Shown: positions 1-64,000 of the stretch, piece by piece | How positions within the stretch are numbered: position 1 is the first letter of the stretch | Layout: every line of letters begins with the position of its first letter | Assembly: GCF_947494555.1 (NCBI RefSeq) | Contig: NZ_CANLVF010000009.1 | Span: forward strand, 1 to 64,000 | Direction of reading: 5' to 3' | Source of the DNA: an uncultured Roseibium sp. | Lineage (GTDB): Bacteria; Pseudomonadota; Alphaproteobacteria; Rhizobiales; Stappiaceae | DNA: 64,000 nucleotides | Made by a program: the position numbers and the translations under genes | Notes under the pieces: model-generated | Databases searched by the model: none | Told to the model about the DNA's origin: nothing | What the model saw: only the letters and a program-made list of their open reading frames with translations

Positions 1-74
1 GGTGTAGCTCAGTTGGTTAGAGTGCCGGCCTGTCACGCCGGAGGTCGCGGGTTCGAGCCCCGTCACTCGCGCCA
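1..74 (+). tRNA. tRNA-Asp (GTC), 5' end cut by window edge
   Basis: The cloverleaf is nearly complete. The D arm is followed by an anticodon stem with loop CTGTCAC (anticodon GTC), a T arm with TTCGAGC loop, and an acceptor strand CACTCGC plus discriminator G and encoded CCA at 72-74. The 3' acceptor strand needs GCGGGTG at the 5' end and the window opens at the fourth base of that stem, so three bases lie outside. The encoded CCA is normal for this group. Confidence 0.95.
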
Positions 75-579
75 CTCACGGTTTTCTTATCTTCAATCGA
101 CTTCTGTTTTTTGGGTCTGTCTGCTGGCCGCCTCGTTGCGGTCCCGGGCTTGGACTTTGGCTGTGGTGATTTGATCCAGCGCATGCGGGCACGCGCTGTG
201 GCGCAGCGCGGTAAGCAGTTTCCTCAAATCATTGAACTTTTACGGCCGCGTGCGATTCATTACGGATTGATGGATGAACATGGTAAGACAGAGCAGGTGC
301 GGCAATATTGCCAGCCACTTGTGAAGAGTTTTTATCTTGGTGCAAACTGGCGGAAATGGCCGAGTCCACGGGGCCTGCTGCGAATTGGGTTTGAGTGTGG
401 CAAGAGTTTGACCACGTGGGGGTCTTGCGTTGCACCAAGTCGTAAGATAAGCGTGCCCTCGCATGTTGGTTCAATCGGCCGACGGGCTCAGCGCAATCTT
501 CTGGCAGGGGGCGATGAGCACGCAGCCCAGGTTCAGGATCGCCTCCCGGTCCGGTTCCAAATGCAAGGACGCGAAGAAC
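75..579. other. Intergenic region between tRNA-Asp and nuoA
   Basis: About 505 bases without a convincing gene. The open frames here have no ribosome binding site and no recognisable protein. A perfect 7-bp hairpin (192-198 with 204-210) has no T-run and is not a terminator. The nuo promoter is expected here, but I cannot place a -35/-10 pair with confidence. Confidence 0.6.
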
Positions 580-945
580 ATGGAAGAATTGCTGCGGGAA
601 TATGTCCCGATAGTCGTCTTCATCGGCATTGCGCTGGTGATTGGTCTTGCTTTGCTAATCTCGCCCTTTGTACTGGCTTACAAAAATCCAGATCCGGAGA
701 AGCTCTCAGCTTATGAGTGCGGTTTCAACGCGTTCGATGACGCGCGCATGAAATTCGACGTCCGTTTTTACCTGGTGGCCATCCTCTTCATCATCTTCGA
801 TCTTGAAGTCGCATTCCTGTTCCCGTGGTCGGCTGTCTTCGGTGAGCTTGGCTGGTATGGGTTCTGGTCGATGATGGTTTTCCTTGGCGTCCTGACCATC
901 GGATTTATTTACGAGTGGAAGAAGGGAGCCCTGGAATGGGATTGA
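580..945 (+). CDS. nuoA: NADH-quinone oxidoreductase subunit A (complex I)
   Basis: Membrane subunit of respiratory complex I, 121 aa, at the junction of peripheral and membrane arms close to the quinone site. Three hydrophobic helices are visible (about residues 8-30, 65-85 and 90-112), with the family signature YECGF in the loop after helix 1 and the acidic helix motif FDLEVAF. The ATG at 580 is chosen because AAGGAC lies just upstream and family length is matched; an in-frame codon at 463 would add 39 residues foreign to the family. The end overlaps nuoB by 10 bases, so the two are probably translationally coupled. First gene of the nuo operon. Confidence 0.95.
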
Positions 946-1514
946 CCACAACAGAACCGCTCGTCGCACCGCAATCCAAAGGTATTATCGACCCCAACAC
1001 GGGCAAGCCGGTTGGCGAAGACGACGCCTTTTTCCTGGAAGTGAACAACGAGTTGGCCGACAAGGGCTTTCTCGTGACGTCAACCGACAATCTCATTCAG
1101 TGGGCGCGCACCGGGTCGTTGATGTGGATGACCTTCGGACTTGCCTGTTGCGCTGTCGAGATGATGCAGATGTCGATGCCTCGCTATGATGCCGAGCGCT
1201 TCGGGTTTGCGCCCCGCGCTTCTCCGCGCCAGTCCGATGTCATGATCGTGGCTGGAACGCTGACCAACAAGATGGCGCCGGCCCTTCGTAAGGTTTACGA
1301 TCAGATGCCCGAACCGCGTTATGTGATCTCTATGGGATCATGTGCGAATGGCGGCGGCTACTATCACTACTCCTATTCGGTTGTTCGCGGCTGCGATCGC
1401 GTTGTCCCGGTGGACATTTACGTGCCGGGGTGCCCTCCGACAGCCGAGGCTCTTCTTTACGGCGTTCTTCTTCTTCAGAAGAAGATCCGCCGTACAGGCA
1501 CAATTGAACGATAA
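936..1514 (+). CDS. nuoB: NADH-quinone oxidoreductase subunit B (complex I)
   Basis: Peripheral-arm subunit, 192 aa, carrying the terminal [4Fe-4S] cluster N2 that reduces quinone. The four ligands are visible as the tandem Cys71-Cys72 (LACCAVEM), Cys136 (GSCANGGG) and Cys166 (PGCPP). The start at 936 has GAAGGGAG upstream and overlaps the nuoA stop. An alternative start at 915 adds seven residues. The N-terminal ~35 residues before the conserved core are variable, as in other alphaproteobacteria. Confidence 0.96.
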
Positions 1515-1520
1515 GAGATT

Positions 1521-1567
1521 TGCCGCCGAATGGCGGCAGATTTGCAAGAAAGCGCGCGCCGCGCGCT
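1521..1567 (+). other. Two tandem GC-rich hairpins in the nuoB-nuoC gap
   Basis: TGCCGCC (1521-1527) pairs with GGCGGCA (1532-1538) around a GAAT loop, and AGCGCGC (1551-1557) pairs with GCGCGCT (1561-1567) around GCC. Neither is followed by a T-run, so they look like mRNA stability or processing elements, not terminators. Function is not shown by the sequence. Confidence 0.6.
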
Positions 1568-1602
1568 CCTGAATAGGCTCCTGTGGGGTGAGGTCGAACA
1601 CG

Positions 1603-2208
1603 ATGGACGAGACGCTTACGGAACTCGCCGAGCATATCGAGCTCGGCATGGGTGAGTCCCTGGTGTCCTGGAAGGTTGCTTATGGCGAACTGACGCTCAA
1701 CGCGAATGCGACCGACATACTCGATGTGATCCGGTTTCTGCGTGACAACAGCTCGTGCAAGTTCGTGAATCTGACAGACATTTGCGGCGTCGACTATCCG
1801 GCCCGCGAAAAGCGCTTCGATTTGGTCTACCACCTGCTGTCGCCGGTTCAGAACCAACGAATTCGCGTGAAATTGGAAACCGACGAGAATACGCCAGTTG
1901 CATCGCTCACTCCGCTCTTTCCCGGGGCAGAGTGGTTCGAACGCGAAGCGTATGACATGTATGGCATCCTGTTCACCGGCCACCCTGACCTGCGCCGAAT
2001 TCTGACGGACTACGGTTTTGACGGTCATCCACTTCGCAAGGACTTCCCGGTGACAGGTTTTGTCGAGGTTCGCTACGATGATGAAAAAAAGCGGGTCGTC
2101 TATGAGCCGGTTCGTCTGAACCAGGAAATGCGCACGTTCGACTTCCTGTCGCCATGGGAAGGCACGGACTACGTGTTGCCTGGCGACGAAAAAGCAACGA
2201 CCAACTGA
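1603..2208 (+). CDS. nuoC: NADH-quinone oxidoreductase subunit C (complex I)
   Basis: Peripheral-arm 30-kDa subunit, 201 aa from the ATG at 1603. Family landmarks include [13 protein letters not shown] near the middle, the [11 protein letters not shown] signature and the C-terminal [20 protein letters not shown] block. Here nuoC and nuoD are separate genes, as usual in alphaproteobacteria, not fused as in E. coli. A GTG at 1588 is an alternative start; the ATG has GTGAGG at suitable distance. It is separated from nuoB by 88 bases with two hairpins, and followed 12 bases later by the GFA-family gene. Confidence 0.95.
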
Positions 2209-2220
2209 GGCGGAGCCGGG

Positions 2221-2652
2221 ATGAGCAAGCAGCTGAAAGGTGGTTGTCTTTGCGGCGCGGTGAGATTTACCGCGATCCCGAGCAAAATGGAAATGGGTGT
2301 CTGCCATTGCTCGATGTGCCGGCGTTGGAGCGGTGGCGCGTTCATGGAAGTGGACTGCAAGAGCGTTAAAGTCGAGGATGAGGCGCAGCTCGGAACATTT
2401 GAATCGTCGGACTGGGGCATGAGGCAATTCTGCAAGAAGTGCGGAACCACGCTGTTTTGGAAGATGCAGGACGGTTCGCACGCCGGTGTCGCCGTCGGCG
2501 CATTCGATGATCCCGGAGTATTCGAGTTTATGTCCGAGATCTTCATTGACGAAAAGCCGGACAATTTCGCATTTTCCAACCCGACCAAGAAACTGACAGG
2601 TGCACAGGTGATGGAACTCTATGCATCTCAACAGGGGCCGCAACATGGCTGA
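2221..2652 (+). CDS. GFA-family (CENP-V/GFA) zinc-binding protein inserted in nuo operon
   Basis: 143 aa. The cysteine pattern of the glutathione-dependent formaldehyde-activating (Gfa/CENP-V) fold is clear: [10 protein letters not shown] near the N-terminus, CHCSMCRR around residue 28, and [11 protein letters not shown] around residue 70. These are the two zinc sites of the family. Members are often annotated as formaldehyde-activating enzymes, but most have no proven reaction, and substrate cannot be read from the sequence. It sits between nuoC and nuoD and its stop overlaps the nuoD start by 8 bases, so it is expressed with complex I. Whether it serves complex I (for example in metal or thiol handling) is speculation. 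Confidence 0.85.
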
Positions 2653-3829
2653 AGCTCAGGTTCGAAATTTTAACATCAACTTCGGGCCACAGCATCCTGC
2701 GGCGCACGGCGTCCTGCGCCTTGTGCTGGAACTGGACGGCGAAGTCGTGACGCGTGTCGATCCGCATATCGGGCTTTTGCATCGTGGAACCGAAAAGCTG
2801 ATCGAACAGAAAACCTACCTGCAGGCGATCCCATATTTCGATCGTCTGGACTACGTCGCGCCGATGAATCAGGAACACGCGTTCGCCATGGCGGTTGAGC
2901 GCCTGATCGGCATTGAAGTGCCGAAGCGCGGGCAGCTGGTACGGGTCCTTTATTCCGAAATCGGCCGCATCCTGTCTCATCTTCTGAACGTGACGACACA
3001 GGCGATGGACGTTGGTGCACTGACGCCGCCGCTCTGGGGTTTTGAGCCGCGCGAAGAGCTGATGGTGTTTTATGAGCGCGCATGTGGAGCACGCATGCAT
3101 GCTGCCTATGTGCGACCCGGCGGCGTTCATCAGGATTTGCCTCGAGATCTGCTCGACGATATCTGGGACTTCTGTGATCCGTTCCTGCAGACTCTGGACG
3201 ATATTGAAGGTCTCTTGACCGATAATCGTATCTTCAAGCAACGCAACGTCGACATCGGCGTTGTCGATCTGGACGATGCCTGGGCCTGGGGTTTTTCCGG
3301 TGTCATGGTGCGCGGGTCGGGTGCAGCGTGGGATCTGCGAAAGTCCCAGCCTTATGAGTGTTATCCGGAACTCGAGTTCGATATTCCGATCGGCAAGAAC
3401 GGCGACTGCTATGACCGCTACCTGATCCGGATGGAGGAAATGCGCCAGTCGATCCGGATCATGAAACAGTGTCTTGAAAAGCTGACCGTTGAAACGGGAC
3501 CGGTTTCGTCGGTGGACGGCAAGATCGTTCCGCCCAAACGCGGTGAGATGAAGCGCTCTATGGAAGCGCTGATCCATCACTTCAAACTCTATACGGAAGG
3601 CTATCACGTCCCGGAAGGCGAGGTGTACGCCGCTGTTGAAGCTCCGAAAGGCGAGTTCGGCGTCTATCTCGTGTCCGACGGAACCAACAAACCTTACCGG
3701 TGCAAGATCAAGGCTCCCGGCTATGCGCATTTGCAGGCCATGGATTTCTTGTGCCGGGGCCACATGCTCGCCGACGTTTCGGCCGTGCTGGGGTCTATGG
3801 ATATCGTTTTCGGTGAAGTGGACCGCTGA
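2645..3829 (+). CDS. nuoD: NADH-quinone oxidoreductase subunit D (complex I)
   Basis: 49-kDa quinone-site subunit, 394 aa from the ATG at 2645. It opens with the family block [16 protein letters not shown], which lines the quinone pocket, followed by the [14 protein letters not shown] block and a C-terminus ending near VFGEVDR, the expected family end. The start at 2645 (AACAGGGGCC upstream) is preferred over the in-frame codon at 2621, which would add eight residues not seen in the family. It overlaps the GFA gene by 8 bases, implying coupled translation. Confidence 0.96.
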
Positions 3830-3910
3830 TGCGGCACAATCATCGTCAAATACTGACCTCGGCAGCCGCCATTCCGGCTCCGGTCACTGTGACAAAACGG
3901 GGATAACACC

Positions 3911-5170
3911 ATGGCAGTTCGCAGACTTGCCGCGGAACAACCAGAGAGCTTCGAATTCACCGAGACGAATCTCGCGTGGGCAAAGAAGCTCATTGACCGT
4001 TATCCGGCGGGCCGCCAGGCCTCCGCGGTCATTCCGCTGTTGTGGCGCGCGCAGGAACAGAATGATGGCTGGGTCAGTGAACCTGCAATCCGCTGCGTTG
4101 CCGATTTGCTCGAAATGCCGAACATCCGCGTCCTCGAAGTGGCCACGTTTTACACGATGTTTCAGCTGCAGCCGGTCGGCACGAAAGCCCATATCCAGGT
4201 TTGTGGTACGACACCCTGTCAACTGCGCGGGTCTGAAGATCTGATCAAGATATGCAAGTCGCGCATTGCCACACATATGCACGAGATCTCCGAAGACGGC
4301 ATGTTCTCCTGGGAAGAGGTCGAGTGTCTCGGTGCTTGCGTCAACGCACCGATGGTACAGATCTACAAGGATACTTACGAAGACCTGACGCCGGAGAGCT
4401 TTGAAAAGCTGCTCGACGACATCTCCGCGGGGAATGAGGTAACGCCGGGACCGCAAAATGGCCGGCGCTTTGCGATGGCCGAGGGCGGCTTGACGAGCCT
4501 GACCGAACTGAATGACGACACCGAGGGCGCACTTCCGCTGCCCCATGTTGTTTACGGCGCCGAGAAGGCCTCGCACGCGTTCGCTGGTGCCGCGATCAAT
4601 ACCGGTGGCAAAGACTACGACGGTGTGCCGACACCCGCCGAGGACGCAGTCGCAAAAGTCGTGGCAGAGCACGCGGCCAAGGCCGAGACGAAAGCTGATA
4701 CTGAGCCTCAAAAACCGGCCAAAGTGCCTGCGAAGGCGAAGGCACCTGAAAAGGATAAGCCTGAAGCTGCGAAGCAAGAAGACGCGGAATCCGCCAAAGC
4801 GGCGAAGAAAGCTGCTCCTGCCAAGCCGAAAGAACCCTCGGCGCCCGCCGGCGGCGAAACGGTCGAGGAGAAAGCTCCGGAAACCTTAACGGGGCCGCGC
4901 GAAGGCAAGGCCGACGATCTTAAGAAATTGAAGGGCGTAGGACCAAAACTTGAAGCAACACTTCATGAGCTGGGGTTCTACCATTTCGATCAGGTTGCGA
5001 ACTGGGGACCTGCGGAAGTTGCCTGGGTGGATAGTCGCCTCAAGTTCAAGGGCCGTATTGAGCGTGACGGCTGGATCGAACAGGCCAAGATCCTTGCTGC
5101 TGGTGAGGATACCGAATTTTCCAAGCGTGTGGATGCCGGCGAAGTGGCCTCCTCAAAGAGCGAAGACTAG
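3911..5170 (+). CDS. nuoE: NADH-quinone oxidoreductase subunit E with C-terminal helix-hairpin-helix domain
   Basis: The N-terminal ~180 residues are a normal 24-kDa NuoE with the four [2Fe-2S] (N1a) ligands Cys98, Cys103, Cys139 and Cys143 (VCGTTPC and ECLGAC). The protein is 419 aa, more than twice the usual ~170-220. A low-complexity Ala/Lys/Glu/Pro linker (about residues 220-330) leads to a C-terminal domain (about 335-398) with the helix-hairpin-helix signature [19 protein letters not shown]. That fold normally mediates DNA or protein contacts. Similar extended NuoE proteins are known in alphaproteobacteria as far as I recall, with no proven role for the tail. It lies between nuoD and nuoF. 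Confidence 0.93.
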
Positions 5171-5179
5171 GGGGAAGAG

Positions 5180-6481
5180 ATGCTGAAAGATCAGGATCGG
5201 ATCTTCACCAATATCTACGGTCTGCATGACTGGGGCCTGGACGGCGCGAAAAAGCGTGGCCAGTGGGACAATACCAAGGCACTGATCGACAAGGGCCGCG
5301 ACTGGATCATTCAGGAAATGAAGGATTCAGGTCTGCGTGGCCGCGGCGGCGCTGGCTTTCCCACGGGACTGAAATGGTCGTTCATGCCCAAGGAGTCTGA
5401 CGGCCGTCCGGCTTATCTGGTTGTCAACGCGGATGAGTCCGAGCCGGGAACCTGCAAGGACCGCGAGATCCTGCGCCACGATCCTCACACGCTTGTCGAA
5501 GGGTGTCTGGTTGCGGGCTTCGCAATGGGCGCCATTGCCGCCTACATTTACGTGCGCGGCGAGTTCATTCGCGAACGGGAACGGCTTCAGGCAGCAATCG
5601 ATCAGGCCTACGATGCCGGTCTTATCGGCAAAAACAACAAGAACGGCTACGATTTTGACGTCTACGTTCATCATGGCGCAGGCGCTTACATTTGCGGTGA
5701 AGAAACCGCATTGCTGGAAAGCCTGGAAGGCAAAAAAGGGCAGCCGCGTCTGAAGCCGCCGTTTCCGGCCAATGTTGGTCTTTATGGTTGTCCCACCACC
5801 GTGAACAACGTGGAATCAATTGCCGTCGCGCCGACAATTTTACGGCGGGGAGCTGCATGGTTCTCTGGGTTGGGGCGTCCGAACAACACCGGGACAAAGC
5901 TTTTCTGCGTTTCCGGGCACGTCAATCAACCGGCAACTTTCGAAGAAGAGTTGGGCATTCCGTTTTCGGAGATGATCGACAGGCATTGCGGCGGTATTCG
6001 CGGCGGCTGGGAAAATCTTCTCGCTGTAATCCCGGGTGGTTCTTCCGTGCCTTGCTGTACGGCGGACGAGATCAAGGATGCGCCGATGGATTTCGACACC
6101 CTGCGCGGTATGGGATCAGGTCTGGGCACGGCCGCGGTGATCGTGATGGACAAGTCCACCGACATCATCAAGGCAATCGCGCGTCTGTCTTATTTCTATA
6201 AGCATGAAAGCTGCGGCCAGTGTACGCCGTGCCGCGAAGGTACGGGTTGGATGTGGCGCGTGATGGAACGCATGGTCAAAGGCGAATCCTCCTACGAGGA
6301 GATCGACATGCTTTTCAAGGTGACAAAGCAGGTCGAAGGCCACACGATTTGTGCGCTTGGGGATGCGGCCGCGTGGCCAATTCAGGGTTTGATCAAGAAT
6401 TTCCGGCCGGTCATCGAGCAGCGAATCGATGATTATGTCGCCAAGTCGAAGACTTCTTCGACCATGGTTGCGGCTGAGTAA
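5180..6481 (+). CDS. nuoF: NADH-quinone oxidoreductase subunit F (complex I)
   Basis: 51-kDa NADH-oxidising subunit, 433 aa, binding NADH, FMN and [4Fe-4S] cluster N3. The glycine-rich nucleotide motif [10 protein letters not shown] is near residues 54-63, a second flavin block ([13 protein letters not shown]) near residue 170, and the N3 motif [12 protein letters not shown] near residue 350, with a further Cys in [10 protein letters not shown] strong GGGGGAAG precedes the ATG at 5180, nine bases after nuoE. Confidence 0.97.
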
Positions 6482-6507
6482 GCGGAACGGGAACCGAGGA
6501 GCAACGG

Positions 6508-8571
6508 ATGACGAAGCTCATCATCGATGGCAAGGAAGTTGAGGTCCCGGCGGATTATACGCTGCTTCAGGCCTGTGAAGAAGCGGGCGCCGAAGTTCCG
6601 CGCTTCTGCTACCATGACCGGCTGTCAATTGCCGGCAATTGCCGCATGTGCCTTGTTGAGGTCAAAGGCGGTCCGCCGAAGCCGACGGCATCCTGCGCAA
6701 TGGGCGTGAAGGATCTGCGCCCGGGGCCGAATGGCGAACCTCCGGTGGTTGAGACAAAGTCCGAGATGGTGAAGAAGGCGCGGGAAGGGGTGATGGAGTT
6801 TTTGCTCATCAACCACCCGCTCGACTGCCCGATCTGCGACCAGGGCGGAGAGTGCGACCTTCAGGATCAGGCGATGGCCTATGGGGTCGATGGTTCGCGT
6901 TTCCACGAAAACAAGCGTGCGGTTGAAAACAAGGAAATCGGTCCACTGATCAAGACGATCATGACCCGGTGCATTCATTGTACGCGCTGCGTTCGCTTCA
7001 CGACGGAAGTATGCGGTGTCACTGATATGGGACTGGTGGGCCGCGGCGAAAACGCCGAAATCACCACATATCTGGAAGCCGCACTTTCGTCCGAAATGCA
7101 GGGAAATGTTGCTGACTTGTGCCCGGTTGGCGCGTTGACGCACAAGCCGTACGAGTTTCATGCGCGCCCATGGGAGTTGACCAAGACGGAAAGTGTCGAC
7201 GTCATGGATGCGGTTGGGTCTGCCATTCGCGTTGATTCCCGTGGCAAGGAAGTGATGCGCGTGATGCCGCGCCTCAATGAAGAGGTCAACGAAGAGTGGA
7301 TCTCAGACAAGTCACGCTACATCTGGGATGGACTTAAGACGCAGCGGCTTGATCGGCCTTATGCCAAGAAAAACGGCAAGTTACAGCCCGTTTCCTGGCC
7401 CGAGGCCTTTCAGATCATAGCGGACAAGGTCAAGGCAGCCTCTGCAGACAAGATCGGGGCGCTCGCCGGGCAGTTGGCCGGCGTCGAGGACATGTTTGCC
7501 TTGAAGAGCCTCATGGAGAAACTCGGCGTTTCAAACATCGACTGCCGCTTCCCCGGTTCGCCGCTTCATCCCAAGAACGGTCGCGCGAGCTATCTCTTCA
7601 ATTCGACGATTGAAGGTATTGAAGACGCTGATGCCATCATGTTGATTGGCACGAACCCGCGCCAGGAAGCACCGGTCCTGAATGCCCGGATCCGCAAGCG
7701 CTGGTCACGCGGTGATATTCACATCGGCCTGATCGGGGAAAATGCCGACCTGACTTATCCGGTCACTTATCTAGGCGCCGGACCGGACAGTTTGAAGCAG
7801 TTTGTTGATCATGCGCCGGCAAACGCCGAACGTCCGATGTTCATCGTCGGACAGGGTGCGCTCAACAGACCCGACGGGGCTGCCGTTCTGGCAAACATTG
7901 CAGCTGCCGCCAAGTCGCTTGGTGTCATCAAGGACGGCTGGAACGGCTTCAACATCCTGCACACGGAAGCTTCGCAGGTAGGCGCCCTGGATATTGGTTT
8001 TGTCCCCGGAGAGGGCGGCAAAGATACCGCGGCAATGCTTGAGCCGGGTGGGCTTGATGTTCTCTTTCTGCTCGGCGTTGACGAAGTCGATGTTCCCGAT
8101 GGAGCTTTCGTCGTATACCAGGGAACACACGGTGACCGGGGTGCGCACAGCGCCGATGTGATTTTGCCGGGTGCGGCCTATACGGAAAAATCAGCAATTT
8201 ACGTCAATACGGAAGGCCGCGTGCAAATGGCCGATCGTGCGGCGTTTCCTCCGGGAGAAGCACGTGAAGACTGGGCAATTCTGCGGGCTCTGTCCGCAGG
8301 TCTCGGCCAGACGTTAGAGTTTGACTCGCTTTCCGAATTGCGCGCGAAGCTGTTCGAGGCACATCCGCACATGACCGGGATTGACGCGATCGAACCCGGT
8401 GACAGCACCGATGTCGAGAAGCTGGCCGACGCGTCCGCGCAAATGGATGGCACAGGGTTTGCGAATGCAATTCAGGACTTTTACTTGACCAACCCGATCG
8501 CTCGTGCGTCCAAGACGATGGCCGAGTGTTCGGCGCTCGCGCAGACGCGAGCGGCTGAAGCGGCTGAATAA
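6508..8571 (+). CDS. nuoG: NADH-quinone oxidoreductase subunit G (complex I)
   Basis: 75-kDa iron-sulfur subunit, 687 aa. The N-terminal ferredoxin-like domain has Cys34, Cys45, Cys48 and Cys63 (N1b). Next is the His-Cys motif His103/Cys107/Cys110/Cys116 (N5), then Cys155, Cys158, Cys161 and a later Cys near 205 (N4). The remainder is the molybdopterin-oxidoreductase-like domain, which has no cofactor in this family. The extra N7 cluster motif of E. coli NuoG is not apparent, as expected for the mitochondrial/alphaproteobacterial type. A GAGGAGC sequence precedes the start. Confidence 0.96.
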
Positions 8572-8586
8572 GGGGTAGGGGACGGA

Positions 8587-9648
8587 ATGGTTGAGTTCTT
8601 TACAACGACCTATCTGGGGCAATTCCTCCTGATGGCGGCGCAGAGCATCCTGCTCATGGTCGTGCTTCTGGTGATCGTCGCCTATATTCTTTACGCGGAC
8701 CGGAAAATCTGGGCCGCGGTGCAAATCCGCCGGGGCCCGAATGTGGTCGGCCCGTTTGGCCTGCTGCAGAGTTTTGCGGATCTGTTGAAATTCGTTCTGA
8801 AGGAACCGGTCATTCCGGACGGTTCCAACAAGATTCTGTTTCTGCTCGCACCGCTGATTTCGGTCCTGCTCGCGCTGACGGCCTGGGCGGTTATTCCGGT
8901 CGCGGATGGCTGGGTGATCGCGAATATCAACGTTGGTGTTTTGTTCGTCTTCGCGGTGTCGTCGCTTGAAGTCTACGGCGTGATCATCGGCGGATGGGCC
9001 TCCAACTCCAAATATCCGTTCCTGTCGGCCCTTCGCTCGGCAGCGCAGATGGTTTCCTACGAGGTTTCCATCGGCTTTGTGATTGTCACAGTGCTGCTGT
9101 GCGCCGGAACATTGAACCTGACGGGTATCGTCGAAGCGCAGCAAACCGGTCTTGCGACAATGCTCGGCGTGCCGTGGCTGTCGTTCCTGAACTGGTACTG
9201 GCTGCCGCTCTTCCCGATGTTCGTGGTGTTCTTTGTGTCAGCACTTGCGGAAACGAACCGCCCGCCGTTCGACCTTGCCGAAGCGGAGTCCGAACTGGTT
9301 GCCGGCTTCATGGTTGAATACGGCTCGACCCCGTACATGATGTTCATGCTGGGTGAATACGTTGCTATCTGCCTGATGTGCGCCCTGATGACTATCTTCT
9401 TCATGGGCGGATGGCTGCCACCATTTGACTTCGCACCATTCACCTGGGTTCCTGGTATCGTCTGGTTCATTTTGAAGTGCCTGCTCGGCTTCTTCATGTT
9501 TGCGATGGTGAAGGCAATGGTGCCGCGCTACCGGTATGACCAGTTGATGCGCCTCGGCTGGAAAGTGTTCTTGCCGCTGTCGCTCGCCATGGTCGTGGTT
9601 GTTGCAGCGGTGCTGATGGCGACTGGTTGGGCGCCGGGCGCAGCGTGA
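8587..9648 (+). CDS. nuoH: NADH-quinone oxidoreductase subunit H (complex I)
   Basis: Membrane subunit forming the quinone chamber with NuoB and NuoD, 353 aa with about eight hydrophobic helices. Landmarks are [14 protein letters not shown] near residue 48, the [16 protein letters not shown] block and the charged quinone-side loop [20 protein letters not shown]. The stop overlaps the GTG start of the next small gene by four bases (GTGA). Confidence 0.97.
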
Positions 9649-9881
9649 GTGTATCGCTTGCCGGAGTAATCGGTGCCTGTGTCGGCCTCTATGTCGGCTG
9701 GCTCGACTACAAGATCCTGAAGGGAATGCTTCAGGCGGCAGAGATGAAAAACAAGCAGGCTGGCGGCGACGGTGGTGCCGTCGCCAGGTACAAAGCGCCG
9801 TTGGGCGTACTGATTTTTGGAGTTCCGGTAGTCGGCTTCCCGATTATCGGATATTGGGCCGCCAGCCTGTTGGCTGGTTGA
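9645..9881 (+). CDS. Small two-helix membrane protein between nuoH and nuoI
   Basis: 78 aa from the GTG at 9645, which overlaps the nuoH stop as GTGA. An upstream in-frame TTG at 9627 would add six residues. Two hydrophobic stretches (about residues 3-25 and 52-76) flank a short hydrophilic loop rich in Gly, Lys and Gln. I do not recognise a family. The position inside the operon, exact 4-base coupling to nuoH and membrane character suggest a complex I accessory or assembly protein. This is inference from context only. Confidence 0.75.
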
Positions 9882-9901
9882 GGAAAGAGAGGCAAAAAGC
9901 G

Positions 9902-10390
9902 ATGGGACTTAGTCAAGCCGTCAAATCGCTGTTTCTGCAAGAGTTCGTATCGGCGTTCTTTCTGGCGATGCGGTACTTCTTCAAGCCGAAGCCAACGGTC
10001 AACTATCCGTTTGAAAAGGGGCCGGTCAGTCCGCGTTTCAGGGGTGAACATGCGCTGCGCCGTTACCCGAATGGCGAAGAGCGCTGCATTGCCTGCAAAC
10101 TCTGTGAAGCGATTTGTCCAGCGCAGGCCATCACGATCGAAGCCGGTCCGCGGCGCAACGACGGCACACGCAGGACCACGCGATACGATATCGACATGGT
10201 CAAATGCATCTATTGCGGCTTCTGCCAGGAAGCCTGTCCGGTGGACGCAATTGTCGAAGGACCAAACTTCGAATTCGCCACAGAAACGCGTGAAGAGCTT
10301 TACTACGACAAGGAAAAACTGCTTGCCAACGGTGACCGTTGGGAACGTGAAATCGCCCGCAACATTGAAATCGATGCTCCTTATCGTTAG
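9902..10390 (+). CDS. nuoI: NADH-quinone oxidoreductase subunit I (complex I)
   Basis: Iron-sulfur subunit with two [4Fe-4S] clusters (N6a and N6b), 162 aa. The two ferredoxin motifs are complete: Cys62/65/68/72 ([12 protein letters not shown]) and Cys102/105/108/112 ([12 protein letters not shown]). An N-terminal amphipathic stretch ([18 protein letters not shown]) docks it on the membrane arm. The ATG at 9902 follows GAGAGGC at good spacing; the in-frame codon at 9854 would add 16 residues overlapping the small upstream gene and is rejected. Confidence 0.96.
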
Positions 10391-10416
10391 GAGCATATCC
10401 GACACCTCCACATCAG

Positions 10417-10460
10417 CCCGGCAATCCGGCCGGGCCCCGCATTTCCGGCCCGCACGGGCC
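10417..10460 (+). other. GC-rich alternative hairpins in the nuoI-nuoJ gap
   Basis: CCCGGC (10417-10422) pairs with GCCGGG (10429-10434), and GGCCC (10447-10451) pairs with GGGCC (10456-10460) around GCAC. GGGCC at 10432-10436 can instead pair with GGCCC at 10447-10451, so the folds compete. There is no T-run, and nuoJ follows with a clear AGGCAGG site. Confidence 0.55.
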
Positions 10461-10482
10461 ACTCGACAGGCAGGTCTATGAT

Positions 10483-11097
10483 ATGATCCTGGAAGCCCTT
10501 TTTTTCTATCTGTTTGCCGGCGTAACGCTGGCATCGGGACTGATGGTGATTGCCGCGCGCAATCCGGTGACTTCGGTTCTGTTCCTGATCCTGGCCTTCG
10601 TGAATTCCGCTGGTTTGTTTGTGCTTTTGGGTGCTGAGTATCTGGCGATGCTGCTTGTGGTGGTCTATGTCGGCGCGGTCGCTGTTCTCTTCCTGTTTGT
10701 GGTCATGATGCTGGACGTCGACTTTGTCGAATTGCGGCAAGGTTTCCTCCAATACCTGCCGATAGGCGGCCTGGTCGGCCTCATTTTGATGGTCGAACTG
10801 CTCTTGGGTCTGGGAGCGTGGATCATTGCACCCGAGGCTCTCAAACACGGCGCGGAGCCAACACCGGATCTGGCCGACAAGAGCAATATCGAGGCACTCG
10901 GCTCGGTGCTTTACACGAAATACATCTATTTTTTCCAGGTCGCTGGCCTGGTGCTGCTGGTGGCGATGATCGGAGCGATCGTGCTCACGCTCCGCCACAA
11001 GCCGAACGTCAAACGTCAAAGCATTCCGGATCAGGTCGCGCGCACCCGCGAGACCGCTATCGAGGTCCGCAAGGTGGAGACGGGCAAAGGCATCTGA
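10483..11097 (+). CDS. nuoJ: NADH-quinone oxidoreductase subunit J (complex I)
   Basis: Membrane-arm subunit, 204 aa with five predicted helices. The pi-bulge helix region LLGAEYLAMLLVVVYVGAVAVLFLFVVMM is characteristic. The last ~40 residues are hydrophilic (RHKPNVKRQS onward) and typical of rhizobial NuoJ. It lies 92 bases after nuoI across a hairpin-rich spacer. Confidence 0.95.
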   Translation: MILEALFFYLFAGVTLASGLMVIAARNPVTSVLFLILAFVNSAGLFVLLGAEYLAMLLVVVYVGAVAVLFLFVVMMLDVDFVELRQGFLQYLPIGGLVGLILMVELLLGLGAWIIAPEALKHGAEPTPDLADKSNIEALGSVLYTKYIYFFQVAGLVLLVAMIGAIVLTLRHKPNVKRQSIPDQVARTRETAIEVRKVETGKGI

Positions 11098-11127
11098 CGC
11101 GGCGGGAACGCGTCACTTTAGGAAAGT

Positions 11128-11162
11128 CCGGAATCAAGCACGCTCCTCCGTGCGGCTTCCGG
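11128..11162 (+). other. Nested hairpin in the nuoJ-nuoK gap
   Basis: CCGGAA (11128-11133) pairs with TTCCGG (11157-11162), enclosing GCACG (11138-11142) paired with CGTGC (11149-11153). No poly-T follows. It is the third nuo junction in this operon with strong secondary structure. Confidence 0.55.
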
Positions 11163-11196
11163 TTGGGGTAATTGAGGGGAGCACGGCGAGGCGCCC

Positions 11197-11505
11197 ATGG
11201 AAATCGGTCTGTCACATTATCTGTCGGTCGCGGCGATCCTGTTCACAATCGGGATCTTCGGGATCTTTTTGAACAGGAAGAACGTGATTGTCATCTTGAT
11301 GTCCATCGAGCTGTTGCTGCTATCGGTGAACATCAATTTCGTCGCCTTTTCGTCGTTCCTCGGAGACTTGATGGGACAGATTTTCACGATGCTGGTGCTA
11401 ACCGTGGCTGCCGCTGAAGCGGCGATCGGGCTTGCGATCCTGGTGGTGTTCCACCGGAACCGCGGCTCCATCGCTGTTGAAGACGTCAATGTGATGAAAG
11501 GCTAG
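11197..11505 (+). CDS. nuoK: NADH-quinone oxidoreductase subunit K (complex I)
   Basis: Membrane-arm subunit homologous to MrpC, 102 aa, three helices. The conserved block [23 protein letters not shown] contains the helix-2 glutamate implicated in proton transfer, and a second conserved glutamate lies in [13 protein letters not shown]. Six bases separate it from nuoL. Confidence 0.96.
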
Positions 11506-11511
11506 GAGCTG

Positions 11512-13521
11512 ATGTATTCCGCAATTCTGTTCCTGCCGCTTATCGGCTTCCTGATCGCCGGCCTTTTTGGCCGGACCATCGGGGACAAAGCCTGTGAGTA
11601 TGTCACAAGCGGTCTTGTCATCCTCGCGGCGCTGCTGTCTTGGGTCAGCTTCTTCGGCTATTGGCTCGGCGGCTCCGAACTGCAGATCATCGAGTTGTTC
11701 CGGTGGGTGGATGCGGGCGATCTGAAAGTGTCCTGGTCCATCCGTGTCGACACGTTGACAGCTGTCATGCTGGTGGTGGTGAACACGGTGTCCGCGCTGG
11801 TGCATGTCTATTCAATCGGCTACATGCACCATGATCCGCATCGCCCGCGTTTCTTTGCCTATCTTTCGCTGTTCACCTTTGCGATGCTGTCGCTGGTGAC
11901 GGCCGACAACCTGCTGCAGATGTTCTTCGGCTGGGAAGGCGTTGGCTTGGCGTCCTACCTTCTGATCGGCTTCTGGTACAAGAAACCGTCCGCAAACGCT
12001 GCGGCCATCAAGGCATTTGTCGTCAACCGCATCGGGGACTTCGGGTTCGCGCTCGGGATATTCGGTGTTTTCTATCTCTTCCAGAGCATTGAATTCACCA
12101 CGATCTTCAACGACGCGCCGTCCTTCATAGAGGGCGAAGAGCCGGTTATGTCGTTCCTTGGCTACCAGCTCGACCCGCATGGTGCGATGACCATTGTCTG
12201 CTTGCTGCTTTTCATGGGCGCGATGGGGAAATCCGCGCAGTTCCTGCTCCACACCTGGTTGCCGGACGCGATGGAAGGCCCGACACCGGTGTCGGCTCTC
12301 ATTCACGCTGCAACGATGGTGACTGCAGGTGTCTTCATGGTGGCGCGCCTGTCACCTCTGATGGAGCTTTCGCACACCGCACTTGCCGTCATTGTTTTCT
12401 TTGGTGCAACGACGGCCTTCTTTGCCGCGACAGTCGGTCTTGTCCAGAACGACATCAAGCGCGTGATCGCCTATTCGACCTGTTCGCAGCTCGGATATAT
12501 GTTCGTCGCCCTTGGGGTCGGCGCCTACTCGATCGGTATCTTCCACCTGTTCACGCACGCTTTTTTCAAGGCGCTTCTTTTCCTGTGTGCCGGTTCCGTG
12601 ATCCACGCGGTGTCCGACGAACAGGACATGCGCAAGATGGGCGGGCTTAGGAAACACATTCCGATCACCTACTGGACAATGATGATCGGCACGCTGGCGC
12701 TGACAGGCGTCGGCATTCCGTTCACGCATATCGGCTTTGCCGGGTTTGTTTCGAAAGACGGGATCATCGAGGCCGCCTTTGCGGGTGGCGGCGGTGAGCA
12801 CGCAAATCCGATGGCGCTCTACGGCTTCTGGCTGACCGTGATCGCGGCTGCGCTGACGTCCTTCTATTCCTGGCGTCTGACTTTCATGACCTTCCACGGC
12901 AAGCCGCGCGCACCTGTCGATGTCATGAAACATGTCCATGAGTCACCGCTTGTGATGACCGTGCCTCTGATCCTCCTCTCGATCGGAGCAGTGTTGGCAG
13001 GAATGGTCTTCTACAATTCGTTCTTCTATTCCGAAGAAGCGTACATGGCCTTCTGGGACGGGGCATTGCCCGCCTTTGGCGATCTCCATGTGCTTCATGC
13101 CATGCACGATGTTCCGGCATGGGTCAGGGTATCACCCTTTGTCATGATGGTGGTTGGGTTCCTGGTTGCCTACCAGTTCTACATCCGTTCCCCTGAAATG
13201 CCGAAGAAGCTCGCCGAGCGTCATCAGGGTCTCTACAAGTTCCTCTTGAACAAGTGGTATTTCGACGAGATCTACGACTTCCTTTTTGTCCGCCCGGCGC
13301 TGTGGGTTGGCAGGATGCTCTGGAAGAAGGGGGACGGCGCCGTCATTGACAGGTTTGGCCCCGATGGGATTTCTGCCCGGGTTCAGAACGTGACGTCCTG
13401 GGTCGTCAGGCTCCAGACCGGATATCTTTACCACTACGCATTTGCGATGCTGATCGGTGTAGCTGCGCTGATCACCTGGTCGATGTTCACCGGTGCCGGC
13501 ACCGGCGGGGGTGCACACTAA
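11512..13521 (+). CDS. nuoL: NADH-quinone oxidoreductase subunit L (complex I)
   Basis: Distal proton-pumping antiporter-like subunit, 669 aa. The Q9 block [20 protein letters not shown] and the pump core [20 protein letters not shown] are intact. A long amphipathic lateral helix is expected near the C-terminus ([10 protein letters not shown] region). A TAGGAG site precedes the ATG. Its stop shares one base with the nuoM start (TAATG). Confidence 0.97.
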
Positions 13522-15047
13522 TGATTGACTGGCCAATTCTGTCACTCACGACATTTCTGCCGTTGCTCGGTGTCCTGTTCATTCTCCTGGTTCCGGGAGA
13601 TGACGACGGCAGCAAGCGCAATATACGGATGGTCGCGCTTGTGACCACCGGGGTGACGTTCCTTCTGTCCTTGTTCATCTGGGGCAATTTCGACTATTCA
13701 AATCCGGGCTTCCAGTTTGTCGAGAGCCGGGACTGGCTCGGTGGCGACATCAGCTACAAGATGGGTGTTGACGGGATTTCAATCCTGTTTGTTATCCTGA
13801 CCACATTCCTGATGCCGTTCTGTATTCTCGCGTCTTGGGAAAGCATTCAGAACCGCGTGAAGGAATACATGATCGCGTTCCTGGTGCTGGAAACGCTTAT
13901 GATCGGCGTGTTCTGCGCGCTCGATCTGTTCGTGTTCTACATCTTCTTCGAAGCCGGACTGATCCCGATGTTCCTGATCATCGGTGTCTGGGGCGGTAAG
14001 CGCCGTGTGTATGCGTCTTACAAGTTCTTCCTCTACACGCTGCTCGGTTCGGTCCTGATGCTGATCGCGATCATGACGATGTACTGGGATGCTGGGACGA
14101 CCGATATCGAGAAGCTGCTGGCGCATTCGTTCCCGTCGGGCATGCAGACCTGGTTATGGCTGGCGTTCTTTGCATCGTTCGCAGTGAAAATGCCGATGTG
14201 GCCGGTGCATACCTGGCTGCCGGATGCGCACGTGGAAGCGCCGACGGCGGGTTCCGTGATCCTGGCAGGTATTCTCCTGAAGCTCGGTGGCTACGGCTTC
14301 CTGCGTTTCTCCCTGCCCATGTTCCCGATTGCGTCGGACATGTTCGCGCCGTTCATCTTCACGCTTTCGGTTGTTGCGATCATCTACACCTCGCTGGTGG
14401 CGCTCGCCCAGGAGGATATCAAGAAGCTGATCGCCTATTCGTCGGTTGCCCATATGGGCTACGTGACGATGGGTATCTTCACGATGACCGAACAGGGTGT
14501 TCAGGGCGGCATCTTCCAGATGCTGTCGCACGGTATCGTGTCGGGGGCGCTCTTCCTGTGTGTCGGCGTCATCTATGACAGGATGCACACGCGCGAGATA
14601 TCTGCCTATGGCGGGCTTGTCAGCAGAATGCCGAAATACGCGGTTGCCTTCCTGATCTTCACAATGGCCAATGTCGGCCTACCGGGAACGTCTGGTTTCG
14701 TTGGCGAAATCCTGACGCTCATGGGAGCGTTTCAGGTCAACACCTGGGTCGCGTTCTTTGCCACCTCTGGCGTAATCCTGTCGGCAGCCTATGCGCTTTA
14801 TCTTTACCGCCGTGTCGTGTTTGGCGCCTTGGAAAAGGAAAGCCTGAAATCGATGCTGGATCTCAATCTTCGGGAAAAAGTCATATTGTTCCCCATGATC
14901 GTCCTGACGATCTTCTTCGGATTCTATCCGATGGCGATCCTGGACGTGACCCAGGGGTCGGTGGACAATCTCATCAATCAATACACTGCAGCGCTTGAGG
15001 CCGCCGGGGTAACCCAGCATGCGGCAGCAGCTGCAGCGTCGCACTAA
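13521..15047 (+). CDS. nuoM: NADH-quinone oxidoreductase subunit M (complex I)
   Basis: Antiporter-like proton-pumping subunit, 508 aa. Landmarks are [18 protein letters not shown] (key glutamate), [20 protein letters not shown] (key lysine helix break) and [13 protein letters not shown]. The start overlaps the nuoL stop by one base, so translation is probably coupled. Confidence 0.97.
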
Positions 15048-15070
15048 GGGTTCGGGGGCGAGACAGAGTT

Positions 15071-16510
15071 ATGTCAGATGTGACCCAATTGCCAGATCTC
15101 ATGCCGGTACTGCCGGAGATCATACTGGCTGTCGGAGCCATGGTGCTGTTGATGATCGGCGCGTTCGGCGGCAAGGGCGTGAGCTACGCGGTCTTTGGTT
15201 TTGCTATGGGATTGCTTGGTGCCGCCTTCCTCGTGCTCATGCTTGTTCCGAGTTTCGGCGAAACTTTTGGCGGGTCGTTCGTTCTGGATGAATTCGCATA
15301 TCTGCTCAAGCTGCTGGTGCTGGCCGGGTCGTTTTTTGCCATCGCAATGTCCTGGGCCTATGCAAAGAGCCAGTCGTTCGACCATTTCGAATACCCGATC
15401 CTAATAGTTCTTGCGACGCTCGGCATGATGCTGATGCTGTCGGCAAACGACATGATCGCGCTCTATATGGGACTGGAGCTGCAAAGCCTGTCGCTCTATG
15501 TGGTCGCGGCGATCAACAGGGATAGTGTCCGCTCGACAGAAGCCGGGCTTAAATATTTCGTTCTCGGCGCACTCTCGTCCGGCATGCTGCTCTACGGGAT
15601 GTCGCTCGTCTATGGCTTCACGGGCCAGGTCTCTTTCGAGGGTATTGCAAGTGTCCTGTCACACGATGGCGGCAATATCGGTCTTGTGATCGGCCTGACC
15701 TTCATTCTGGCCGGACTTGCCTTCAAGATTTCTGCAGTCCCGTTCCACATGTGGACACCTGACGTCTATGAAGGCGCCCCGACACCGGTCACGGCGTTTC
15801 TTGCAGCTGCACCGAAGGTCGCTGCCATGGGGATGCTGGTCAGGATCGTTATCGAAGCGTTCCAGCCTGTGACCAGCGACTGGCAGCAGATCGTGGTGTT
15901 TATCTCTATCGCATCCATGGCGCTCGGCGCATTCGCCGCAATCGGTCAGCGGAACCTGAAACGGCTGATGGCCTACTCATCGATCGGTCATATGGGATAC
16001 GCGTTGGTCGGGCTCGCTGCCGGGACACAAACGGGTGTCGAGGGGGTCATCTTCTACATGATCGCCTATCTCGGCATGACGCTTGGTGTCTTTGCCTGCA
16101 TCTTGTCGATGCGCCGCAAAGACGGGATGGTCGAGGAAATAGACGACCTGTCGGGACTGTCACAGACCAACCTGCCAATGGCTATTCTGCTTGGATTGCT
16201 GATGTTCTCCCTTGCCGGAATTCCGCCGCTCGTCGGGTTTTTCGGCAAGTGGTATGTTTTTGTGGCAGCTGTGGAGGCGGGTCTTTACCCGCTTGCGATC
16301 ATTGGCGTTCTGATGTCGGTCGTCGGTGCTTATTATTACCTTCGGATCGTCAAGGTCATGTTCTTTGACGAACCGGTTGAAGGTTTTGAGGCCATGCCGA
16401 TGGAATTGAAGGTGGTGCTCGGCCTCTCAAGCATCTTCGTGGTTCTGTTCTGGCTGGCGCCTGGACAGGTTGTGAATGCAGCCAGCGCTGCAGCGCAATC
16501 GCTGTTCTGA
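15071..16510 (+). CDS. nuoN: NADH-quinone oxidoreductase subunit N (complex I)
   Basis: Third antiporter-like pump subunit, 479 aa. The block [18 protein letters not shown], the lysine-containing [24 protein letters not shown] and the [12 protein letters not shown] block are all present. Last of the 14 structural genes; birA starts 9 bases later. Confidence 0.97.
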
Positions 16511-16518
16511 CAGCAGCC

Positions 16519-17292
16519 ATGACAGGTCACGCAATTGAACGTCCGGCGCCTGGTGCGCCGGATTTTCTCTATGAAGAGCTTGAAAGCGTCGGTTCGACCA
16601 ACGCAGTGTGTTTCGACAGAGCGCGTCAGGGTCATGAGGGGCCGCTTTGGCTGCGCGCGGGCGAACAGACGGAGGGCAGGGGCCGCCGGGGCCGGGAATG
16701 GTCATCACCGGCTGGAAACCTCTTCACCAGTCTGCTGCTGATCGATCCAGAACCTGCGAACCGGATTGGCGAACTCCCGCTTGTTGCGGCGGTCGCGCTT
16801 GCGGACGCTGTTGACAAAGCGGCGGGAACACTCCATCTGGTGGAACTGAAATGGCCCAACGATCTTTTGGTGAACGGGGCAAAGCTCTCAGGCATTCTGC
16901 TTGAGGCGGAAGTTCTTTCCGATGACAGGCAGGCTGTTGTCATCGGCTTCGGGGTCAATTGTATCTCTCACCCGCCGCTTTCGCTGTACAAGGCGACCGA
17001 TCTCAGGAGCCTGGGCTTCCAGGTCCCGGTCGAAGCTTTGTTTGAAGCGCTGGCTTCTGCTTTTTCGGTTCACTTCCGAAACTGGCAAAAACCCGGTGGG
17101 TTTGAAAACATTCGAAAGCACTGGCTCAAACGGGCGACGCATCTGGGCAAGCAGATATCCGTCAAGACGGCCAGAGAAGACATTACCGGCATTTTTGCCG
17201 ACCTGGATGCGCACGGTCATCTCGTCCTGAAACAGGACGATGGTCAGTTGCGCACCATCTACGCAGGCGATGTGTTTTTATCCGGCGAATAA
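16519..17292 (+). CDS. birA: Biotin--[acetyl-CoA-carboxylase] ligase
   Basis: Attaches biotin to carboxyl carrier proteins via biotinyl-AMP. 257 aa, the short catalytic form without the N-terminal DNA-binding domain of E. coli BirA, so no repressor role is expected. Motifs are ESVGSTNAV near residue 22, the nucleotide loop GRGRRGREW near residue 53, and the KWPNDLLVNGAKLSGIL block near residue 113. Placement directly after nuoN is the usual alphaproteobacterial order. Confidence 0.93.
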   Translation: MTGHAIERPAPGAPDFLYEELESVGSTNAVCFDRARQGHEGPLWLRAGEQTEGRGRRGREWSSPAGNLFTSLLLIDPEPANRIGELPLVAAVALADAVDKAAGTLHLVELKWPNDLLVNGAKLSGILLEAEVLSDDRQAVVIGFGVNCISHPPLSLYKATDLRSLGFQVPVEALFEALASAFSVHFRNWQKPGGFENIRKHWLKRATHLGKQISVKTAREDITGIFADLDAHGHLVLKQDDGQLRTIYAGDVFLSGE

Positions 17293-17333
17293 GCGCCAGA
17301 ACCCGTCTGCTAAAAGGTTTGAAGGAGCAATCC

Positions 17334-19013
17334 ATGGCTTCGGCCAAAAAGAACAAGAACGAAATCGTTTTTCTGCCACTGGGTGGCGTTGGGGAAATCG
17401 GGATGAATCTCGGACTCTACGGCTTTGGTCCGGAGAAGGAGAGAACGTGGTTGATCGTCGATTGCGGGGTGAGTTTTGCCGGACCCGATTTGCCAGGCAT
17501 TGATGTAATCGTCCCGGATATCAAATTCCTCGAAGACGAGGTCAAAAATATCGCCGGCATGGTCATCACCCATGCGCATGAGGATCACTATGGCGGGATC
17601 CTGCATCTTTGGCCGTATCTGAAGGTGCCCGTTTTTGCGACGGCATTTACTGCAGGTCTGCTGGCCGCGAAAACCGAAAGCGAACCGGATGCAGAAGAAG
17701 TGCCCGTGACGGTGGCAAAGCAGGGCGAACGGCACACCATCGGTCCGTTCGAAGTTGAATTCATTGCAATGGCGCATTCCATTCCCGAACCATGCGCGCT
17801 TGCAATCCGCACAGCGGCCGGTCTCGTGCTTCACACGGGGGACTGGAAAATCGATCCAACGCCAGGCGTTGGCCTTCCAATAGACATGAAACGGCTTGCC
17901 GAGCTTGGTCAGGAAGGCGTGATGGCACTCGTGTGCGACAGCACAAACGCTGTCCGCGATGGTGTCAGCCCCAGTGAAGCGGACGTGGCAGAAGAACTCA
18001 AGAACGTGATCGCCAAAGCCAAACACAGGATAGCGGTGACAACCTTTGCATCCAACGTCGCTAGGTTGAAGGCGATTGCGTCGGCGGCCGCCGCCAATGA
18101 ACGCGATGTCGTGGTTGTCGGGCGCTCCATGCACCGCGTCATCGAGGTTGCGAGCGAACTTGGCTACATGGACGGGCTGCCCCGGTTTCATGATGAGGAT
18201 GCGTTCGGGTATTTGCCGCGTGAGAAAACCGTTCTGCTTTGTACCGGCTCGCAAGGGGAAAGCCGGGCCGCGCTGGCGCGTATTGCGGCGGGTGACCACC
18301 GGAATGTTGCCCTGTCCAGAGGTGACATGGTGATCTTTTCCTCCCGCACGATTCCGGGCAACGAAAAGGCGGTCGGTGACGTCCTCAATAACCTGGCGGA
18401 TCAGGACATTGAGATTGTGACCGACAAGGATGCGCTCGTGCATGTATCCGGGCATCCGCGTCGCGGCGAACTGGAACAACTATACGCGCTGGTTAAGCCA
18501 AACGTCGTACTTCCCGTTCATGGCGAACCGATGCATCTTGCAGCCCATGCAGCGTTCGCAAAGGAACAGGGTGTTCCTGAGGTCGTGCGCGGCAAGAATG
18601 GAGACATCATCTGCCTGAACGCCGGGAGAGCCGCCGTCATAGATGAAGCGCCGTCGGGGATCCTCGTTAAGGACGGTGACATTCTCGACGATCCGGAGGT
18701 CACTGGCGTGAAGGAGCGGCGCAAGTTGTCCTTTGCAGGAGCCGCGGTGGTTACCCTTGTCATAAACCGGGCAGGGGAACTGCTGACCGATCCTGACGTT
18801 GCTTTGCTTGGTCTGCCCGATACGGACGACGACGGTGAGCCGATGGAGGCTCTCGTGATCAAAGCGGTGACCGGAGCGGTTCGAAGCATTCCGAAGTCAC
18901 GGCGCAAGGACAAGGATCTGGTTGCTGAAGCGGCGCGCCGAGCCGCTCGTTCCGAGATTCTGGACGTATGGGGCAAAAAGACGCTCTGCAAGGTGATGGT
19001 GACGCAACTATAG
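17334..19013 (+). CDS. rnj: Ribonuclease J
   Basis: Metallo-beta-lactamase/beta-CASP ribonuclease with endo- and 5' exonuclease activity in RNA processing. 559 aa. The zinc-ligand motif is THAHEDHYGG near residue 77. Later blocks include HTGDWKIDP and the beta-CASP histidine regions HVSGHPRRGEL and LPVHGEPMHL. The ATG at 17334 follows GAAGGAGC; the in-frame codon at 17319 would overlap that site and is rejected. Confidence 0.94.
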   Translation: MASAKKNKNEIVFLPLGGVGEIGMNLGLYGFGPEKERTWLIVDCGVSFAGPDLPGIDVIVPDIKFLEDEVKNIAGMVITHAHEDHYGGILHLWPYLKVPVFATAFTAGLLAAKTESEPDAEEVPVTVAKQGERHTIGPFEVEFIAMAHSIPEPCALAIRTAAGLVLHTGDWKIDPTPGVGLPIDMKRLAELGQEGVMALVCDSTNAVRDGVSPSEADVAEELKNVIAKAKHRIAVTTFASNVARLKAIASAAAANERDVVVVGRSMHRVIEVASELGYMDGLPRFHDEDAFGYLPREKTVLLCTGSQGESRAALARIAAGDHRNVALSRGDMVIFSSRTIPGNEKAVGDVLNNLADQDIEIVTDKDALVHVSGHPRRGELEQLYALVKPNVVLPVHGEPMHLAAHAAFAKEQGVPEVVRGKNGDIICLNAGRAAVIDEAPSGILVKDGDILDDPEVTGVKERRKLSFAGAAVVTLVINRAGELLTDPDVALLGLPDTDDDGEPMEALVIKAVTGAVRSIPKSRRKDKDLVAEAARRAARSEILDVWGKKTLCKVMVTQL

Positions 19014-19056
19014 TTCATCGGGCGGCCCGCAAGGCCAGCCATGTGGAGGTATTGGA

Positions 19057-19461
19057 ATGATTGGACGGTTGAACCACGTTGCCATTGCGGTTTCAGATAT
19101 CGCGGCTGCTACAGCGGTCTACAGAGACACGCTCGGTGCCGAAGTTTCGGCAAAGGAAGAGCAGCCTGATCATGGCGTAAGCACGGTTTTCATCAATCTT
19201 CCGAACACAAAGATCGAACTGCTTGAACCGCTCGGTGACGATTCGCCGATTGCAAAGTTCCTTGAAAAGAATCCGTCCGGTGGGATTCATCACCTTTGCT
19301 ACGAGGTCGACGACATTATCGCCGCACGCGACAAGCTCGTTGCCGAGGGGGCGAGGGTGTTGGGGAACGGGGAGCCGAAGATCGGTGCACACGGCAAGCC
19401 GGTCCTGTTTCTCCACCCGAAGGATTTCCTCGGTACGCTCACGGAACTTGAAGAGGCCTGA
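19057..19461 (+). CDS. mce: Methylmalonyl-CoA epimerase
   Basis: VOC-fold metalloenzyme, 134 aa, interconverting (R)- and (S)-methylmalonyl-CoA in propionate and branched-chain catabolism. The paired beta-alpha-beta-beta-beta modules are visible. Metal ligands fit His7 (LNHVAIAV), the His pair in GGIHHLCYEV and the C-terminal Glu in GTLTELEE. A GGAGG site precedes the ATG. It sits between rnj and a DUF1467 gene. Confidence 0.92.
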   Translation: MIGRLNHVAIAVSDIAAATAVYRDTLGAEVSAKEEQPDHGVSTVFINLPNTKIELLEPLGDDSPIAKFLEKNPSGGIHHLCYEVDDIIAARDKLVAEGARVLGNGEPKIGAHGKPVLFLHPKDFLGTLTELEEA

Positions 19462-19464
19462 TCG

Positions 19465-19746
19465 ATGTCCGTGGCGTTTAGCATTGCCATTTTCTTCATG
19501 CTTTGGTGGATCATTCTGTTCGCGATGCTTCCTTTCGGACTGCACAGAACACAGGAAGAGGCGGGAGACATTGTCCCCGGGACAGAGCCAAGCGCGCCAA
19601 GCAAGCCGAAATTTCTGAAAGTCATCCTTTTGACGACGGTTGTCACGACTGTCGTGTTTTCCGCTTACCTTACTTTGAGGCAGTCCGGATTCGGGCTCGA
19701 TGATATCCCGTTTTTCCAGCCACCAAGCAGCAGTTCCAACCAGTAA
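19465..19746 (+). CDS. DUF1467 family small membrane protein
   Basis: 93 aa with two hydrophobic helices (about residues 5-24 and 52-70) joined by a hydrophilic loop. The helix-end motif LPFGLHRTQEE, with WWI in helix 1, is characteristic of the DUF1467 family of alphaproteobacteria. Function unknown. It is three bases downstream of mce and the last gene of the nuo-birA-rnj run. Confidence 0.85.
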   Translation: MSVAFSIAIFFMLWWIILFAMLPFGLHRTQEEAGDIVPGTEPSAPSKPKFLKVILLTTVVTTVVFSAYLTLRQSGFGLDDIPFFQPPSSSSNQ

Positions 19747-19793
19747 TACCTGGTCGAACTGTTTCAGGAATTCAGGGCGCCTACTCAATTCAA

Positions 19794-19818
19794 CAAAAAA
19801 CGGCTCCGAAGGGAGCCG
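19794..19818 (-). terminator. Rho-independent terminator, mainly for the minus-strand CTERM gene
   Basis: CGGCTCC (19801-19807) pairs with GGAGCCG (19812-19818) around a GAAG loop. The six A residues at 19795-19800 become a T-run on the minus strand, so termination is best for the gene at 19850-20626. The plus-strand side (TTGTTCGTTT) is weaker and could also end the DUF1467 transcript. Confidence 0.75.
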
Positions 19819-19849
19819 TTGTTCGTTTCGAGCGTGTTCGCCTGGAACG

Positions 19850-20626
19850 CTAAGCCTGGGTTTTCCTGCGGCGCCAGCCGACAAATCCAAAAGCTGCGAT
19901 CCCGCCGGCGAGAAGCGGCAGCGCTGCGGGCACCGGTACGGGTGTAATTCCGTACTGGATATCGATCGACGTCGATGCGATGACGTTGCCGTTCAACGCG
20001 GCCGACAGGTTGATTGTGTAAAGGCCCTCGGCCTGAGGATCGACCCAGCCGGGTGTGAAGAAGCCAAGGTTCCAGGAATTTTGAGCAACGTTTTGAGTTG
20101 CAATTCCAAGAGCATAGGCAACTGCACCCGGAGCGACTGTGCCACCGCCATTGCCGGTGGAGTTGTCGCCAAGAGCGTTGTCGACATAAAGCTGATTAAC
20201 CGGGTCAAATGACACGAAGCTCGTTCCCGACGTCGGATTGAGGTCGATTTCCAGGAGATAGGTCAGGTCATCAAGGAAATACGAGCTGGCGCCGGATGTG
20301 TTTGTGTTGATGGACCATTCGAAATTGAATGCAGAGCGATTCGATGGTGCGTTGCTTGACGCCGGCGAAAATGTGTAAGTCCGGTCACCGTCGTAGTTGA
20401 ACGTGTGTTCCGGCAGGCCGCCGCTGTTATAGCGAACCTTCCCGCGCAAACCCAATTCGACATCGCCTGTGTTCACGCCGGTGAACGATCCGTTTGCGTT
20501 GCCGGATCCGAAGATAACTTCCGGTGTTACCAATCCGGTTCCGTTGACCGGTGTGGCCTGCACGGATCCGGAGAACAAAATGCCGGCTGCCACGAAAGCC
20601 GCAGATTTCAAAAACCGATGTAGCAT
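19850..20626 (-). CDS. Secreted protein with VPxPA-CTERM-like exosortase sorting signal
   Basis: 258 aa from the ATG at 20624-20626 (AGGGAG about 11 bases upstream); an in-frame TTG at 20669-20671 would give 273 aa. A signal peptide (FLKSAAFVAAGILFSG, cleavage near VQA) is followed by a Gly/Asn/Ser/Thr-rich beta-type body without cysteine. The C-terminus has the tripartite sorting architecture: a VPVPAALPLLAGG motif, one hydrophobic helix, and basic RRRK. This is the VPLPA-CTERM type of the PEP-CTERM/exosortase system. No exosortase is visible in this window. The body is not recognised; an extracellular or matrix role is inferred. Confidence 0.85.
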   Translation of the reverse strand: MLHRFLKSAAFVAAGILFSGSVQATPVNGTGLVTPEVIFGSGNANGSFTGVNTGDVELGLRGKVRYNSGGLPEHTFNYDGDRTYTFSPASSNAPSNRSAFNFEWSINTNTSGASSYFLDDLTYLLEIDLNPTSGTSFVSFDPVNQLYVDNALGDNSTGNGGGTVAPGAVAYALGIATQNVAQNSWNLGFFTPGWVDPQAEGLYTINLSAALNGNVIASTSIDIQYGITPVPVPAALPLLAGGIAAFGFVGWRRRKTQA

Positions 20627-20832
20627 GGGTTGAGGAACTCCCTGAAGAACAAGACTTTGTATTAATTTCAATGCAATTTATATCTAATTCACAGCTGGGG
20701 TCAACTTTGAGTTAACCATGTTTTTCTTAGCCCGCAAACATTGCAAAAACCGTTTTTATCTGATGCGTTATTTCACTGAACTGCGAAACAATTGACGAAG
20801 CGACTTACAAGTTGCACTAAAACTTAACTGCC

Positions 20833-20861
20833 AAAGAAAAAAGGCAGAGCGTGGCTCTGCC
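20833..20861 (-). terminator. Strong Rho-independent terminator of a minus-strand RNA
   Basis: GGCAGAGC (20843-20850) pairs with GCTCTGCC (20854-20861) around a GTG/CAC loop. On the minus strand the stem is followed by TTTTTTCTTT (plus 20833-20842). The upstream sequence on that strand (20862-21060) lacks a convincing protein gene. Confidence 0.8.
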
Positions 20862-21017
20862 TTTATAAAGTTCCGCGTCTAAACTGACCCTATTCCCTTA
20901 CCGATCGTTCAACAATCCGGCTGGGCGGCTGCAGATCTGACGATGCGCCAGAGGGTCCTTCCTCCCAAGACTCAGACCGCGATGTCCTTGAGCTTCTAAG
21001 CATTTCTGCCGAGGCAT
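20833..21017 (-). ncRNA. Candidate small RNA upstream of proS (5' end uncertain)
   Basis: A minus-strand transcript is implied by the strong terminator at 20833-20861 and roughly 150-220 bases of GC-balanced, structure-prone sequence before it. A 6-bp hairpin (GCCGAA/TTCGGC, 21043-21057) lies near the possible 5' end. The only open frame (ATG at 21015-21017, 39 codons) has no ribosome binding site. I recall that rhizobial trans-encoded sRNAs of the alpha-r9 family sit beside proS, which would fit. That is recollection, not a match I can test, and I could not place a promoter. Confidence 0.5.
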
Positions 21018-21310
21018 CTTGTTGTTATGGAACGGAAACCTAGCCGAACTCTTCGGCCTTGTCACCTGTTTGTCTTAAAGAGCCTACTTTTTTTGCTTGC
21101 CTAAATAGCCTGCACCACAAAGTCTGGTCGCACTGCTGCTGCGAACCGTCACAATTGAGCCGGCAAACCAAAGGAATTTCCTCACCTTTGACGAATTTCG
21201 ACAGCTAAAATCGCAAATGACTAGACGGTTTTCCCAAAGGGCTTGTTTTTAGGCGCTGCATGCGGTTTGACTGCGCACAACTAAGATTTGCCCAGACCGA
21301 GAGTGCATTC
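20862..21310. other. Intergenic region upstream of proS
   Basis: Apart from the candidate minus-strand RNA there is no gene here. The region must hold the proS promoter. Features seen are an A/T-rich run near 21087-21094 and the GCCGAA-CTC-TTCGGC hairpin at 21043-21057. I cannot assign -35/-10 elements. Confidence 0.5.
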
Positions 21311-22639
21311 ATGCGTTTGTCCAATTACTTTCTACCCATCTTGAAAGAGACGCCCAAGGAAGCTGAAATTGTCTCTCACCGTCTGATGCTTCGCGCCGGA
21401 ATGATTCGACAGCAATCCGCTGGCATCTATTCCTGGCTTCCGCTCGGCCTCAAAGTGTTGCGCAAGATTGAGCGGATCGTCGAAGAGGAACAGGCGCGCG
21501 CCGGAGCCATTCAATTGCTGATGCCGACCATCCAGTCGGCGGACCTCTGGCGAGAAAGCGGCCGTTACGATGCCTATGGCAAGGAAATGCTGCGCATCAC
21601 CGACAGGCATGAACGGGATATGCTCTTCGGTCCGACCAATGAAGAGATGATCACGGATATTTTCCGCGGTTATGTGCGCTCCTACAAGGATCTGCCGCTC
21701 AACCTTTATCATATTCAATGGAAATTCAGGGATGAGGTCCGCCCGCGGTTCGGTGTCATGCGCGGCCGTGAGTTTTTGATGAAGGATGCCTACTCCTTCG
21801 ATCTGGACAAAGAGGCTGCGCGTCACGCCTACAACAGAATGTTTGTTGCGTACCTGCGCACTTTTGATCGCATGGGTTTGAAGGCCATCCCGATGAAGGC
21901 CGATACAGGACCGATCGGTGGCGACATGAGCCACGAGTTCATCATCCTGGCTGATACGGGTGAAAGCGAAGTCTTTTGCGACAAGTCGCTGCTTGAAATG
22001 CCGATTCCCGATGAAAACACGGACTTCTTTTCAGATCTGTCTGCGCTTGTGACGGGCTGGACGACGCCCTATGCGGCGACGGATGAAATGCACGATGCTT
22101 CGGCATTTGAAAATATTGCAGAAGAGGATCGCGTGTCTGCGCGCGGGATTGAAGTCGGACATATTTTCTACTTCGGGACGAAGTATTCCGATGCGATGGG
22201 TGCAAAGGTCGCGACGGCTGAGGGAACGGAGGTCCCGGTTCATATGGGTTCCTACGGCGTTGGTGTGTCGCGTCTGCTTGGTGCGTTGATCGAAGCAAAT
22301 CATGACGAGGCGGGCATCATCTGGCCGAAGTCAGTTGCGCCGTTTCACGTCGGCCTGATCAATCTGAAGCCCGGTGACGAGTTGACGGACAGTACCTCGG
22401 AAGACCTCTATGCAAAGCTTCAGGCAGCGGGGCTGGAAGTCCTATACGATGAGACCGACGCACGCGCAGGCGCGAAGTTTGCCACAATGGATCTGATTGG
22501 TCTTCCGTTCCAGGTTGTTGCGGGGCCAAGAGGTTTGAAAGACGGCCTTTTGGAGGTGAAGGACCGGTCAACTGGGGAAAAGGAAATGCTAACCCCGGAA
22601 GCCACCTTCAACAAATTGACGGCGGCATTGACGGACTGA
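21311..22639 (+). CDS. proS: Prolyl-tRNA synthetase (short alphaproteobacterial form)
   Basis: Class II aminoacyl-tRNA synthetase charging tRNA-Pro. 442 aa, the short type without the ~180-residue editing (INS) domain found in E. coli ProRS. Motif 2 is seen around [19 protein letters not shown], motif 3 near [16 protein letters not shown], and the anticodon-binding domain follows. The start at 21311 ([15 protein letters not shown]) matches the family N-terminus; the in-frame codon at 21260 would add 17 residues. Confidence 0.95.
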
Positions 22640-22718
22640 CCTTGTCCGGTGATCCTCTAGCTGGGGATTCGGCCGCTTTGTTGTGCGGGCGCTTGGGCAT
22701 TGCTGAAGTGGATTGACA

Positions 22719-24023
22719 ATGACGGCAGCAGATATGGCGGATGTTGGCGAAAGCCAAAAGATGGCAGCTCCCACGCGCCCATTTTCCACATACGAGTGGA
22801 TGATCGCGGGAAGGTATCTGCGCTCCCGGCGCCGGGAAACCTTCATTTCGGTGATTGCCGGATTTTCCTTCGCCGGCATCATGCTGGGCGTTGCAACCCT
22901 GATCATCGTCATGGCGGTGATGAACGGGTTTCGGTCCGAATTGCTCGACAAGATCCTGGGCATCAACGGTCACATGCTGGTGCAGCCGATCGACCTGCCT
23001 CTGAACGATTATGATGCAGTGTCCGAGCGACTGGAAGGCGTGCCGGATGTTGTTGCGGCGTTCCCCTTTATCGAAGGCCAGGCGCTGGTTTCCGGTCCGG
23101 CAGGCAATCTCGGAGCGTTGGTGCGCGGTGTCTATGAGAGCGATCTGCGGCGGATGCCTTTGGTCGCTGAGAACATACATCCAGGATCCATCGACGGTTT
23201 CGATGCGGGTGTAGGCGTTGTCATTGGCTCGCGGATGGCACAGCAGCTTGGCCTGACCGTCGGCGACAATATCACCATCATCTCTCCCCGGGGAAGCGTG
23301 ACGCCGATGGGTGTCACGCCACGGGTCAAGGCGTATCCGGTGTCGGCGATCTTCGAGATCGGAATGAGTGAATACGACGCGACCTTCCTGTTCATGCCGC
23401 TGGAAGAAGCGCAGGCCTATTTCAACATGGGTGACAGGGCGACCGGTATCGAGATCTACGTCGTTGATCCGGACAATGTCAAAGTCATGACAAATGCGAT
23501 CGAGGAGGGGGCAAACAGACCGACATTTGTAACCGACTGGACACAACGCAACGCCACGTTCTTTTCCGCGCTGGAAGTTGAACGCAACGTGATGTTCATC
23601 ATCCTGACGCTGATCGTTCTGGTCGCGGCGCTGAATATAATCTCCGGCCTGATCATGCTGGTCAAAGACAAGGGAAGGGACATCGCGATATTGCGAACCA
23701 TGGGCGCAACGCGTGGCTCCATCATGCGGATCTTCCTGATCACTGGTGCAAGTATCGGCTGTGTCGGCACGCTGGCGGGTTTCATTCTGGGGCTCATTGT
23801 GTGCCTTAATATCGAAAGTATTCGTCAGTTTGTTTCCTGGCTGACATCGACCCAACTCTTCGATCCGACACTATACTTTCTCTCCAAGCTGCCTGCTGAA
23901 ATTGACAGCGGCGAGACGATTACCGTCCTGCTGATGGCGTTGCTGTTATCGCTTCTGGCGACGCTCTATCCGGCCTGGCGCGCGGCGCGTCTCGATCCGG
24001 TCGAAGCTCTTCGGTATGAATGA
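22719..24023 (+). CDS. lolC: Lipoprotein-releasing ABC transporter permease (LolC/LolE family)
   Basis: Inner-membrane permease that, with LolD, extracts lipoproteins for transfer to the outer membrane. About 434 aa. There is one helix near residue 45 ([21 protein letters not shown]), a large periplasmic MacB-type domain, then three C-terminal helices (FtsX domain) ending with the [12 protein letters not shown] signature. A single permease gene pairs with lolD, as is usual in this group. The ATG at 22719 is chosen; another at 22734 is possible. Its stop overlaps the codon just before lolD. Confidence 0.92.
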
Positions 24024-24034
24024 GGAGGCGGGAG

Positions 24035-24763
24035 ATGAATATGGCAGTTGATCCCCGCCGGGCGTCCGGTGCCGCACCTGCGGCGATCGAACTCTCTTCA
24101 ATCGTGAGGAGCTTTGATGAAGGAGACCGCAAGCTCCACATCCTGAAAGGTGCAAATCTCAGGATAGAGCCGGGCGAAATGGTGGCACTTGTCGCGCCAT
24201 CGGGCACAGGCAAATCGACCCTTCTGCACCTTGCCGGACTATTGGAACGTCCCGATGAAGGAGACGTTTTTCTCGGACCGGTGAATTGTTCCGATCTGTC
24301 GGACGATCAGAGAACGGCGATCCGGCGGAATGACATCGGCTTCGTCTACCAGTTTCACCACCTTTTGCCTGAATTCACAGCCTTGGAAAACGTCATGATG
24401 CCGCAACTGATCCGGGGTCTGCCGCGTAAGGTAGCTGCCGAACGGGCGGATGAATTGTTGAAGTACATGCGGCTTGGGGAGAGGGGAAGCCACAGACCCT
24501 CAGAACTGTCCGGTGGTGAACAGCAGCGCGTCGCCGTCGCGCGCGCCGTCGCCAACGCACCCCGCATACTGCTTCTTGACGAGCCAACCGGAAATCTGGA
24601 TCCCAATACAGCACATTATGTGTTTGATGCGCTGGCAGCGCTGGTGCGCGCGTCCGGAGTTGCGACACTGTTCGCCACGCACAATCTGGAGTTAGCCGGA
24701 CGTATGGACCGCGCGATCACGCTCGAAGACGGCCTCGTCAAGGATCTTGAAACAAAGGACTGA
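24035..24763 (+). CDS. lolD: Lipoprotein-releasing ABC transporter ATP-binding protein
   Basis: ATPase of the LolCD exporter, 242 aa. Walker A reads APSGTGKST (Ala at the first position, common in alphaproteobacterial LolD as I recall), the signature is [14 protein letters not shown], and Walker B is [12 protein letters not shown], with the H-loop His in FATHNLELA. The start is fixed by AGGAGG at 24023-24028, six bases before the ATG at 24035. The ATG at 24020, which overlaps the lolC stop, would place that site inside the gene. Confidence 0.94.
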
Positions 24764-24865
24764 AGATCGCGCCCTTGGGGTGTCTTGGTGAGGCAGCGGA
24801 ACAAATCACAAACCTATCGTTTAATTGTCTTTCTGTATGTTTCTCACAAGGGGAACAAAAAGAGC

Positions 24866-24894
24866 TTGCAAAAGGAACAAAGATGGAACATAGT
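24866..24894 (+). promoter_or_regulatory. Predicted LexA-controlled promoter (-35, SOS box, -10)
   Basis: A -35-like TTGCAA (24866-24871) and a -10-like CATAGT (24889-24894) are separated by exactly 17 bases. Between them, and touching the -10, is GAAC-N7-GAAC (24875-24889), the reverse complement of the alphaproteobacterial LexA box GTTC-N7-GTTC. A further GAAC lies at 24853-24856. The box position would let LexA block RNA polymerase directly. It drives the microprotein gene at 24930. Confidence 0.8.
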
Positions 24895-24929
24895 CGCGTT
24901 CATGGAGTGATTGAGCGTTGGAGGGTGAT

Positions 24930-25028
24930 ATGTTCCACATTGCACGTGATTTTGCAGCGTTTGCTTCCCTGGTCTGTTTCTGCACAACAATCGCCGTGTG
25001 GGGGGATGTTTTGTTCGCAGCCGGATAG
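24930..25028 (+). CDS. SOS-controlled membrane microprotein, candidate SidA-like division inhibitor
   Basis: 32 codons, below usual gene-calling limits. A strong GGAGGG (24920-24925) sits four bases before the ATG. The start codon lies about 40 bases after the LexA-box promoter. The peptide begins MFHIARDFAAFAS, continues with a single hydrophobic helix (about residues 8-24, including LVCFCTTIAVWG) and ends LFAAG. Caulobacter SidA is a 29-residue, LexA-repressed inner-membrane protein that halts division through FtsW/FtsN. The size, topology and regulation here match that type. Homology is not proven, and the placement before dnaE is the main further clue. Confidence 0.7.
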   Translation: MFHIARDFAAFASLVCFCTTIAVWGDVLFAAG

Positions 25029-25220
25029 GTTACGGACGTTTCTCCGAACTGAGTGGACTGATTGAATTCACGACGGCTTTTTTGGCACTGCGCATACGAT
25101 GCGTGTGAAATGTTTTCCTGAAGAAAAAGAACAGCGGGTACAATCGGTCATAAGGGTCGACTCAACTTTCGAGACGCGCTTCACTTGGCGGTGATTCCTC
25201 GAAGTGATACGGACCAATTT
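25029..25220. other. Gap between the SOS microprotein and dnaE
   Basis: About 190 bases with no gene. A small CGCAT/ATGCG hairpin (25091-25103) comes after, not before, a T-run (25077-25084), so it is a poor terminator. Transcription from the SOS promoter could therefore run into dnaE. Confidence 0.5.
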
Positions 25221-28200
25221 ATGACCGGCAGTGAAGGCGTATCCGCCGCGCATTCTGAACACTCAATGGCAGGCGAGCGCACTGGAAGTGGCCCCGGGTT
25301 TGTGCATCTGAGGGTGCACTCGGCGCTCTCGCTGCTAGAAGGTGCTTTGCCGATCAAAAAATTGTTGGACCTCGCGAAAGCGGATTCGCAGCCAGCTCTT
25401 GCAATCGCCGACACGAACAATCTCTTTGGGGCGCAGGAATTTTCTGGCAAGGCCTGGAGTGCGGGCATCCAGCCGATCACGGCGTGCCAGCTCTCTATAT
25501 TTTTCGATGATGGTTTCGACAGCGGCCGCAGGGGCGAGCTGGCACTAGCCGATGTCGTTCTGATCGCGATGACAGAAGCCGGCTACGAGAATCTCATGGA
25601 GCTGACATCGAGAGCTTTCCTGGATACGGAAACTGGTCTCAAACCGCATGTGAGCATCGACAAACTGCTGTCCAAGTCAAAGGATGTCATCCTGCTGACC
25701 GGCGGGCATTTCGGCCCTCTTGGAGCAGCGTTGCTTGCGGGACAGAAAGACCTTGCGAAGGTTCGCCTTTCGAAGCTGGCACGCGGGTTTCCGGATCGCT
25801 GCTATGTGGAAATTCAACGGCACGGCATGGAAGCGGAACGCAAGACGGAAGATGCTTTCATCGACCTTGCCTATGAGTTCAACCTACCGCTTGTTGCGAC
25901 CAATGAAGCCTTTTTTCCCAAACGGGAAGATTACGAGGCTCATGACGCCCTGATCTGTATTTCAGAAGGCCGGGTGCTTATCGAAGATGACCGTCGGCGA
26001 CTGACGCCGGAGCACTATTTCAAGTCACGTGACGAAATGTGTGCCCTGTTTTCGGATCTTCCAGAAGCGCTGACATCGACGTTGGAAATTGCACGGCGAT
26101 GCAGTTTCAGGCCTCTCCGGCGGGAGCCTATCCTGCCGAGATTTGCGGGCGCGCAAGCGGATCCGGAAGAGGCTGATCGCGCGGAAGCCGAGGAGCTGAA
26201 ACGCCAGGCCCGCGAAGGGCTTCAAGCACGTCTCGACGCGCACGGTCTAGCGCCGGGACTTGAGGAGAAGGACTACTGGGAACGGCTCGACTACGAGACC
26301 GGGATCATCGAGCGTATGAAATTTCCAGGGTACTTCCTGATCGTTGCCGATTTCATCAAATGGGCAAAAGCCCAGGATATTCCCGTTGGGCCCGGACGCG
26401 GTTCGGGCGCAGGATCGCTAGTCGCCTGGTCTTTGACCATCACCGATCTCGACCCGATGCGCTTTTCGCTTCTGTTCGAACGCTTTCTCAACCCCGAACG
26501 CGTGTCGATGCCGGACTTCGATATCGACTTTTGCCAGAGCCGGCGTGAAGAGGTTATCCGTTACGTTCAGGAAAAATACGGGCGCCAGCAGGTCGCTCAG
26601 ATCATCACGTTCGGATCGCTGCAGGCGCGCGCCGTCCTGAGGGATGTCGGCCGGGTGTTGCAAATGCCTTACGGGCAGGTTGACCGGTTGTGCAAGCTGG
26701 TGCCCGCAAACCCGGCCAATCCGGTTACGCTCGCACAGGCAATCGAGGACGAACCGCGGTTGCGTGAAGCAGCCAAAGAAGAAGAAATAGTCGAACGCCT
26801 GCTGTCGATGGCACAAAAGCTGGAAGGGCTTTACCGGCACGCCTCCACACACGCAGCGGGCGTCGTGATCGGCGACCGTCCGCTGGAGCAGCTTGTTCCT
26901 CTTTATCGAGATCCGCGCTCGGATATGCCGGTCGCGCAGTTCAACATGAAGATGGTTGAGGACGCCGGCCTCGTTAAGTTCGACTTTCTCGGGCTGAAAA
27001 CGCTAACGGTTATCGATACCGCTGTCGCGCTGATCAAACGCCGGGGTGTTGAGGTTGACGTTGCCGGATTGCCGATTGACGACGCCAAGACCTACGAAAT
27101 GCTGGCCCGCGCTGAAACATTTGGCGTGTTTCAGTTGGAAAGTCAGGGCATGCGCCGCGCCGTCGCCGGTATGAAGCCTGACCGGTTCGAGGACATTATC
27201 GCGCTTGTTGCGCTTTATCGTCCCGGTCCGATGGAGAATATTCCAGTCTATAATGCGGTGAAGCATGGAGAGCAGGATCCCGATTGCCTCCACCCGCAGT
27301 TGGAATCGATCCTGCTGGAGACGAACGGGATTATCGTCTACCAGGAACAGGTGATGCAGATCGCGCAAGTGCTGTCCGGCTACTCGCTGGGTGAAGCGGA
27401 TCTGCTGCGGCGCGCGATGGGTAAGAAAATCGCGTCTGAAATGGAGATCCAGCGGGCCCGTTTTGTGAATGGCGCCGTCGAACGCGGCATCAACAAGAGC
27501 CAGGCAGGTACGATCTTCGATCTGGTTGCGAAGTTCGCGAACTATGGCTTCAACAAGTCGCACGCAGCAGCCTACGCGCTTGTGTCCTACCATACAGCCT
27601 GGCTCAAGGCGAACCATCCGGTCGAGTTCATGGCAGCGTCGATGACGCTTGATCTCGGCAACACGGACAAGCTGGGCGATTTTCGCCAGGAAGCCCGGCG
27701 AATGGGTATCGAAATTGTTCAGCCGTCGATCAATCGAAGCCATGTCTACTTTGATGTGGCAGACGGGAAAATCCTTTACGCGATGGGTGCCATCAAAGGG
27801 GTCGGTGAACAGGCAGTCGAGCATATCGTGGAGATGCGCGGCAACGAACCGTTCAAGAGCCTTGGAGACTTCGCACGGCGTATTTCACCGAGATTCCTCA
27901 ACAAGCGCACGCTTGAAAATCTTGTTGCGGCGGGTGCTTTTGATGAACTTGAAACCAGCCGCGCGCGCGTCTTTGAGGGTATCGACCGGATAATGGGACT
28001 GGCACAGCGCACCGAAGAAAACCGGACACTCGGGCAAGACGAACTCTTTGGCGCCAGCGACAGCGAAGAGCCCTTGCAACTGGATGAGGTCCACGGTTGG
28101 ACCAACGATGAAAAACTTCAGCGCGAACATGCAGCCATCGGCTTTTATCTCTCAGCGCATCCAATCGACGAATATGCGGCTGTGCTTGAAAAGATGCGGG

Positions 28201-28724
28201 CGCAACCCTGGAGCCAATTTGCCGAAGCAGTAAAACGCGGTGCCTCGCATGGTCGGCTGGCGGGGACCGTTGTTTCGATGCAGGAACGCAAGACACGCAC
28301 CGGAACCCGCATGGGAATTGCACGGCTCTCCGATGCGACCGGTCAGTATGAGGCACTGCTATTCAGGGAAAAACTCGAGCAATATCGTGACGTGCTTCAG
28401 CCCGGACGTTCCGTGGTCGTGCTCGTGGGCGCGGATATGAGGGACGAAGAGCCGTCGCTGCGGATCGAGCAAGTCGATCCGATTGATAAGGTTGCGGCCA
28501 GGCTTCAAAAGAGCATGCGCGTCTTTTTGAGAGATGAGCGCCCGATCCAAAGTCTTGCAAAACAACTCAGACTGAAAGGTGAGGGCGACGTGACCGTTGT
28601 CATTCTTTTGGAGAACGGTGCCCAGGAAGTTGAGGTTAAACTCCCTGGACGGTTCCGGCTTTCACCGGAAATAGCCGGCGCTTTGAAAGCCGTGCCCGGT
28701 GTGACTGACGTTCAGATGGCGTAA
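25221..28724 (+). CDS. dnaE: DNA polymerase III subunit alpha (replicative)
   Basis: Catalytic subunit of the replicase, 1167 aa from the ATG at 25221. A PHP domain opens with VHLRVHSALSLLEGA. The palm carries the catalytic aspartates in PDFDIDF with the GPGRGSGAGSLV block before it. The KSHAAAYALVSYHTAWLK region and a C-terminal OB domain (GRLAGTVVSMQERKTRTGTRM) follow. Length and domain order fit DnaE1, not the error-prone DnaE2/ImuC. The start is uncertain: TTG 25185, ATG 25221 and ATG 25266 are all possible, none with a strong ribosome site. Confidence 0.94.
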   Translation: MTGSEGVSAAHSEHSMAGERTGSGPGFVHLRVHSALSLLEGALPIKKLLDLAKADSQPALAIADTNNLFGAQEFSGKAWSAGIQPITACQLSIFFDDGFDSGRRGELALADVVLIAMTEAGYENLMELTSRAFLDTETGLKPHVSIDKLLSKSKDVILLTGGHFGPLGAALLAGQKDLAKVRLSKLARGFPDRCYVEIQRHGMEAERKTEDAFIDLAYEFNLPLVATNEAFFPKREDYEAHDALICISEGRVLIEDDRRRLTPEHYFKSRDEMCALFSDLPEALTSTLEIARRCSFRPLRREPILPRFAGAQADPEEADRAEAEELKRQAREGLQARLDAHGLAPGLEEKDYWERLDYETGIIERMKFPGYFLIVADFIKWAKAQDIPVGPGRGSGAGSLVAWSLTITDLDPMRFSLLFERFLNPERVSMPDFDIDFCQSRREEVIRYVQEKYGRQQVAQIITFGSLQARAVLRDVGRVLQMPYGQVDRLCKLVPANPANPVTLAQAIEDEPRLREAAKEEEIVERLLSMAQKLEGLYRHASTHAAGVVIGDRPLEQLVPLYRDPRSDMPVAQFNMKMVEDAGLVKFDFLGLKTLTVIDTAVALIKRRGVEVDVAGLPIDDAKTYEMLARAETFGVFQLESQGMRRAVAGMKPDRFEDIIALVALYRPGPMENIPVYNAVKHGEQDPDCLHPQLESILLETNGIIVYQEQVMQIAQVLSGYSLGEADLLRRAMGKKIASEMEIQRARFVNGAVERGINKSQAGTIFDLVAKFANYGFNKSHAAAYALVSYHTAWLKANHPVEFMAASMTLDLGNTDKLGDFRQEARRMGIEIVQPSINRSHVYFDVADGKILYAMGAIKGVGEQAVEHIVEMRGNEPFKSLGDFARRISPRFLNKRTLENLVAAGAFDELETSRARVFEGIDRIMGLAQRTEENRTLGQDELFGASDSEEPLQLDEVHGWTNDEKLQREHAAIGFYLSAHPIDEYAAVLEKMRAQPWSQFAEAVKRGASHGRLAGTVVSMQERKTRTGTRMGIARLSDATGQYEALLFREKLEQYRDVLQPGRSVVVLVGADMRDEEPSLRIEQVDPIDKVAARLQKSMRVFLRDERPIQSLAKQLRLKGEGDVTVVILLENGAQEVEVKLPGRFRLSPEIAGALKAVPGVTDVQMA

Positions 28725-28744
28725 CTTCGCGTCTGAAGCGTTTT
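28709..28744 (+). terminator. Possible terminator overlapping the dnaE stop
   Basis: TTCAGA (28711-28716) pairs with TCTGAA (28732-28737), with an inner GCG/CGC, followed by CG and TTTT (28741-28744). The stem includes the last dnaE codons. The T-run is short, so this is tentative. Confidence 0.4.
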
Positions 28745-29047
28745 GGCGTTTTCTACGACCTATGGGTGTCATCAATGCCTGATTGCCGCTTAGACATCAG
28801 TCGTTTTGCGAATGATTTTGCAGTCTGATTTTCTAAAATACGACAGAGATTTAGAGAATACATAAAATGATATGAAACAAATTTGAGGATATTTTATATT
28901 TTGATTTCTTAATGTTTTGAAGGGTAAAAGAAATTTTCGCAAACTGTTAATAGTATAAGTATTTTTTCTCCAGTAGTTGTTTAAGTTCAAGGCAATTTCC
29001 CTGTATTCTTGTTTGGAAAACCAAGATGTGTGCTGGGAATATTCAAA
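28745..29047. other. AT-rich intergenic region before the CpaB-like gene
   Basis: From about 28800 to 29000 base composition drops sharply in G+C compared with the flanking genes. I see no gene in either strand. It holds the presumed promoter of the CpaB-like gene and may be a remnant of lost or acquired DNA. Confidence 0.6.
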
Positions 29048-29839
29048 TTGTGGACGAAACTCGCTAGGATATTTGTACTGCTCGTGTCCCTCGGCGCCGG
29101 CTATCAGGCCTTCCAGTTCGTGACGCAGTCTGAAGTGGAGGTGGTTGTCGCTCCGCCGCCGCCGGAACCGGTTGCGCAGGCCAGGGTTCTGGTCGCCGCC
29201 AAGGATATCCAGCAAGGCGGTAAGATTTCCGATCGAGACTTTGCCTGGGTTGAATGGCCGAAAAATGCTGTCCCGGAAGGTGCCCTGACGAAGATGGACG
29301 GCGAGGCCGAAGCGCAGAATGTCATCGGCAGTATTGCCAGGACTGCGATCTACTCCGGAGAACCGATCCGGAGCGAGAGGCTGATCCAGACAGACAAGGG
29401 TTACATGGCAACGATCCTGCCGAAGGGAAAGCGGGCGATCGCTGTCCGGGTGGAGCAGGAGACCTCTGCCGGTGGCTTCATTCTGCCGGGAGACAAGGTT
29501 GACCTTATCCTGACCAGAGAGCACGACGGCGTTGGTGTCACCAGTGAAACGATTCTTGAAAACATCCGCGTTCTCGCAATCGACACGACGACGGCCGGTG
29601 AGCAGGAGGCAAAGAACCTGTCTCCCAAGAGAACCGCGACGCTGGAATTGACCCTGTTTCAGTCCGAAGTTGTCGTCCAGGCGCAGCAGGTCGGATCCAT
29701 CGCCCTTGCATTGCGCAGTGCTGAAGATTCGGCGGACAACGCAGAAGTGAGTGAGCGCCGCCGCGCGCAGGTTTTCGTGCGTGTTCACCCCGATCACTGG
29801 TCCGTGGGTGCGACCAACGGGATCAATTCCATCGATTGA
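29048..29839 (+). CDS. Orphan CpaB-like Flp/Tad pilus assembly protein
   Basis: About 263 aa. An N-terminal hydrophobic segment (LARIFVLLVSLGAGYQAF) is followed by an SAF domain (VLVAAKDIQQGGKISDRDFAWVEWP) and the CpaB/RcpC region (GKRAIAVRVEQET, GGFILPGDKVDLILT, ILENIRVLAID). In Tad pilus loci CpaB is a periplasmic stabiliser of the secretin CpaC. No cpaC, cpaF, tad or flp gene is nearby, so it is an orphan here. The start is unclear: TTG 29048 has a GGGAA upstream, while GTG 29030 and TTG 29009 are alternatives. Confidence 0.82.
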   Translation: MWTKLARIFVLLVSLGAGYQAFQFVTQSEVEVVVAPPPPEPVAQARVLVAAKDIQQGGKISDRDFAWVEWPKNAVPEGALTKMDGEAEAQNVIGSIARTAIYSGEPIRSERLIQTDKGYMATILPKGKRAIAVRVEQETSAGGFILPGDKVDLILTREHDGVGVTSETILENIRVLAIDTTTAGEQEAKNLSPKRTATLELTLFQSEVVVQAQQVGSIALALRSAEDSADNAEVSERRRAQVFVRVHPDHWSVGATNGINSID

Positions 29840-30113
29840 CGAATGCTCAGGTTCCAGTCCTCGCCACACAATCTCGCGCGGCTGGCGCCGTGCTATTGCC
29901 CTTACCTGAGTTTTGTTCCTGCATGACATAGAGCGATTGAATGTAGATGCTTCTGAAGCCAGGCAGGGCTGAACATTGAATAACAACGAATATAGCCGGT
30001 GTTTGGGGCTTGAAATAATATCTTGCGCCAACTATAAGGCGCCCATTCCACACGCAAGGGGCGGAGCCTGAGCTTATCGGGATCCATCCGGTGGTCGACG
30101 GGAGCACTCCCAC
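29840..30113. other. Intergenic region upstream of the rpsB leader
   Basis: About 270 bases without a gene; must hold the rpsB promoter. A small GGGA/TCCC hairpin (30100-30111) lies just before the main leader stem. No confident -35/-10 pair. Confidence 0.5.
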
Positions 30114-30170
30114 GGCCCTAACTCCTCTTGCGGAGGTTAAACCGGAAAACTCAGGAGTTAAAGGGCCATG
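30114..30170 (+). promoter_or_regulatory. rpsB leader: long stem sequestering the Shine-Dalgarno
   Basis: GGCCC-TAACTCCT (30114-30126) is complementary to AGGAGTTA-AA-GGGCC (30153-30167), a 13-bp stem with one 2-base bulge that ends at the ATG (30168). It buries the AGGAG ribosome site. A competing hairpin uses CCTC (30124-30127) with GAGG (30133-30136). Alternative folds that hide or free the ribosome site are typical of autogenously regulated ribosomal protein mRNAs. S2 as the ligand is inference. Confidence 0.7.
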
Positions 30171-31040
30171 TCTTTGCCCGACTTTACCATGCGTCAGCTG
30201 CTCGAAGCCGGCGTTCACTTTGGTCACCAGAAACACCGCTGGAACCCACGCATGGGTCAGTACATCTTTGGTGTACGCAACGATGTTCACATTATGGACC
30301 TGTCCCAGACCGTTCCGCTTCTCCATCAGGCGCTCAAAGCGGTGTCTGACACGGTTGCCGGCGGTGGTCGCGTTCTGCTCGTCGGCACGAAGCGCCAGGC
30401 ACAGGAAGCCGTTGCGTCTTCTGCACGCAATTCCGCCCAGTACTTCGTGAACGCTCGCTGGCTTGGCGGCATGCTGACCAACTGGAAAACCATCTCGCAG
30501 TCGATCCAGCGTCTTCGCAAGCTTGAAGAAACACTTTCGTCGGACGCGGCAAACGCTTTGACGAAAAAAGAACGTTTGTTCATGGACCGCGAACGCGAGA
30601 AGCTCGAGCGGAACCTCGGCGGTATCAAGGACATGGGCGGTATCCCGGACCTTATCTTTGTCATCGACACCAACCGCGAAGCTATTGCCATCCAGGAAGC
30701 GCGTCGTCTGGGTATTCCTGTCGCTGCAATTCTGGATTCCAACTCAAATCCGGATGGCATTACGTATCCGGTCCCGGGCAACGATGACGCGGGCCGCGCG
30801 CTTTCGCTATACTGTGACTTGATTGCGCGCGCTGCCATCGATGGTATCTCCCGTGCACAAGGTGCCGCCGGAATGGATATCGGCGAGTCGGAAGAAGCCC
30901 CGGTTGAAGAAGCGTTGGTTGAAGACGCTGGTGAGGCCGCAGCAACTGAGGAAGCACCTGCAAAAGCGGCACCCGCCGAAGAAGCTGCACCCGCAGAAGA
31001 AGCGGTTGCTGATGCTGAGCCGGTCGCGGCTGAGAGCTGA
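30168..31040 (+). CDS. rpsB: 30S ribosomal protein S2
   Basis: 290 aa. The N-terminal block [20 protein letters not shown] and the later [20 protein letters not shown]-type region are standard S2. Beyond residue ~240 there is an acidic Ala/Glu/Pro-rich tail of about 45 residues, longer than E. coli S2 and common in alphaproteobacteria. Followed by tsf, as in most bacteria. Confidence 0.97.
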
Positions 31041-31047
31041 TTAAGGG

Positions 31048-31133
31048 ACTGCCGCTGTAACCGGCGGCAGTTTCATGTTGAATTCGCAAGGCGGACTGCA
31101 CTTTGTTGCAGTCCCGTCATAAAGACGCGGGAC
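31048..31133 (+). promoter_or_regulatory. Competing hairpins between rpsB and tsf
   Basis: CTGCCGC (31049-31055) pairs with GCGGCAG (31064-31070), followed by TTTC, a weak attenuator-like hairpin. Next, GGACTGCA (31093-31100) pairs with TGCAGTCC (31107-31114). The last bases of that arm are also part of GTCCCG (31111-31116), which can pair instead with CGGGAC (31128-31133). The two folds are mutually exclusive, suggesting control of EF-Ts expression. Confidence 0.5.
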
Positions 31134-31184
31134 GCCATAGGCTAAACCGTGTCTCATCTGAAACCCCCATCCACGAGGCAATCG

Positions 31185-32102
31185 ATGAGCATTACCGCTG
31201 CGATGGTAAAAGAGCTCCGCGAGAAATCCGGAGCTGGCATGATGGACTGTAAGACCGCTCTAAACGAATCGGGCGGCGACATGGAAGCAGCTGTTGACTG
31301 GCTGCGCACGAAGGGCCTGGCAAAGGCGGCTAAGAAAGCCGGCCGTGTTGCCGCAGAGGGTCTTGTCGGCGTCGCATCCGATGGCAACAAGGCTGCAGTT
31401 ATCGAGCTGAACTCTGAAACTGATTTCGTTGCTCGCAATGAAGGCTTCCAGGAACTGGTCGCAAAGGTGGCGAAGGTCGCAACGTCGACCGACGGTTCGG
31501 TAGAGGCTCTCGCGGCTGCCGATCTCGACGGTAAATCGGTCGCTGACGCTATCACTGACGCCATCGCAACGATCGGCGAGAACATGACGCTGCGCCGGTC
31601 GGCACTTCTTTCGGTCGATCAGGGCGTTGTTTCGACCTATGTCCACGGCAAGGTTGCTGATGGACTTGGCAAGATTGGCGTGCTCGTTGCGCTTCAGTCG
31701 TCCGCCGATGCTGCGAAGCTCGACGGCCTGGGTCGGCAAATTGCCATGCACGTTGCGGCAACAAGCCCGCTTGCGCTGAACACAGAGGCGCTTGATCCTG
31801 CAGTCGTCGAGCGCGAGAAGGCGGTTTTCTCCGAGCAGGCGCGCGATTCCGGCAAGCCGGACAACATCATTGAAAAAATGGTGGAAGGACGTTTGCGCAA
31901 ATTCTACGAGGAAGTTACGCTCGTGAAGCAGGCCTTTGTCATCAACCCTGATCAAACCGTTGAACAGGCAGTTGAGGCGCTTGCAAAGGACCTCGGAACG
32001 GAAGTCAAGCTTACCGGCTTTGTCCGCCTTGCCTTGGGTGAGGGGATCGAGAAGGAAGAACAGGACTTCGCCGCGGAGGTGGCGGCAGCCACCGGGCAGT
32101 AA
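31185..32102 (+). CDS. tsf: Elongation factor Ts
   Basis: Nucleotide exchange factor for EF-Tu, 305 aa. It opens [26 protein letters not shown] (UBA-like domain) and contains the TDFVARN motif of the core ([13 protein letters not shown]) near residue 80. The ATG at 31185 with GAGG upstream is the family start; the codon at 31149 would add 12 unrelated residues. Confidence 0.96.
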
Positions 32103-32111
32103 GCTCAATGA

Positions 32112-32142
32112 AAGCGCCGGCAAGACCGGCGCTTTTTTTTTA
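32112..32142 (+). terminator. Rho-independent terminator after tsf
   Basis: AAAGCGCCGG (32112-32121) pairs perfectly with CCGGCGCTTT (32127-32136) around a CAAGA loop, and the T-run continues to 32142. It separates rpsB-tsf from pyrH. Confidence 0.9.
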
Positions 32143-32170
32143 GAAAGACAATTCTAAAACGGGTGAACTC

Positions 32171-32890
32171 ATGACCAATTCTTTGCGCTGGAAACGGATC
32201 CTTCTGAAACTCTCCGGCGAGGCCCTGATGGGGTCGCAGGCCTTTGGAATCGACCCGGCCATTGTACAAAGGATTGCCAAGGAAATTGCAGATGCTGTCG
32301 CCCTGGGTGCGCAGGTCGGCGTCGTGGTTGGCGGTGGCAACATCTTCAGGGGCGTCGCCGTCGCTGCGAAGGGCGGTAACCGGGTCACCGGTGACCACAT
32401 GGGTATGCTGGCAACCATCATGAACAGCCTTACGCTTGCCGACGCATTGCGCCGTTTGAAGGTCAACGCCCGTGTGTTGTCTGCGGTCGCGGTTCCCTCG
32501 ATCTGCGAAACCTTTTCCCAGCGTGTGGCAGACCGTTACATGGAAGACGGAGATGTTATCGTTTTCGCCGGCGGAACGGGCAATCCGTTCTTTACGACGG
32601 ACAGCGGAGCTGCGCTTCGTGCGGCGGAAATGAAGTGCGATGCCTTCTTGAAAGGCACGCAAGTAGACGGTGTCTATTCAGAAGATCCAAAAGACAATCC
32701 CGAGGCCGAACGCTATCTGACACTCGGGTATGAGGAAGTGATCACACGGAACCTGAAAGTCATGGACACGACGGCAATTGCACTTGCCCGCGATAACTCA
32801 ATTCCCGTCATCGTCTTTTCCATTCACACGCCGGGTGCACTGGTAAGTGTGCTTCAGGAAACGGGCACTTACACAGTCGTGGGTGACTGA
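32171..32890 (+). CDS. pyrH: Uridylate kinase
   Basis: Phosphorylates UMP to UDP; hexameric amino-acid-kinase fold enzyme, 239 aa. Motifs are KRILLKLSGEALMG near the start, VVVGGGNIFRG near residue 52, DHMGMLATIMNSL, and VIVFAGGTGNPFFTTD near residue 133. It starts about 29 bases after the tsf terminator, so it likely has its own promoter or read-through. Confidence 0.96.
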   Translation: MTNSLRWKRILLKLSGEALMGSQAFGIDPAIVQRIAKEIADAVALGAQVGVVVGGGNIFRGVAVAAKGGNRVTGDHMGMLATIMNSLTLADALRRLKVNARVLSAVAVPSICETFSQRVADRYMEDGDVIVFAGGTGNPFFTTDSGAALRAAEMKCDAFLKGTQVDGVYSEDPKDNPEAERYLTLGYEEVITRNLKVMDTTAIALARDNSIPVIVFSIHTPGALVSVLQETGTYTVVGD

Positions 32891-33001
32891 AACTTTTAGT
32901 CCTCATCTTTTGTGCAAGCCCTTGTGTTTCAGCGCGTTTGTGCCATGTTGGCGCGCGCTGAGACTCCATTTAGCCACACACAAAAGAACAGTGAGGACAA
33001 A

Positions 33002-33565
33002 ATGTCGGTAGAAGGTGTCGATCTGAACGATCTGAAGCGTCGCATGCAAGGCGCTCTCTCGGTACTGAAAACCGAATTTGCCGGGCTTCGTACTGGTCGT
33101 GCATCGGCCTCCATGATGGATCCGATCTCTGTTGACGCCTACGGACAGTCGATGCCGATCAACCAGGTTGCGACCGTCTCCGTTCCCGAGCCCCGGATGG
33201 TGGCTGTTCAGGTTTGGGACAAGAGCATGGTTGCGGCGGTGGAAAAGGCGATCCGCGAATCAAATCTGGGTCTCAACCCGGTTGTTGACGGGCAGCTTCT
33301 AAGGCTACCAATCCCGGAATTGAACGAGGAGCGGCGCCAGGAATTGATCAAGGTGGCACACAAATATGCCGAGAATGCGAAAGTAGCGATCAGGCACGTG
33401 CGCCGCGATGGAATGGATGACGCGAAAAAAGCCGAGAAAGACGGTGAAATCTCTCAGGACGACAGCAGGGTTGCTTCGGACGAAGTCCAGAAATTGACCG
33501 ATCAGATGATCGGAGAGGTAGACGCCATGCTAGAGAAAAAAGAACAGGAAGTTGCACAGGTCTGA
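33002..33565 (+). CDS. frr: Ribosome recycling factor
   Basis: Splits post-termination ribosomes with EF-G; 187 aa. [20 protein letters not shown] near residue 30 and the C-terminal coiled-coil region ([23 protein letters not shown]) are diagnostic. GTGAGGAC precedes the ATG at 33002. The upstream in-frame codon at 32912 is rejected as it adds 30 unrelated residues. Confidence 0.96.
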
Positions 33566-33597
33566 TTGACTGTCGGACCAGTGAATTGGGGGAGCCA

Positions 33598-34365
33598 ATG
33601 AGCGTCAGCCCGAATCCCAACCCGCAAGCACCTGCCGATGAAGGTACTCATACCCGGTTGCCGCATCACGTTGCCTTTATCATGGACGGCAACGGCCGAT
33701 GGGCAACAGCGCGCGGACTGCCGAGAACGGAAGGGCACCGGCAGGGTCTTGAAGCGCTGCGTGCCGCGATCCGGCATGCCGGGAATGTCGGCGTAAAGAT
33801 CGTTACAATCTACAGTTTTTCCTCCGAAAACTGGAACAGACCCGCAAGCGAAGTTTCATTTCTCATGGGACTGCTGAAGCGCTTTGTCCAGCGGGATCTC
33901 AGCGAGCTGCACAAGGCAAATGTCCGAATTCGCATTATCGGTGGAAGAAGCGATCTCGAGCCGGGAATTTTAACTCTTCTGGAAGAGGCAGAGGACCTTA
34001 CGCGCAAAAACACGGGGCTCGATCTTGTTGTCGCGTTCAACTACGGTTCGCGAGCGGAAATCGTGCGGACAGCACAGCACCTCGCGCAGCAGGTTGCAGA
34101 TGGAGAGCTGCGAGTAGAGGATATCTCAGAGAAGATTTTCTCACAAAATCTCGACACCGGCGGTTTGTCCGATCCCGACCTGATTATCCGAACCAGCGGG
34201 GAAATGCGGCTTTCGAACTTTCTCCTTTGGCAGGCGGCCTATTCCGAGTTTTACTTCTGTGACGTGAATTGGCCAGACTTTGATGAAGCAGCGTTTGATG
34301 AGGCGCTCCAGTGTTTTGGCAATCGCGAGAGACGCTTTGGCGCCCTTGATGCCAAGGCGCTTTGA
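33598..34365 (+). CDS. uppS: Isoprenyl transferase (undecaprenyl diphosphate synthase)
   Basis: Makes undecaprenyl diphosphate, the lipid carrier for cell-wall glycans. 255 aa. The substrate motif [13 protein letters not shown] (catalytic Asp) lies near residue 22, with SSENWNRP near 80 and the C-terminal [21 protein letters not shown] block. The ATG at 33598 follows GGGGGAG. Confidence 0.96.
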
Positions 34366-34380
34366 TTTTCGGCCTGCGTG

Positions 34381-35223
34381 ATGGCTGACACTGCAAAATC
34401 AAACTCCAAAACGGCAGACCTCAAGCTGCGGCTCATTTCCGCTGTCATTCTCGGACCGCTGGTGTTGCTCATCACCTATTGGGGCGGGACCGCATTTGCC
34501 TTGTTGACGCTTTTGGCCGCGACCTTGTTCCTCTGGGAATGGATCACCATCACCGGCGCACGCGAAGCGCATGCGGCAACCGTAATCAGTATAGTAACGC
34601 TCGTTGCACTCGCCGTTCTTGAATTTGCAGATTTGCCCGAATTAGGGCTTGTCGCTTTGGTTTTGGGCGCGGCTGCAACATTCGCAGTCAGCGGGTTCAA
34701 CAAGACCGGCCGATGGGGCGCGGAAGGCGTGCTTTACAGCGGGCTGGCACTGTTTTCCCTTCTGGTGATCCGGGAGGGGACAGATGGTTTGCTTTTCGCG
34801 TTTTTCCTTATGTTTGTCGTTTGGGCAACGGACATCTTTGCCTATTTTGCTGGGCGCGCCTTTGGCGGTCCCAAATTGTGGAAACGCGTGTCGCCGAAAA
34901 AGACCTGGTCAGGCGCAGTCGGCGGACTGATTTGCGCTACCCTGTTTGGTACGGGGGTGGTTGCCTTCGCGGGAGCGGATAACCTTGTTGCCTGGGCAGT
35001 ATTGGCAATGATCCTTTCGATCGTTTCACAGGCTGGTGATTTGCTGGAATCGGCAATCAAGCGCAGGTTCGACGTTAAGGATTCAAGTCGGCTCATTCCA
35101 GGACACGGCGGCATTATGGATCGCGTGGACGGGCTGGTTGCTGCGGCGATATTCGCGGTTTTCATTGGTTTGGTTGCAGGCGGTTCGATATCGGACCCAA
35201 TAGCGGGGATGGGGCTTGGCTGA
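34381..35223 (+). CDS. cdsA: Phosphatidate cytidylyltransferase
   Basis: Integral membrane enzyme making CDP-diacylglycerol from CTP and phosphatidate, 280 aa. Several hydrophobic helices precede the C-terminal family signature SAIKRRFDVKDSSRLIPGHG with the following DRVDG. It starts 15 bases after uppS and its end overlaps the region just before dxr, the usual gene order. Confidence 0.94.
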   Translation: MADTAKSNSKTADLKLRLISAVILGPLVLLITYWGGTAFALLTLLAATLFLWEWITITGAREAHAATVISIVTLVALAVLEFADLPELGLVALVLGAAATFAVSGFNKTGRWGAEGVLYSGLALFSLLVIREGTDGLLFAFFLMFVVWATDIFAYFAGRAFGGPKLWKRVSPKKTWSGAVGGLICATLFGTGVVAFAGADNLVAWAVLAMILSIVSQAGDLLESAIKRRFDVKDSSRLIPGHGGIMDRVDGLVAAAIFAVFIGLVAGGSISDPIAGMGLG

Positions 35224-35239
35224 GCTTGGGGAAATGTCG

Positions 35240-36451
35240 ATGTCGTCTGAAACCGGGCAGCTGGATGGGCAGGGACCTGTCAAAATAACTGTCCTCGGGG
35301 CGACGGGATCCATCGGTCAAAGCCTTGCCGATCTTGTCGAACGAAATCCGGACCGCTTCGAAGTCGTTGCCCTTGTTGCAAACAGGAACGCGCAGGCACT
35401 TGCGGACCTGGCAATTCGCCTGAACGCCTCTCTGGCAGTTCTTGCCGAGGAAGAACACTACGGCCAATTGGTTGAGAGCCTGGACGGAAAGGGTATTGAG
35501 ACGGCAACGGGCCGAAACGCCGTCAACGAAGCGGTGGACCGTGAGACGGATCTCGTCGTCGGAGCGATCGTCGGCGCAGCAGGACTGGAGCCGACTTTTC
35601 GCGCCATTAAGCCGGGAAGGCGTATTGCTCTTGCCAACAAGGAATGCCTAGTGTGTGCGGGTGATCTTTTTGTGGCACGGATTCGTGAGACGGGTGCAGA
35701 ACTTCTCCCGGTCGACAGTGAGCACAATGCCATATTCCAGGTTTTCGAAAACGCTCAGGCCGATCAGATCGAGAAAGTCATTCTCACGGCATCGGGGGGA
35801 CCTTTCAGATCCTGGTCAAAGGCGGAAATGGCGAATGCCACGCCGGAACAGGCGTTGAAGCATCCGAACTGGGACATGGGTGCAAGGATTACAATAGACA
35901 GTGCAAGTATGATGAACAAAGGACTGGAAGTGATTGAGGCGTCACATCTTTTCCCTGTTGATCATGACCAGTTGGATATTCTGGTTCACCCGCAGTCAGC
36001 AGTACATGGTTTGGTGCAGTACAAGGATGGCTCGCTGCTTGCACAGATGGGAAGCCCGGATATGCGAACACCCATCGCGCATTGCCTGGCGTTTCCCGAA
36101 CGCATGCCGGTCGCCGTCAAGCGCTTGGACCTCGCTGAGCTTGGGACGTTGACGTTCGAAAAACCGGATCCCGACCGGTTTCCGGCATTGCGTACAGCGC
36201 TGGACGCCATGCGGGCAGGCGGTGCTGCACCGGCCGCGATGAATGCCGCCGATGAAATTGCGGTTGATGCTTTTCTCAATAGGAAAATCGGTTTTCTGGA
36301 GATTTCTGTGGCGATCGACGCTGTGCTGGACCAACTTGAAGCATCAGGCAGACTGTCGGCCTCAAAAAGTGTTGACGACGTGATTGCTCTGGATTGGGAA
36401 GCGCGGGAAAAAACCCTAGAATGGATCACGTCACGGCGGTCATCACACTGA
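35240..36451 (+). CDS. dxr: 1-deoxy-D-xylulose-5-phosphate reductoisomerase
   Basis: Second step of the MEP isoprenoid pathway, NADPH-dependent; about 403 aa. The nucleotide motif GATGSIGQS is near the N-terminus, and the active-site regions ANKECLVCAG, LPVDSEHNAIFQ and DSASMMNKGLEVIEA are intact. ATG 35240 is preferred because GGGGA (35228-35232) lies seven bases upstream. ATG 35234 is possible but almost touches that site. Confidence 0.95.
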   Translation: MSSETGQLDGQGPVKITVLGATGSIGQSLADLVERNPDRFEVVALVANRNAQALADLAIRLNASLAVLAEEEHYGQLVESLDGKGIETATGRNAVNEAVDRETDLVVGAIVGAAGLEPTFRAIKPGRRIALANKECLVCAGDLFVARIRETGAELLPVDSEHNAIFQVFENAQADQIEKVILTASGGPFRSWSKAEMANATPEQALKHPNWDMGARITIDSASMMNKGLEVIEASHLFPVDHDQLDILVHPQSAVHGLVQYKDGSLLAQMGSPDMRTPIAHCLAFPERMPVAVKRLDLAELGTLTFEKPDPDRFPALRTALDAMRAGGAAPAAMNAADEIAVDAFLNRKIGFLEISVAIDAVLDQLEASGRLSASKSVDDVIALDWEAREKTLEWITSRRSSH

Positions 36452-36551
36452 TGCCGCTTCAATAAATGTAATCCTACCATTAACGCGCCGTAATTCTCTT
36501 ATTAATAGAGTGGTGCGATAATAGCTTAGTTGCGTAAGATCGGGCCCCTTT

Positions 36552-37694
36552 ATGGATCTCATAGTTTCTGCTTACTCCCTCATTGTCGGAACGATCATTC
36601 CCTTCTTGTTTGTTTTGACAATTGTGGTTTTTTTCCATGAGCTTGGGCACTTTGCGGTCGCACGCTGGTGTAGCGTCAAGGTCGATGCATTCGCCGTCGG
36701 TTTCGGTCGAGAAATTTTCGGCTGGAATGACAAGAAGGGAACGCGCTGGAAATTGTGCATGATCCCGCTCGGCGGGTATGTGAAGTTTGCCGGCGACGAA
36801 AACGCCGCCAGTGTTCCCAGCCGCGAACTCATTGCCAATATGAGCGAAGAAGAACGCAAAACAGCGTTCATTGCCAAACCGGTCTGGCAGCGTGCGGCTA
36901 TCGTTGCCGCGGGACCGATCGCGAATTTCCTGCTTGCGATTGCAATATTCGGCGCGTTGTTCGCTTCTGCAGGCAAGCAGGGACTTGTGCCGGTCGTCGA
37001 AGAAGTTTTTCCTGATGGTGCTGCAGCGCGTGGCGGCATTCTTGCCGGTGATGTCGTGAAGCAAATTGACGGGCGCGAAATCCACACCTTTGGAGAGCTT
37101 CGGCAAATCGTTCTTATGAATGCCAACACGCCACTTGTATTCGAAGTGGACCGTGGCGGGAAGCTCGTAGATCTTACCGTCACGCCCGATTCCAAGGAAA
37201 AGGAAGTTTTCTTCGGTGAGCGGCAGATGGCCGGGGATATCGGCCTCAGGGGCAGCGCGGATCCTGAAAACGTGGTCCGCATCAAATACAGCCCGCTTGG
37301 CGCTTTGGGTGAGGGAGCCAAGGAAACCTACCGGATCATGGACGGCACAGTCAGCTATATCTGGGGTGTGATCACACAGCGCCAATCCGCAGATCAGCTG
37401 GGAGGCCCGATCCGGGTTGCGGAAATTTCGGGAAAAGTTGCCGAACACGGCATCATACCTCTGATTTCCCTTGCTGCTGTTCTGTCCGTCAGTATCGGGC
37501 TGATCAATCTGGCGCCGGTGCCGATCCTTGACGGCGGACATCTGGTGTTTTTCGCCGCGGAAGCACTTCGCGGCAAGCCGCTAAGCGAGCGAGTTCAGGA
37601 CGTCGGATTCCGCATCGGATTGGGCTTGGTACTTATGCTAATGGTTTTTGTAACCTGGAGGGATATCTTGCGTCTCGTATCAAACGATTCCTGA
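36552..37694 (+). CDS. rseP: RIP metalloprotease RseP (site-2 protease)
   Basis: Intramembrane zinc protease cleaving anti-sigma factors and signal-peptide remnants. 380 aa. Zinc ligands are in HELGH (His29, His33, with Glu30), and the third ligand region NLAPVPILDGGH is near residue 318. One PDZ domain (about residues 135-200; PDGAAARGGILAGDVV) is seen, compared with two in E. coli RseP. Upstream of bamA as usual. Confidence 0.94.
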   Translation: MDLIVSAYSLIVGTIIPFLFVLTIVVFFHELGHFAVARWCSVKVDAFAVGFGREIFGWNDKKGTRWKLCMIPLGGYVKFAGDENAASVPSRELIANMSEEERKTAFIAKPVWQRAAIVAAGPIANFLLAIAIFGALFASAGKQGLVPVVEEVFPDGAAARGGILAGDVVKQIDGREIHTFGELRQIVLMNANTPLVFEVDRGGKLVDLTVTPDSKEKEVFFGERQMAGDIGLRGSADPENVVRIKYSPLGALGEGAKETYRIMDGTVSYIWGVITQRQSADQLGGPIRVAEISGKVAEHGIIPLISLAAVLSVSIGLINLAPVPILDGGHLVFFAAEALRGKPLSERVQDVGFRIGLGLVLMLMVFVTWRDILRLVSNDS

Positions 37695-37857
37695 AAGCCG
37701 TGACATAGACGCAACGTCTTCAGACTAAATCGCTTTCGGCCTCGAACGGCAGTTGCGTTATCGGCAAAAACCTATAAAACGTTCGTCGGTTCCAAGAATC
37801 TGCTGGGGTGAATGCAGGTTCTTCGGATGGGGTACTAAAAAAAGGCATAGCGCAATA

Positions 37858-40239
37858 ATGCAGCGATTGCAGAAACTTACACGGGCCGTATTTTTTGCAG
37901 CGGCCATTTTTTCGATTGGGTCGGTGGTGCCTCAATTGGCGGGGCAACTGTCTTTTGTAAGCGTTGCAGAAGCAGCCGTCGCCCGAAGCATTCAGGTGCA
38001 GGGCAATACCCGTATCGAGGATGAAACCGTCATCAGTTACATGACGATCGTACCGGGGCGCTCGTACAGCGCCTTTGACGTCGATGAGTCGCTGAAGGCG
38101 CTATACGCGACAGGTCTGTTTGCCACGGTAGATATCACCCCGCGTGGCAGCACCGTTATAGTGACTGTCTCCGAAAACCCGATCATCAACAGGGTCTCTT
38201 TCGAAGGCAACAAAAAGATCAAGGACAACGCACTCGAAACGGCGGTTCGTTCTCAGCCGAGAACGACTCTTTCCCGTGCCCGCGTTCAAGCCGATGTTCA
38301 AAACATTCTGGAATCCTATCGGCGCTCCGGTCGCTTCGGCGCTTCCGTCGAGCCGCAGATCATCGATCGTGGTCAGAACCGCGTCGATCTGGTGTTCGAG
38401 ATCAACGAAGGCGCCAAGACTGGCGTGGAGCGCATTAGCTTTATCGGCAACAAAGCCTTCAGTGACGGCCGCTTGCGGGATGTGATCCGGACGCGCGAGA
38501 GCGGATTGCTGAGTTTTCTGCGCAGCACAGACACATACGATCCCGATCGTCTTGCCGCTGACGAAGAATTGCTGCGCCGTTATTACAATAAAAAAGGCTA
38601 CGCGGATTTCAGAATTGTTTCTGTAAGCGCCGATCTCGATCGCGAGCAGAACATTTTCTATGTCACTTTCACGGTTGATGAAGGTGAAAAGTACAAGATC
38701 GGCGAAGTAGAGCTCGTGTCGACGATTGCGGAAGTCGACCCTGAAGACCTGCGCAAACTGGTTCGCACACGCAGTGGCCAGACGTTTAACTCGCTTCGCG
38801 TCGAGCAGTCTGTTGAAGAAATCACTTTGCGGGTATCGGAAGAAGGCTATGCGTTTGCCCGGGTTCGCCCGCGTGGTTCGCGCAACTACGAAGACAATAC
38901 AATCTCTCTGATCTACTACATTGAGGAAGGTCCGCGCGCCTATATCGAACGGATCAACATCATTGGAAACGACCGTACACGCGAATATGTCATTCGCCGA
39001 GAGTTCGATATCGTCGAGGGGGATGCGTTCAACAGGGCGTTGGTGGATAAGGCTGAACGCCGTCTTCGCAACCTCGGATTTTTCGAGAACGTCTCGATCA
39101 CGACCCAGCAGGGGAGTGCTCCTGACCGTGTGGTCGTGAACGTTCGCGTGGAAGAAAAGCCAACCGGTGAAATTTCGTTTGGTGTGGGTTATTCGACAGT
39201 TGACGGTATTATCGGCGACATCTCCATAACCGAGAAGAACTTCCTTGGACGCGGTCAGTTCGTGAAACTCTCCGTCGGCGGCGGTACGGATACCCAGTCC
39301 TATGAGTTCCGTTTTGTTGAGCCCTTCTTTATGGGCCGCCGCGTCGCTTTGGATCTCGATATCTACCGCCGTGTAGACGATGCCAACGATTATCGTTCCT
39401 TCGACCAGAAAAAAACTGGCGGCGGCTTTGGCTTTACGCTCCCATTGCGTGAAGACGAGCTGACCCTGCGACTGTTCTACAATATTTTCCAGGAAGAGAA
39501 CTCGGATCCGGACAATCAGTCCACGAGCATCAACAACTGTAACACGTCCAATCTCTCGCTTGCTGTCTGTGACTCGCTCGGGACCTACCTTACGTCGCTC
39601 GTCGGGTACGATCTGCGCTACAACACATTGGACAGGAACATCGATCCGTCAGATGGCATCTTTGCCTCCTTCGGTCAGCAATTCGCAGGGCTTGGTGGCG
39701 ACAGCTACTACATCAAGACGGAAGCCCAGGCGCGTGCTTACAAGGAAATCCTGGCGGATTACGGTTTGGTTGGAAGCTTGCGGGTCCGTGGTGGGAATAT
39801 CATGGCGATCGGTGACGAACGGCTCAGAGTTTCGGAGCAGTTCATGCTTGGTGGCAACCTGATTCGCGGTTTTGAAAACCAGGGTATCGGACCGCGTGAT
39901 GCGTCGACAGACGATGCGATCGGCGGCCGGTTCTACTTTGCCGCCACAGCCGAAGGCACGTTCCCGTTCCCGCTCATTCCAAAGGAACTGGGCCTGAGCG
40001 GAGCTGTGTTTGCAGATGCAGGCTCCTTGTGGGACGCCGACAGTGATCTTGTAAACCTTGTCGAGAACAATGGGGGTCGTATCGACTCCGACGATTTGTC
40101 GATCAGGGCTTCTGTCGGAGCGGGTATTCGCTGGCAGTCGCCTTTCGGACCCATTCGTGCGGATTTCGCATACCCGCTCGTAAAAGAAGACTCAGACAAA
40201 ACACAGCTCTTCAGACTGAGTGGCGGTACCCGCTTCTAA
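37858..40239 (+). CDS. bamA: Outer membrane protein assembly factor BamA
   Basis: Omp85 protein inserting beta-barrel proteins into the outer membrane, 793 aa. A signal peptide ends near VSVAEA, followed by five POTRA repeats (about residues 40-430; for example IQVQGNTRIEDETV) and a C-terminal barrel with the conserved VRGF-type loop (here IRGFENQGIGPRD) and terminal Phe (GGTRF). The ATG at 37858 places the signal peptide correctly; the in-frame codon at 37753 would add 35 non-signal residues. Confidence 0.96.
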   Translation: MQRLQKLTRAVFFAAAIFSIGSVVPQLAGQLSFVSVAEAAVARSIQVQGNTRIEDETVISYMTIVPGRSYSAFDVDESLKALYATGLFATVDITPRGSTVIVTVSENPIINRVSFEGNKKIKDNALETAVRSQPRTTLSRARVQADVQNILESYRRSGRFGASVEPQIIDRGQNRVDLVFEINEGAKTGVERISFIGNKAFSDGRLRDVIRTRESGLLSFLRSTDTYDPDRLAADEELLRRYYNKKGYADFRIVSVSADLDREQNIFYVTFTVDEGEKYKIGEVELVSTIAEVDPEDLRKLVRTRSGQTFNSLRVEQSVEEITLRVSEEGYAFARVRPRGSRNYEDNTISLIYYIEEGPRAYIERINIIGNDRTREYVIRREFDIVEGDAFNRALVDKAERRLRNLGFFENVSITTQQGSAPDRVVVNVRVEEKPTGEISFGVGYSTVDGIIGDISITEKNFLGRGQFVKLSVGGGTDTQSYEFRFVEPFFMGRRVALDLDIYRRVDDANDYRSFDQKKTGGGFGFTLPLREDELTLRLFYNIFQEENSDPDNQSTSINNCNTSNLSLAVCDSLGTYLTSLVGYDLRYNTLDRNIDPSDGIFASFGQQFAGLGGDSYYIKTEAQARAYKEILADYGLVGSLRVRGGNIMAIGDERLRVSEQFMLGGNLIRGFENQGIGPRDASTDDAIGGRFYFAATAEGTFPFPLIPKELGLSGAVFADAGSLWDADSDLVNLVENNGGRIDSDDLSIRASVGAGIRWQSPFGPIRADFAYPLVKEDSDKTQLFRLSGGTRF

Positions 40240-40260
40240 ACTGTGGTCATTTAAGTTAGA

Positions 40261-40293
40261 AAACGGCCGCCGGGTCTAACGGCGGCCTTTTTT
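40261..40293 (+). terminator. Rho-independent terminator after bamA
   Basis: GGCCGCC (40265-40271) pairs with GGCGGCC (40281-40287), followed by six T residues (40288-40293). It lies between bamA and lpxD, so the lipid A genes may depend on read-through or an additional promoter. Confidence 0.85.
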
Positions 40294-40319
40294 GTTGGCC
40301 TCTCAAAAAGGATGAGACC

Positions 40320-41357
40320 ATGTCCGAGCCGAGGTTCTTTGCAGTCCCTGATCCTGTATCGCTGAAGACGATCGCAAAATGGGCCGATGCCGAAATCATT
40401 CGGGGAGACGGCGGGCTTGAAATTGTCGGGGTTGCACCGCTTGAAGATGCCGGCGAAGGTGTCCTGGTATTCTTTGACAACACAGTCTATTTGAAGCAGC
40501 TCGAAACCACGGGGGCTGCCGCTTGCCTTGTTAGCAAGAGGCACAAGGACAAGGTTCCCGAAGGGGTGGCGGTCCTTGTGTGTTCGGATGCCTACCGGTC
40601 CTGGGCGCAGGTTCTGGCACGGCTCTATCCGGCTGCCATGTCGCCGAAAGATGCGCATTTTTCAGGAATATCCGAGCAGGCGGTCGTTGATCCGACTGCG
40701 GTCTTGGAGGAAAACGTAACCGTCGAGCCAGGGGCCGTTATCGGCGCGGATGTTGAAATCGGCTCAGGCAGTGTTGTTCGGGCGAATGCTGTTATCGGTC
40801 GCGGCACGAAGATCGGGCGCGATTGCGTCATCGGCGCGAATTGCTCCGTGCAGCATTCGGTGCTTGGAAACAGGGTCGCTCTTCATCCGGGGGTTTGTTG
40901 CGGCCAGGATGGTTTTGGGTATGCGATGGGTCCGCAGGGGCATCTGAAAGTGCCGCAAGTCGGGCGCGTGATTATCCAGGACGATGTTGAAATCGGTGCG
41001 AATACGACCATCGACCGTGGCGCCAACCGCGATACGATTATCGGTGAAGGTACGAAAATCGACAACCAGGTCCAAATCGGCCACAACGTGATCATAGGTC
41101 GTCACTGCGTTCTGGTTTCCCAGGTTGGGTTGTCTGGGAGCTGCACGCTGGAAGATTTTGTCGCGATCGGCGGGCAGAGCGGCGTGCGAGGTCACGTAAC
41201 TGTTGGTATGGGCGCTCAGATTGCCGCCGTCAGCGTGGTCAACGAAGATCTGGCTCCGGGTGGCCGCTATGGTGGTACACCGGCAAAGCCGGTAAAGCAG
41301 TGGTTCAGAGAGGTTGCTGCTGTAAGAAAGCTTGCAGAACGCGGCAACGAATCGTAA
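40320..41357 (+). CDS. lpxD: UDP-3-O-(3-hydroxyacyl)glucosamine N-acyltransferase
   Basis: Third step of lipid A synthesis; 345 aa. The N-terminal uridine-binding domain (about 1-110) includes VFFDNTVYLKQL. A left-handed parallel beta-helix of hexapeptide repeats follows (about 115-300), with the catalytic His region QIGHNVIIGRHC. The C-terminal helix ends RKLAERGNES. Confidence 0.95.
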   Translation: MSEPRFFAVPDPVSLKTIAKWADAEIIRGDGGLEIVGVAPLEDAGEGVLVFFDNTVYLKQLETTGAAACLVSKRHKDKVPEGVAVLVCSDAYRSWAQVLARLYPAAMSPKDAHFSGISEQAVVDPTAVLEENVTVEPGAVIGADVEIGSGSVVRANAVIGRGTKIGRDCVIGANCSVQHSVLGNRVALHPGVCCGQDGFGYAMGPQGHLKVPQVGRVIIQDDVEIGANTTIDRGANRDTIIGEGTKIDNQVQIGHNVIIGRHCVLVSQVGLSGSCTLEDFVAIGGQSGVRGHVTVGMGAQIAAVSVVNEDLAPGGRYGGTPAKPVKQWFREVAAVRKLAERGNES

Positions 41358-41408
41358 ACGGGCTGATGAAATAGAACTTTACGGAGTTAATCCGCCAAGG
41401 GGCACTTC

Positions 41409-41873
41409 ATGGAAGACGCAGAACAAAAGACGCTTGCCAGCGCAGATATCATGAAAATCATGAAGCTTCTGCCGCATAGGTATCCTTTCCTGCTTATCGA
41501 CAAGATCATTGAGATGGATGGCGATAACAGTTGTATCGGAATAAAGAACGTCACCATCAACGAACCTCATTTCACCGGTCATTTCCCTGAAAGGCCGGTA
41601 TTTCCAGGGGTGCTGCTTATCGAAGCAATGGCGCAAACCGCTGGTGCATTGTGCGTTCATGCGCGTGGTGTAGACGCGCCGCCGCAGCTGGTCTACTTCA
41701 TGACCATCGACAAGGCGAAATTTCGCAAACCCGTGGAACCTGGCGACCAGGTGCACTTCCACGTCAAAAAAATCAAGCAACGCTCCAATATCTGGAAATT
41801 CGACGCAGTCGCACAGGTAAACGGAACAAAGGTTGCAGAAGCTGAAGTCAGTGCGATGCTGATAGATGCGTGA
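41409..41873 (+). CDS. fabZ: 3-hydroxyacyl-[acyl-carrier-protein] dehydratase FabZ
   Basis: Hot-dog fold dehydratase in fatty acid elongation, 154 aa. [34 protein letters not shown] (catalytic His and Glu) and [12 protein letters not shown] are diagnostic. It is six bases from lpxA; the lpxD-fabZ-lpxA cluster links lipid A and phospholipid acyl supply. Confidence 0.96.
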
Positions 41874-41879
41874 GGACAA

Positions 41880-42677
41880 ATGACACAGATACATCAAACG
41901 GCCATCGTTGAAGACGGGGCCGTGATCGGCGAGGGCACTCGCATTGGTCCGTATTCAATCGTCGGACCGAACGTGAGCCTCGGGGAAGGTGTAATCCTTG
42001 AAGCCCATGTGGCCGTCGCCGGTCATACGAGTGTAGGTCCTGGAACCCATATTTTTCCGTTTGCCAGCATCGGACACAAACCGCAGGACCTCAAGTTTGC
42101 AGGTGAGGTCACGCGCCTTGAGATTGGTTCAAACAACCAGATCCGCGAACATGTAACCATGAGCCCGGGCACCGAGGGTGGCGGTGGTCTGACGAAGGTC
42201 GGGGACAATTGTCTCTTCATGATGGGGTCTCACATTGGTCACGACTGCCAGGTTGGAAACCACGCTATTTTGGCAAACAATGCGACGCTCGCCGGGCATG
42301 TCGAACTTGATGATTTCGTCATTCTTGGCGGCTTGAGCGCAGTTCGGCAATGGTCGCGCATCGGTACTGGTGCGATCGTCGGTGGCATGACAGGTGTTGA
42401 ATTTGATGTCATTCCCTACGGTTCGGTGATTGGGGACAGAGCACGTCTCGCCGGACTGAACCTCATCGGCCTGAAGCGCAAAGGTATCCCGCGTGAACAG
42501 ATTCATGCGCTGCGAGCAGCCTATAGGGCATTGTTCGAAGGTGAGGACGGCACACTCCGCAGTCGAGCAGAAGCGCTTGCACTGGAAACGGGTGATCAAC
42601 CCCTGGTGAAGACTGTAACAGACTTCATTTTGGAAAAGGAAGACCGGCGTTTTTGCACGCCGCGCAACGAAGACTAA
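41880..42677 (+). CDS. lpxA: UDP-N-acetylglucosamine acyltransferase
   Basis: First step of lipid A synthesis; 265 aa. A beta-helix of hexapeptide repeats (about 10-190) includes the IGHKPQDLKF and GSHIGHDCQVG blocks (catalytic His region), then the helical C-terminal domain with IGLKRKGIPREQIHALR. Confidence 0.96.
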   Translation: MTQIHQTAIVEDGAVIGEGTRIGPYSIVGPNVSLGEGVILEAHVAVAGHTSVGPGTHIFPFASIGHKPQDLKFAGEVTRLEIGSNNQIREHVTMSPGTEGGGGLTKVGDNCLFMMGSHIGHDCQVGNHAILANNATLAGHVELDDFVILGGLSAVRQWSRIGTGAIVGGMTGVEFDVIPYGSVIGDRARLAGLNLIGLKRKGIPREQIHALRAAYRALFEGEDGTLRSRAEALALETGDQPLVKTVTDFILEKEDRRFCTPRNED

Positions 42678-42681
42678 AGCC

Positions 42682-43566
42682 ATGTCCGATCCGATCGGGG
42701 GGCAAAGCGGGCGCCTTGCCCTGATAGCCGGAAACGGAAGTCTTCCCGGACAGATCGCTGATGCGTTGGTGCTGGCCGGGCGTGACGTTAAGATTGTTGC
42801 CATCAAAGGCGAAGCCGAAGCGGCGACCCGAGAACGCGCGAGCGCGGAACTTGGGTGGGGCGAAATCGGCAGGCTTTACAACTTTCTTGAAAAAACTGGA
42901 TGCCGGGATGTTCTTCTGATCGGTGGTGTGTCCCGACGACCCGATTTCACGTCCATCCTTGGCGACTTCGGGACCATGCAGAGATTACCGACAATTTTTC
43001 GAACGCTGACCGGCGGTGATGACAGCCTATTGACGAAAGTTATTCGTCTTTTTGAGAGCGAGGGGTTTCGCGTTGTGGGTATCAAGGATGTTGCGCCGCA
43101 GCTGCTTGCTTCAAGCGGCGTACTGGGTCGGACGAGGCCAAGTTCTGACGACCAGCACGATCTGGAACTTGCGCTCAAGGCTACCGAAAAACTCGGCGAG
43201 CTCGATATCGGGCAGGCTGCGGTTGCCATCGGAGGCCGTGTTGTGGCGCTTGAAGGAGCAGAAGGAACCGACGCAATGCTGGAGCGCTGCTGCGAATTGA
43301 AGCGCAGTGGACGTGTCAGGACCAAAGGTCGTTCCGGTGTGCTCGTCAAGACCGCCAAACGCAATCAGGATTTTCGAGTTGACCTGCCGACGGTGGGGCC
43401 AAAGACAATTGAGCTTGCTGTAGCAGCGGGCCTGTCTGGGGTCGCCGTGGAGGCCCAGGGAGCGCTGATCGCAGACAAGGATGAGACGCTTAAAAAAGCC
43501 GATGCGATGGATATATTCGTAATCGGTATCGAGCGGACGGAGGAACCCGGGGAAACCGAGACATGA
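42682..43566 (+). CDS. lpxI: UDP-2,3-diacylglucosamine diphosphatase LpxI
   Basis: Hydrolyses UDP-diacylglucosamine to lipid X in bacteria lacking LpxH. 294 aa, DUF1009-type. LALIAGNGSLPGQIADAL opens the N-terminal domain, and the C-terminal catalytic domain has the GQAAVAIGGRVVALEGAEGTDAMLERC block. Position between lpxA and lpxB and the ATGA overlap with lpxB support the call. Confidence 0.94.
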   Translation: MSDPIGGQSGRLALIAGNGSLPGQIADALVLAGRDVKIVAIKGEAEAATRERASAELGWGEIGRLYNFLEKTGCRDVLLIGGVSRRPDFTSILGDFGTMQRLPTIFRTLTGGDDSLLTKVIRLFESEGFRVVGIKDVAPQLLASSGVLGRTRPSSDDQHDLELALKATEKLGELDIGQAAVAIGGRVVALEGAEGTDAMLERCCELKRSGRVRTKGRSGVLVKTAKRNQDFRVDLPTVGPKTIELAVAAGLSGVAVEAQGALIADKDETLKKADAMDIFVIGIERTEEPGETET

Positions 43567-44747
43567 CAAGCACTGGGCCGACGATTTGCCTGGTTGCCGG
43601 TGAAGAGTCGGGAGACCAGCTCGGTTCGGAACTCATGAAAGCCCTGGATGCCAAGCTTGGTGAGGAAACTCGCTACTGTGGCGTCGGCGGCGAGCGCATG
43701 ACAAACCTTGGCCTCTCCAGTTTCTTCGACATCTCGGATGTATCGGTCATGGGACTTAGCGCTGTGCTCGCACGGCTGCCACTCATCATTCGGCGGGTCT
43801 ATCAAACCGTGGACGCAATCGTTGCAGCTGATCCGGCCGTATTGGTGATCATCGACAGTCCAGACTTTACGCACAATGTAGCGCGCCGGGTCCGCAAGCG
43901 CGCACCGCACATACCGATAGTAGGATACGTGTCGCCGTCGGTGTGGGCCTGGCGGCCCGGACGGGCGAAGAATATGAGCGCCTATGTCGATCAATTGCTG
44001 GCCTTGTTGCCCTTTGAGCCAGAGGTTCACAAAAAGCTCGGCGGACCGCCGACACATTACGTCGGCCATCCGCTCGTCGAAAACGTGGGTGATCTGCGTC
44101 CGGCAGGGAATGAACGCGCGCCCCTGTTGAAGGACAACGGTGTTCTTGTTGTGCTGCCCGGCAGCCGCCGCAGCGAAATTGACCGTTTGCTGCCCGACTT
44201 TGGCAAAACCGTTGCACACCTCAAGAAAGAAATGCCGGGCCTTGAAGTCCTGCTTCCTGCCGTCGGGCATCTGGAACAAAGGATCAGACAAGAAGTCAAA
44301 AGTTGGGAATTTCAGCCGAAAGTACTGACCGGTCTGGACGAAAAGCAGGCGGCTTTCCGGCGTGCACATGCCGCATTGGCGGCTTCAGGTACAGTGTCGC
44401 TCGAACTCGCCTTGTCAGGCGTTCCGATGGTGGTTGCCTATAAGGTTGACTGGTTTTTCCGCAGACTGAAAGAACTCAACCGGCTCTTCAAACTCGCCAA
44501 TGTAGACTCGTTCGTCTTGCCGAACATTATTCTGGGAAACAGAGCGATTCCGGCATTTCTTGATGAAGAAGTTGATCCGGAAGTTCTGGCCAGGAAGTTG
44601 ATTGGCCTCTTGACCGATGGGCCGGAGAGGCAGTTTCAGCTGAGCGAACTCAGCCGTCTGGACGATCTTATGCGTCTCCCCGACGGTCACAGTCAGAAAG
44701 ACGCGGCCGTCGGCATCGTCATCCGGACCATGAATTCCGCACGATAG
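43563..44747 (+). CDS. lpxB: Lipid-A-disaccharide synthase
   Basis: GT19 glycosyltransferase joining lipid X and UDP-diacylglucosamine; 394 aa. The N-terminal LVAGEESGDQLG motif, the VWAWRPGRAKNM block, LPGSRRSEIDRLLP near residue 197 and the C-terminal AALAASGTVSLELAL donor site are present. Start overlaps the lpxI stop by four bases. Confidence 0.96.
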   Translation: MTSTGPTICLVAGEESGDQLGSELMKALDAKLGEETRYCGVGGERMTNLGLSSFFDISDVSVMGLSAVLARLPLIIRRVYQTVDAIVAADPAVLVIIDSPDFTHNVARRVRKRAPHIPIVGYVSPSVWAWRPGRAKNMSAYVDQLLALLPFEPEVHKKLGGPPTHYVGHPLVENVGDLRPAGNERAPLLKDNGVLVVLPGSRRSEIDRLLPDFGKTVAHLKKEMPGLEVLLPAVGHLEQRIRQEVKSWEFQPKVLTGLDEKQAAFRRAHAALAASGTVSLELALSGVPMVVAYKVDWFFRRLKELNRLFKLANVDSFVLPNIILGNRAIPAFLDEEVDPEVLARKLIGLLTDGPERQFQLSELSRLDDLMRLPDGHSQKDAAVGIVIRTMNSAR

Positions 44748-44839
44748 CCGGTAGAAGGTGACCATGAAGGCTGCATCCGCTTGGCGTGACAGCCGGAACG
44801 GACGCTCCTGCTATTGGAGCGCCCGGAGACAGCTGCGGC

Positions 44840-47266
44840 TCAAGCGTTTGCCACCTTGTCGAGGAAGTTGCCAACTTCCTTGTTCAGCGTGTCTGTCCTG
44901 CGTGACAATTCACCGGATGCTGTCAGAACAAGACTTGAGGATTGGCTGGTTTGGGAAACCGCGTCTGAAAGGTCCGACATATTTGTTTTTACCGAACCGG
45001 TGCCTTGGGCGGCGCGTTGAACATTGACCGAAATCTCATTGGTGGCGGCACCTTGTTCCTCAACGGCTGCCGCGATGGTTGCGGTGTATTCATTGACCTC
45101 TTCCATTGTCTCGGTAATGTCCTGAATGGCAGAAACAGCGTCTTCAGTTGCCGTTTGGATCTCCGAGATCTGTGAGCTGATTTCCTCCGTTGCCCTTGAG
45201 GTCTGTGTCGCCAGTTCCTTGACTTCCGCCGCCACGACCGCGAATCCCTTGCCGGCTTCACCGGCCCGGGCAGCTTCGATCGTCGCATTCAAGGCGAGGA
45301 GGTTTGTCTGCTCGGCGATTGCCTGGATCAAATTGACGACCTCGCCGATTTTTGTTGCAGCTTCGGCAAGACTGTTGACCTTTGTATTCGTGAGCTGAGT
45401 GCCTTCTGTCGCTCGTCCCACAACCTGTGTCGTCTGGCTTACCTGGCGGGCGATTTCAGCAATTGACGCGGAAAGTTCTTCTGCAGCGCTGGCGACTGTC
45501 TGTACGTTCTGGGTCGCTTCGTCCGTAATACCGAATGTGCTGTCGGCCAGACTGGAGCTCCGATTGGCAAGCGAGCTGAGATCCTGCGCCGCGCCATCAA
45601 GGGTCTTTGCTGTCTCCCCAACAGTTCCAAGTGCTTCGGAAGCCTTTTCGCGGAACTCGGCGATGAGTTCTTCAACACTGGCCTGGCGAGCAGCGCGCAA
45701 GTGCTGTTCCTGTTCGGTTTCCGACTGGAGACGAACACGTTCAACAGCGTTGTCACGGAACACCTGAAGGGTTCTACTCATGTCGCCGATCTCATCGCCC
45801 CGTTCAGAGCCATCAATCTCGACTGCCGTGTTGCCTTCCGCGAGCATGGACATGGTCGCTGTTGTTTTACGCAAAGGTCTGGTCACGGCAAGATTGAGCG
45901 CAAAGGCGAGCCCACCGCCGGCTGCAACCGCTGCCAACAGGGCAAAACTAATAACGCTCAAGGCTCTGGAACTTGAAGCCTGTGCAGTGGCGCTCTGGCC
46001 TGCAGAGATTGTTGAGATCCGCGATCTGACGCGCTCAGAGAGCGTTTTCATTGCTGAAATTTCGGAAGCAAGTGCAAACTCGTTGGAAGCCAACCCATCA
46101 AAAGTGTCGTGGAATGTGTCCAGCGACTGAGCGACTACGGGGATCATTTCCAAGATCGCCGGGAAATCCTTTGATCCGACTTCGAGCCTCGACGTCAGTT
46201 CTTTCAGGGCGGAGACGCCTTCAACGACTGCATTCTGGGTTTCCTCGCCGGGAAACACCATGAAGTAGAATGTAGCTGCCTTGAGGGCATGCGCATCCGC
46301 CTCCAGCTGCATGACAGTGCTTGATACATTGTCGGCCGCAAAGAAGTTGTAGCTGATTTGCTCGGCCTCGCCGTTGACCTTGTCGATCGCCGCGGTCGTC
46401 TCGGTCAGTATCTGTTTCACATTCATGACGAGTTCTTCGAAACCTGCCTTTGCTGTGTCCGTCAGGTCGAAAATCTCGATATAATCCTTGGTCGCTGACA
46501 GCTTCTCCAAAATCAGCGCGACGTCTTTAGTCTTGTCAGAAAGTTTCTTGAATTCCGCGCGGTCAATGCCTTCGAAACTGTTTGACGCCATTTTCATGGC
46601 GGCGGGTGCCAGTTCGTCGAGACGGGTCTTGATCTCAGCAATCTGAGACGCATTGTTTGCTGCTGCCGAGAACAGATTTTGAAGCGTCAGCACCTGTTCC
46701 TGATAGCTAGCGGCAGCCTGTCCCACCTTGTTGGCGCTTACCATTGTTCTGCGTGCGTTGGTATCGTCGGAGCTGATACCAATTCGCGCAATGATAGCTT
46801 TGCCGAGGATGTCGGCAGCGGCGGCCTCAAGCTCGCGGACGGCCTCTTCGAGCCGGGTCCTTTTTTCAGATTGCGACTGCGTGAGTGCCACGACGTTTTC
46901 GAAGGCGGTGTGAAACTCGGTGACTGCCGCAGCTGCTTCCTCCACCTGATTTTTTGCCAGTGTCTCACCGGCAAGCTGCTTTTCCAACGTAGCAAGTTCG
47001 CTTCCAAGTCCGTCGATATCAACGAGTGCAGCATTGGCTGCCTCGATGTTCTGAGACGCAAGAAAGTCTTCGCGTTTGCTTGCCAGGTTTTGCAGCTGTG
47101 CGATCGCGGAGGTCGATTGTCTGGCAATTTCCATTCTGTCTGAAAGAGTCATGACGCTGTAGGCGCCGACACCGCCAACAAGGCCCGTCAAAGCGACAAC
47201 TGCCGCGAAGCTTCCACCGACCTTTACACCGAATTTAAGATCGGTAGCAAATTTCAGAATTTTCAT
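44840..47266 (-). CDS. Methyl-accepting chemotaxis protein with large helical sensor
   Basis: 808 aa chemoreceptor. TM1 is near residues 15-38, then an all-helical periplasmic region of about 390 residues without Cys. This size and heptad-like composition suggest a helical bimodular (HBM) or doubled four-helix sensor. TM2 is near 430-452, then a HAMP domain ([17 protein letters not shown] onward) and the signalling hairpin with tip [20 protein letters not shown]. No CheW-binding pentapeptide is seen at the C-terminus (ends KVANA). No che genes are near. Ligand unknown. Confidence 0.92.
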
Positions 47267-47593
47267 TTTGCCCCCTCGAAGTCGCCAACGATTGATTCAT
47301 CTGATAAATTCAAGCGAAGGTAGTTGGGGATTCCTTACTTTTGTATAAAGCAAGCTTATTGAATGAATCTATGTATTATTACAGATAACCTAATTCACTT
47401 ATCGTATTTCATTGGAGAGATCGCGCTAAGATTCTTTAGAGAATCTGTAAAAAATAGTACATAGAAAAAAATTTCGTATTAGTTGTATTTTTGACTTAAA
47501 ATTTGGAGATTCGTTGTGGGATTTTAAGTAAAACTAGCCGTTGGTGCGTGTTCTCTCTGCGCATGTTCATTGACAATGCCGGGAGAACGTTGC
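47267..47593. other. AT-rich intergenic region upstream of the chemoreceptor
   Basis: About 330 bases, mostly A+T from 47330 to 47530, without a gene. It contains a perfect 7-bp inverted repeat AGATTCT-TTAG-AGAATCT (47429-47446), a possible operator or hairpin for the minus-strand chemoreceptor promoter. Confidence 0.5.
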
Positions 47594-47630
47594 GTTAAAA
47601 AAATGCCCCCGGCAAACCGGAGGCATCTTT
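47594..47630 (-). terminator. Terminator of gltA (minus strand)
   Basis: ATGCC (47603-47607) with GGCAT (47622-47626) and CCGG (47609-47612) with CCGG (47617-47620) form a stem with one mismatch around CAAA. On the minus strand it is followed by TTTTTTT (plus 47596-47602). Located 36 bases after the gltA stop. Confidence 0.85.
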
Positions 47631-47665
47631 TCTTGTGCTTCGTACGAACGTTAGGTTTTTCGACT

Positions 47666-48958
47666 TTAACGCCGTTGATCGATCGGCGTGTAATCCCGTT
47701 TGGTGGCGCCAGTATAGATCTGACGCGGGCGCCCGATCCGCTGAGAAGGGTCTTCCACCATTTCTTTCCACTGAGCGATCCAGCCGACTGTTCGCGCCAG
47801 TGCGAACAGAACAGTGAACATCGTTGTCGGGAAGCCGAGAGCCCGCAGCGTGATACCTGAGTAGAAGTCGATGTTGGGATAGAGCTTCTTGTCGATGAAA
47901 TATTCGTCGTTCAAAGCGATTTTTTCCAGCTCGATTGCAACATCGAGCAGCGGATCGTCCTTGATACCCAACTCGCCCAGAACTTCATGTGTCGTCTTCT
48001 GCATGATTCGGGCGCGGGGATCATAATTCTTATAGACCCTGTGGCCAAAGCCCATCAGGCGGAACGGGTCATCCTTGTCCTTGGCCCGCTCAATGTACTC
48101 GGGGATGTTATCCACGGACCCGATTTCAGAGAGCATGTTCAGTGCGGCTTCGTTTGCGCCGCCGTGAGCCGGGCCCCAAAGACATGCAATACCCGCGGCA
48201 ATGCAGGCAAACGGGTTCGCGCCTGATGAACCGGCAAGCCGCACTGTCGAGGTTGAGGCATTCTGTTCGTGGTCTGCGTGGAGAATGAAAATACGGTCCA
48301 TGGCGCGCGCGAGGACCGGATTGACTTTGTACTCCTCACAGGGAACAGCGAAACACATATGAAGGAAGTTTGCTGCATATCCGAGATCGTTGCGCGGATA
48401 CACAAAAGGCTGACCGACATGGTACTTATAGGCCATCGCGGCAATCGTCGGCATTTTCGCTATCATGCGAAGCGAAGCGACCATGCGCTGGTGCGGATCG
48501 GTGATGTCCGTCGAGTCGTGATAGAACGCCGACAGCGCGCCTACAGTTCCCACCATGATGGCCATAGGGTGAGCGTCGCGGCGGAAGCCAGAGAAGAAAC
48601 GGTTCATCTGTTCATGAATCATCGTGTGATAGGTCACGCGATTCACAAAGTCATCCTTTTGCACCTTGGTCGGCAGTTCGCCATAAAGGAGCAAATAGCA
48701 GGACTCAAGAAAGTCGCCATGATCGGCAAGCTGGTCGATCGGGTATCCGCGGTACAGCAGCGTACCCTCGTCACCGTCGATATATGTGATCTTGGATTCA
48801 CAGGATGCAGTTGACGTAAAGCCAGGGTCATATGTGAACATGCCGGTGTCCTTGTACAAGGACGAAATGTTCACGACTGACGGTCCGATGGATCCGTCAA
48901 GAACGTCGAAATCGTGGTCGGCGCCACCGACGTTGAGCTTGGCGTTGTTGTCGGCCAT
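47666..48958 (-). CDS. gltA: Citrate synthase
   Basis: Entry enzyme of the TCA cycle, 430 aa, the hexameric Gram-negative type. An N-terminal beta-rich segment ([15 protein letters not shown]) and the catalytic His/Asp regions are visible: [34 protein letters not shown] and [22 protein letters not shown] precedes the start on the minus strand. Confidence 0.97.
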
Positions 48959-49496
48959 ACAGAAACCCCTTTTGTTTATCCTGATGTGCTGTCCGGTTTT
49001 GACTGCCCGTCACGCTTACGTGCTCAATCCCGGTCCGCACCTGAGAAATTTTCGGGTCTTGCGTAGCCCATTTACCGCAGTGCCGCAAGCTGGCCAATAT
49101 AACGCTTTGGTCAAAGGCGAGAATTACCGGTCCAGGTTCAGCTCGCCTGGGTTCGAATGAGCAGGTACGACGCCCGCAAATCGTTTCAGGTTGCTATAAC
49201 CCTCCGTCAAGCCGCCTTTGTTGCTAGCCCGCTTTGACCGCCTAAGCCGATTAAGGTTTGAGCATTCTCCGGTAATGGATCTCATGGAAAAAGTACCGGC
49301 TGATCTTGCCGTAGCACGCCTCCGAGTGAAGTGAATCGGATTAAAAATACCAATAAATCCTTATGCTCGCGTGGTGTCTGGACGTAGGGAATTGCCTGCA
49401 AGTATCAGAAACAGTTGGCTTTGCCGCGTTATCGATTTCCCTAAAGTTAGCTGATACGCTTTTGAGCGAACCTTAGCCGTCTCTCAGGAATTTTGA
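48959..49496. other. Divergent intergenic region between gltA and the LuxR-type gene
   Basis: About 540 bases with no supported gene. It must hold the gltA promoter (minus) and the LuxR-type gene promoter (plus). Widely spaced complementary arms CTTGCG/CGCAAG (about 49058-49090) are seen, but no clear lux box. Confidence 0.5.
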
Positions 49497-50228
49497 ATGA
49501 ATCGAGTGCTCGAAGATTTTGCCACGAAGATCGTTTTTGCCAAAGATATGGACATTGTCTGGAGCGCGACGTGCGAGTTTTTCGAGAACCAGGGGTTCAT
49601 TGGCGTACAGCACGGCGTGAGGAACGGAGGGGGGAGGCTCACCGAAGACGATACACGGCTATCAACCTCGGTTTCCGATTGGCAGGCGGCGTATTTTTCC
49701 GAAGAAGATGACCTCATAGATCCTCTGTTTACGCGAAGCGAGCATACGCCCGAGATGTTTACAACCGGTCTTGAGTTTCTTTGCGACTATCCGTTTTTGA
49801 GACCTAAAGAAAAAGCCGTAATCCATCGCGCGTCCGATTTCGGTTTGATCAGTGGCTTGGCAATGAAGATGCCGAGCGAAGATCCGCAAATGCGCCGAGG
49901 CTGGAATTTGCTTTCCGATCTGAACCGGAAGCAGATGGAAGATCTCAGACAAAGATCCGGCTCTCTCTTTCAGGTATGTGCTGCACTTGCGGACCAGAAA
50001 ATGGTCTCGGTTGGCACGCAACATCGGGGCCTTCGGTTGACCAAACGGGAAGCTGAATGCCTTTTGTGGCTGGCCAATGGCATGCGCACCGATCAGATCG
50101 CCTACAAGCTTGGTATCAGACCCGTTACAGTGGACATGCATGTTCGCAACGCACGCCACCGGTTGGGCGCCAAGACGCGTGAGCAGGCCCTTGCGATCGC
50201 CATTCATGAGGGACTTATCAAGCCTTGA
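49497..50228 (+). CDS. LuxR-type regulator with autoinducer-binding-like domain
   Basis: 243 aa. The N-terminal domain resembles the AHL-binding domain: Trp62, Tyr66, Asp75 and Pro76 have the exact spacing of the ligand-contact residues W57/Y61/D70/P71 of TraR/LasR, and FGLISGLAM fits the glycine region. The equivalent of TraR W85 is not obvious. The C-terminal LuxR helix-turn-helix (about 175-235) has LTKREAECLLWLANG and IAYKLGIRPVTVDMHVRNA. No luxI-type synthase is in the window, so it is a candidate LuxR solo. Confidence 0.88.
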   Translation: MNRVLEDFATKIVFAKDMDIVWSATCEFFENQGFIGVQHGVRNGGGRLTEDDTRLSTSVSDWQAAYFSEEDDLIDPLFTRSEHTPEMFTTGLEFLCDYPFLRPKEKAVIHRASDFGLISGLAMKMPSEDPQMRRGWNLLSDLNRKQMEDLRQRSGSLFQVCAALADQKMVSVGTQHRGLRLTKREAECLLWLANGMRTDQIAYKLGIRPVTVDMHVRNARHRLGAKTREQALAIAIHEGLIKP

Positions 50229-50348
50229 CGCAAGCGAGGGCACCCAGGTTGGCTTGGCTCGATTTGCGAATACCTGCGGCTCCCGGAAAGCCCGGAAGCC
50301 ACCTCTTGTGACTTAAAGTCGTTATTTCACACACAGTTGCGGGATCTC

Positions 50349-51773
50349 TCAGGATGCCTGATCGTTGATGCGGGCCAGCGACTCTTCACGGCCAAGCGCT
50401 ATCAGCACGTCGTAAATCCCCGGCGATGTTCCGCGTCCGGTCAGTGCGGCGCGCAGCGGTTGGGCGACTTTTCCAAGTTTCAGATCCTTCTGTTCCGCGT
50501 AATCCCTGACTGCAGTTTCCAGAGGTTCAGCCGTCCATTGCTGAGTGGCTTCCAGAACACCTGAGAGTTCGCCCAGGATTACCCTGGCGTCTTCAGAGAG
50601 AATTTTCTGAGCCTTTTCGTCCGTATCCAGCGGCCGCTCGCGCCAGAGGTATGACGCGCTCTCGGTCAGTTCGACCAGAGTTTTTGCGCGCTCCTTGAGG
50701 CCGGGAAGGGCGTTCAATGCCGTCTTTTCGTTTTCCCCTTGCGAAAGCCAGGAAAGGACCTTCTCCCCGTGTTCAGCGGCTTGAAGATAGACTTTCCAAT
50801 GCTCGAGCAACTCCGCGTCCTCGGTCGAACGCATATAATGTCCATTGAGATTTTCCAGTTTCTTGAAATCGAAACGGGCAGGGGATTGCCCGACGGCGTC
50901 AAGTCCGAACCAGTCGATCATGTCATTTAACGACATGATTTCTTCGTCTCCGTGGCTCCAACCCAGACGGGCCAGATAATTTCGCATGGCCTGTGGGAGA
51001 TAACCCAATGCCCTATAGGCCTCCGCGCCTGTTGCTCCATGACGCTTTGAGAGTTTTGCACCGTCCGGGCCATGGATCAGTGGAATGTGTGCCATTGCAG
51101 GCACGTCCCAGCCAAGTCCCTGAAAGATGAGTGTCTGTCTTGCGGCGTTCGTGAGGTGGTCGACCCCGCGAATGATGTGTGTGACACCCATGTCATGGTC
51201 GTCCACGACGACGGCAAGCATATAGGTCGGCGTTCCGTCGGACCGCAGAAGAACAAGATCATCGAGATCCTTGTTGGGAATCACGACCCGGCCCTGAACC
51301 AGGTCTTCGATAACGGTTTCACCCTCTTGCGGTGCCCTGAGCCTAATGACGGGATCAATCCCGGAAGGGGCTTCCGAGGGATCCCTGTCCCTCCACGTGC
51401 CGTCATAGCGCGGCGGTCGTCCTTCCGCGCGCGCTTTTTCGCGCATTGCCTCAACTTCTTCCGGTGAACAGTAACACTTGTAGGCCGCACCGTCGGCAAG
51501 CATCTGATCGACGGCTTCCTTGTGTCTTTCCACGCGCGAGAACTGGGAAATAGGATCACCAGCCCAGTCAAGACCCAACCATGAAAGGCCGTCTATCAAG
51601 GCATCAACCGCCTCCTGGGTGGAGCGGGCGCGGTCGGTGTCTTCAATGCGGAGCAGCATCCTTCCACCGCTGTGCCTGGCAAAAAGCCAGTTGAACAAGG
51701 CGGTTCGGGCGCCGCCAATATGCAGGAATCCGGTCGGAGAAGGTGCGAAGCGCGTGACGATCTCTTGTGTCAT
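50349..51773 (-). CDS. gltX: Glutamyl-tRNA synthetase
   Basis: Class I synthetase charging tRNA-Glu, 474 aa. The HIGH motif appears as [13 protein letters not shown] and the KMSKS motif as AKLSKRHGA. The zinc-like CYCSPEE segment near residue 105 is present. Many alphaproteobacteria carry two GltX copies, one used for tRNA-Gln misacylation; I cannot tell which this is. Confidence 0.95.
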
Positions 51774-51909
51774 GGTGCTTTATTTGAAAGTCTCATCTGG
51801 AATGAAGGCGCGTGCTGCGCCGGTCGTGTGGCGCGGTCTTAGCACAGGCATCGTCAGGGCAAAACAGTGCCTTGCCCGTTTCTTGTTTCGGCACGGAAAG
51901 TAATGCGCG

Positions 51910-54291
51910 TTGGTTTATCGCCAGGACACATTGCAAAAAGAAGTCGGTCGCAAGAACGGTGCGAATTCCGAAGACTATATTGGACATCCGACGTCTGACG
52001 ATCCCGCAGTCAAAACACGCCGCCTGTCTGGCCGGAAGCAGCTCTGGTCGACGAATTCAAACGCTGCAGAAGGTGGCAAAGCAAGTGCCGCGAACTCGCA
52101 ATGGGAAAATCGGGCCTTACTCTGGATCAGTTTTTCTTATGCGGCCGGGATCGGAATTTACGCGGCTCTGCCGGAAGAACCATCCTGGTTCCTGCTGTCA
52201 TGTCTGTTCACCGGAATTGTAATCTTTACCGTTTGGCACGCACGCCGGCGGCATCTTTCGCCGGTGATGCTGCTGGTTCTCGCATGTTTTGCAGGTTTGA
52301 CGTCAGCGAGCCTTAGAACAGCGTATGTAGACAGCCCGCGGATCGGCGAAGACATGAACGTCAGTCTGACGGGCAAAGTTCTTGAGGCAACCAACAGGCC
52401 CAATGGAAAAAGATTGGTTATCGAGGTTGAAACGGTCAATGATCGCGCACTTTCAGAGATCGTGTTTCCCGCTAAAGTTCGGCTGCGTGTTCCAGGGGAA
52501 ACACAAGCCGGCGTTGGCGACAGGATAAACACCAGGGCACGCGTTTTTCCACCTGCCGGTCCGGTCGTGCCTGGCGGATATGACTTTTCTTTTCGCGCTT
52601 ATTTCTTGGAGCTTGGAGCAACCGGTTTCAGTTTCGGGCAGCCAGATGTTTTACCGGCCAAGAATGCAGCTTCGTTTCAGAATACGGGCGTCTGGATCCA
52701 GGCGTTAAGAGATCGCATAGCCTCAAGGATACGCGCCAGTTTACCTGATAGTCAGGAAGCTGCACTCGTCGTTGCACTGCTTGTAGGCGATCGCAGCAGC
52801 ATAAACGAAACTCAGCAGGAAAACCTGAGAGCCGCAGGGCTTGCTCATATTCTCGCAATATCGGGTCTGCACATGGCTCTGTTTGCTGGCGGGACATATG
52901 CTGCAGCGCTCTTCATTTTTGCGTTGTTTCCGCCTTTGGCGTTGCGGTTTCCCATTCACAAGTTCGCCGCCGGCGCTGCCATGGCGGCGGCTTTCTTCTA
53001 CTTGCTCGTTTCTGGCGCTTCCGTTGCAACGCAGCGATCTTTCCTGATGATCTCACTCGTCTTTCTGGGAATTCTTGTCGGACGCCGCGGCCTTACGGTA
53101 CGCAGTGTCGCGTTTGCCGGTCTCTTGCTTCTGGTGCTGGCGCCGGAGCGCTTGTTCTATCCCGGTTTTCAGATGTCATTTGCAGCGGTGATCTGTCTTG
53201 TTGCCGTCTACGAAACGTGGCGGGAACGCGTTGCACCGCTCGCAGCTGGCCGGCGGTATCGCAAATCGCTTCTTGACAAGATCACGCTATCGGCAGCCCG
53301 GTGGATGGCCGGGCTCCTGGTGACGGCGCTCGTTGCCGGAGTGGCGACCGGAATTATCGCTGCGCATCACTTTGGCCGTATTGCACCATACGGGCTTATC
53401 GGAAACATGCTCGGGATGCCCGTTTTCACGCTGCTTGTCATGCCGATGGGCGTTCTTTCGCTGCTGCTCATGCCACTTGGACTGTCAGCAGTTCCACTCG
53501 CTGTCATGTCGTTTGGGTTGACACTCCTGCTCGAGATTGCCGCGTTCGTTGCCGAACTCGATGGCGGCATCGGTGCGATCGGTCAGTTGACGATGGCCGA
53601 AACACTTGCATTTACATCGGCTCTTTTCGCGGTTCTGCTGCTGCGGGGAAAGTGGCGGCTCGGCGCGGTTCTTCCACTTCTGGCAGGAAGTATTCTGGTG
53701 TATTTGTCGCCCGCGCCCGATATCCAAATATCCGCTACCGGCAGTCGTATTGCGGCACGTGACATTAGTGGAAATCTTAACTGGAATGGCGTGCGGGGGT
53801 CGTTCCAGACCGACATCTGGTATCAGGCAGAAGGACTGACCGGCGAAGCGATCATGTCGCGCAAGATGCAATCGCCTCAAAGAGAATGCGATCCGCTTGG
53901 ATGTGTCATAAAAGCCTTTGAAAAAAGCCCAGTCGAAACAGAAGCCGCGACTCCAGACAGGCCCTTTTACATCGCCTTGCCAAAGTCGCTGGATGCGCTT
54001 GTCATGGATTGCCGGTATGCCGATCTCATCGTAAGCGACTTGATCGTGCCCGGTACGTGTGAGGCAGGACTTGTCATCGATCGCGACATACGTGAGCGCC
54101 GAGGCGCGATATCCTTGTGGCTATCCCGTCAGGCAGGGTCCGATCCCAGTGCCGATGAAAACAGTCAACTCACATTCCTTCGCGAAAAAGACACCGGGCG
54201 ATTGCAGATTGACGCGATCCAATACGCAATCCCGATCATACCGAGACCCTGGCACAGGAAAGGTGAGGTAACGCGCGCAAGCTTGCGATGA
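51910..54291 (+). CDS. comEC: ComEC/Rec2 family membrane channel protein
   Basis: Polytopic membrane protein related to the DNA uptake channel, up to 793 aa. The N-terminal half has a DUF4131-type region (about 75-240). The competence domain (about 290-560) has LAHILAISGLHMALFAGG and RSFLMISLVFLGILVGRRGLTVR. The C-terminal ~200 residues end in the rhizobial-type PRPWHRKGE, without the HxHxDH signature of the metallo-beta-lactamase domain, so that domain is absent or degenerate. Start uncertain: the TTG at 51910 begins the frame. Gene order gltX-comEC-lexA is common in the group. Confidence 0.88.
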   Translation: MVYRQDTLQKEVGRKNGANSEDYIGHPTSDDPAVKTRRLSGRKQLWSTNSNAAEGGKASAANSQWENRALLWISFSYAAGIGIYAALPEEPSWFLLSCLFTGIVIFTVWHARRRHLSPVMLLVLACFAGLTSASLRTAYVDSPRIGEDMNVSLTGKVLEATNRPNGKRLVIEVETVNDRALSEIVFPAKVRLRVPGETQAGVGDRINTRARVFPPAGPVVPGGYDFSFRAYFLELGATGFSFGQPDVLPAKNAASFQNTGVWIQALRDRIASRIRASLPDSQEAALVVALLVGDRSSINETQQENLRAAGLAHILAISGLHMALFAGGTYAAALFIFALFPPLALRFPIHKFAAGAAMAAAFFYLLVSGASVATQRSFLMISLVFLGILVGRRGLTVRSVAFAGLLLLVLAPERLFYPGFQMSFAAVICLVAVYETWRERVAPLAAGRRYRKSLLDKITLSAARWMAGLLVTALVAGVATGIIAAHHFGRIAPYGLIGNMLGMPVFTLLVMPMGVLSLLLMPLGLSAVPLAVMSFGLTLLLEIAAFVAELDGGIGAIGQLTMAETLAFTSALFAVLLLRGKWRLGAVLPLLAGSILVYLSPAPDIQISATGSRIAARDISGNLNWNGVRGSFQTDIWYQAEGLTGEAIMSRKMQSPQRECDPLGCVIKAFEKSPVETEAATPDRPFYIALPKSLDALVMDCRYADLIVSDLIVPGTCEAGLVIDRDIRERRGAISLWLSRQAGSDPSADENSQLTFLREKDTGRLQIDAIQYAIPIIPRPWHRKGEVTRASLR

Positions 54292-54382
54292 CCGCAATCA
54301 ACAGCAGGGCTCACCCACTTTACATTCGACCATCGGCCCGACCCGTTTACCGCAAAGGCTCACAGGTGCCGCACACTCACCG

Positions 54383-55093
54383 TTAGTATTGGCGGAAAAG
54401 GGCAACCAAACGACCTTGGACACGCACTCTGCCAGGGCCGAAGATGCGCGTTTCATAAGCTGGATTGGCCGCTTCAAGGGCGATGGATGCGCCCTTCTTG
54501 CGCAGACGCTTGAGCGTGGCTTCTTCCTCGTCAACCAGTGCCACGACGATATCACCACTGTCCGCACTGTCGGTTCTGCGTATCAGAACCGTGTCACCGT
54601 CCAGAATTCCAGCTTCAATCATGGAATCGCCGCGCACTTCAAGAGCGTAGTGCTCGCCTTTTCCCAGAAGTTCCGGCGGCACGGAAATCGAATGACTGTG
54701 GGTCTGGATTGCTTCTATCGGGACGCCTGCCGCGATGCGGCCCATGACCGGAATCTCCGTTCCCTGTACCACCGGTTCAGGAGCGGGGCGCGGGGGCTCC
54801 AATTTCCCGAGCGAACCCTCAATGACCTCGGGCGAAAAACTGCCCCGGGGCCGTGGAGCGCCCAATCCAGGCGCTATGGAGTCGGGAAGGCGTACTACCT
54901 CCATCGCGCGCGCACGGTTGGGAAGCCGTCTTATGAAGCCCCGTTCCTCGAGCGCTGTAATCAGTCGATGGATACCGGACTTGGAACGAAGGTCCAAAGC
55001 ATCCTTCATTTCATCAAAAGACGGCGGAACACCCGTTTCCTTGAGTCTTTCGTGAATGAACATGAGCAGTTCGTACTGCTTGCGCGTGAGCAT
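54383..55093 (-). CDS. lexA: LexA repressor
   Basis: SOS master repressor, 236 aa. An N-terminal winged helix ([38 protein letters not shown]) is followed by the self-cleavage domain with cleavage bond Ala122-Gly123, nucleophile Ser157 (GDSMIEAG) and Lys195 (ATLKRL), all intact. The linker is longer and Pro-rich compared with E. coli. The start at 55091-55093 follows AGGGGAAG on the minus strand; an upstream in-frame codon at 55168 would lie within the operator region. Two SOS boxes lie just upstream. Confidence 0.96.
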
Positions 55094-55148
55094 TTTTAGC
55101 TTCCCCTGACCACAGAATGGGCTGGTACAAATCAAGAACAATCTACCT

Positions 55149-55163
55149 GTTCCTATTGTGTTC
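55149..55163. promoter_or_regulatory. SOS (LexA) box 1 upstream of lexA
   Basis: GTTC (55149-55152), seven bases, GTTC (55160-55163): exact match to the alphaproteobacterial LexA operator. It lies 56 bases upstream of the lexA start codon. Confidence 0.88.
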
Positions 55164-55176
55164 TGCAAGGGTAAAT

Positions 55177-55191
55177 GTTCTCTTACTGTTC
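55177..55191. promoter_or_regulatory. SOS (LexA) box 2 upstream of lexA
   Basis: GTTC (55177-55180), seven bases, GTTC (55188-55191). Centre-to-centre distance from box 1 is 28 bases. A tandem pair suggests tight autoregulation of lexA. Confidence 0.85.
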
Positions 55192-55237
55192 TCTATGAGA
55201 GTCAGGTAGTCCCGAAATCCGCTGAAATTTGCGGGAA

Positions 55238-56101
55238 TTAGCTGGTTGACACGAGAAGCAGTTCGCAAGTGACGAGGGTCGGCGCTCCACCTTCAAGGAC
55301 GTATCCACTGTGGAGGCCTCCATCAAGATCGACGCACCGAATCGGTATCTTCACGTCCCCGTCGCGCCGGCCCACCGCTCCAGGTTGGAGAAGGATCTCG
55401 GAAATCAGGCCTGTCATGGGTTTGCCATCGATGAAAGCCGCTCCTGCTAGACTGCCGAGACCGAGCACTTCATATGTTTCGGTATCAAGCTGCTTTGCCA
55501 GATCGGCTATGCTTGCAGTCAGATCCTCAAATGGCGCCAATGTTGTGATCAGAGCATTCGCGGTATCCGTCTTAGCGCCGGTATTCTGTACAGTCCTATA
55601 CAGAGTGAATTCCGTCTCCGGATCTTCTTTAGCTACAAAGGACGCACTGCTTAGCCCCCAGCCGGTGATCCTGCTTGTATCCTCCGCAACCAGGGTATGC
55701 GGCAGCAGGTGACCGAGATGGTTGGCATTGTTGTGAGGCCAGTATGCATGAGCATGGGTGAACCAGCGACCGTCTCGCCAGCCAAGTATCGCAACGCCTT
55801 CTCGTATGGTTGCAGATCTGCAATTTTGAGTGTCGCTGTACCATGCAACATGCCGGTCATCGATCGCGCAGTCCGGCATCACATACTCAAAGGACTTGAG
55901 TTTCACGCCCGACAAATCCAACACCGCCGAAGAAAAGTTTTCGCGTTCAGCCCATTCTCCTAATTTGTCGAGCAACGGTTCCCCGGCTGGAATTTGCAGA
56001 TCGATCCGCTTTGCACTGCAAAGCGCGAAGGGCCGTCTGGTGCTGTTCACCGGCCCTGGATGCCTGATCTGAGCAAGGTTGGTTGGTGGGGGCCGTCTCA
56101 T
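55238..56101 (-). CDS. PPC/DUF296-domain protein
   Basis: 287 aa. The pattern of a PPC (DUF296) fold is seen: RIDLQIPAGEPLLDKLGEWA, a middle HVAWYSD segment, and THAHAYWPHNNANHLGHLL with a His cluster that could bind metal. A second, weaker half (about 150-280) may repeat the fold. Function is not established for bacterial members. Its start overlaps the stop of the acyl-CoA ligase gene by four bases (ATGA), so both belong to one operon. Confidence 0.65.
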   Translation of the reverse strand: MRRPPPTNLAQIRHPGPVNSTRRPFALCSAKRIDLQIPAGEPLLDKLGEWAERENFSSAVLDLSGVKLKSFEYVMPDCAIDDRHVAWYSDTQNCRSATIREGVAILGWRDGRWFTHAHAYWPHNNANHLGHLLPHTLVAEDTSRITGWGLSSASFVAKEDPETEFTLYRTVQNTGAKTDTANALITTLAPFEDLTASIADLAKQLDTETYEVLGLGSLAGAAFIDGKPMTGLISEILLQPGAVGRRDGDVKIPIRCVDLDGGLHSGYVLEGGAPTLVTCELLLVSTS

Positions 56102-57678
56102 AGTAAGCCTTCTTCGGCGAGAAACTCACGCACGAGCTTTTTGGTGATCTTGCCGTAGGCACTTGTCGGCATCGTTTCAATGAATAGGTATTTGGCCGGC
56201 ATCTTGTAGCGGGCAATCTTTCCGGCGAGATAGTTCGTCAGCTCCTCTGCCAAGTCGCGATTTTCACCTGCCGCAACACAAACTGCCAGTCCGATTTCTC
56301 CCCATTGCGGGTCCGGGATTCCAAGTATGGCCACCTCAGAAATACCTGGGTGCGTCAGAAGAACTTCTTCGATTTCCTTCGGATACACGTTCGAGCCACC
56401 GGAGATGTACATGTCGGAAGCGCGCCCGGTCAGATAGAGATAGCGTTTCTCGTCAAGGTGTCCGATATCTCCCGTGCGGAACCAGCCGTTTCGAAACGAT
56501 GCTTCGTTCGCTGCAACGTCTTCAAGATAACCGGCGCAGACCGCTGGTCCGATCACGCACACTTCACCGGTCTCGCCTGGCGGTAGCATGTTGCCTTCGT
56601 CATCCTGGATGCTGACCTCGATTCCCGTGCGTTCTGTACCGCATGTCCCGATCCTGGTTTCGGGGCCATCTTCCAGAAAATGATCCTGCGGGCGCAGGAC
56701 GGTAATGTTTCCGGTGACTTCGCCCAAGCCGTAGTACTGAACCAGAACGTGTCCGAGCTTTTCAAGCGCGTGTTTCTGGTCTTCCCGATACATCGGCGCT
56801 CCAGCATAAATCACGTGCCGGAGGCTTGAATGATCGTATCGGTCGACCGATGGATCCTCGACCAGCCGCTTCACGATTGTTGGAACCGTAAACATGTTGC
56901 TGACACGGTGCTTTTCGATCAGCTCAAATGCGACTGCGGGATTGAAACCACCCCTTGGAATCAAAACATGCGTTGTTCCCAAAGGAAGCTGGGCGATCTG
57001 TTGCAGGCCCGCGCCATGGGATAGGGGAGCGATCACGAGCGAGGCGTCCTGTTCGCTCGTGCCGGGAATGAGATCTGCCAGGTAATTGACGGTCACAAAG
57101 CCGATCTGGCCATGCGTGAGAACAACTGCCTTGGGTTTGCCTGTCGAGCCGGACGTGAAGAAAAGCCAGCAGGGATCGTTGTAGTCGACTGCTTCATCGG
57201 CAAACGGTTCACCGAGGTGTTCAGAAATGAGGTCTTCGTACGATGCACCGAATGTGCTGGTTCCAATGCTGATTGTACCGGCGAGATCAGGGATTTCGGC
57301 ATGCACGGCGTTCGCCTGATCCTCAAAGTCCGCATCGCACACGAAGATCTTCGCTCCGGCCTTGCGCGCAGCAAATGCGGTTTCACCCGGTGCCTGACGA
57401 AAATTGCAGGGTACCCAGACCGCACCGAGGCGAAAGGCTGCGAGCATGGTTTCGCACATCTGATTGGAGTTTTGCGCCTGAACCAGAATACTGTCGCCTT
57501 TTGCAATGCCGAATTTGCGCTCGAGGACATGGCAGAGTGCGCTCACTCTTTGATCGAGATCATCCCAGGTCCAGGTCCTGTCTTCCCAGACGATCGAGGA
57601 ATGCGCCGGCCAACGCCGGGCATTCTTCGTCAGGTAGTGCGCCAGGTTGGGAACTCGATTCGAACAGCGCTCAATCAT
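56098..57678 (-). CDS. AMP-dependent acyl-CoA synthetase/ligase
   Basis: ANL-superfamily enzyme activating a carboxylic acid to its CoA thioester via an acyl-AMP, 526 aa from the ATG at 57676-57678. The P-loop-like motif FFTSGSTGKPKAVVLTHG (near 175), YYGLGEVTGN, the hinge GWFRTGDIGHLDEKRYLYLTGR and the C-terminal PTSAYGKITKK lysine are all present, so it should be active. Substrate (aromatic, medium-chain or other) is not readable. A GTG at 57754-57756 would add 26 residues. Confidence 0.88.
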   Translation of the reverse strand: MIERCSNRVPNLAHYLTKNARRWPAHSSIVWEDRTWTWDDLDQRVSALCHVLERKFGIAKGDSILVQAQNSNQMCETMLAAFRLGAVWVPCNFRQAPGETAFAARKAGAKIFVCDADFEDQANAVHAEIPDLAGTISIGTSTFGASYEDLISEHLGEPFADEAVDYNDPCWLFFTSGSTGKPKAVVLTHGQIGFVTVNYLADLIPGTSEQDASLVIAPLSHGAGLQQIAQLPLGTTHVLIPRGGFNPAVAFELIEKHRVSNMFTVPTIVKRLVEDPSVDRYDHSSLRHVIYAGAPMYREDQKHALEKLGHVLVQYYGLGEVTGNITVLRPQDHFLEDGPETRIGTCGTERTGIEVSIQDDEGNMLPPGETGEVCVIGPAVCAGYLEDVAANEASFRNGWFRTGDIGHLDEKRYLYLTGRASDMYISGGSNVYPKEIEEVLLTHPGISEVAILGIPDPQWGEIGLAVCVAAGENRDLAEELTNYLAGKIARYKMPAKYLFIETMPTSAYGKITKKLVREFLAEEGLL

Positions 57679-57832
57679 TTGACGACCAAATCCTCTTCCT
57701 CGTATGTCTTCGAAGGACGTTAGGCCCGTCTTGCGTCTTTTGACAAGCCGCTGCACATGCGGTGCTTGCCGTCATAGCTGCGTGCCGATCAACTATGGCC
57801 ATCCATCCACCGCAAGGGCAGGGAACATTGCG

Positions 57833-58642
57833 ATGAATGAAACGAACATCACGGACTGGGACGATGCCTTCGCCAATGCCGCCCACATTCCGGGAGCGGA
57901 GACCTACCCGCCCAGATGGGCATCTGATGCTGAAAAATTCAGAGCGTCATGGGTTGAGAAGGAAATAGATATCTCTTACGGGAGCTCTGCGCGGCAATGC
58001 CTCGATTTGTTTTTTCCCAAGCGGGCTTCCAAGGGGTTGGTAGTATTCGTGCATGGCGGCTACTGGCTGCGCTTTGACAAGAGTTTTTGGTCGCACTTTG
58101 CGCAAGGCGCCCTGGATCGCGACTGGACGGTCTGCCTGCCCAGCTATGATCTGTCTCCTGATGTGGAAATCGCGCAAATAACCCGTCAGATCGGATTGGC
58201 AATTCAGTTTGCGGCAAATCGAGTGGACGGGCCGATCCGGTTGTCAGGGCACTCTGCAGGCGGGCACCTTGTAACACGCATGGTCTGCAAGGACGCGCCG
58301 ATCGAAAAGAGTGTCCTTGATCGCGTGAAGGCTGTCCTTTCCATCAGTGGCCTCCATGACCTTCGGCCCCTTCGCAACACAAGCATGAACGCGTCTTTCG
58401 CATTGTCGGAGGACCTGGCGATCGCCGAGAGTTCAGCACTGACGCAGCCGGCAATTGATTGCGCCGTCACCGCCTGGGTCGGCGGGCAAGAACGGCCAGA
58501 GTTTATCCGGCAGTCGAAACTCTTGTCACAGGCCTGGCCAAACGCACGATTTCAGGAGGAGCCAGGCAAGCATCATTTTGACGTCATTGACGGATTGCTG
58601 GACGCAGAAAGCGAATTGACCGATACGCTCGTGTCGCAGTGA
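57833..58642 (+). CDS. Alpha/beta hydrolase, kynurenine formamidase-like
   Basis: 269 aa serine hydrolase. The oxyanion motif HGGYW (residues 74-78) and nucleophile elbow GHSAG (139-143, Ser141) are typical of arylformamidase (KynB-like BNA7/AFMID) and related carboxylesterases. The C-terminal His is in GKHHFDVID. The start at 57833 has CAGGGA upstream. It is divergent from the acyl-CoA ligase with 154 bases between, and convergent with a GntR regulator. N-formylkynurenine is a possible substrate, but other esters or amides cannot be excluded. Confidence 0.83.
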   Translation: MNETNITDWDDAFANAAHIPGAETYPPRWASDAEKFRASWVEKEIDISYGSSARQCLDLFFPKRASKGLVVFVHGGYWLRFDKSFWSHFAQGALDRDWTVCLPSYDLSPDVEIAQITRQIGLAIQFAANRVDGPIRLSGHSAGGHLVTRMVCKDAPIEKSVLDRVKAVLSISGLHDLRPLRNTSMNASFALSEDLAIAESSALTQPAIDCAVTAWVGGQERPEFIRQSKLLSQAWPNARFQEEPGKHHFDVIDGLLDAESELTDTLVSQ

Positions 58643-58664
58643 CCGCTTTAAGGAACGGGATATT

Positions 58665-59393
58665 TCAGGCGTTTGCTGTGATCCGGTCCGCAATTTCCTG
58701 GTTCAGCTGAAGCATCTTCTGCATATTTTTGCGTGCTTGCTCAGGCTCACCCGACAGGATTGCAGTCGCAACACTGATGTGGTTCTGGCGCGAGAGCTTT
58801 TCTTCCGGAATCCGGTCCTTGCCGGCTCTGTAGGAAGACAACAGCACGGCGTGAATGAGGTTCTGAAAATGGGCAAGCATCAGATTTCCGCTCGCTTGAA
58901 GAATGGTGGCGTGGAAGGCGTAGTCGGCGCCAATCATTGCTTCCAGTCCGTGGTCTGAATGAACGCCTTGCGCCGCAATCAGGATTGTTTCTTTCTGAAT
59001 TTGAGTGCCATTGAGTGCTGCAAGCGCGGCTGCTTCCGGTTCGAAGATCGCCCGCAATTGCGTTGCCTCTGCGTAAATCCGCGCTGTCATCGGACATTCG
59101 GGTGTGTGCCACCTGATAACGTCCGGGTCCAGGAGGTTCCAGTCGTCAAATGAACAGACTTTCGACCCGTATCGGCGTGCGGTTCTGACAAGGCCTTTGC
59201 CGCACAGGACTTTGATTGCCTCCCGGATCACTGTTCTGGAAACCCCAAGCGAACTGACCAGTTCATCTTCTTTGGGAAGAGTTTCACCAATCGGATAGTA
59301 TCCAAGTGTAATTCGCCGACCCAAGTGTTCCACTGTGTCTTTGACGGCTCCAGTTGGCAGAGATGTCAGCACTCTGTCCGGCAATTTAAACAA
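58665..59393 (-). CDS. FadR/FCD-type GntR transcriptional regulator
   Basis: 242 aa. The N-terminal winged helix (about 15-85) has LPKEDELVSSLGVSRTVIREAIKVL. The C-terminal FCD ligand domain contains the metal-type residues in IGADYAFHATILQASGN. The start is a TTG at 59391-59393, chosen because AAGGAGG lies seven bases upstream on that strand and no ATG is near. It probably controls the adjacent hydrolase, ligase and PPC genes; the ligand is unknown. Confidence 0.88.
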   Translation of the reverse strand: MFKLPDRVLTSLPTGAVKDTVEHLGRRITLGYYPIGETLPKEDELVSSLGVSRTVIREAIKVLCGKGLVRTARRYGSKVCSFDDWNLLDPDVIRWHTPECPMTARIYAEATQLRAIFEPEAAALAALNGTQIQKETILIAAQGVHSDHGLEAMIGADYAFHATILQASGNLMLAHFQNLIHAVLLSSYRAGKDRIPEEKLSRQNHISVATAILSGEPEQARKNMQKMLQLNQEIADRITANA

Positions 59394-59955
59394 TGAATGC
59401 CCTCCTTCAGTCTTCCCGGCACCATCCTAGAGTAAAGTATTTATCATATTTTTCAGGACCCAAAATAACGGATATTTCATCAGGTCTGTACGTAAGATTG
59501 CGTAAAACAGATCGTCCTGCCTTGTGCCAAAATGAATGGGCTAATTTTATTATCTCCTTGGAGCAGATTAACTTTGAAAAATCATTGGAGGTCAATTTTA
59601 CGGTAATCCACAAGTAGCCCGAAAGCGAATGGGTGCAATTAGCCAGGCAAGAACCTTATGAGTTGATCGAACGAAGAAAGGCGAAAGGAAAATTCAGGAG
59701 AGACTGTTTCAATTAACAATTGATTTTTATGGAAAATTTAGAAAGCCTAAGCAGTATGCATGTTAATGTGCAGGCGCGGTCCAGGTGGACCAAAAGACTT
59801 TATTGAATACACGGCACCAACAACATGTAATATCCGGTTGATGCAAATCTGGTGACAGCGAAAAACGTCGCGGGTGTGTTTCTCAAGAAAACGTTCCAGG
59901 TCGCAACTGCAGCGAAATTCGGAGAAACGATCTCCACAGGTCAGAGGTGAATGTC
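59394..59955. other. Intergenic region between the GntR gene and the histidine kinase
   Basis: About 560 bases, AT-rich to ~59760, with no supported gene (short open frames here lack ribosome sites). A perfect 14-base palindrome GGTCCA-GG-TGGACC (59778-59791) could be an operator. Promoters for both flanking genes must lie here. Confidence 0.5.
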
Positions 59956-61554
59956 TTGAGTGTTAGCGGCAGTGCGTCGTTGCCATATGCTCCCAAGGAG
60001 ATGGGCCGTGTCAGCCTGTCACGAACGTTCATACTCTATACACTCGGCCTTTTTGCCCTTCTCGGCATCGTTTTCATCGCAATTTTGACGAAAATCACGT
60101 GGGACGCTTCGCACGAGCGCGCGATCCGGGTCACCGAAGCGTTTTTTCAAGCAACCAAGCGTCCCTTTGAAAGAGCGATCTGGACCGTGAACGCAGATGC
60201 AACGCTTCAGTTGATCAGGGGATTGGAAAGTCTGGAGGTGGTTGAACGGGTCTGGGTTGAAACTCCGGACACCGGCGATTTCGGCGATCCGGTCGATGGG
60301 CCCCGCCGCGGTGAAGCGCTGAGCTACACGCTTAACTCACCAAGCACGATCCTCCACAAAGATGCGATCGGGCAGGTTTTCATCCTGATTGACCGGAATA
60401 CGATATCGCATGAAATCGTCTTGACGGTCGGCTATATCGTGGCGGCGATTATCGTTTACCTTCTCCTATTGGCTTTGGTCATTCGAGCGGTCTTTCGGCG
60501 TCTGATCGGTCACCCGCTGTCGGCAATCGTCGACTACCTTTCAACGCCACGTCTCATCGAGAACCCACCCGAAGCGCGGATCATGCCGGAACGCGCGGAC
60601 GAAATAGGAATTCTTGCCGAAAGCCTGCAGTCGATGGTTCGCAGGCGCCACCTGGACTTGAAAAAGATCCAGGAATATCAGACCAACCTCGAAGATCTCG
60701 TCGCACATCGAACCGAACAGCTTAAACTTGTACAGGAAGAGCTGATCCAGGCCGACAATCTTGCTGCGCTTGGAGCGCTCGTTGCCGGCGTGTCGCATGA
60801 ATTGAACACGCCGCTCGGAAACGCGCTTGTGGCAGCCACAACCATCACAGATTCCACCGAGTTTCTCAAAACCGAACTTGAGCAGGAACGCCTCAGCAAG
60901 GATATGCTGGAAAACGAAGTCGAGCGGATAAAGGATACCGCCCGTATCATTGAAAAAACGCTTGGACGTGCGCGCGAACTTGTCGGCAACTTCAGGCAAG
61001 TGGCGGTTGACCGGCAGAGCGAAAAAATGCGGTCGTTCAATTTCGACCATATTATCAGAGAAACCCTGGCGACCCTGCAGCCGACACTCAAGAAAACGTC
61101 ATTCGATCTGGAACTGAACCTCAACGCAGACACGGTGATGGAGAGCTACCCGGGTGCTGTCAGTCAGTTGGTTTCCAACCTGGTTGAAAATGCGATGAAA
61201 CATGGCTACGAAGGCCAGAGTAACGGCAGAATCAAGCTCTGTTCAAAGGTTCTGCCGATGAGCGGCGGCAACGCCGAAGCAAGTGGAAAAAAGATAGTTC
61301 TTTCCTGCAAAGACTTTGGTGTGGGCATTCCGGAAAAAAATCTCAAGAAGGTTTTCGAGCCGTTTTTCACGACCAAGTTCGGCAAAGGCGGGTCAGGGCT
61401 CGGAATGGCCATTTGCTATCAACTTGTCACGGAAGCACTCGACGGAACGATCTCGGTTTCGTCAAAGGTCGGCTCCGGCACAGAATTCACGATAGAAGTA
61501 CCCATCAAAGCACCTCGCGTCGACACGAACGCGGCAAGAAAGAAAGTACACTGA
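59956..61554 (+). CDS. Membrane sensor histidine kinase
   Basis: About 532 aa. TM1 near residues 25-47, a periplasmic domain of ~110 residues (TLQLIRGLESLEVVERVWVE...), TM2 near 155-177, a coiled-coil stretch, then the H-box GVSHELNTPL (phospho-His281), N-box NLVENAMKHG, and the ATPase G boxes DFGVGIPE and GKGGSGLGMAICYQL. The TTG at 59956 is chosen because GAGGTGA (59944-59950) is well spaced; GTG 59947 and ATG 60001 are alternatives. It is one base from the following response regulator, its likely partner. Confidence 0.9.
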   Translation: MSVSGSASLPYAPKEMGRVSLSRTFILYTLGLFALLGIVFIAILTKITWDASHERAIRVTEAFFQATKRPFERAIWTVNADATLQLIRGLESLEVVERVWVETPDTGDFGDPVDGPRRGEALSYTLNSPSTILHKDAIGQVFILIDRNTISHEIVLTVGYIVAAIIVYLLLLALVIRAVFRRLIGHPLSAIVDYLSTPRLIENPPEARIMPERADEIGILAESLQSMVRRRHLDLKKIQEYQTNLEDLVAHRTEQLKLVQEELIQADNLAALGALVAGVSHELNTPLGNALVAATTITDSTEFLKTELEQERLSKDMLENEVERIKDTARIIEKTLGRARELVGNFRQVAVDRQSEKMRSFNFDHIIRETLATLQPTLKKTSFDLELNLNADTVMESYPGAVSQLVSNLVENAMKHGYEGQSNGRIKLCSKVLPMSGGNAEASGKKIVLSCKDFGVGIPEKNLKKVFEPFFTTKFGKGGSGLGMAICYQLVTEALDGTISVSSKVGSGTEFTIEVPIKAPRVDTNAARKKVH

Positions 61555-61555
61555 A

Positions 61556-63799
61556 ATGGTGATGGATTTTCTTGCGCCGCCCGAGCCGGAAGGAAAAGGG
61601 GACACGCAGGCGCCTTGGAAGATTCTCATTGTGGACGACGACCCCGACGTTCACGAAGTCACCAAAATCGCTGTGGCGGGATGTTCCTTCGAAGACCGTC
61701 CGTTCGCTCTGCTTCACGCTCTTTCCGCTGAAGAAGCGCGGCAGCTGCTTCGTGAGCATGAGGATATTGCGGTTGCACTGATCGACGTTGTCATGGAAAG
61801 CGATACGGCAGGACTTGCCCTTGTCAGCTGGATCCGCTCCGATCTTGGCAATACCTTCACGCGTCTGGTTCTGAGGACGGGCCAGCCCGGCTATGCCCCA
61901 CAGACAGACGTCATCATGAAATTCGATATCGATGGCTACGCGGAAAAGGCTGAACTTTCGCGAACCAAATTGATCACAGCGATCGTTACAGCGCTTCGCG
62001 GATACAAGCTGGTCCTGTCGCTCGAAGCCAACCGGCAAAAACTCAAACAATTGAATGGTCAGTTTGCCGCTATCGTTGAAAAGAACGCGTTGAGCGAATT
62101 TGCATCGGCGGTTCTGACGCATCTTTCCGATCTTGTTGGTGAGCCTATCGATGGATTGCTATGCGGCATGGAAGCCTTGCCGGAATATGGCAATGAGGAC
62201 ATTTCGCGTGTACGCGTCCTGGCTTCCTCTGGTGCCTTTGAGGACAAAGTGGACCTGCCACTCGATGTGGTGGGTGAGGATCTCGTCCGAAAGGCAATTT
62301 CAGAATGTATCGGCAGCAAGTCACCATTCTCGACGCCGCAGGGCGTCGCGTTGCCGCTTGTGACAAGAAACGGGATGGCGGGTGCGATTTATGTCGGACT
62401 GCCCATGGCGAAACTTGATGAGAAGGTCGGATCTGAGGTCATTCAGTTATTTGTTTCCAACGTTGCTCTTGGGTACGAAAAAACGGGGCTACTGGAACAC
62501 ATCCGAAACCTCGCCTATGTCGATCGCACAACTGGTCTGTCCACGTTTTCGGGGTTTCTGGAAACGTTTCAACGGCATGCAGGCGAAGGGCGGCCACTGC
62601 TGGTTGTTCATTCCGATATTCAGCGATTTCGCGTCATCGTCGACGGGATCGGCGATGAAAGGGCGGGCGCGGTTCTGAAGCGGACCGGACACCGCCTCTC
62701 ACAAACATTTCCCGATGCGCTGACGATTGCACGCAAAGAGAAAGATGAGTTCTTGATCCTGCTGAAAGGTGGCGTGGAGAACAAGGTCCAGGATGTCGTT
62801 GCGCGGGTGGAGGAAGCATTCCAGGACCCCATTGCGCTTGGTGAAAACCAGATCACGCTCAGGCTGCGGCTTGGATTTGCCACGGCTGAAAGCGTTGGCA
62901 GAGGTGCAGAGGAAACTGTCCGCTTCGCTTCTATTGCGCTGAATGACGTCAGGCAGAAAGGCCTGACAAATCACGCGATCTTCCACCCGCTTATGCAGGA
63001 AGCGGCCCTGGAGAGGCTGCGTCTTGCTTCGCTTCTGACGGGCAAGAACAACCAGACCGAATTCTCGCTGAACTATCAGCCGATCATGCAGGCCGTCGAT
63101 GAGAGTATTGCCTCCTTTGAGGCGTTGATGCGGTTCCGCACACCCTCCGGAAGCTTCCTGAACACCGCACGCATGATCGAGGCGGCCGAGGCGAGTGGTC
63201 TTATTACCGAAATCGGCGCCTGGATGTTCAAGGCAGCCTTTGCGGAATTCAACACGTTTGAAGGGCTTTCAAACCGGATCCGTCTCAACGTCAATCTGTC
63301 GCCCAGACAGGTTCAGGCAAATAGGATCTACAAGGACATAGAAGATGCGGCGTCGGCTGCGGACCTGTCACTGGACCGGTTGGTCTTCGAAGTGACCGAA
63401 GGGCTCTTTGTTTCCAATGATCAGGTGACCATGTCTTTGCTGACCTGGCTCCGCAACAAGGGTGCAAAGGTCGTCATCGACGACTTTGGAACGGGCTATT
63501 CCTCGTTCAGCTATCTTCGCAAACTCCCTGTAGATGGTATCAAGATCGACCGCAGTTTCATCATGAACATGGAACAGGACCCCGACGCCCTGGCGGTGGT
63601 CAAGTCGATCATTGCTGTTGCACAGGCACTTGATCTCAGTATTACGGCAGAGGGCGTGGAAACGGTTGATCAGCGCAAACTGATGCAGGAACTGCAGTGC
63701 AATTATCTGCAAGGCTATCTGTACGCCAAGCCGCTTCCCGCTCCGGAACTCGGATCCTTTATCAGCCGTGGTGGCGATCCAGATCCCGCGCTTCTCTGA
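61556..63799 (+). CDS. Response regulator with REC, DUF3369, degenerate GGDEF and EAL domains
   Basis: 747 aa. REC domain (about 20-150) with acidic pocket Asp27-29, phospho-acceptor Asp77 (ALIDVVM) and Lys131. A DUF3369-type sensor (about 165-320) follows, then a GGDEF domain whose signature reads KEKDEF, so cyclase activity is not expected. The EAL domain (about 500-740) keeps EALMRF, NVNLSPRQ, EVTEG, DDFGTGYSS, KIDRSF, TAEGVET and QGYLYAKPLP, so c-di-GMP phosphodiesterase activity is expected. Phosphorylation by the upstream kinase probably controls it. Confidence 0.93.
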   Translation: MVMDFLAPPEPEGKGDTQAPWKILIVDDDPDVHEVTKIAVAGCSFEDRPFALLHALSAEEARQLLREHEDIAVALIDVVMESDTAGLALVSWIRSDLGNTFTRLVLRTGQPGYAPQTDVIMKFDIDGYAEKAELSRTKLITAIVTALRGYKLVLSLEANRQKLKQLNGQFAAIVEKNALSEFASAVLTHLSDLVGEPIDGLLCGMEALPEYGNEDISRVRVLASSGAFEDKVDLPLDVVGEDLVRKAISECIGSKSPFSTPQGVALPLVTRNGMAGAIYVGLPMAKLDEKVGSEVIQLFVSNVALGYEKTGLLEHIRNLAYVDRTTGLSTFSGFLETFQRHAGEGRPLLVVHSDIQRFRVIVDGIGDERAGAVLKRTGHRLSQTFPDALTIARKEKDEFLILLKGGVENKVQDVVARVEEAFQDPIALGENQITLRLRLGFATAESVGRGAEETVRFASIALNDVRQKGLTNHAIFHPLMQEAALERLRLASLLTGKNNQTEFSLNYQPIMQAVDESIASFEALMRFRTPSGSFLNTARMIEAAEASGLITEIGAWMFKAAFAEFNTFEGLSNRIRLNVNLSPRQVQANRIYKDIEDAASAADLSLDRLVFEVTEGLFVSNDQVTMSLLTWLRNKGAKVVIDDFGTGYSSFSYLRKLPVDGIKIDRSFIMNMEQDPDALAVVKSIIAVAQALDLSITAEGVETVDQRKLMQELQCNYLQGYLYAKPLPAPELGSFISRGGDPDPALL

Positions 63800-64000
63800 G
63801 TTTCCATTGGTCTGATTTCGCTGATAAATGCCGAGGAAACGTTCAGCTTCCGCTGCCCGCTGCCTAGCGAGACGGTCTTTTCTTTCCCTCTCCTGAGATA
63901 AGTTATTGAACTTTGTGGCGAAGCAGGCTCTCATAACGTGAATGCCCGCCGACGGGAGTGTCTCATGTAGTCCCGAACGGCGGCCATTCACGCGACTTTT
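63800..64000. other. Window end downstream of the EAL regulator
   Basis: About 200 bases with no supported gene. A minus-strand frame (to 63991) runs on as antisense through the EAL gene and is judged a shadow. No terminator was recognised. Confidence 0.4.

Follow-up and report, generated by a model that had tools for sequence, protein, structure and literature searches.

The locus examined here raises the question of whether a 32-codon open reading frame (ORF), situated before dnaE and behind a LexA-type box, encodes a SidA-type checkpoint, i.e., a small membrane peptide that would arrest cell division upon DNA damage, as proposed in a sequence-only reading of the same DNA. The window referred to below is the whole stretch of 64,000 nt that was analysed.

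Organization of the promoter and the ORF

All the elements of the locus map to the + strand. The −35 (TTGCAA, 24866..24871) and −10 (CATAGT, 24889..24894) sequences are separated by a spacer of 17 bases, inside which lies a putative LexA operator, GAAC-N7-GAAC (GAACAAAGATGGAAC, 24875..24889), overlapping the −10 element by one base. A ribosome binding site (GGAGGG, 24920..24925) precedes the ORF (24930..25028), which starts with the ATG at 24930 and whose stop codon ends at 25028. The box, the promoter pair with its 17-base spacing, the GGAGGG and the 32-codon ORF were already part of the initial description, and each of them was found where it had been placed. A promoter scan requiring at least 9 of 12 matches to the consensus did not list the TTGCAA/CATAGT pair, which scores 8/12. 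An in-frame TTG at 24918 would extend the product to 36 residues; from the position of the ribosome binding site, ATG 24930 is preferred. A third GAAC half-site occurs at 24853..24856, 22 bases upstream of the first GAAC of the box, an offset of two box spacings (11 bases each); this half-site was present in 45/45 loci from the genus and, at the same offset, in 0/42 loci from other families of the order.

The deduced peptide was modeled by AlphaFold2, from the single sequence and without an alignment, as a single helix spanning residues 2–31 (mean pLDDT 89.5), so that its 32 residues and one predicted hydrophobic helix agree with the ca. 29 residues and single membrane helix expected of SidA. 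The helix had also been described as Cys-rich; the window peptide does contain cysteines, but they are not common to the wider family. As the earlier reading pointed out, a gene of this size is easily missed by annotation. Searches of NCBIfam and Pfam with the peptide returned no family above the cut-off. The Pfam match to DAGK_prokar (E 0.059, 13.7 bits versus a cut-off of 22.3) was judged to be due to chance. No Rfam match was found between positions 24700 and 25300 up to an E value of 1.

Occurrence of the box in the window and the genome

The box word occurs six times in the window, compared to a mean of 2.85 in shuffled sequences, and 8 of 100 shuffles reached six; in the whole genome there are 300 occurrences versus 217 for the word read backwards. 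The word alone is thus near chance in the window, and conservation has to decide on its relevance. Two of the boxes (55149-55163 and 55177-55191, − strand), identified by word search, lie before lexA, the presumed regulator, whose longest ORF extends over 54383..55168 (− strand), with a TIGR00498 match at 54389-55096 and a likely ATG ca. 75 bases inside. This is the only lexA match in the genome. There is also a box 186 bases upstream of the recA match. The other three words (13176-13190, 34035-34049, and 57651-57665) are within long ORFs and look like chance occurrences. The SOS box of Caulobacter is GTTC-N7-GTTC, the same word on the opposite strand, according to the accessible text of PMC9578287. 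The presence of the word before the genome's own lexA and recA genes, as well as at the promoter of the short ORF throughout the genus (see below), agrees with a LexA operator at this promoter.

Selection on the control region and the peptide

The peptide is encoded in 45/45 genomes of the same genus, including that of the window (weakest E value 1.9e-6), and matches were found in 71 of 87 genomes of the family (E ≤ 0.05). In the 45 genus loci the box is invariably situated 51–61 bases upstream of the ATG, being exact in 38 and containing one mismatch in seven. The −35 hexamer is exact in 38/45 loci, the CAT of the −10 element is kept in 42/45 and the GGAG core of the ribosome binding site is retained, apart from a few exceptions, throughout the alignment of the genus. 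Among 25 relatives from the genus, identity to the window was 88% for the promoter/operator and 75% for the ORF, versus 40% and 41% for the flanking gaps. The pN/pS ratio, calculated from 44 of the 45 genus loci after dropping one of differing length, was 0.23 in the frame of the ORF versus 1.39 and 1.95 in the other two frames; likewise, the median Ka/Ks was 0.13, and all 552 pairs with unsaturated silent sites were below 1, as corresponds to purifying selection. Judged from these comparisons, selection acts on the amino acid sequence as well as on the control region. Loss of the frame in relatives had been named beforehand as an observation that would refute the proposed checkpoint; the frame was found to be conserved.

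The ORF is flanked by an upstream ABC transporter ATPase gene (24020..24763, + strand), present in 65/71 family loci, and by dnaE, coding for the alpha subunit of DNA polymerase III (25221..28724, + strand; TIGR00594 match), for which we chose the ATG at 25221 within an ORF that opens at 25185. The upstream gene is presumably lolD, as it was named in the earlier reading. The peptide gene adjoins dnaE in 71/71 family loci, and the three genes were collinear on one strand in the 64/64 family loci where all of them were found by tblastn, a search that did not report the peptide in two family loci. This constant proximity to dnaE, seen in every family locus checked, would also be expected if the box controlled dnaE and the ORF were a leader peptide tuning expression of the polymerase. 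Nevertheless, conservation concerns the residues and goes beyond the frame alone, the 192 bases from the stop codon to dnaE are unconserved (41%), and the stretch up to the dnaE match varies from 41 to 338 bases across the order, making a leader peptide very unlikely.

Distribution upstream of dnaE in the order and the class

A first search of the order with a single peptide as query gave matches in 69/199 genomes (E ≤ 1), and 15 of 26 loci retained from outside the family adjoined dnaE, the rest being taken as noise. A class-wide profile search identified 47/385 genomes (E ≤ 0.1), but only 5 of 29 new loci had a dnaE match, and the survey was therefore anchored on dnaE instead. TIGR00594 located dnaE in 108 of 111 genomes of the order, and the upstream stretch was examined in 98 of these 108 loci, including that of the window. 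An exact box was present within 700 bases upstream of dnaE in 50/98 loci, and was followed by a hydrophobic ORF of 22–45 residues in 45/98; with the 11 other arrangements of the four letters GAAC, used as controls, these figures were 0–3/98 and 0–1/98, respectively. The 45 loci with box and ORF are distributed over 28 of the 50 families sampled in the order. A stricter motif rule retained 43/98 loci, leaving out two doubtful ones (L386 and L325). The exact box was absent before dnaE in the remaining 48/98 loci of the order, a figure that counts against the checkpoint reading.

The promoter context of the box also extends to the order: TTGACA was found ca. 9 bases upstream of the box as an exact match in 19 of 44 loci and with a single mismatch in another 11 of 44, compared to no exact matches and 4% with one mismatch at control positions. 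This fixed distance indicates that the box occupies the promoter spacer across the order. In the class-wide set, which comprised 90 of 108 dnaE loci drawn from 115 genomes, ten loci had a box in the same direction within 1,000 bases, and nine of these ten had a hydrophobic ORF behind it.

Homology to a dnaE-linked ORF of Caulobacter

One family of the class contains a 29-residue ORF at the same place before dnaE (locus L199). Matches were found in 123/149 genomes of this family at E ≤ 0.5, many of them weak. Fifty of its loci, 30 from the search and 20 picked by us, were checked: dnaE was present in 50/50, and the exact box followed by the ORF in 42/50. In one Caulobacteraceae-like genus (L225–L246), the peptide of several loci is preceded by a pair of exact boxes at a distance of 18 bases from each other. 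We also examined 24 loci from named genomes, located with the DnaE N-terminus of one Caulobacter-side genome. The box and the 29-residue ORF were present in 11/24, including Caulobacter vibrioides DSM 9893 and OR37, and were not found by the same test in another 11/24 (two Caulobacter, Dongia, Cypionkella, Pseudorhodobacter and their kin); the upstream sequence was too short in the other two. In DSM 9893, the ORF is preceded by GGAGG and by a promoter in which TTGCAG is combined with the box. SidA has 29 residues, is controlled by LexA, induced in the SOS response and acts on FtsW (PMC4211646 and PMC12700426, accessible text); its gene is CCNA_02004 (PMC10769358) and dnaE is CC1926 (PMC1839093), as given in the available parts of these papers. 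From this combination of length, regulation and gene numbers, we strongly infer that the 29-residue ORF before dnaE in C. vibrioides is SidA.

The window-side and Caulobacter-side peptides were compared with hhalign (23 peptides each), which produced an alignment of 21 columns beginning at residue 1 of both sides, with a probability of 84.8 and an E value of 6.5e-6. Our own profile comparison (32 versus 23 peptides) yielded a score of 19.9, versus 6.8 for the reversed profile. The real score was reached in 0/500 controls with all columns shuffled (mean 7.3, sd 1.6, largest 13.8) and in 0/500 controls shuffled within hydrophobic and other classes (mean 7.5, sd 1.8, largest 14.6). The N-terminal part of both sets shares the motif (A)R(D/E)xxAxxSxxxF. 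Their second halves have diverged, and that of the window-side peptides contains an invariant Trp. The restriction of the homology to the N-terminal 21 columns, and an hhalign probability of 84.8 that is not near 100, are points against assignment to SidA. Still, on sequence evidence the gene is real, and its homology to the Caulobacter-side set, whose dnaE-linked ORF is taken as SidA, together with its place before dnaE in the family as in DSM 9893 and OR37, assigns it to the SidA family, with a putative function.

TisB is a small membrane peptide with a single helix that is induced in the SOS response. Similarly, DinQ is an SOS-regulated toxic peptide with a single transmembrane segment (PMC3567139, accessible text). 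Size, single helix and LexA control of the window peptide would also fit such a product, which would lower the membrane potential and halt growth without targeting the divisome. We consider this improbable: homology and position match the dnaE-linked ORF of Caulobacter, purifying selection and the conserved RD/E motif exceed what mere hydrophobicity would require, and the region has no Rfam RNA, although an unlisted antisense RNA could still exist.

FtsW as the putative division target

In the earlier reading, Caulobacter SidA was described as blocking division through FtsW and FtsN. The first of these proteins is the binding partner of SidA, but FtsN is instead that of DidA, as described in the available part of PMC4211646. 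FtsW is encoded in the genome of the window (L392) and has Leu and Ser at the positions of F145 and A246, respectively, of Caulobacter FtsW (numbering based on the Caulobacter-like FtsW that begins with MASN). In Caulobacter, FtsW mutations F145L and A246T relieve the effect of both SidA and DidA, and A246T leaves binding of SidA to FtsW intact (PMC4211646, accessible text). The differences at positions 145 and 246 argue against a plain duplicate of the Caulobacter system but, since binding is kept in A246T, they are not decisive. These same differences, along with the diverged second half and the invariant Trp of the window-side set, could point to a SidA-family SOS peptide directed in this order to another envelope or septum protein. 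However, the N-terminal half is conserved and, given the behaviour of A246T (PMC4211646, accessible text), the FtsW differences need not matter; hence, a target other than FtsW appears unlikely.

The box within the promoter spacer, the selected frame, the single helix, the place before dnaE and the homology all support the original proposal, and the 32-codon gene quite probably codes for an SOS checkpoint protein and division inhibitor of the SidA family. As a SidA-type peptide, it would be silent as long as LexA holds the promoter shut. DNA damage would lead to activation of RecA, cleavage of LexA and synthesis of the peptide, which would be inserted in the inner membrane in such a way that the short, charged N-terminal end lies inside, and would keep the septal FtsW/FtsI/FtsN complex inactive until the damage is repaired.

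Comparison with known systems

SidA is probably an old SOS division brake of alphaproteobacteria and not a speciality of Caulobacter. In over half of the families sampled in the order, it would have kept its position upstream of dnaE, with a LexA box occupying the promoter spacer, and it would have been overlooked owing to its size of ca. 30 codons and its fast-changing second half. The parts of the literature covered by our search named no SidA homologue outside Caulobacter, and an earlier mention may exist; the term "SidA" in PMC8111173 is the name of an institute and not of a protein. Should the same gene be present across the class, many alphaproteobacteria would have a damage checkpoint that can be tested at one named place, and a large set of diverged peptides would reveal the residues needed to stop division. 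The lasting linkage of a division brake to the gene for the replication polymerase would then be an evolutionary question in itself.

The window peptide resembles SidA of Caulobacter crescentus in its LexA-type box, its length of ca. 30 residues, its single helix and its homologous N-terminal half, and its place before dnaE matches that of the 29-residue ORF of C. vibrioides. The window locus differs in the diverged second half of the peptide, a longer gap, the presence of lolD directly upstream, and the changes at positions 145 and 246 of FtsW. DidA, also from C. crescentus and compared here by its description, is likewise a small division inhibitor with one helix that is induced by DNA damage but, in contrast to the window peptide, it has 71 residues, is independent of the SOS response (DriD) and binds FtsN (PMC4211646, accessible text). 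YneA from Bacillus subtilis and SosA from Staphylococcus aureus are, as far as the available descriptions go, also SOS-induced membrane inhibitors of division, and YneA also contacts FtsW; both belong to another phylum.
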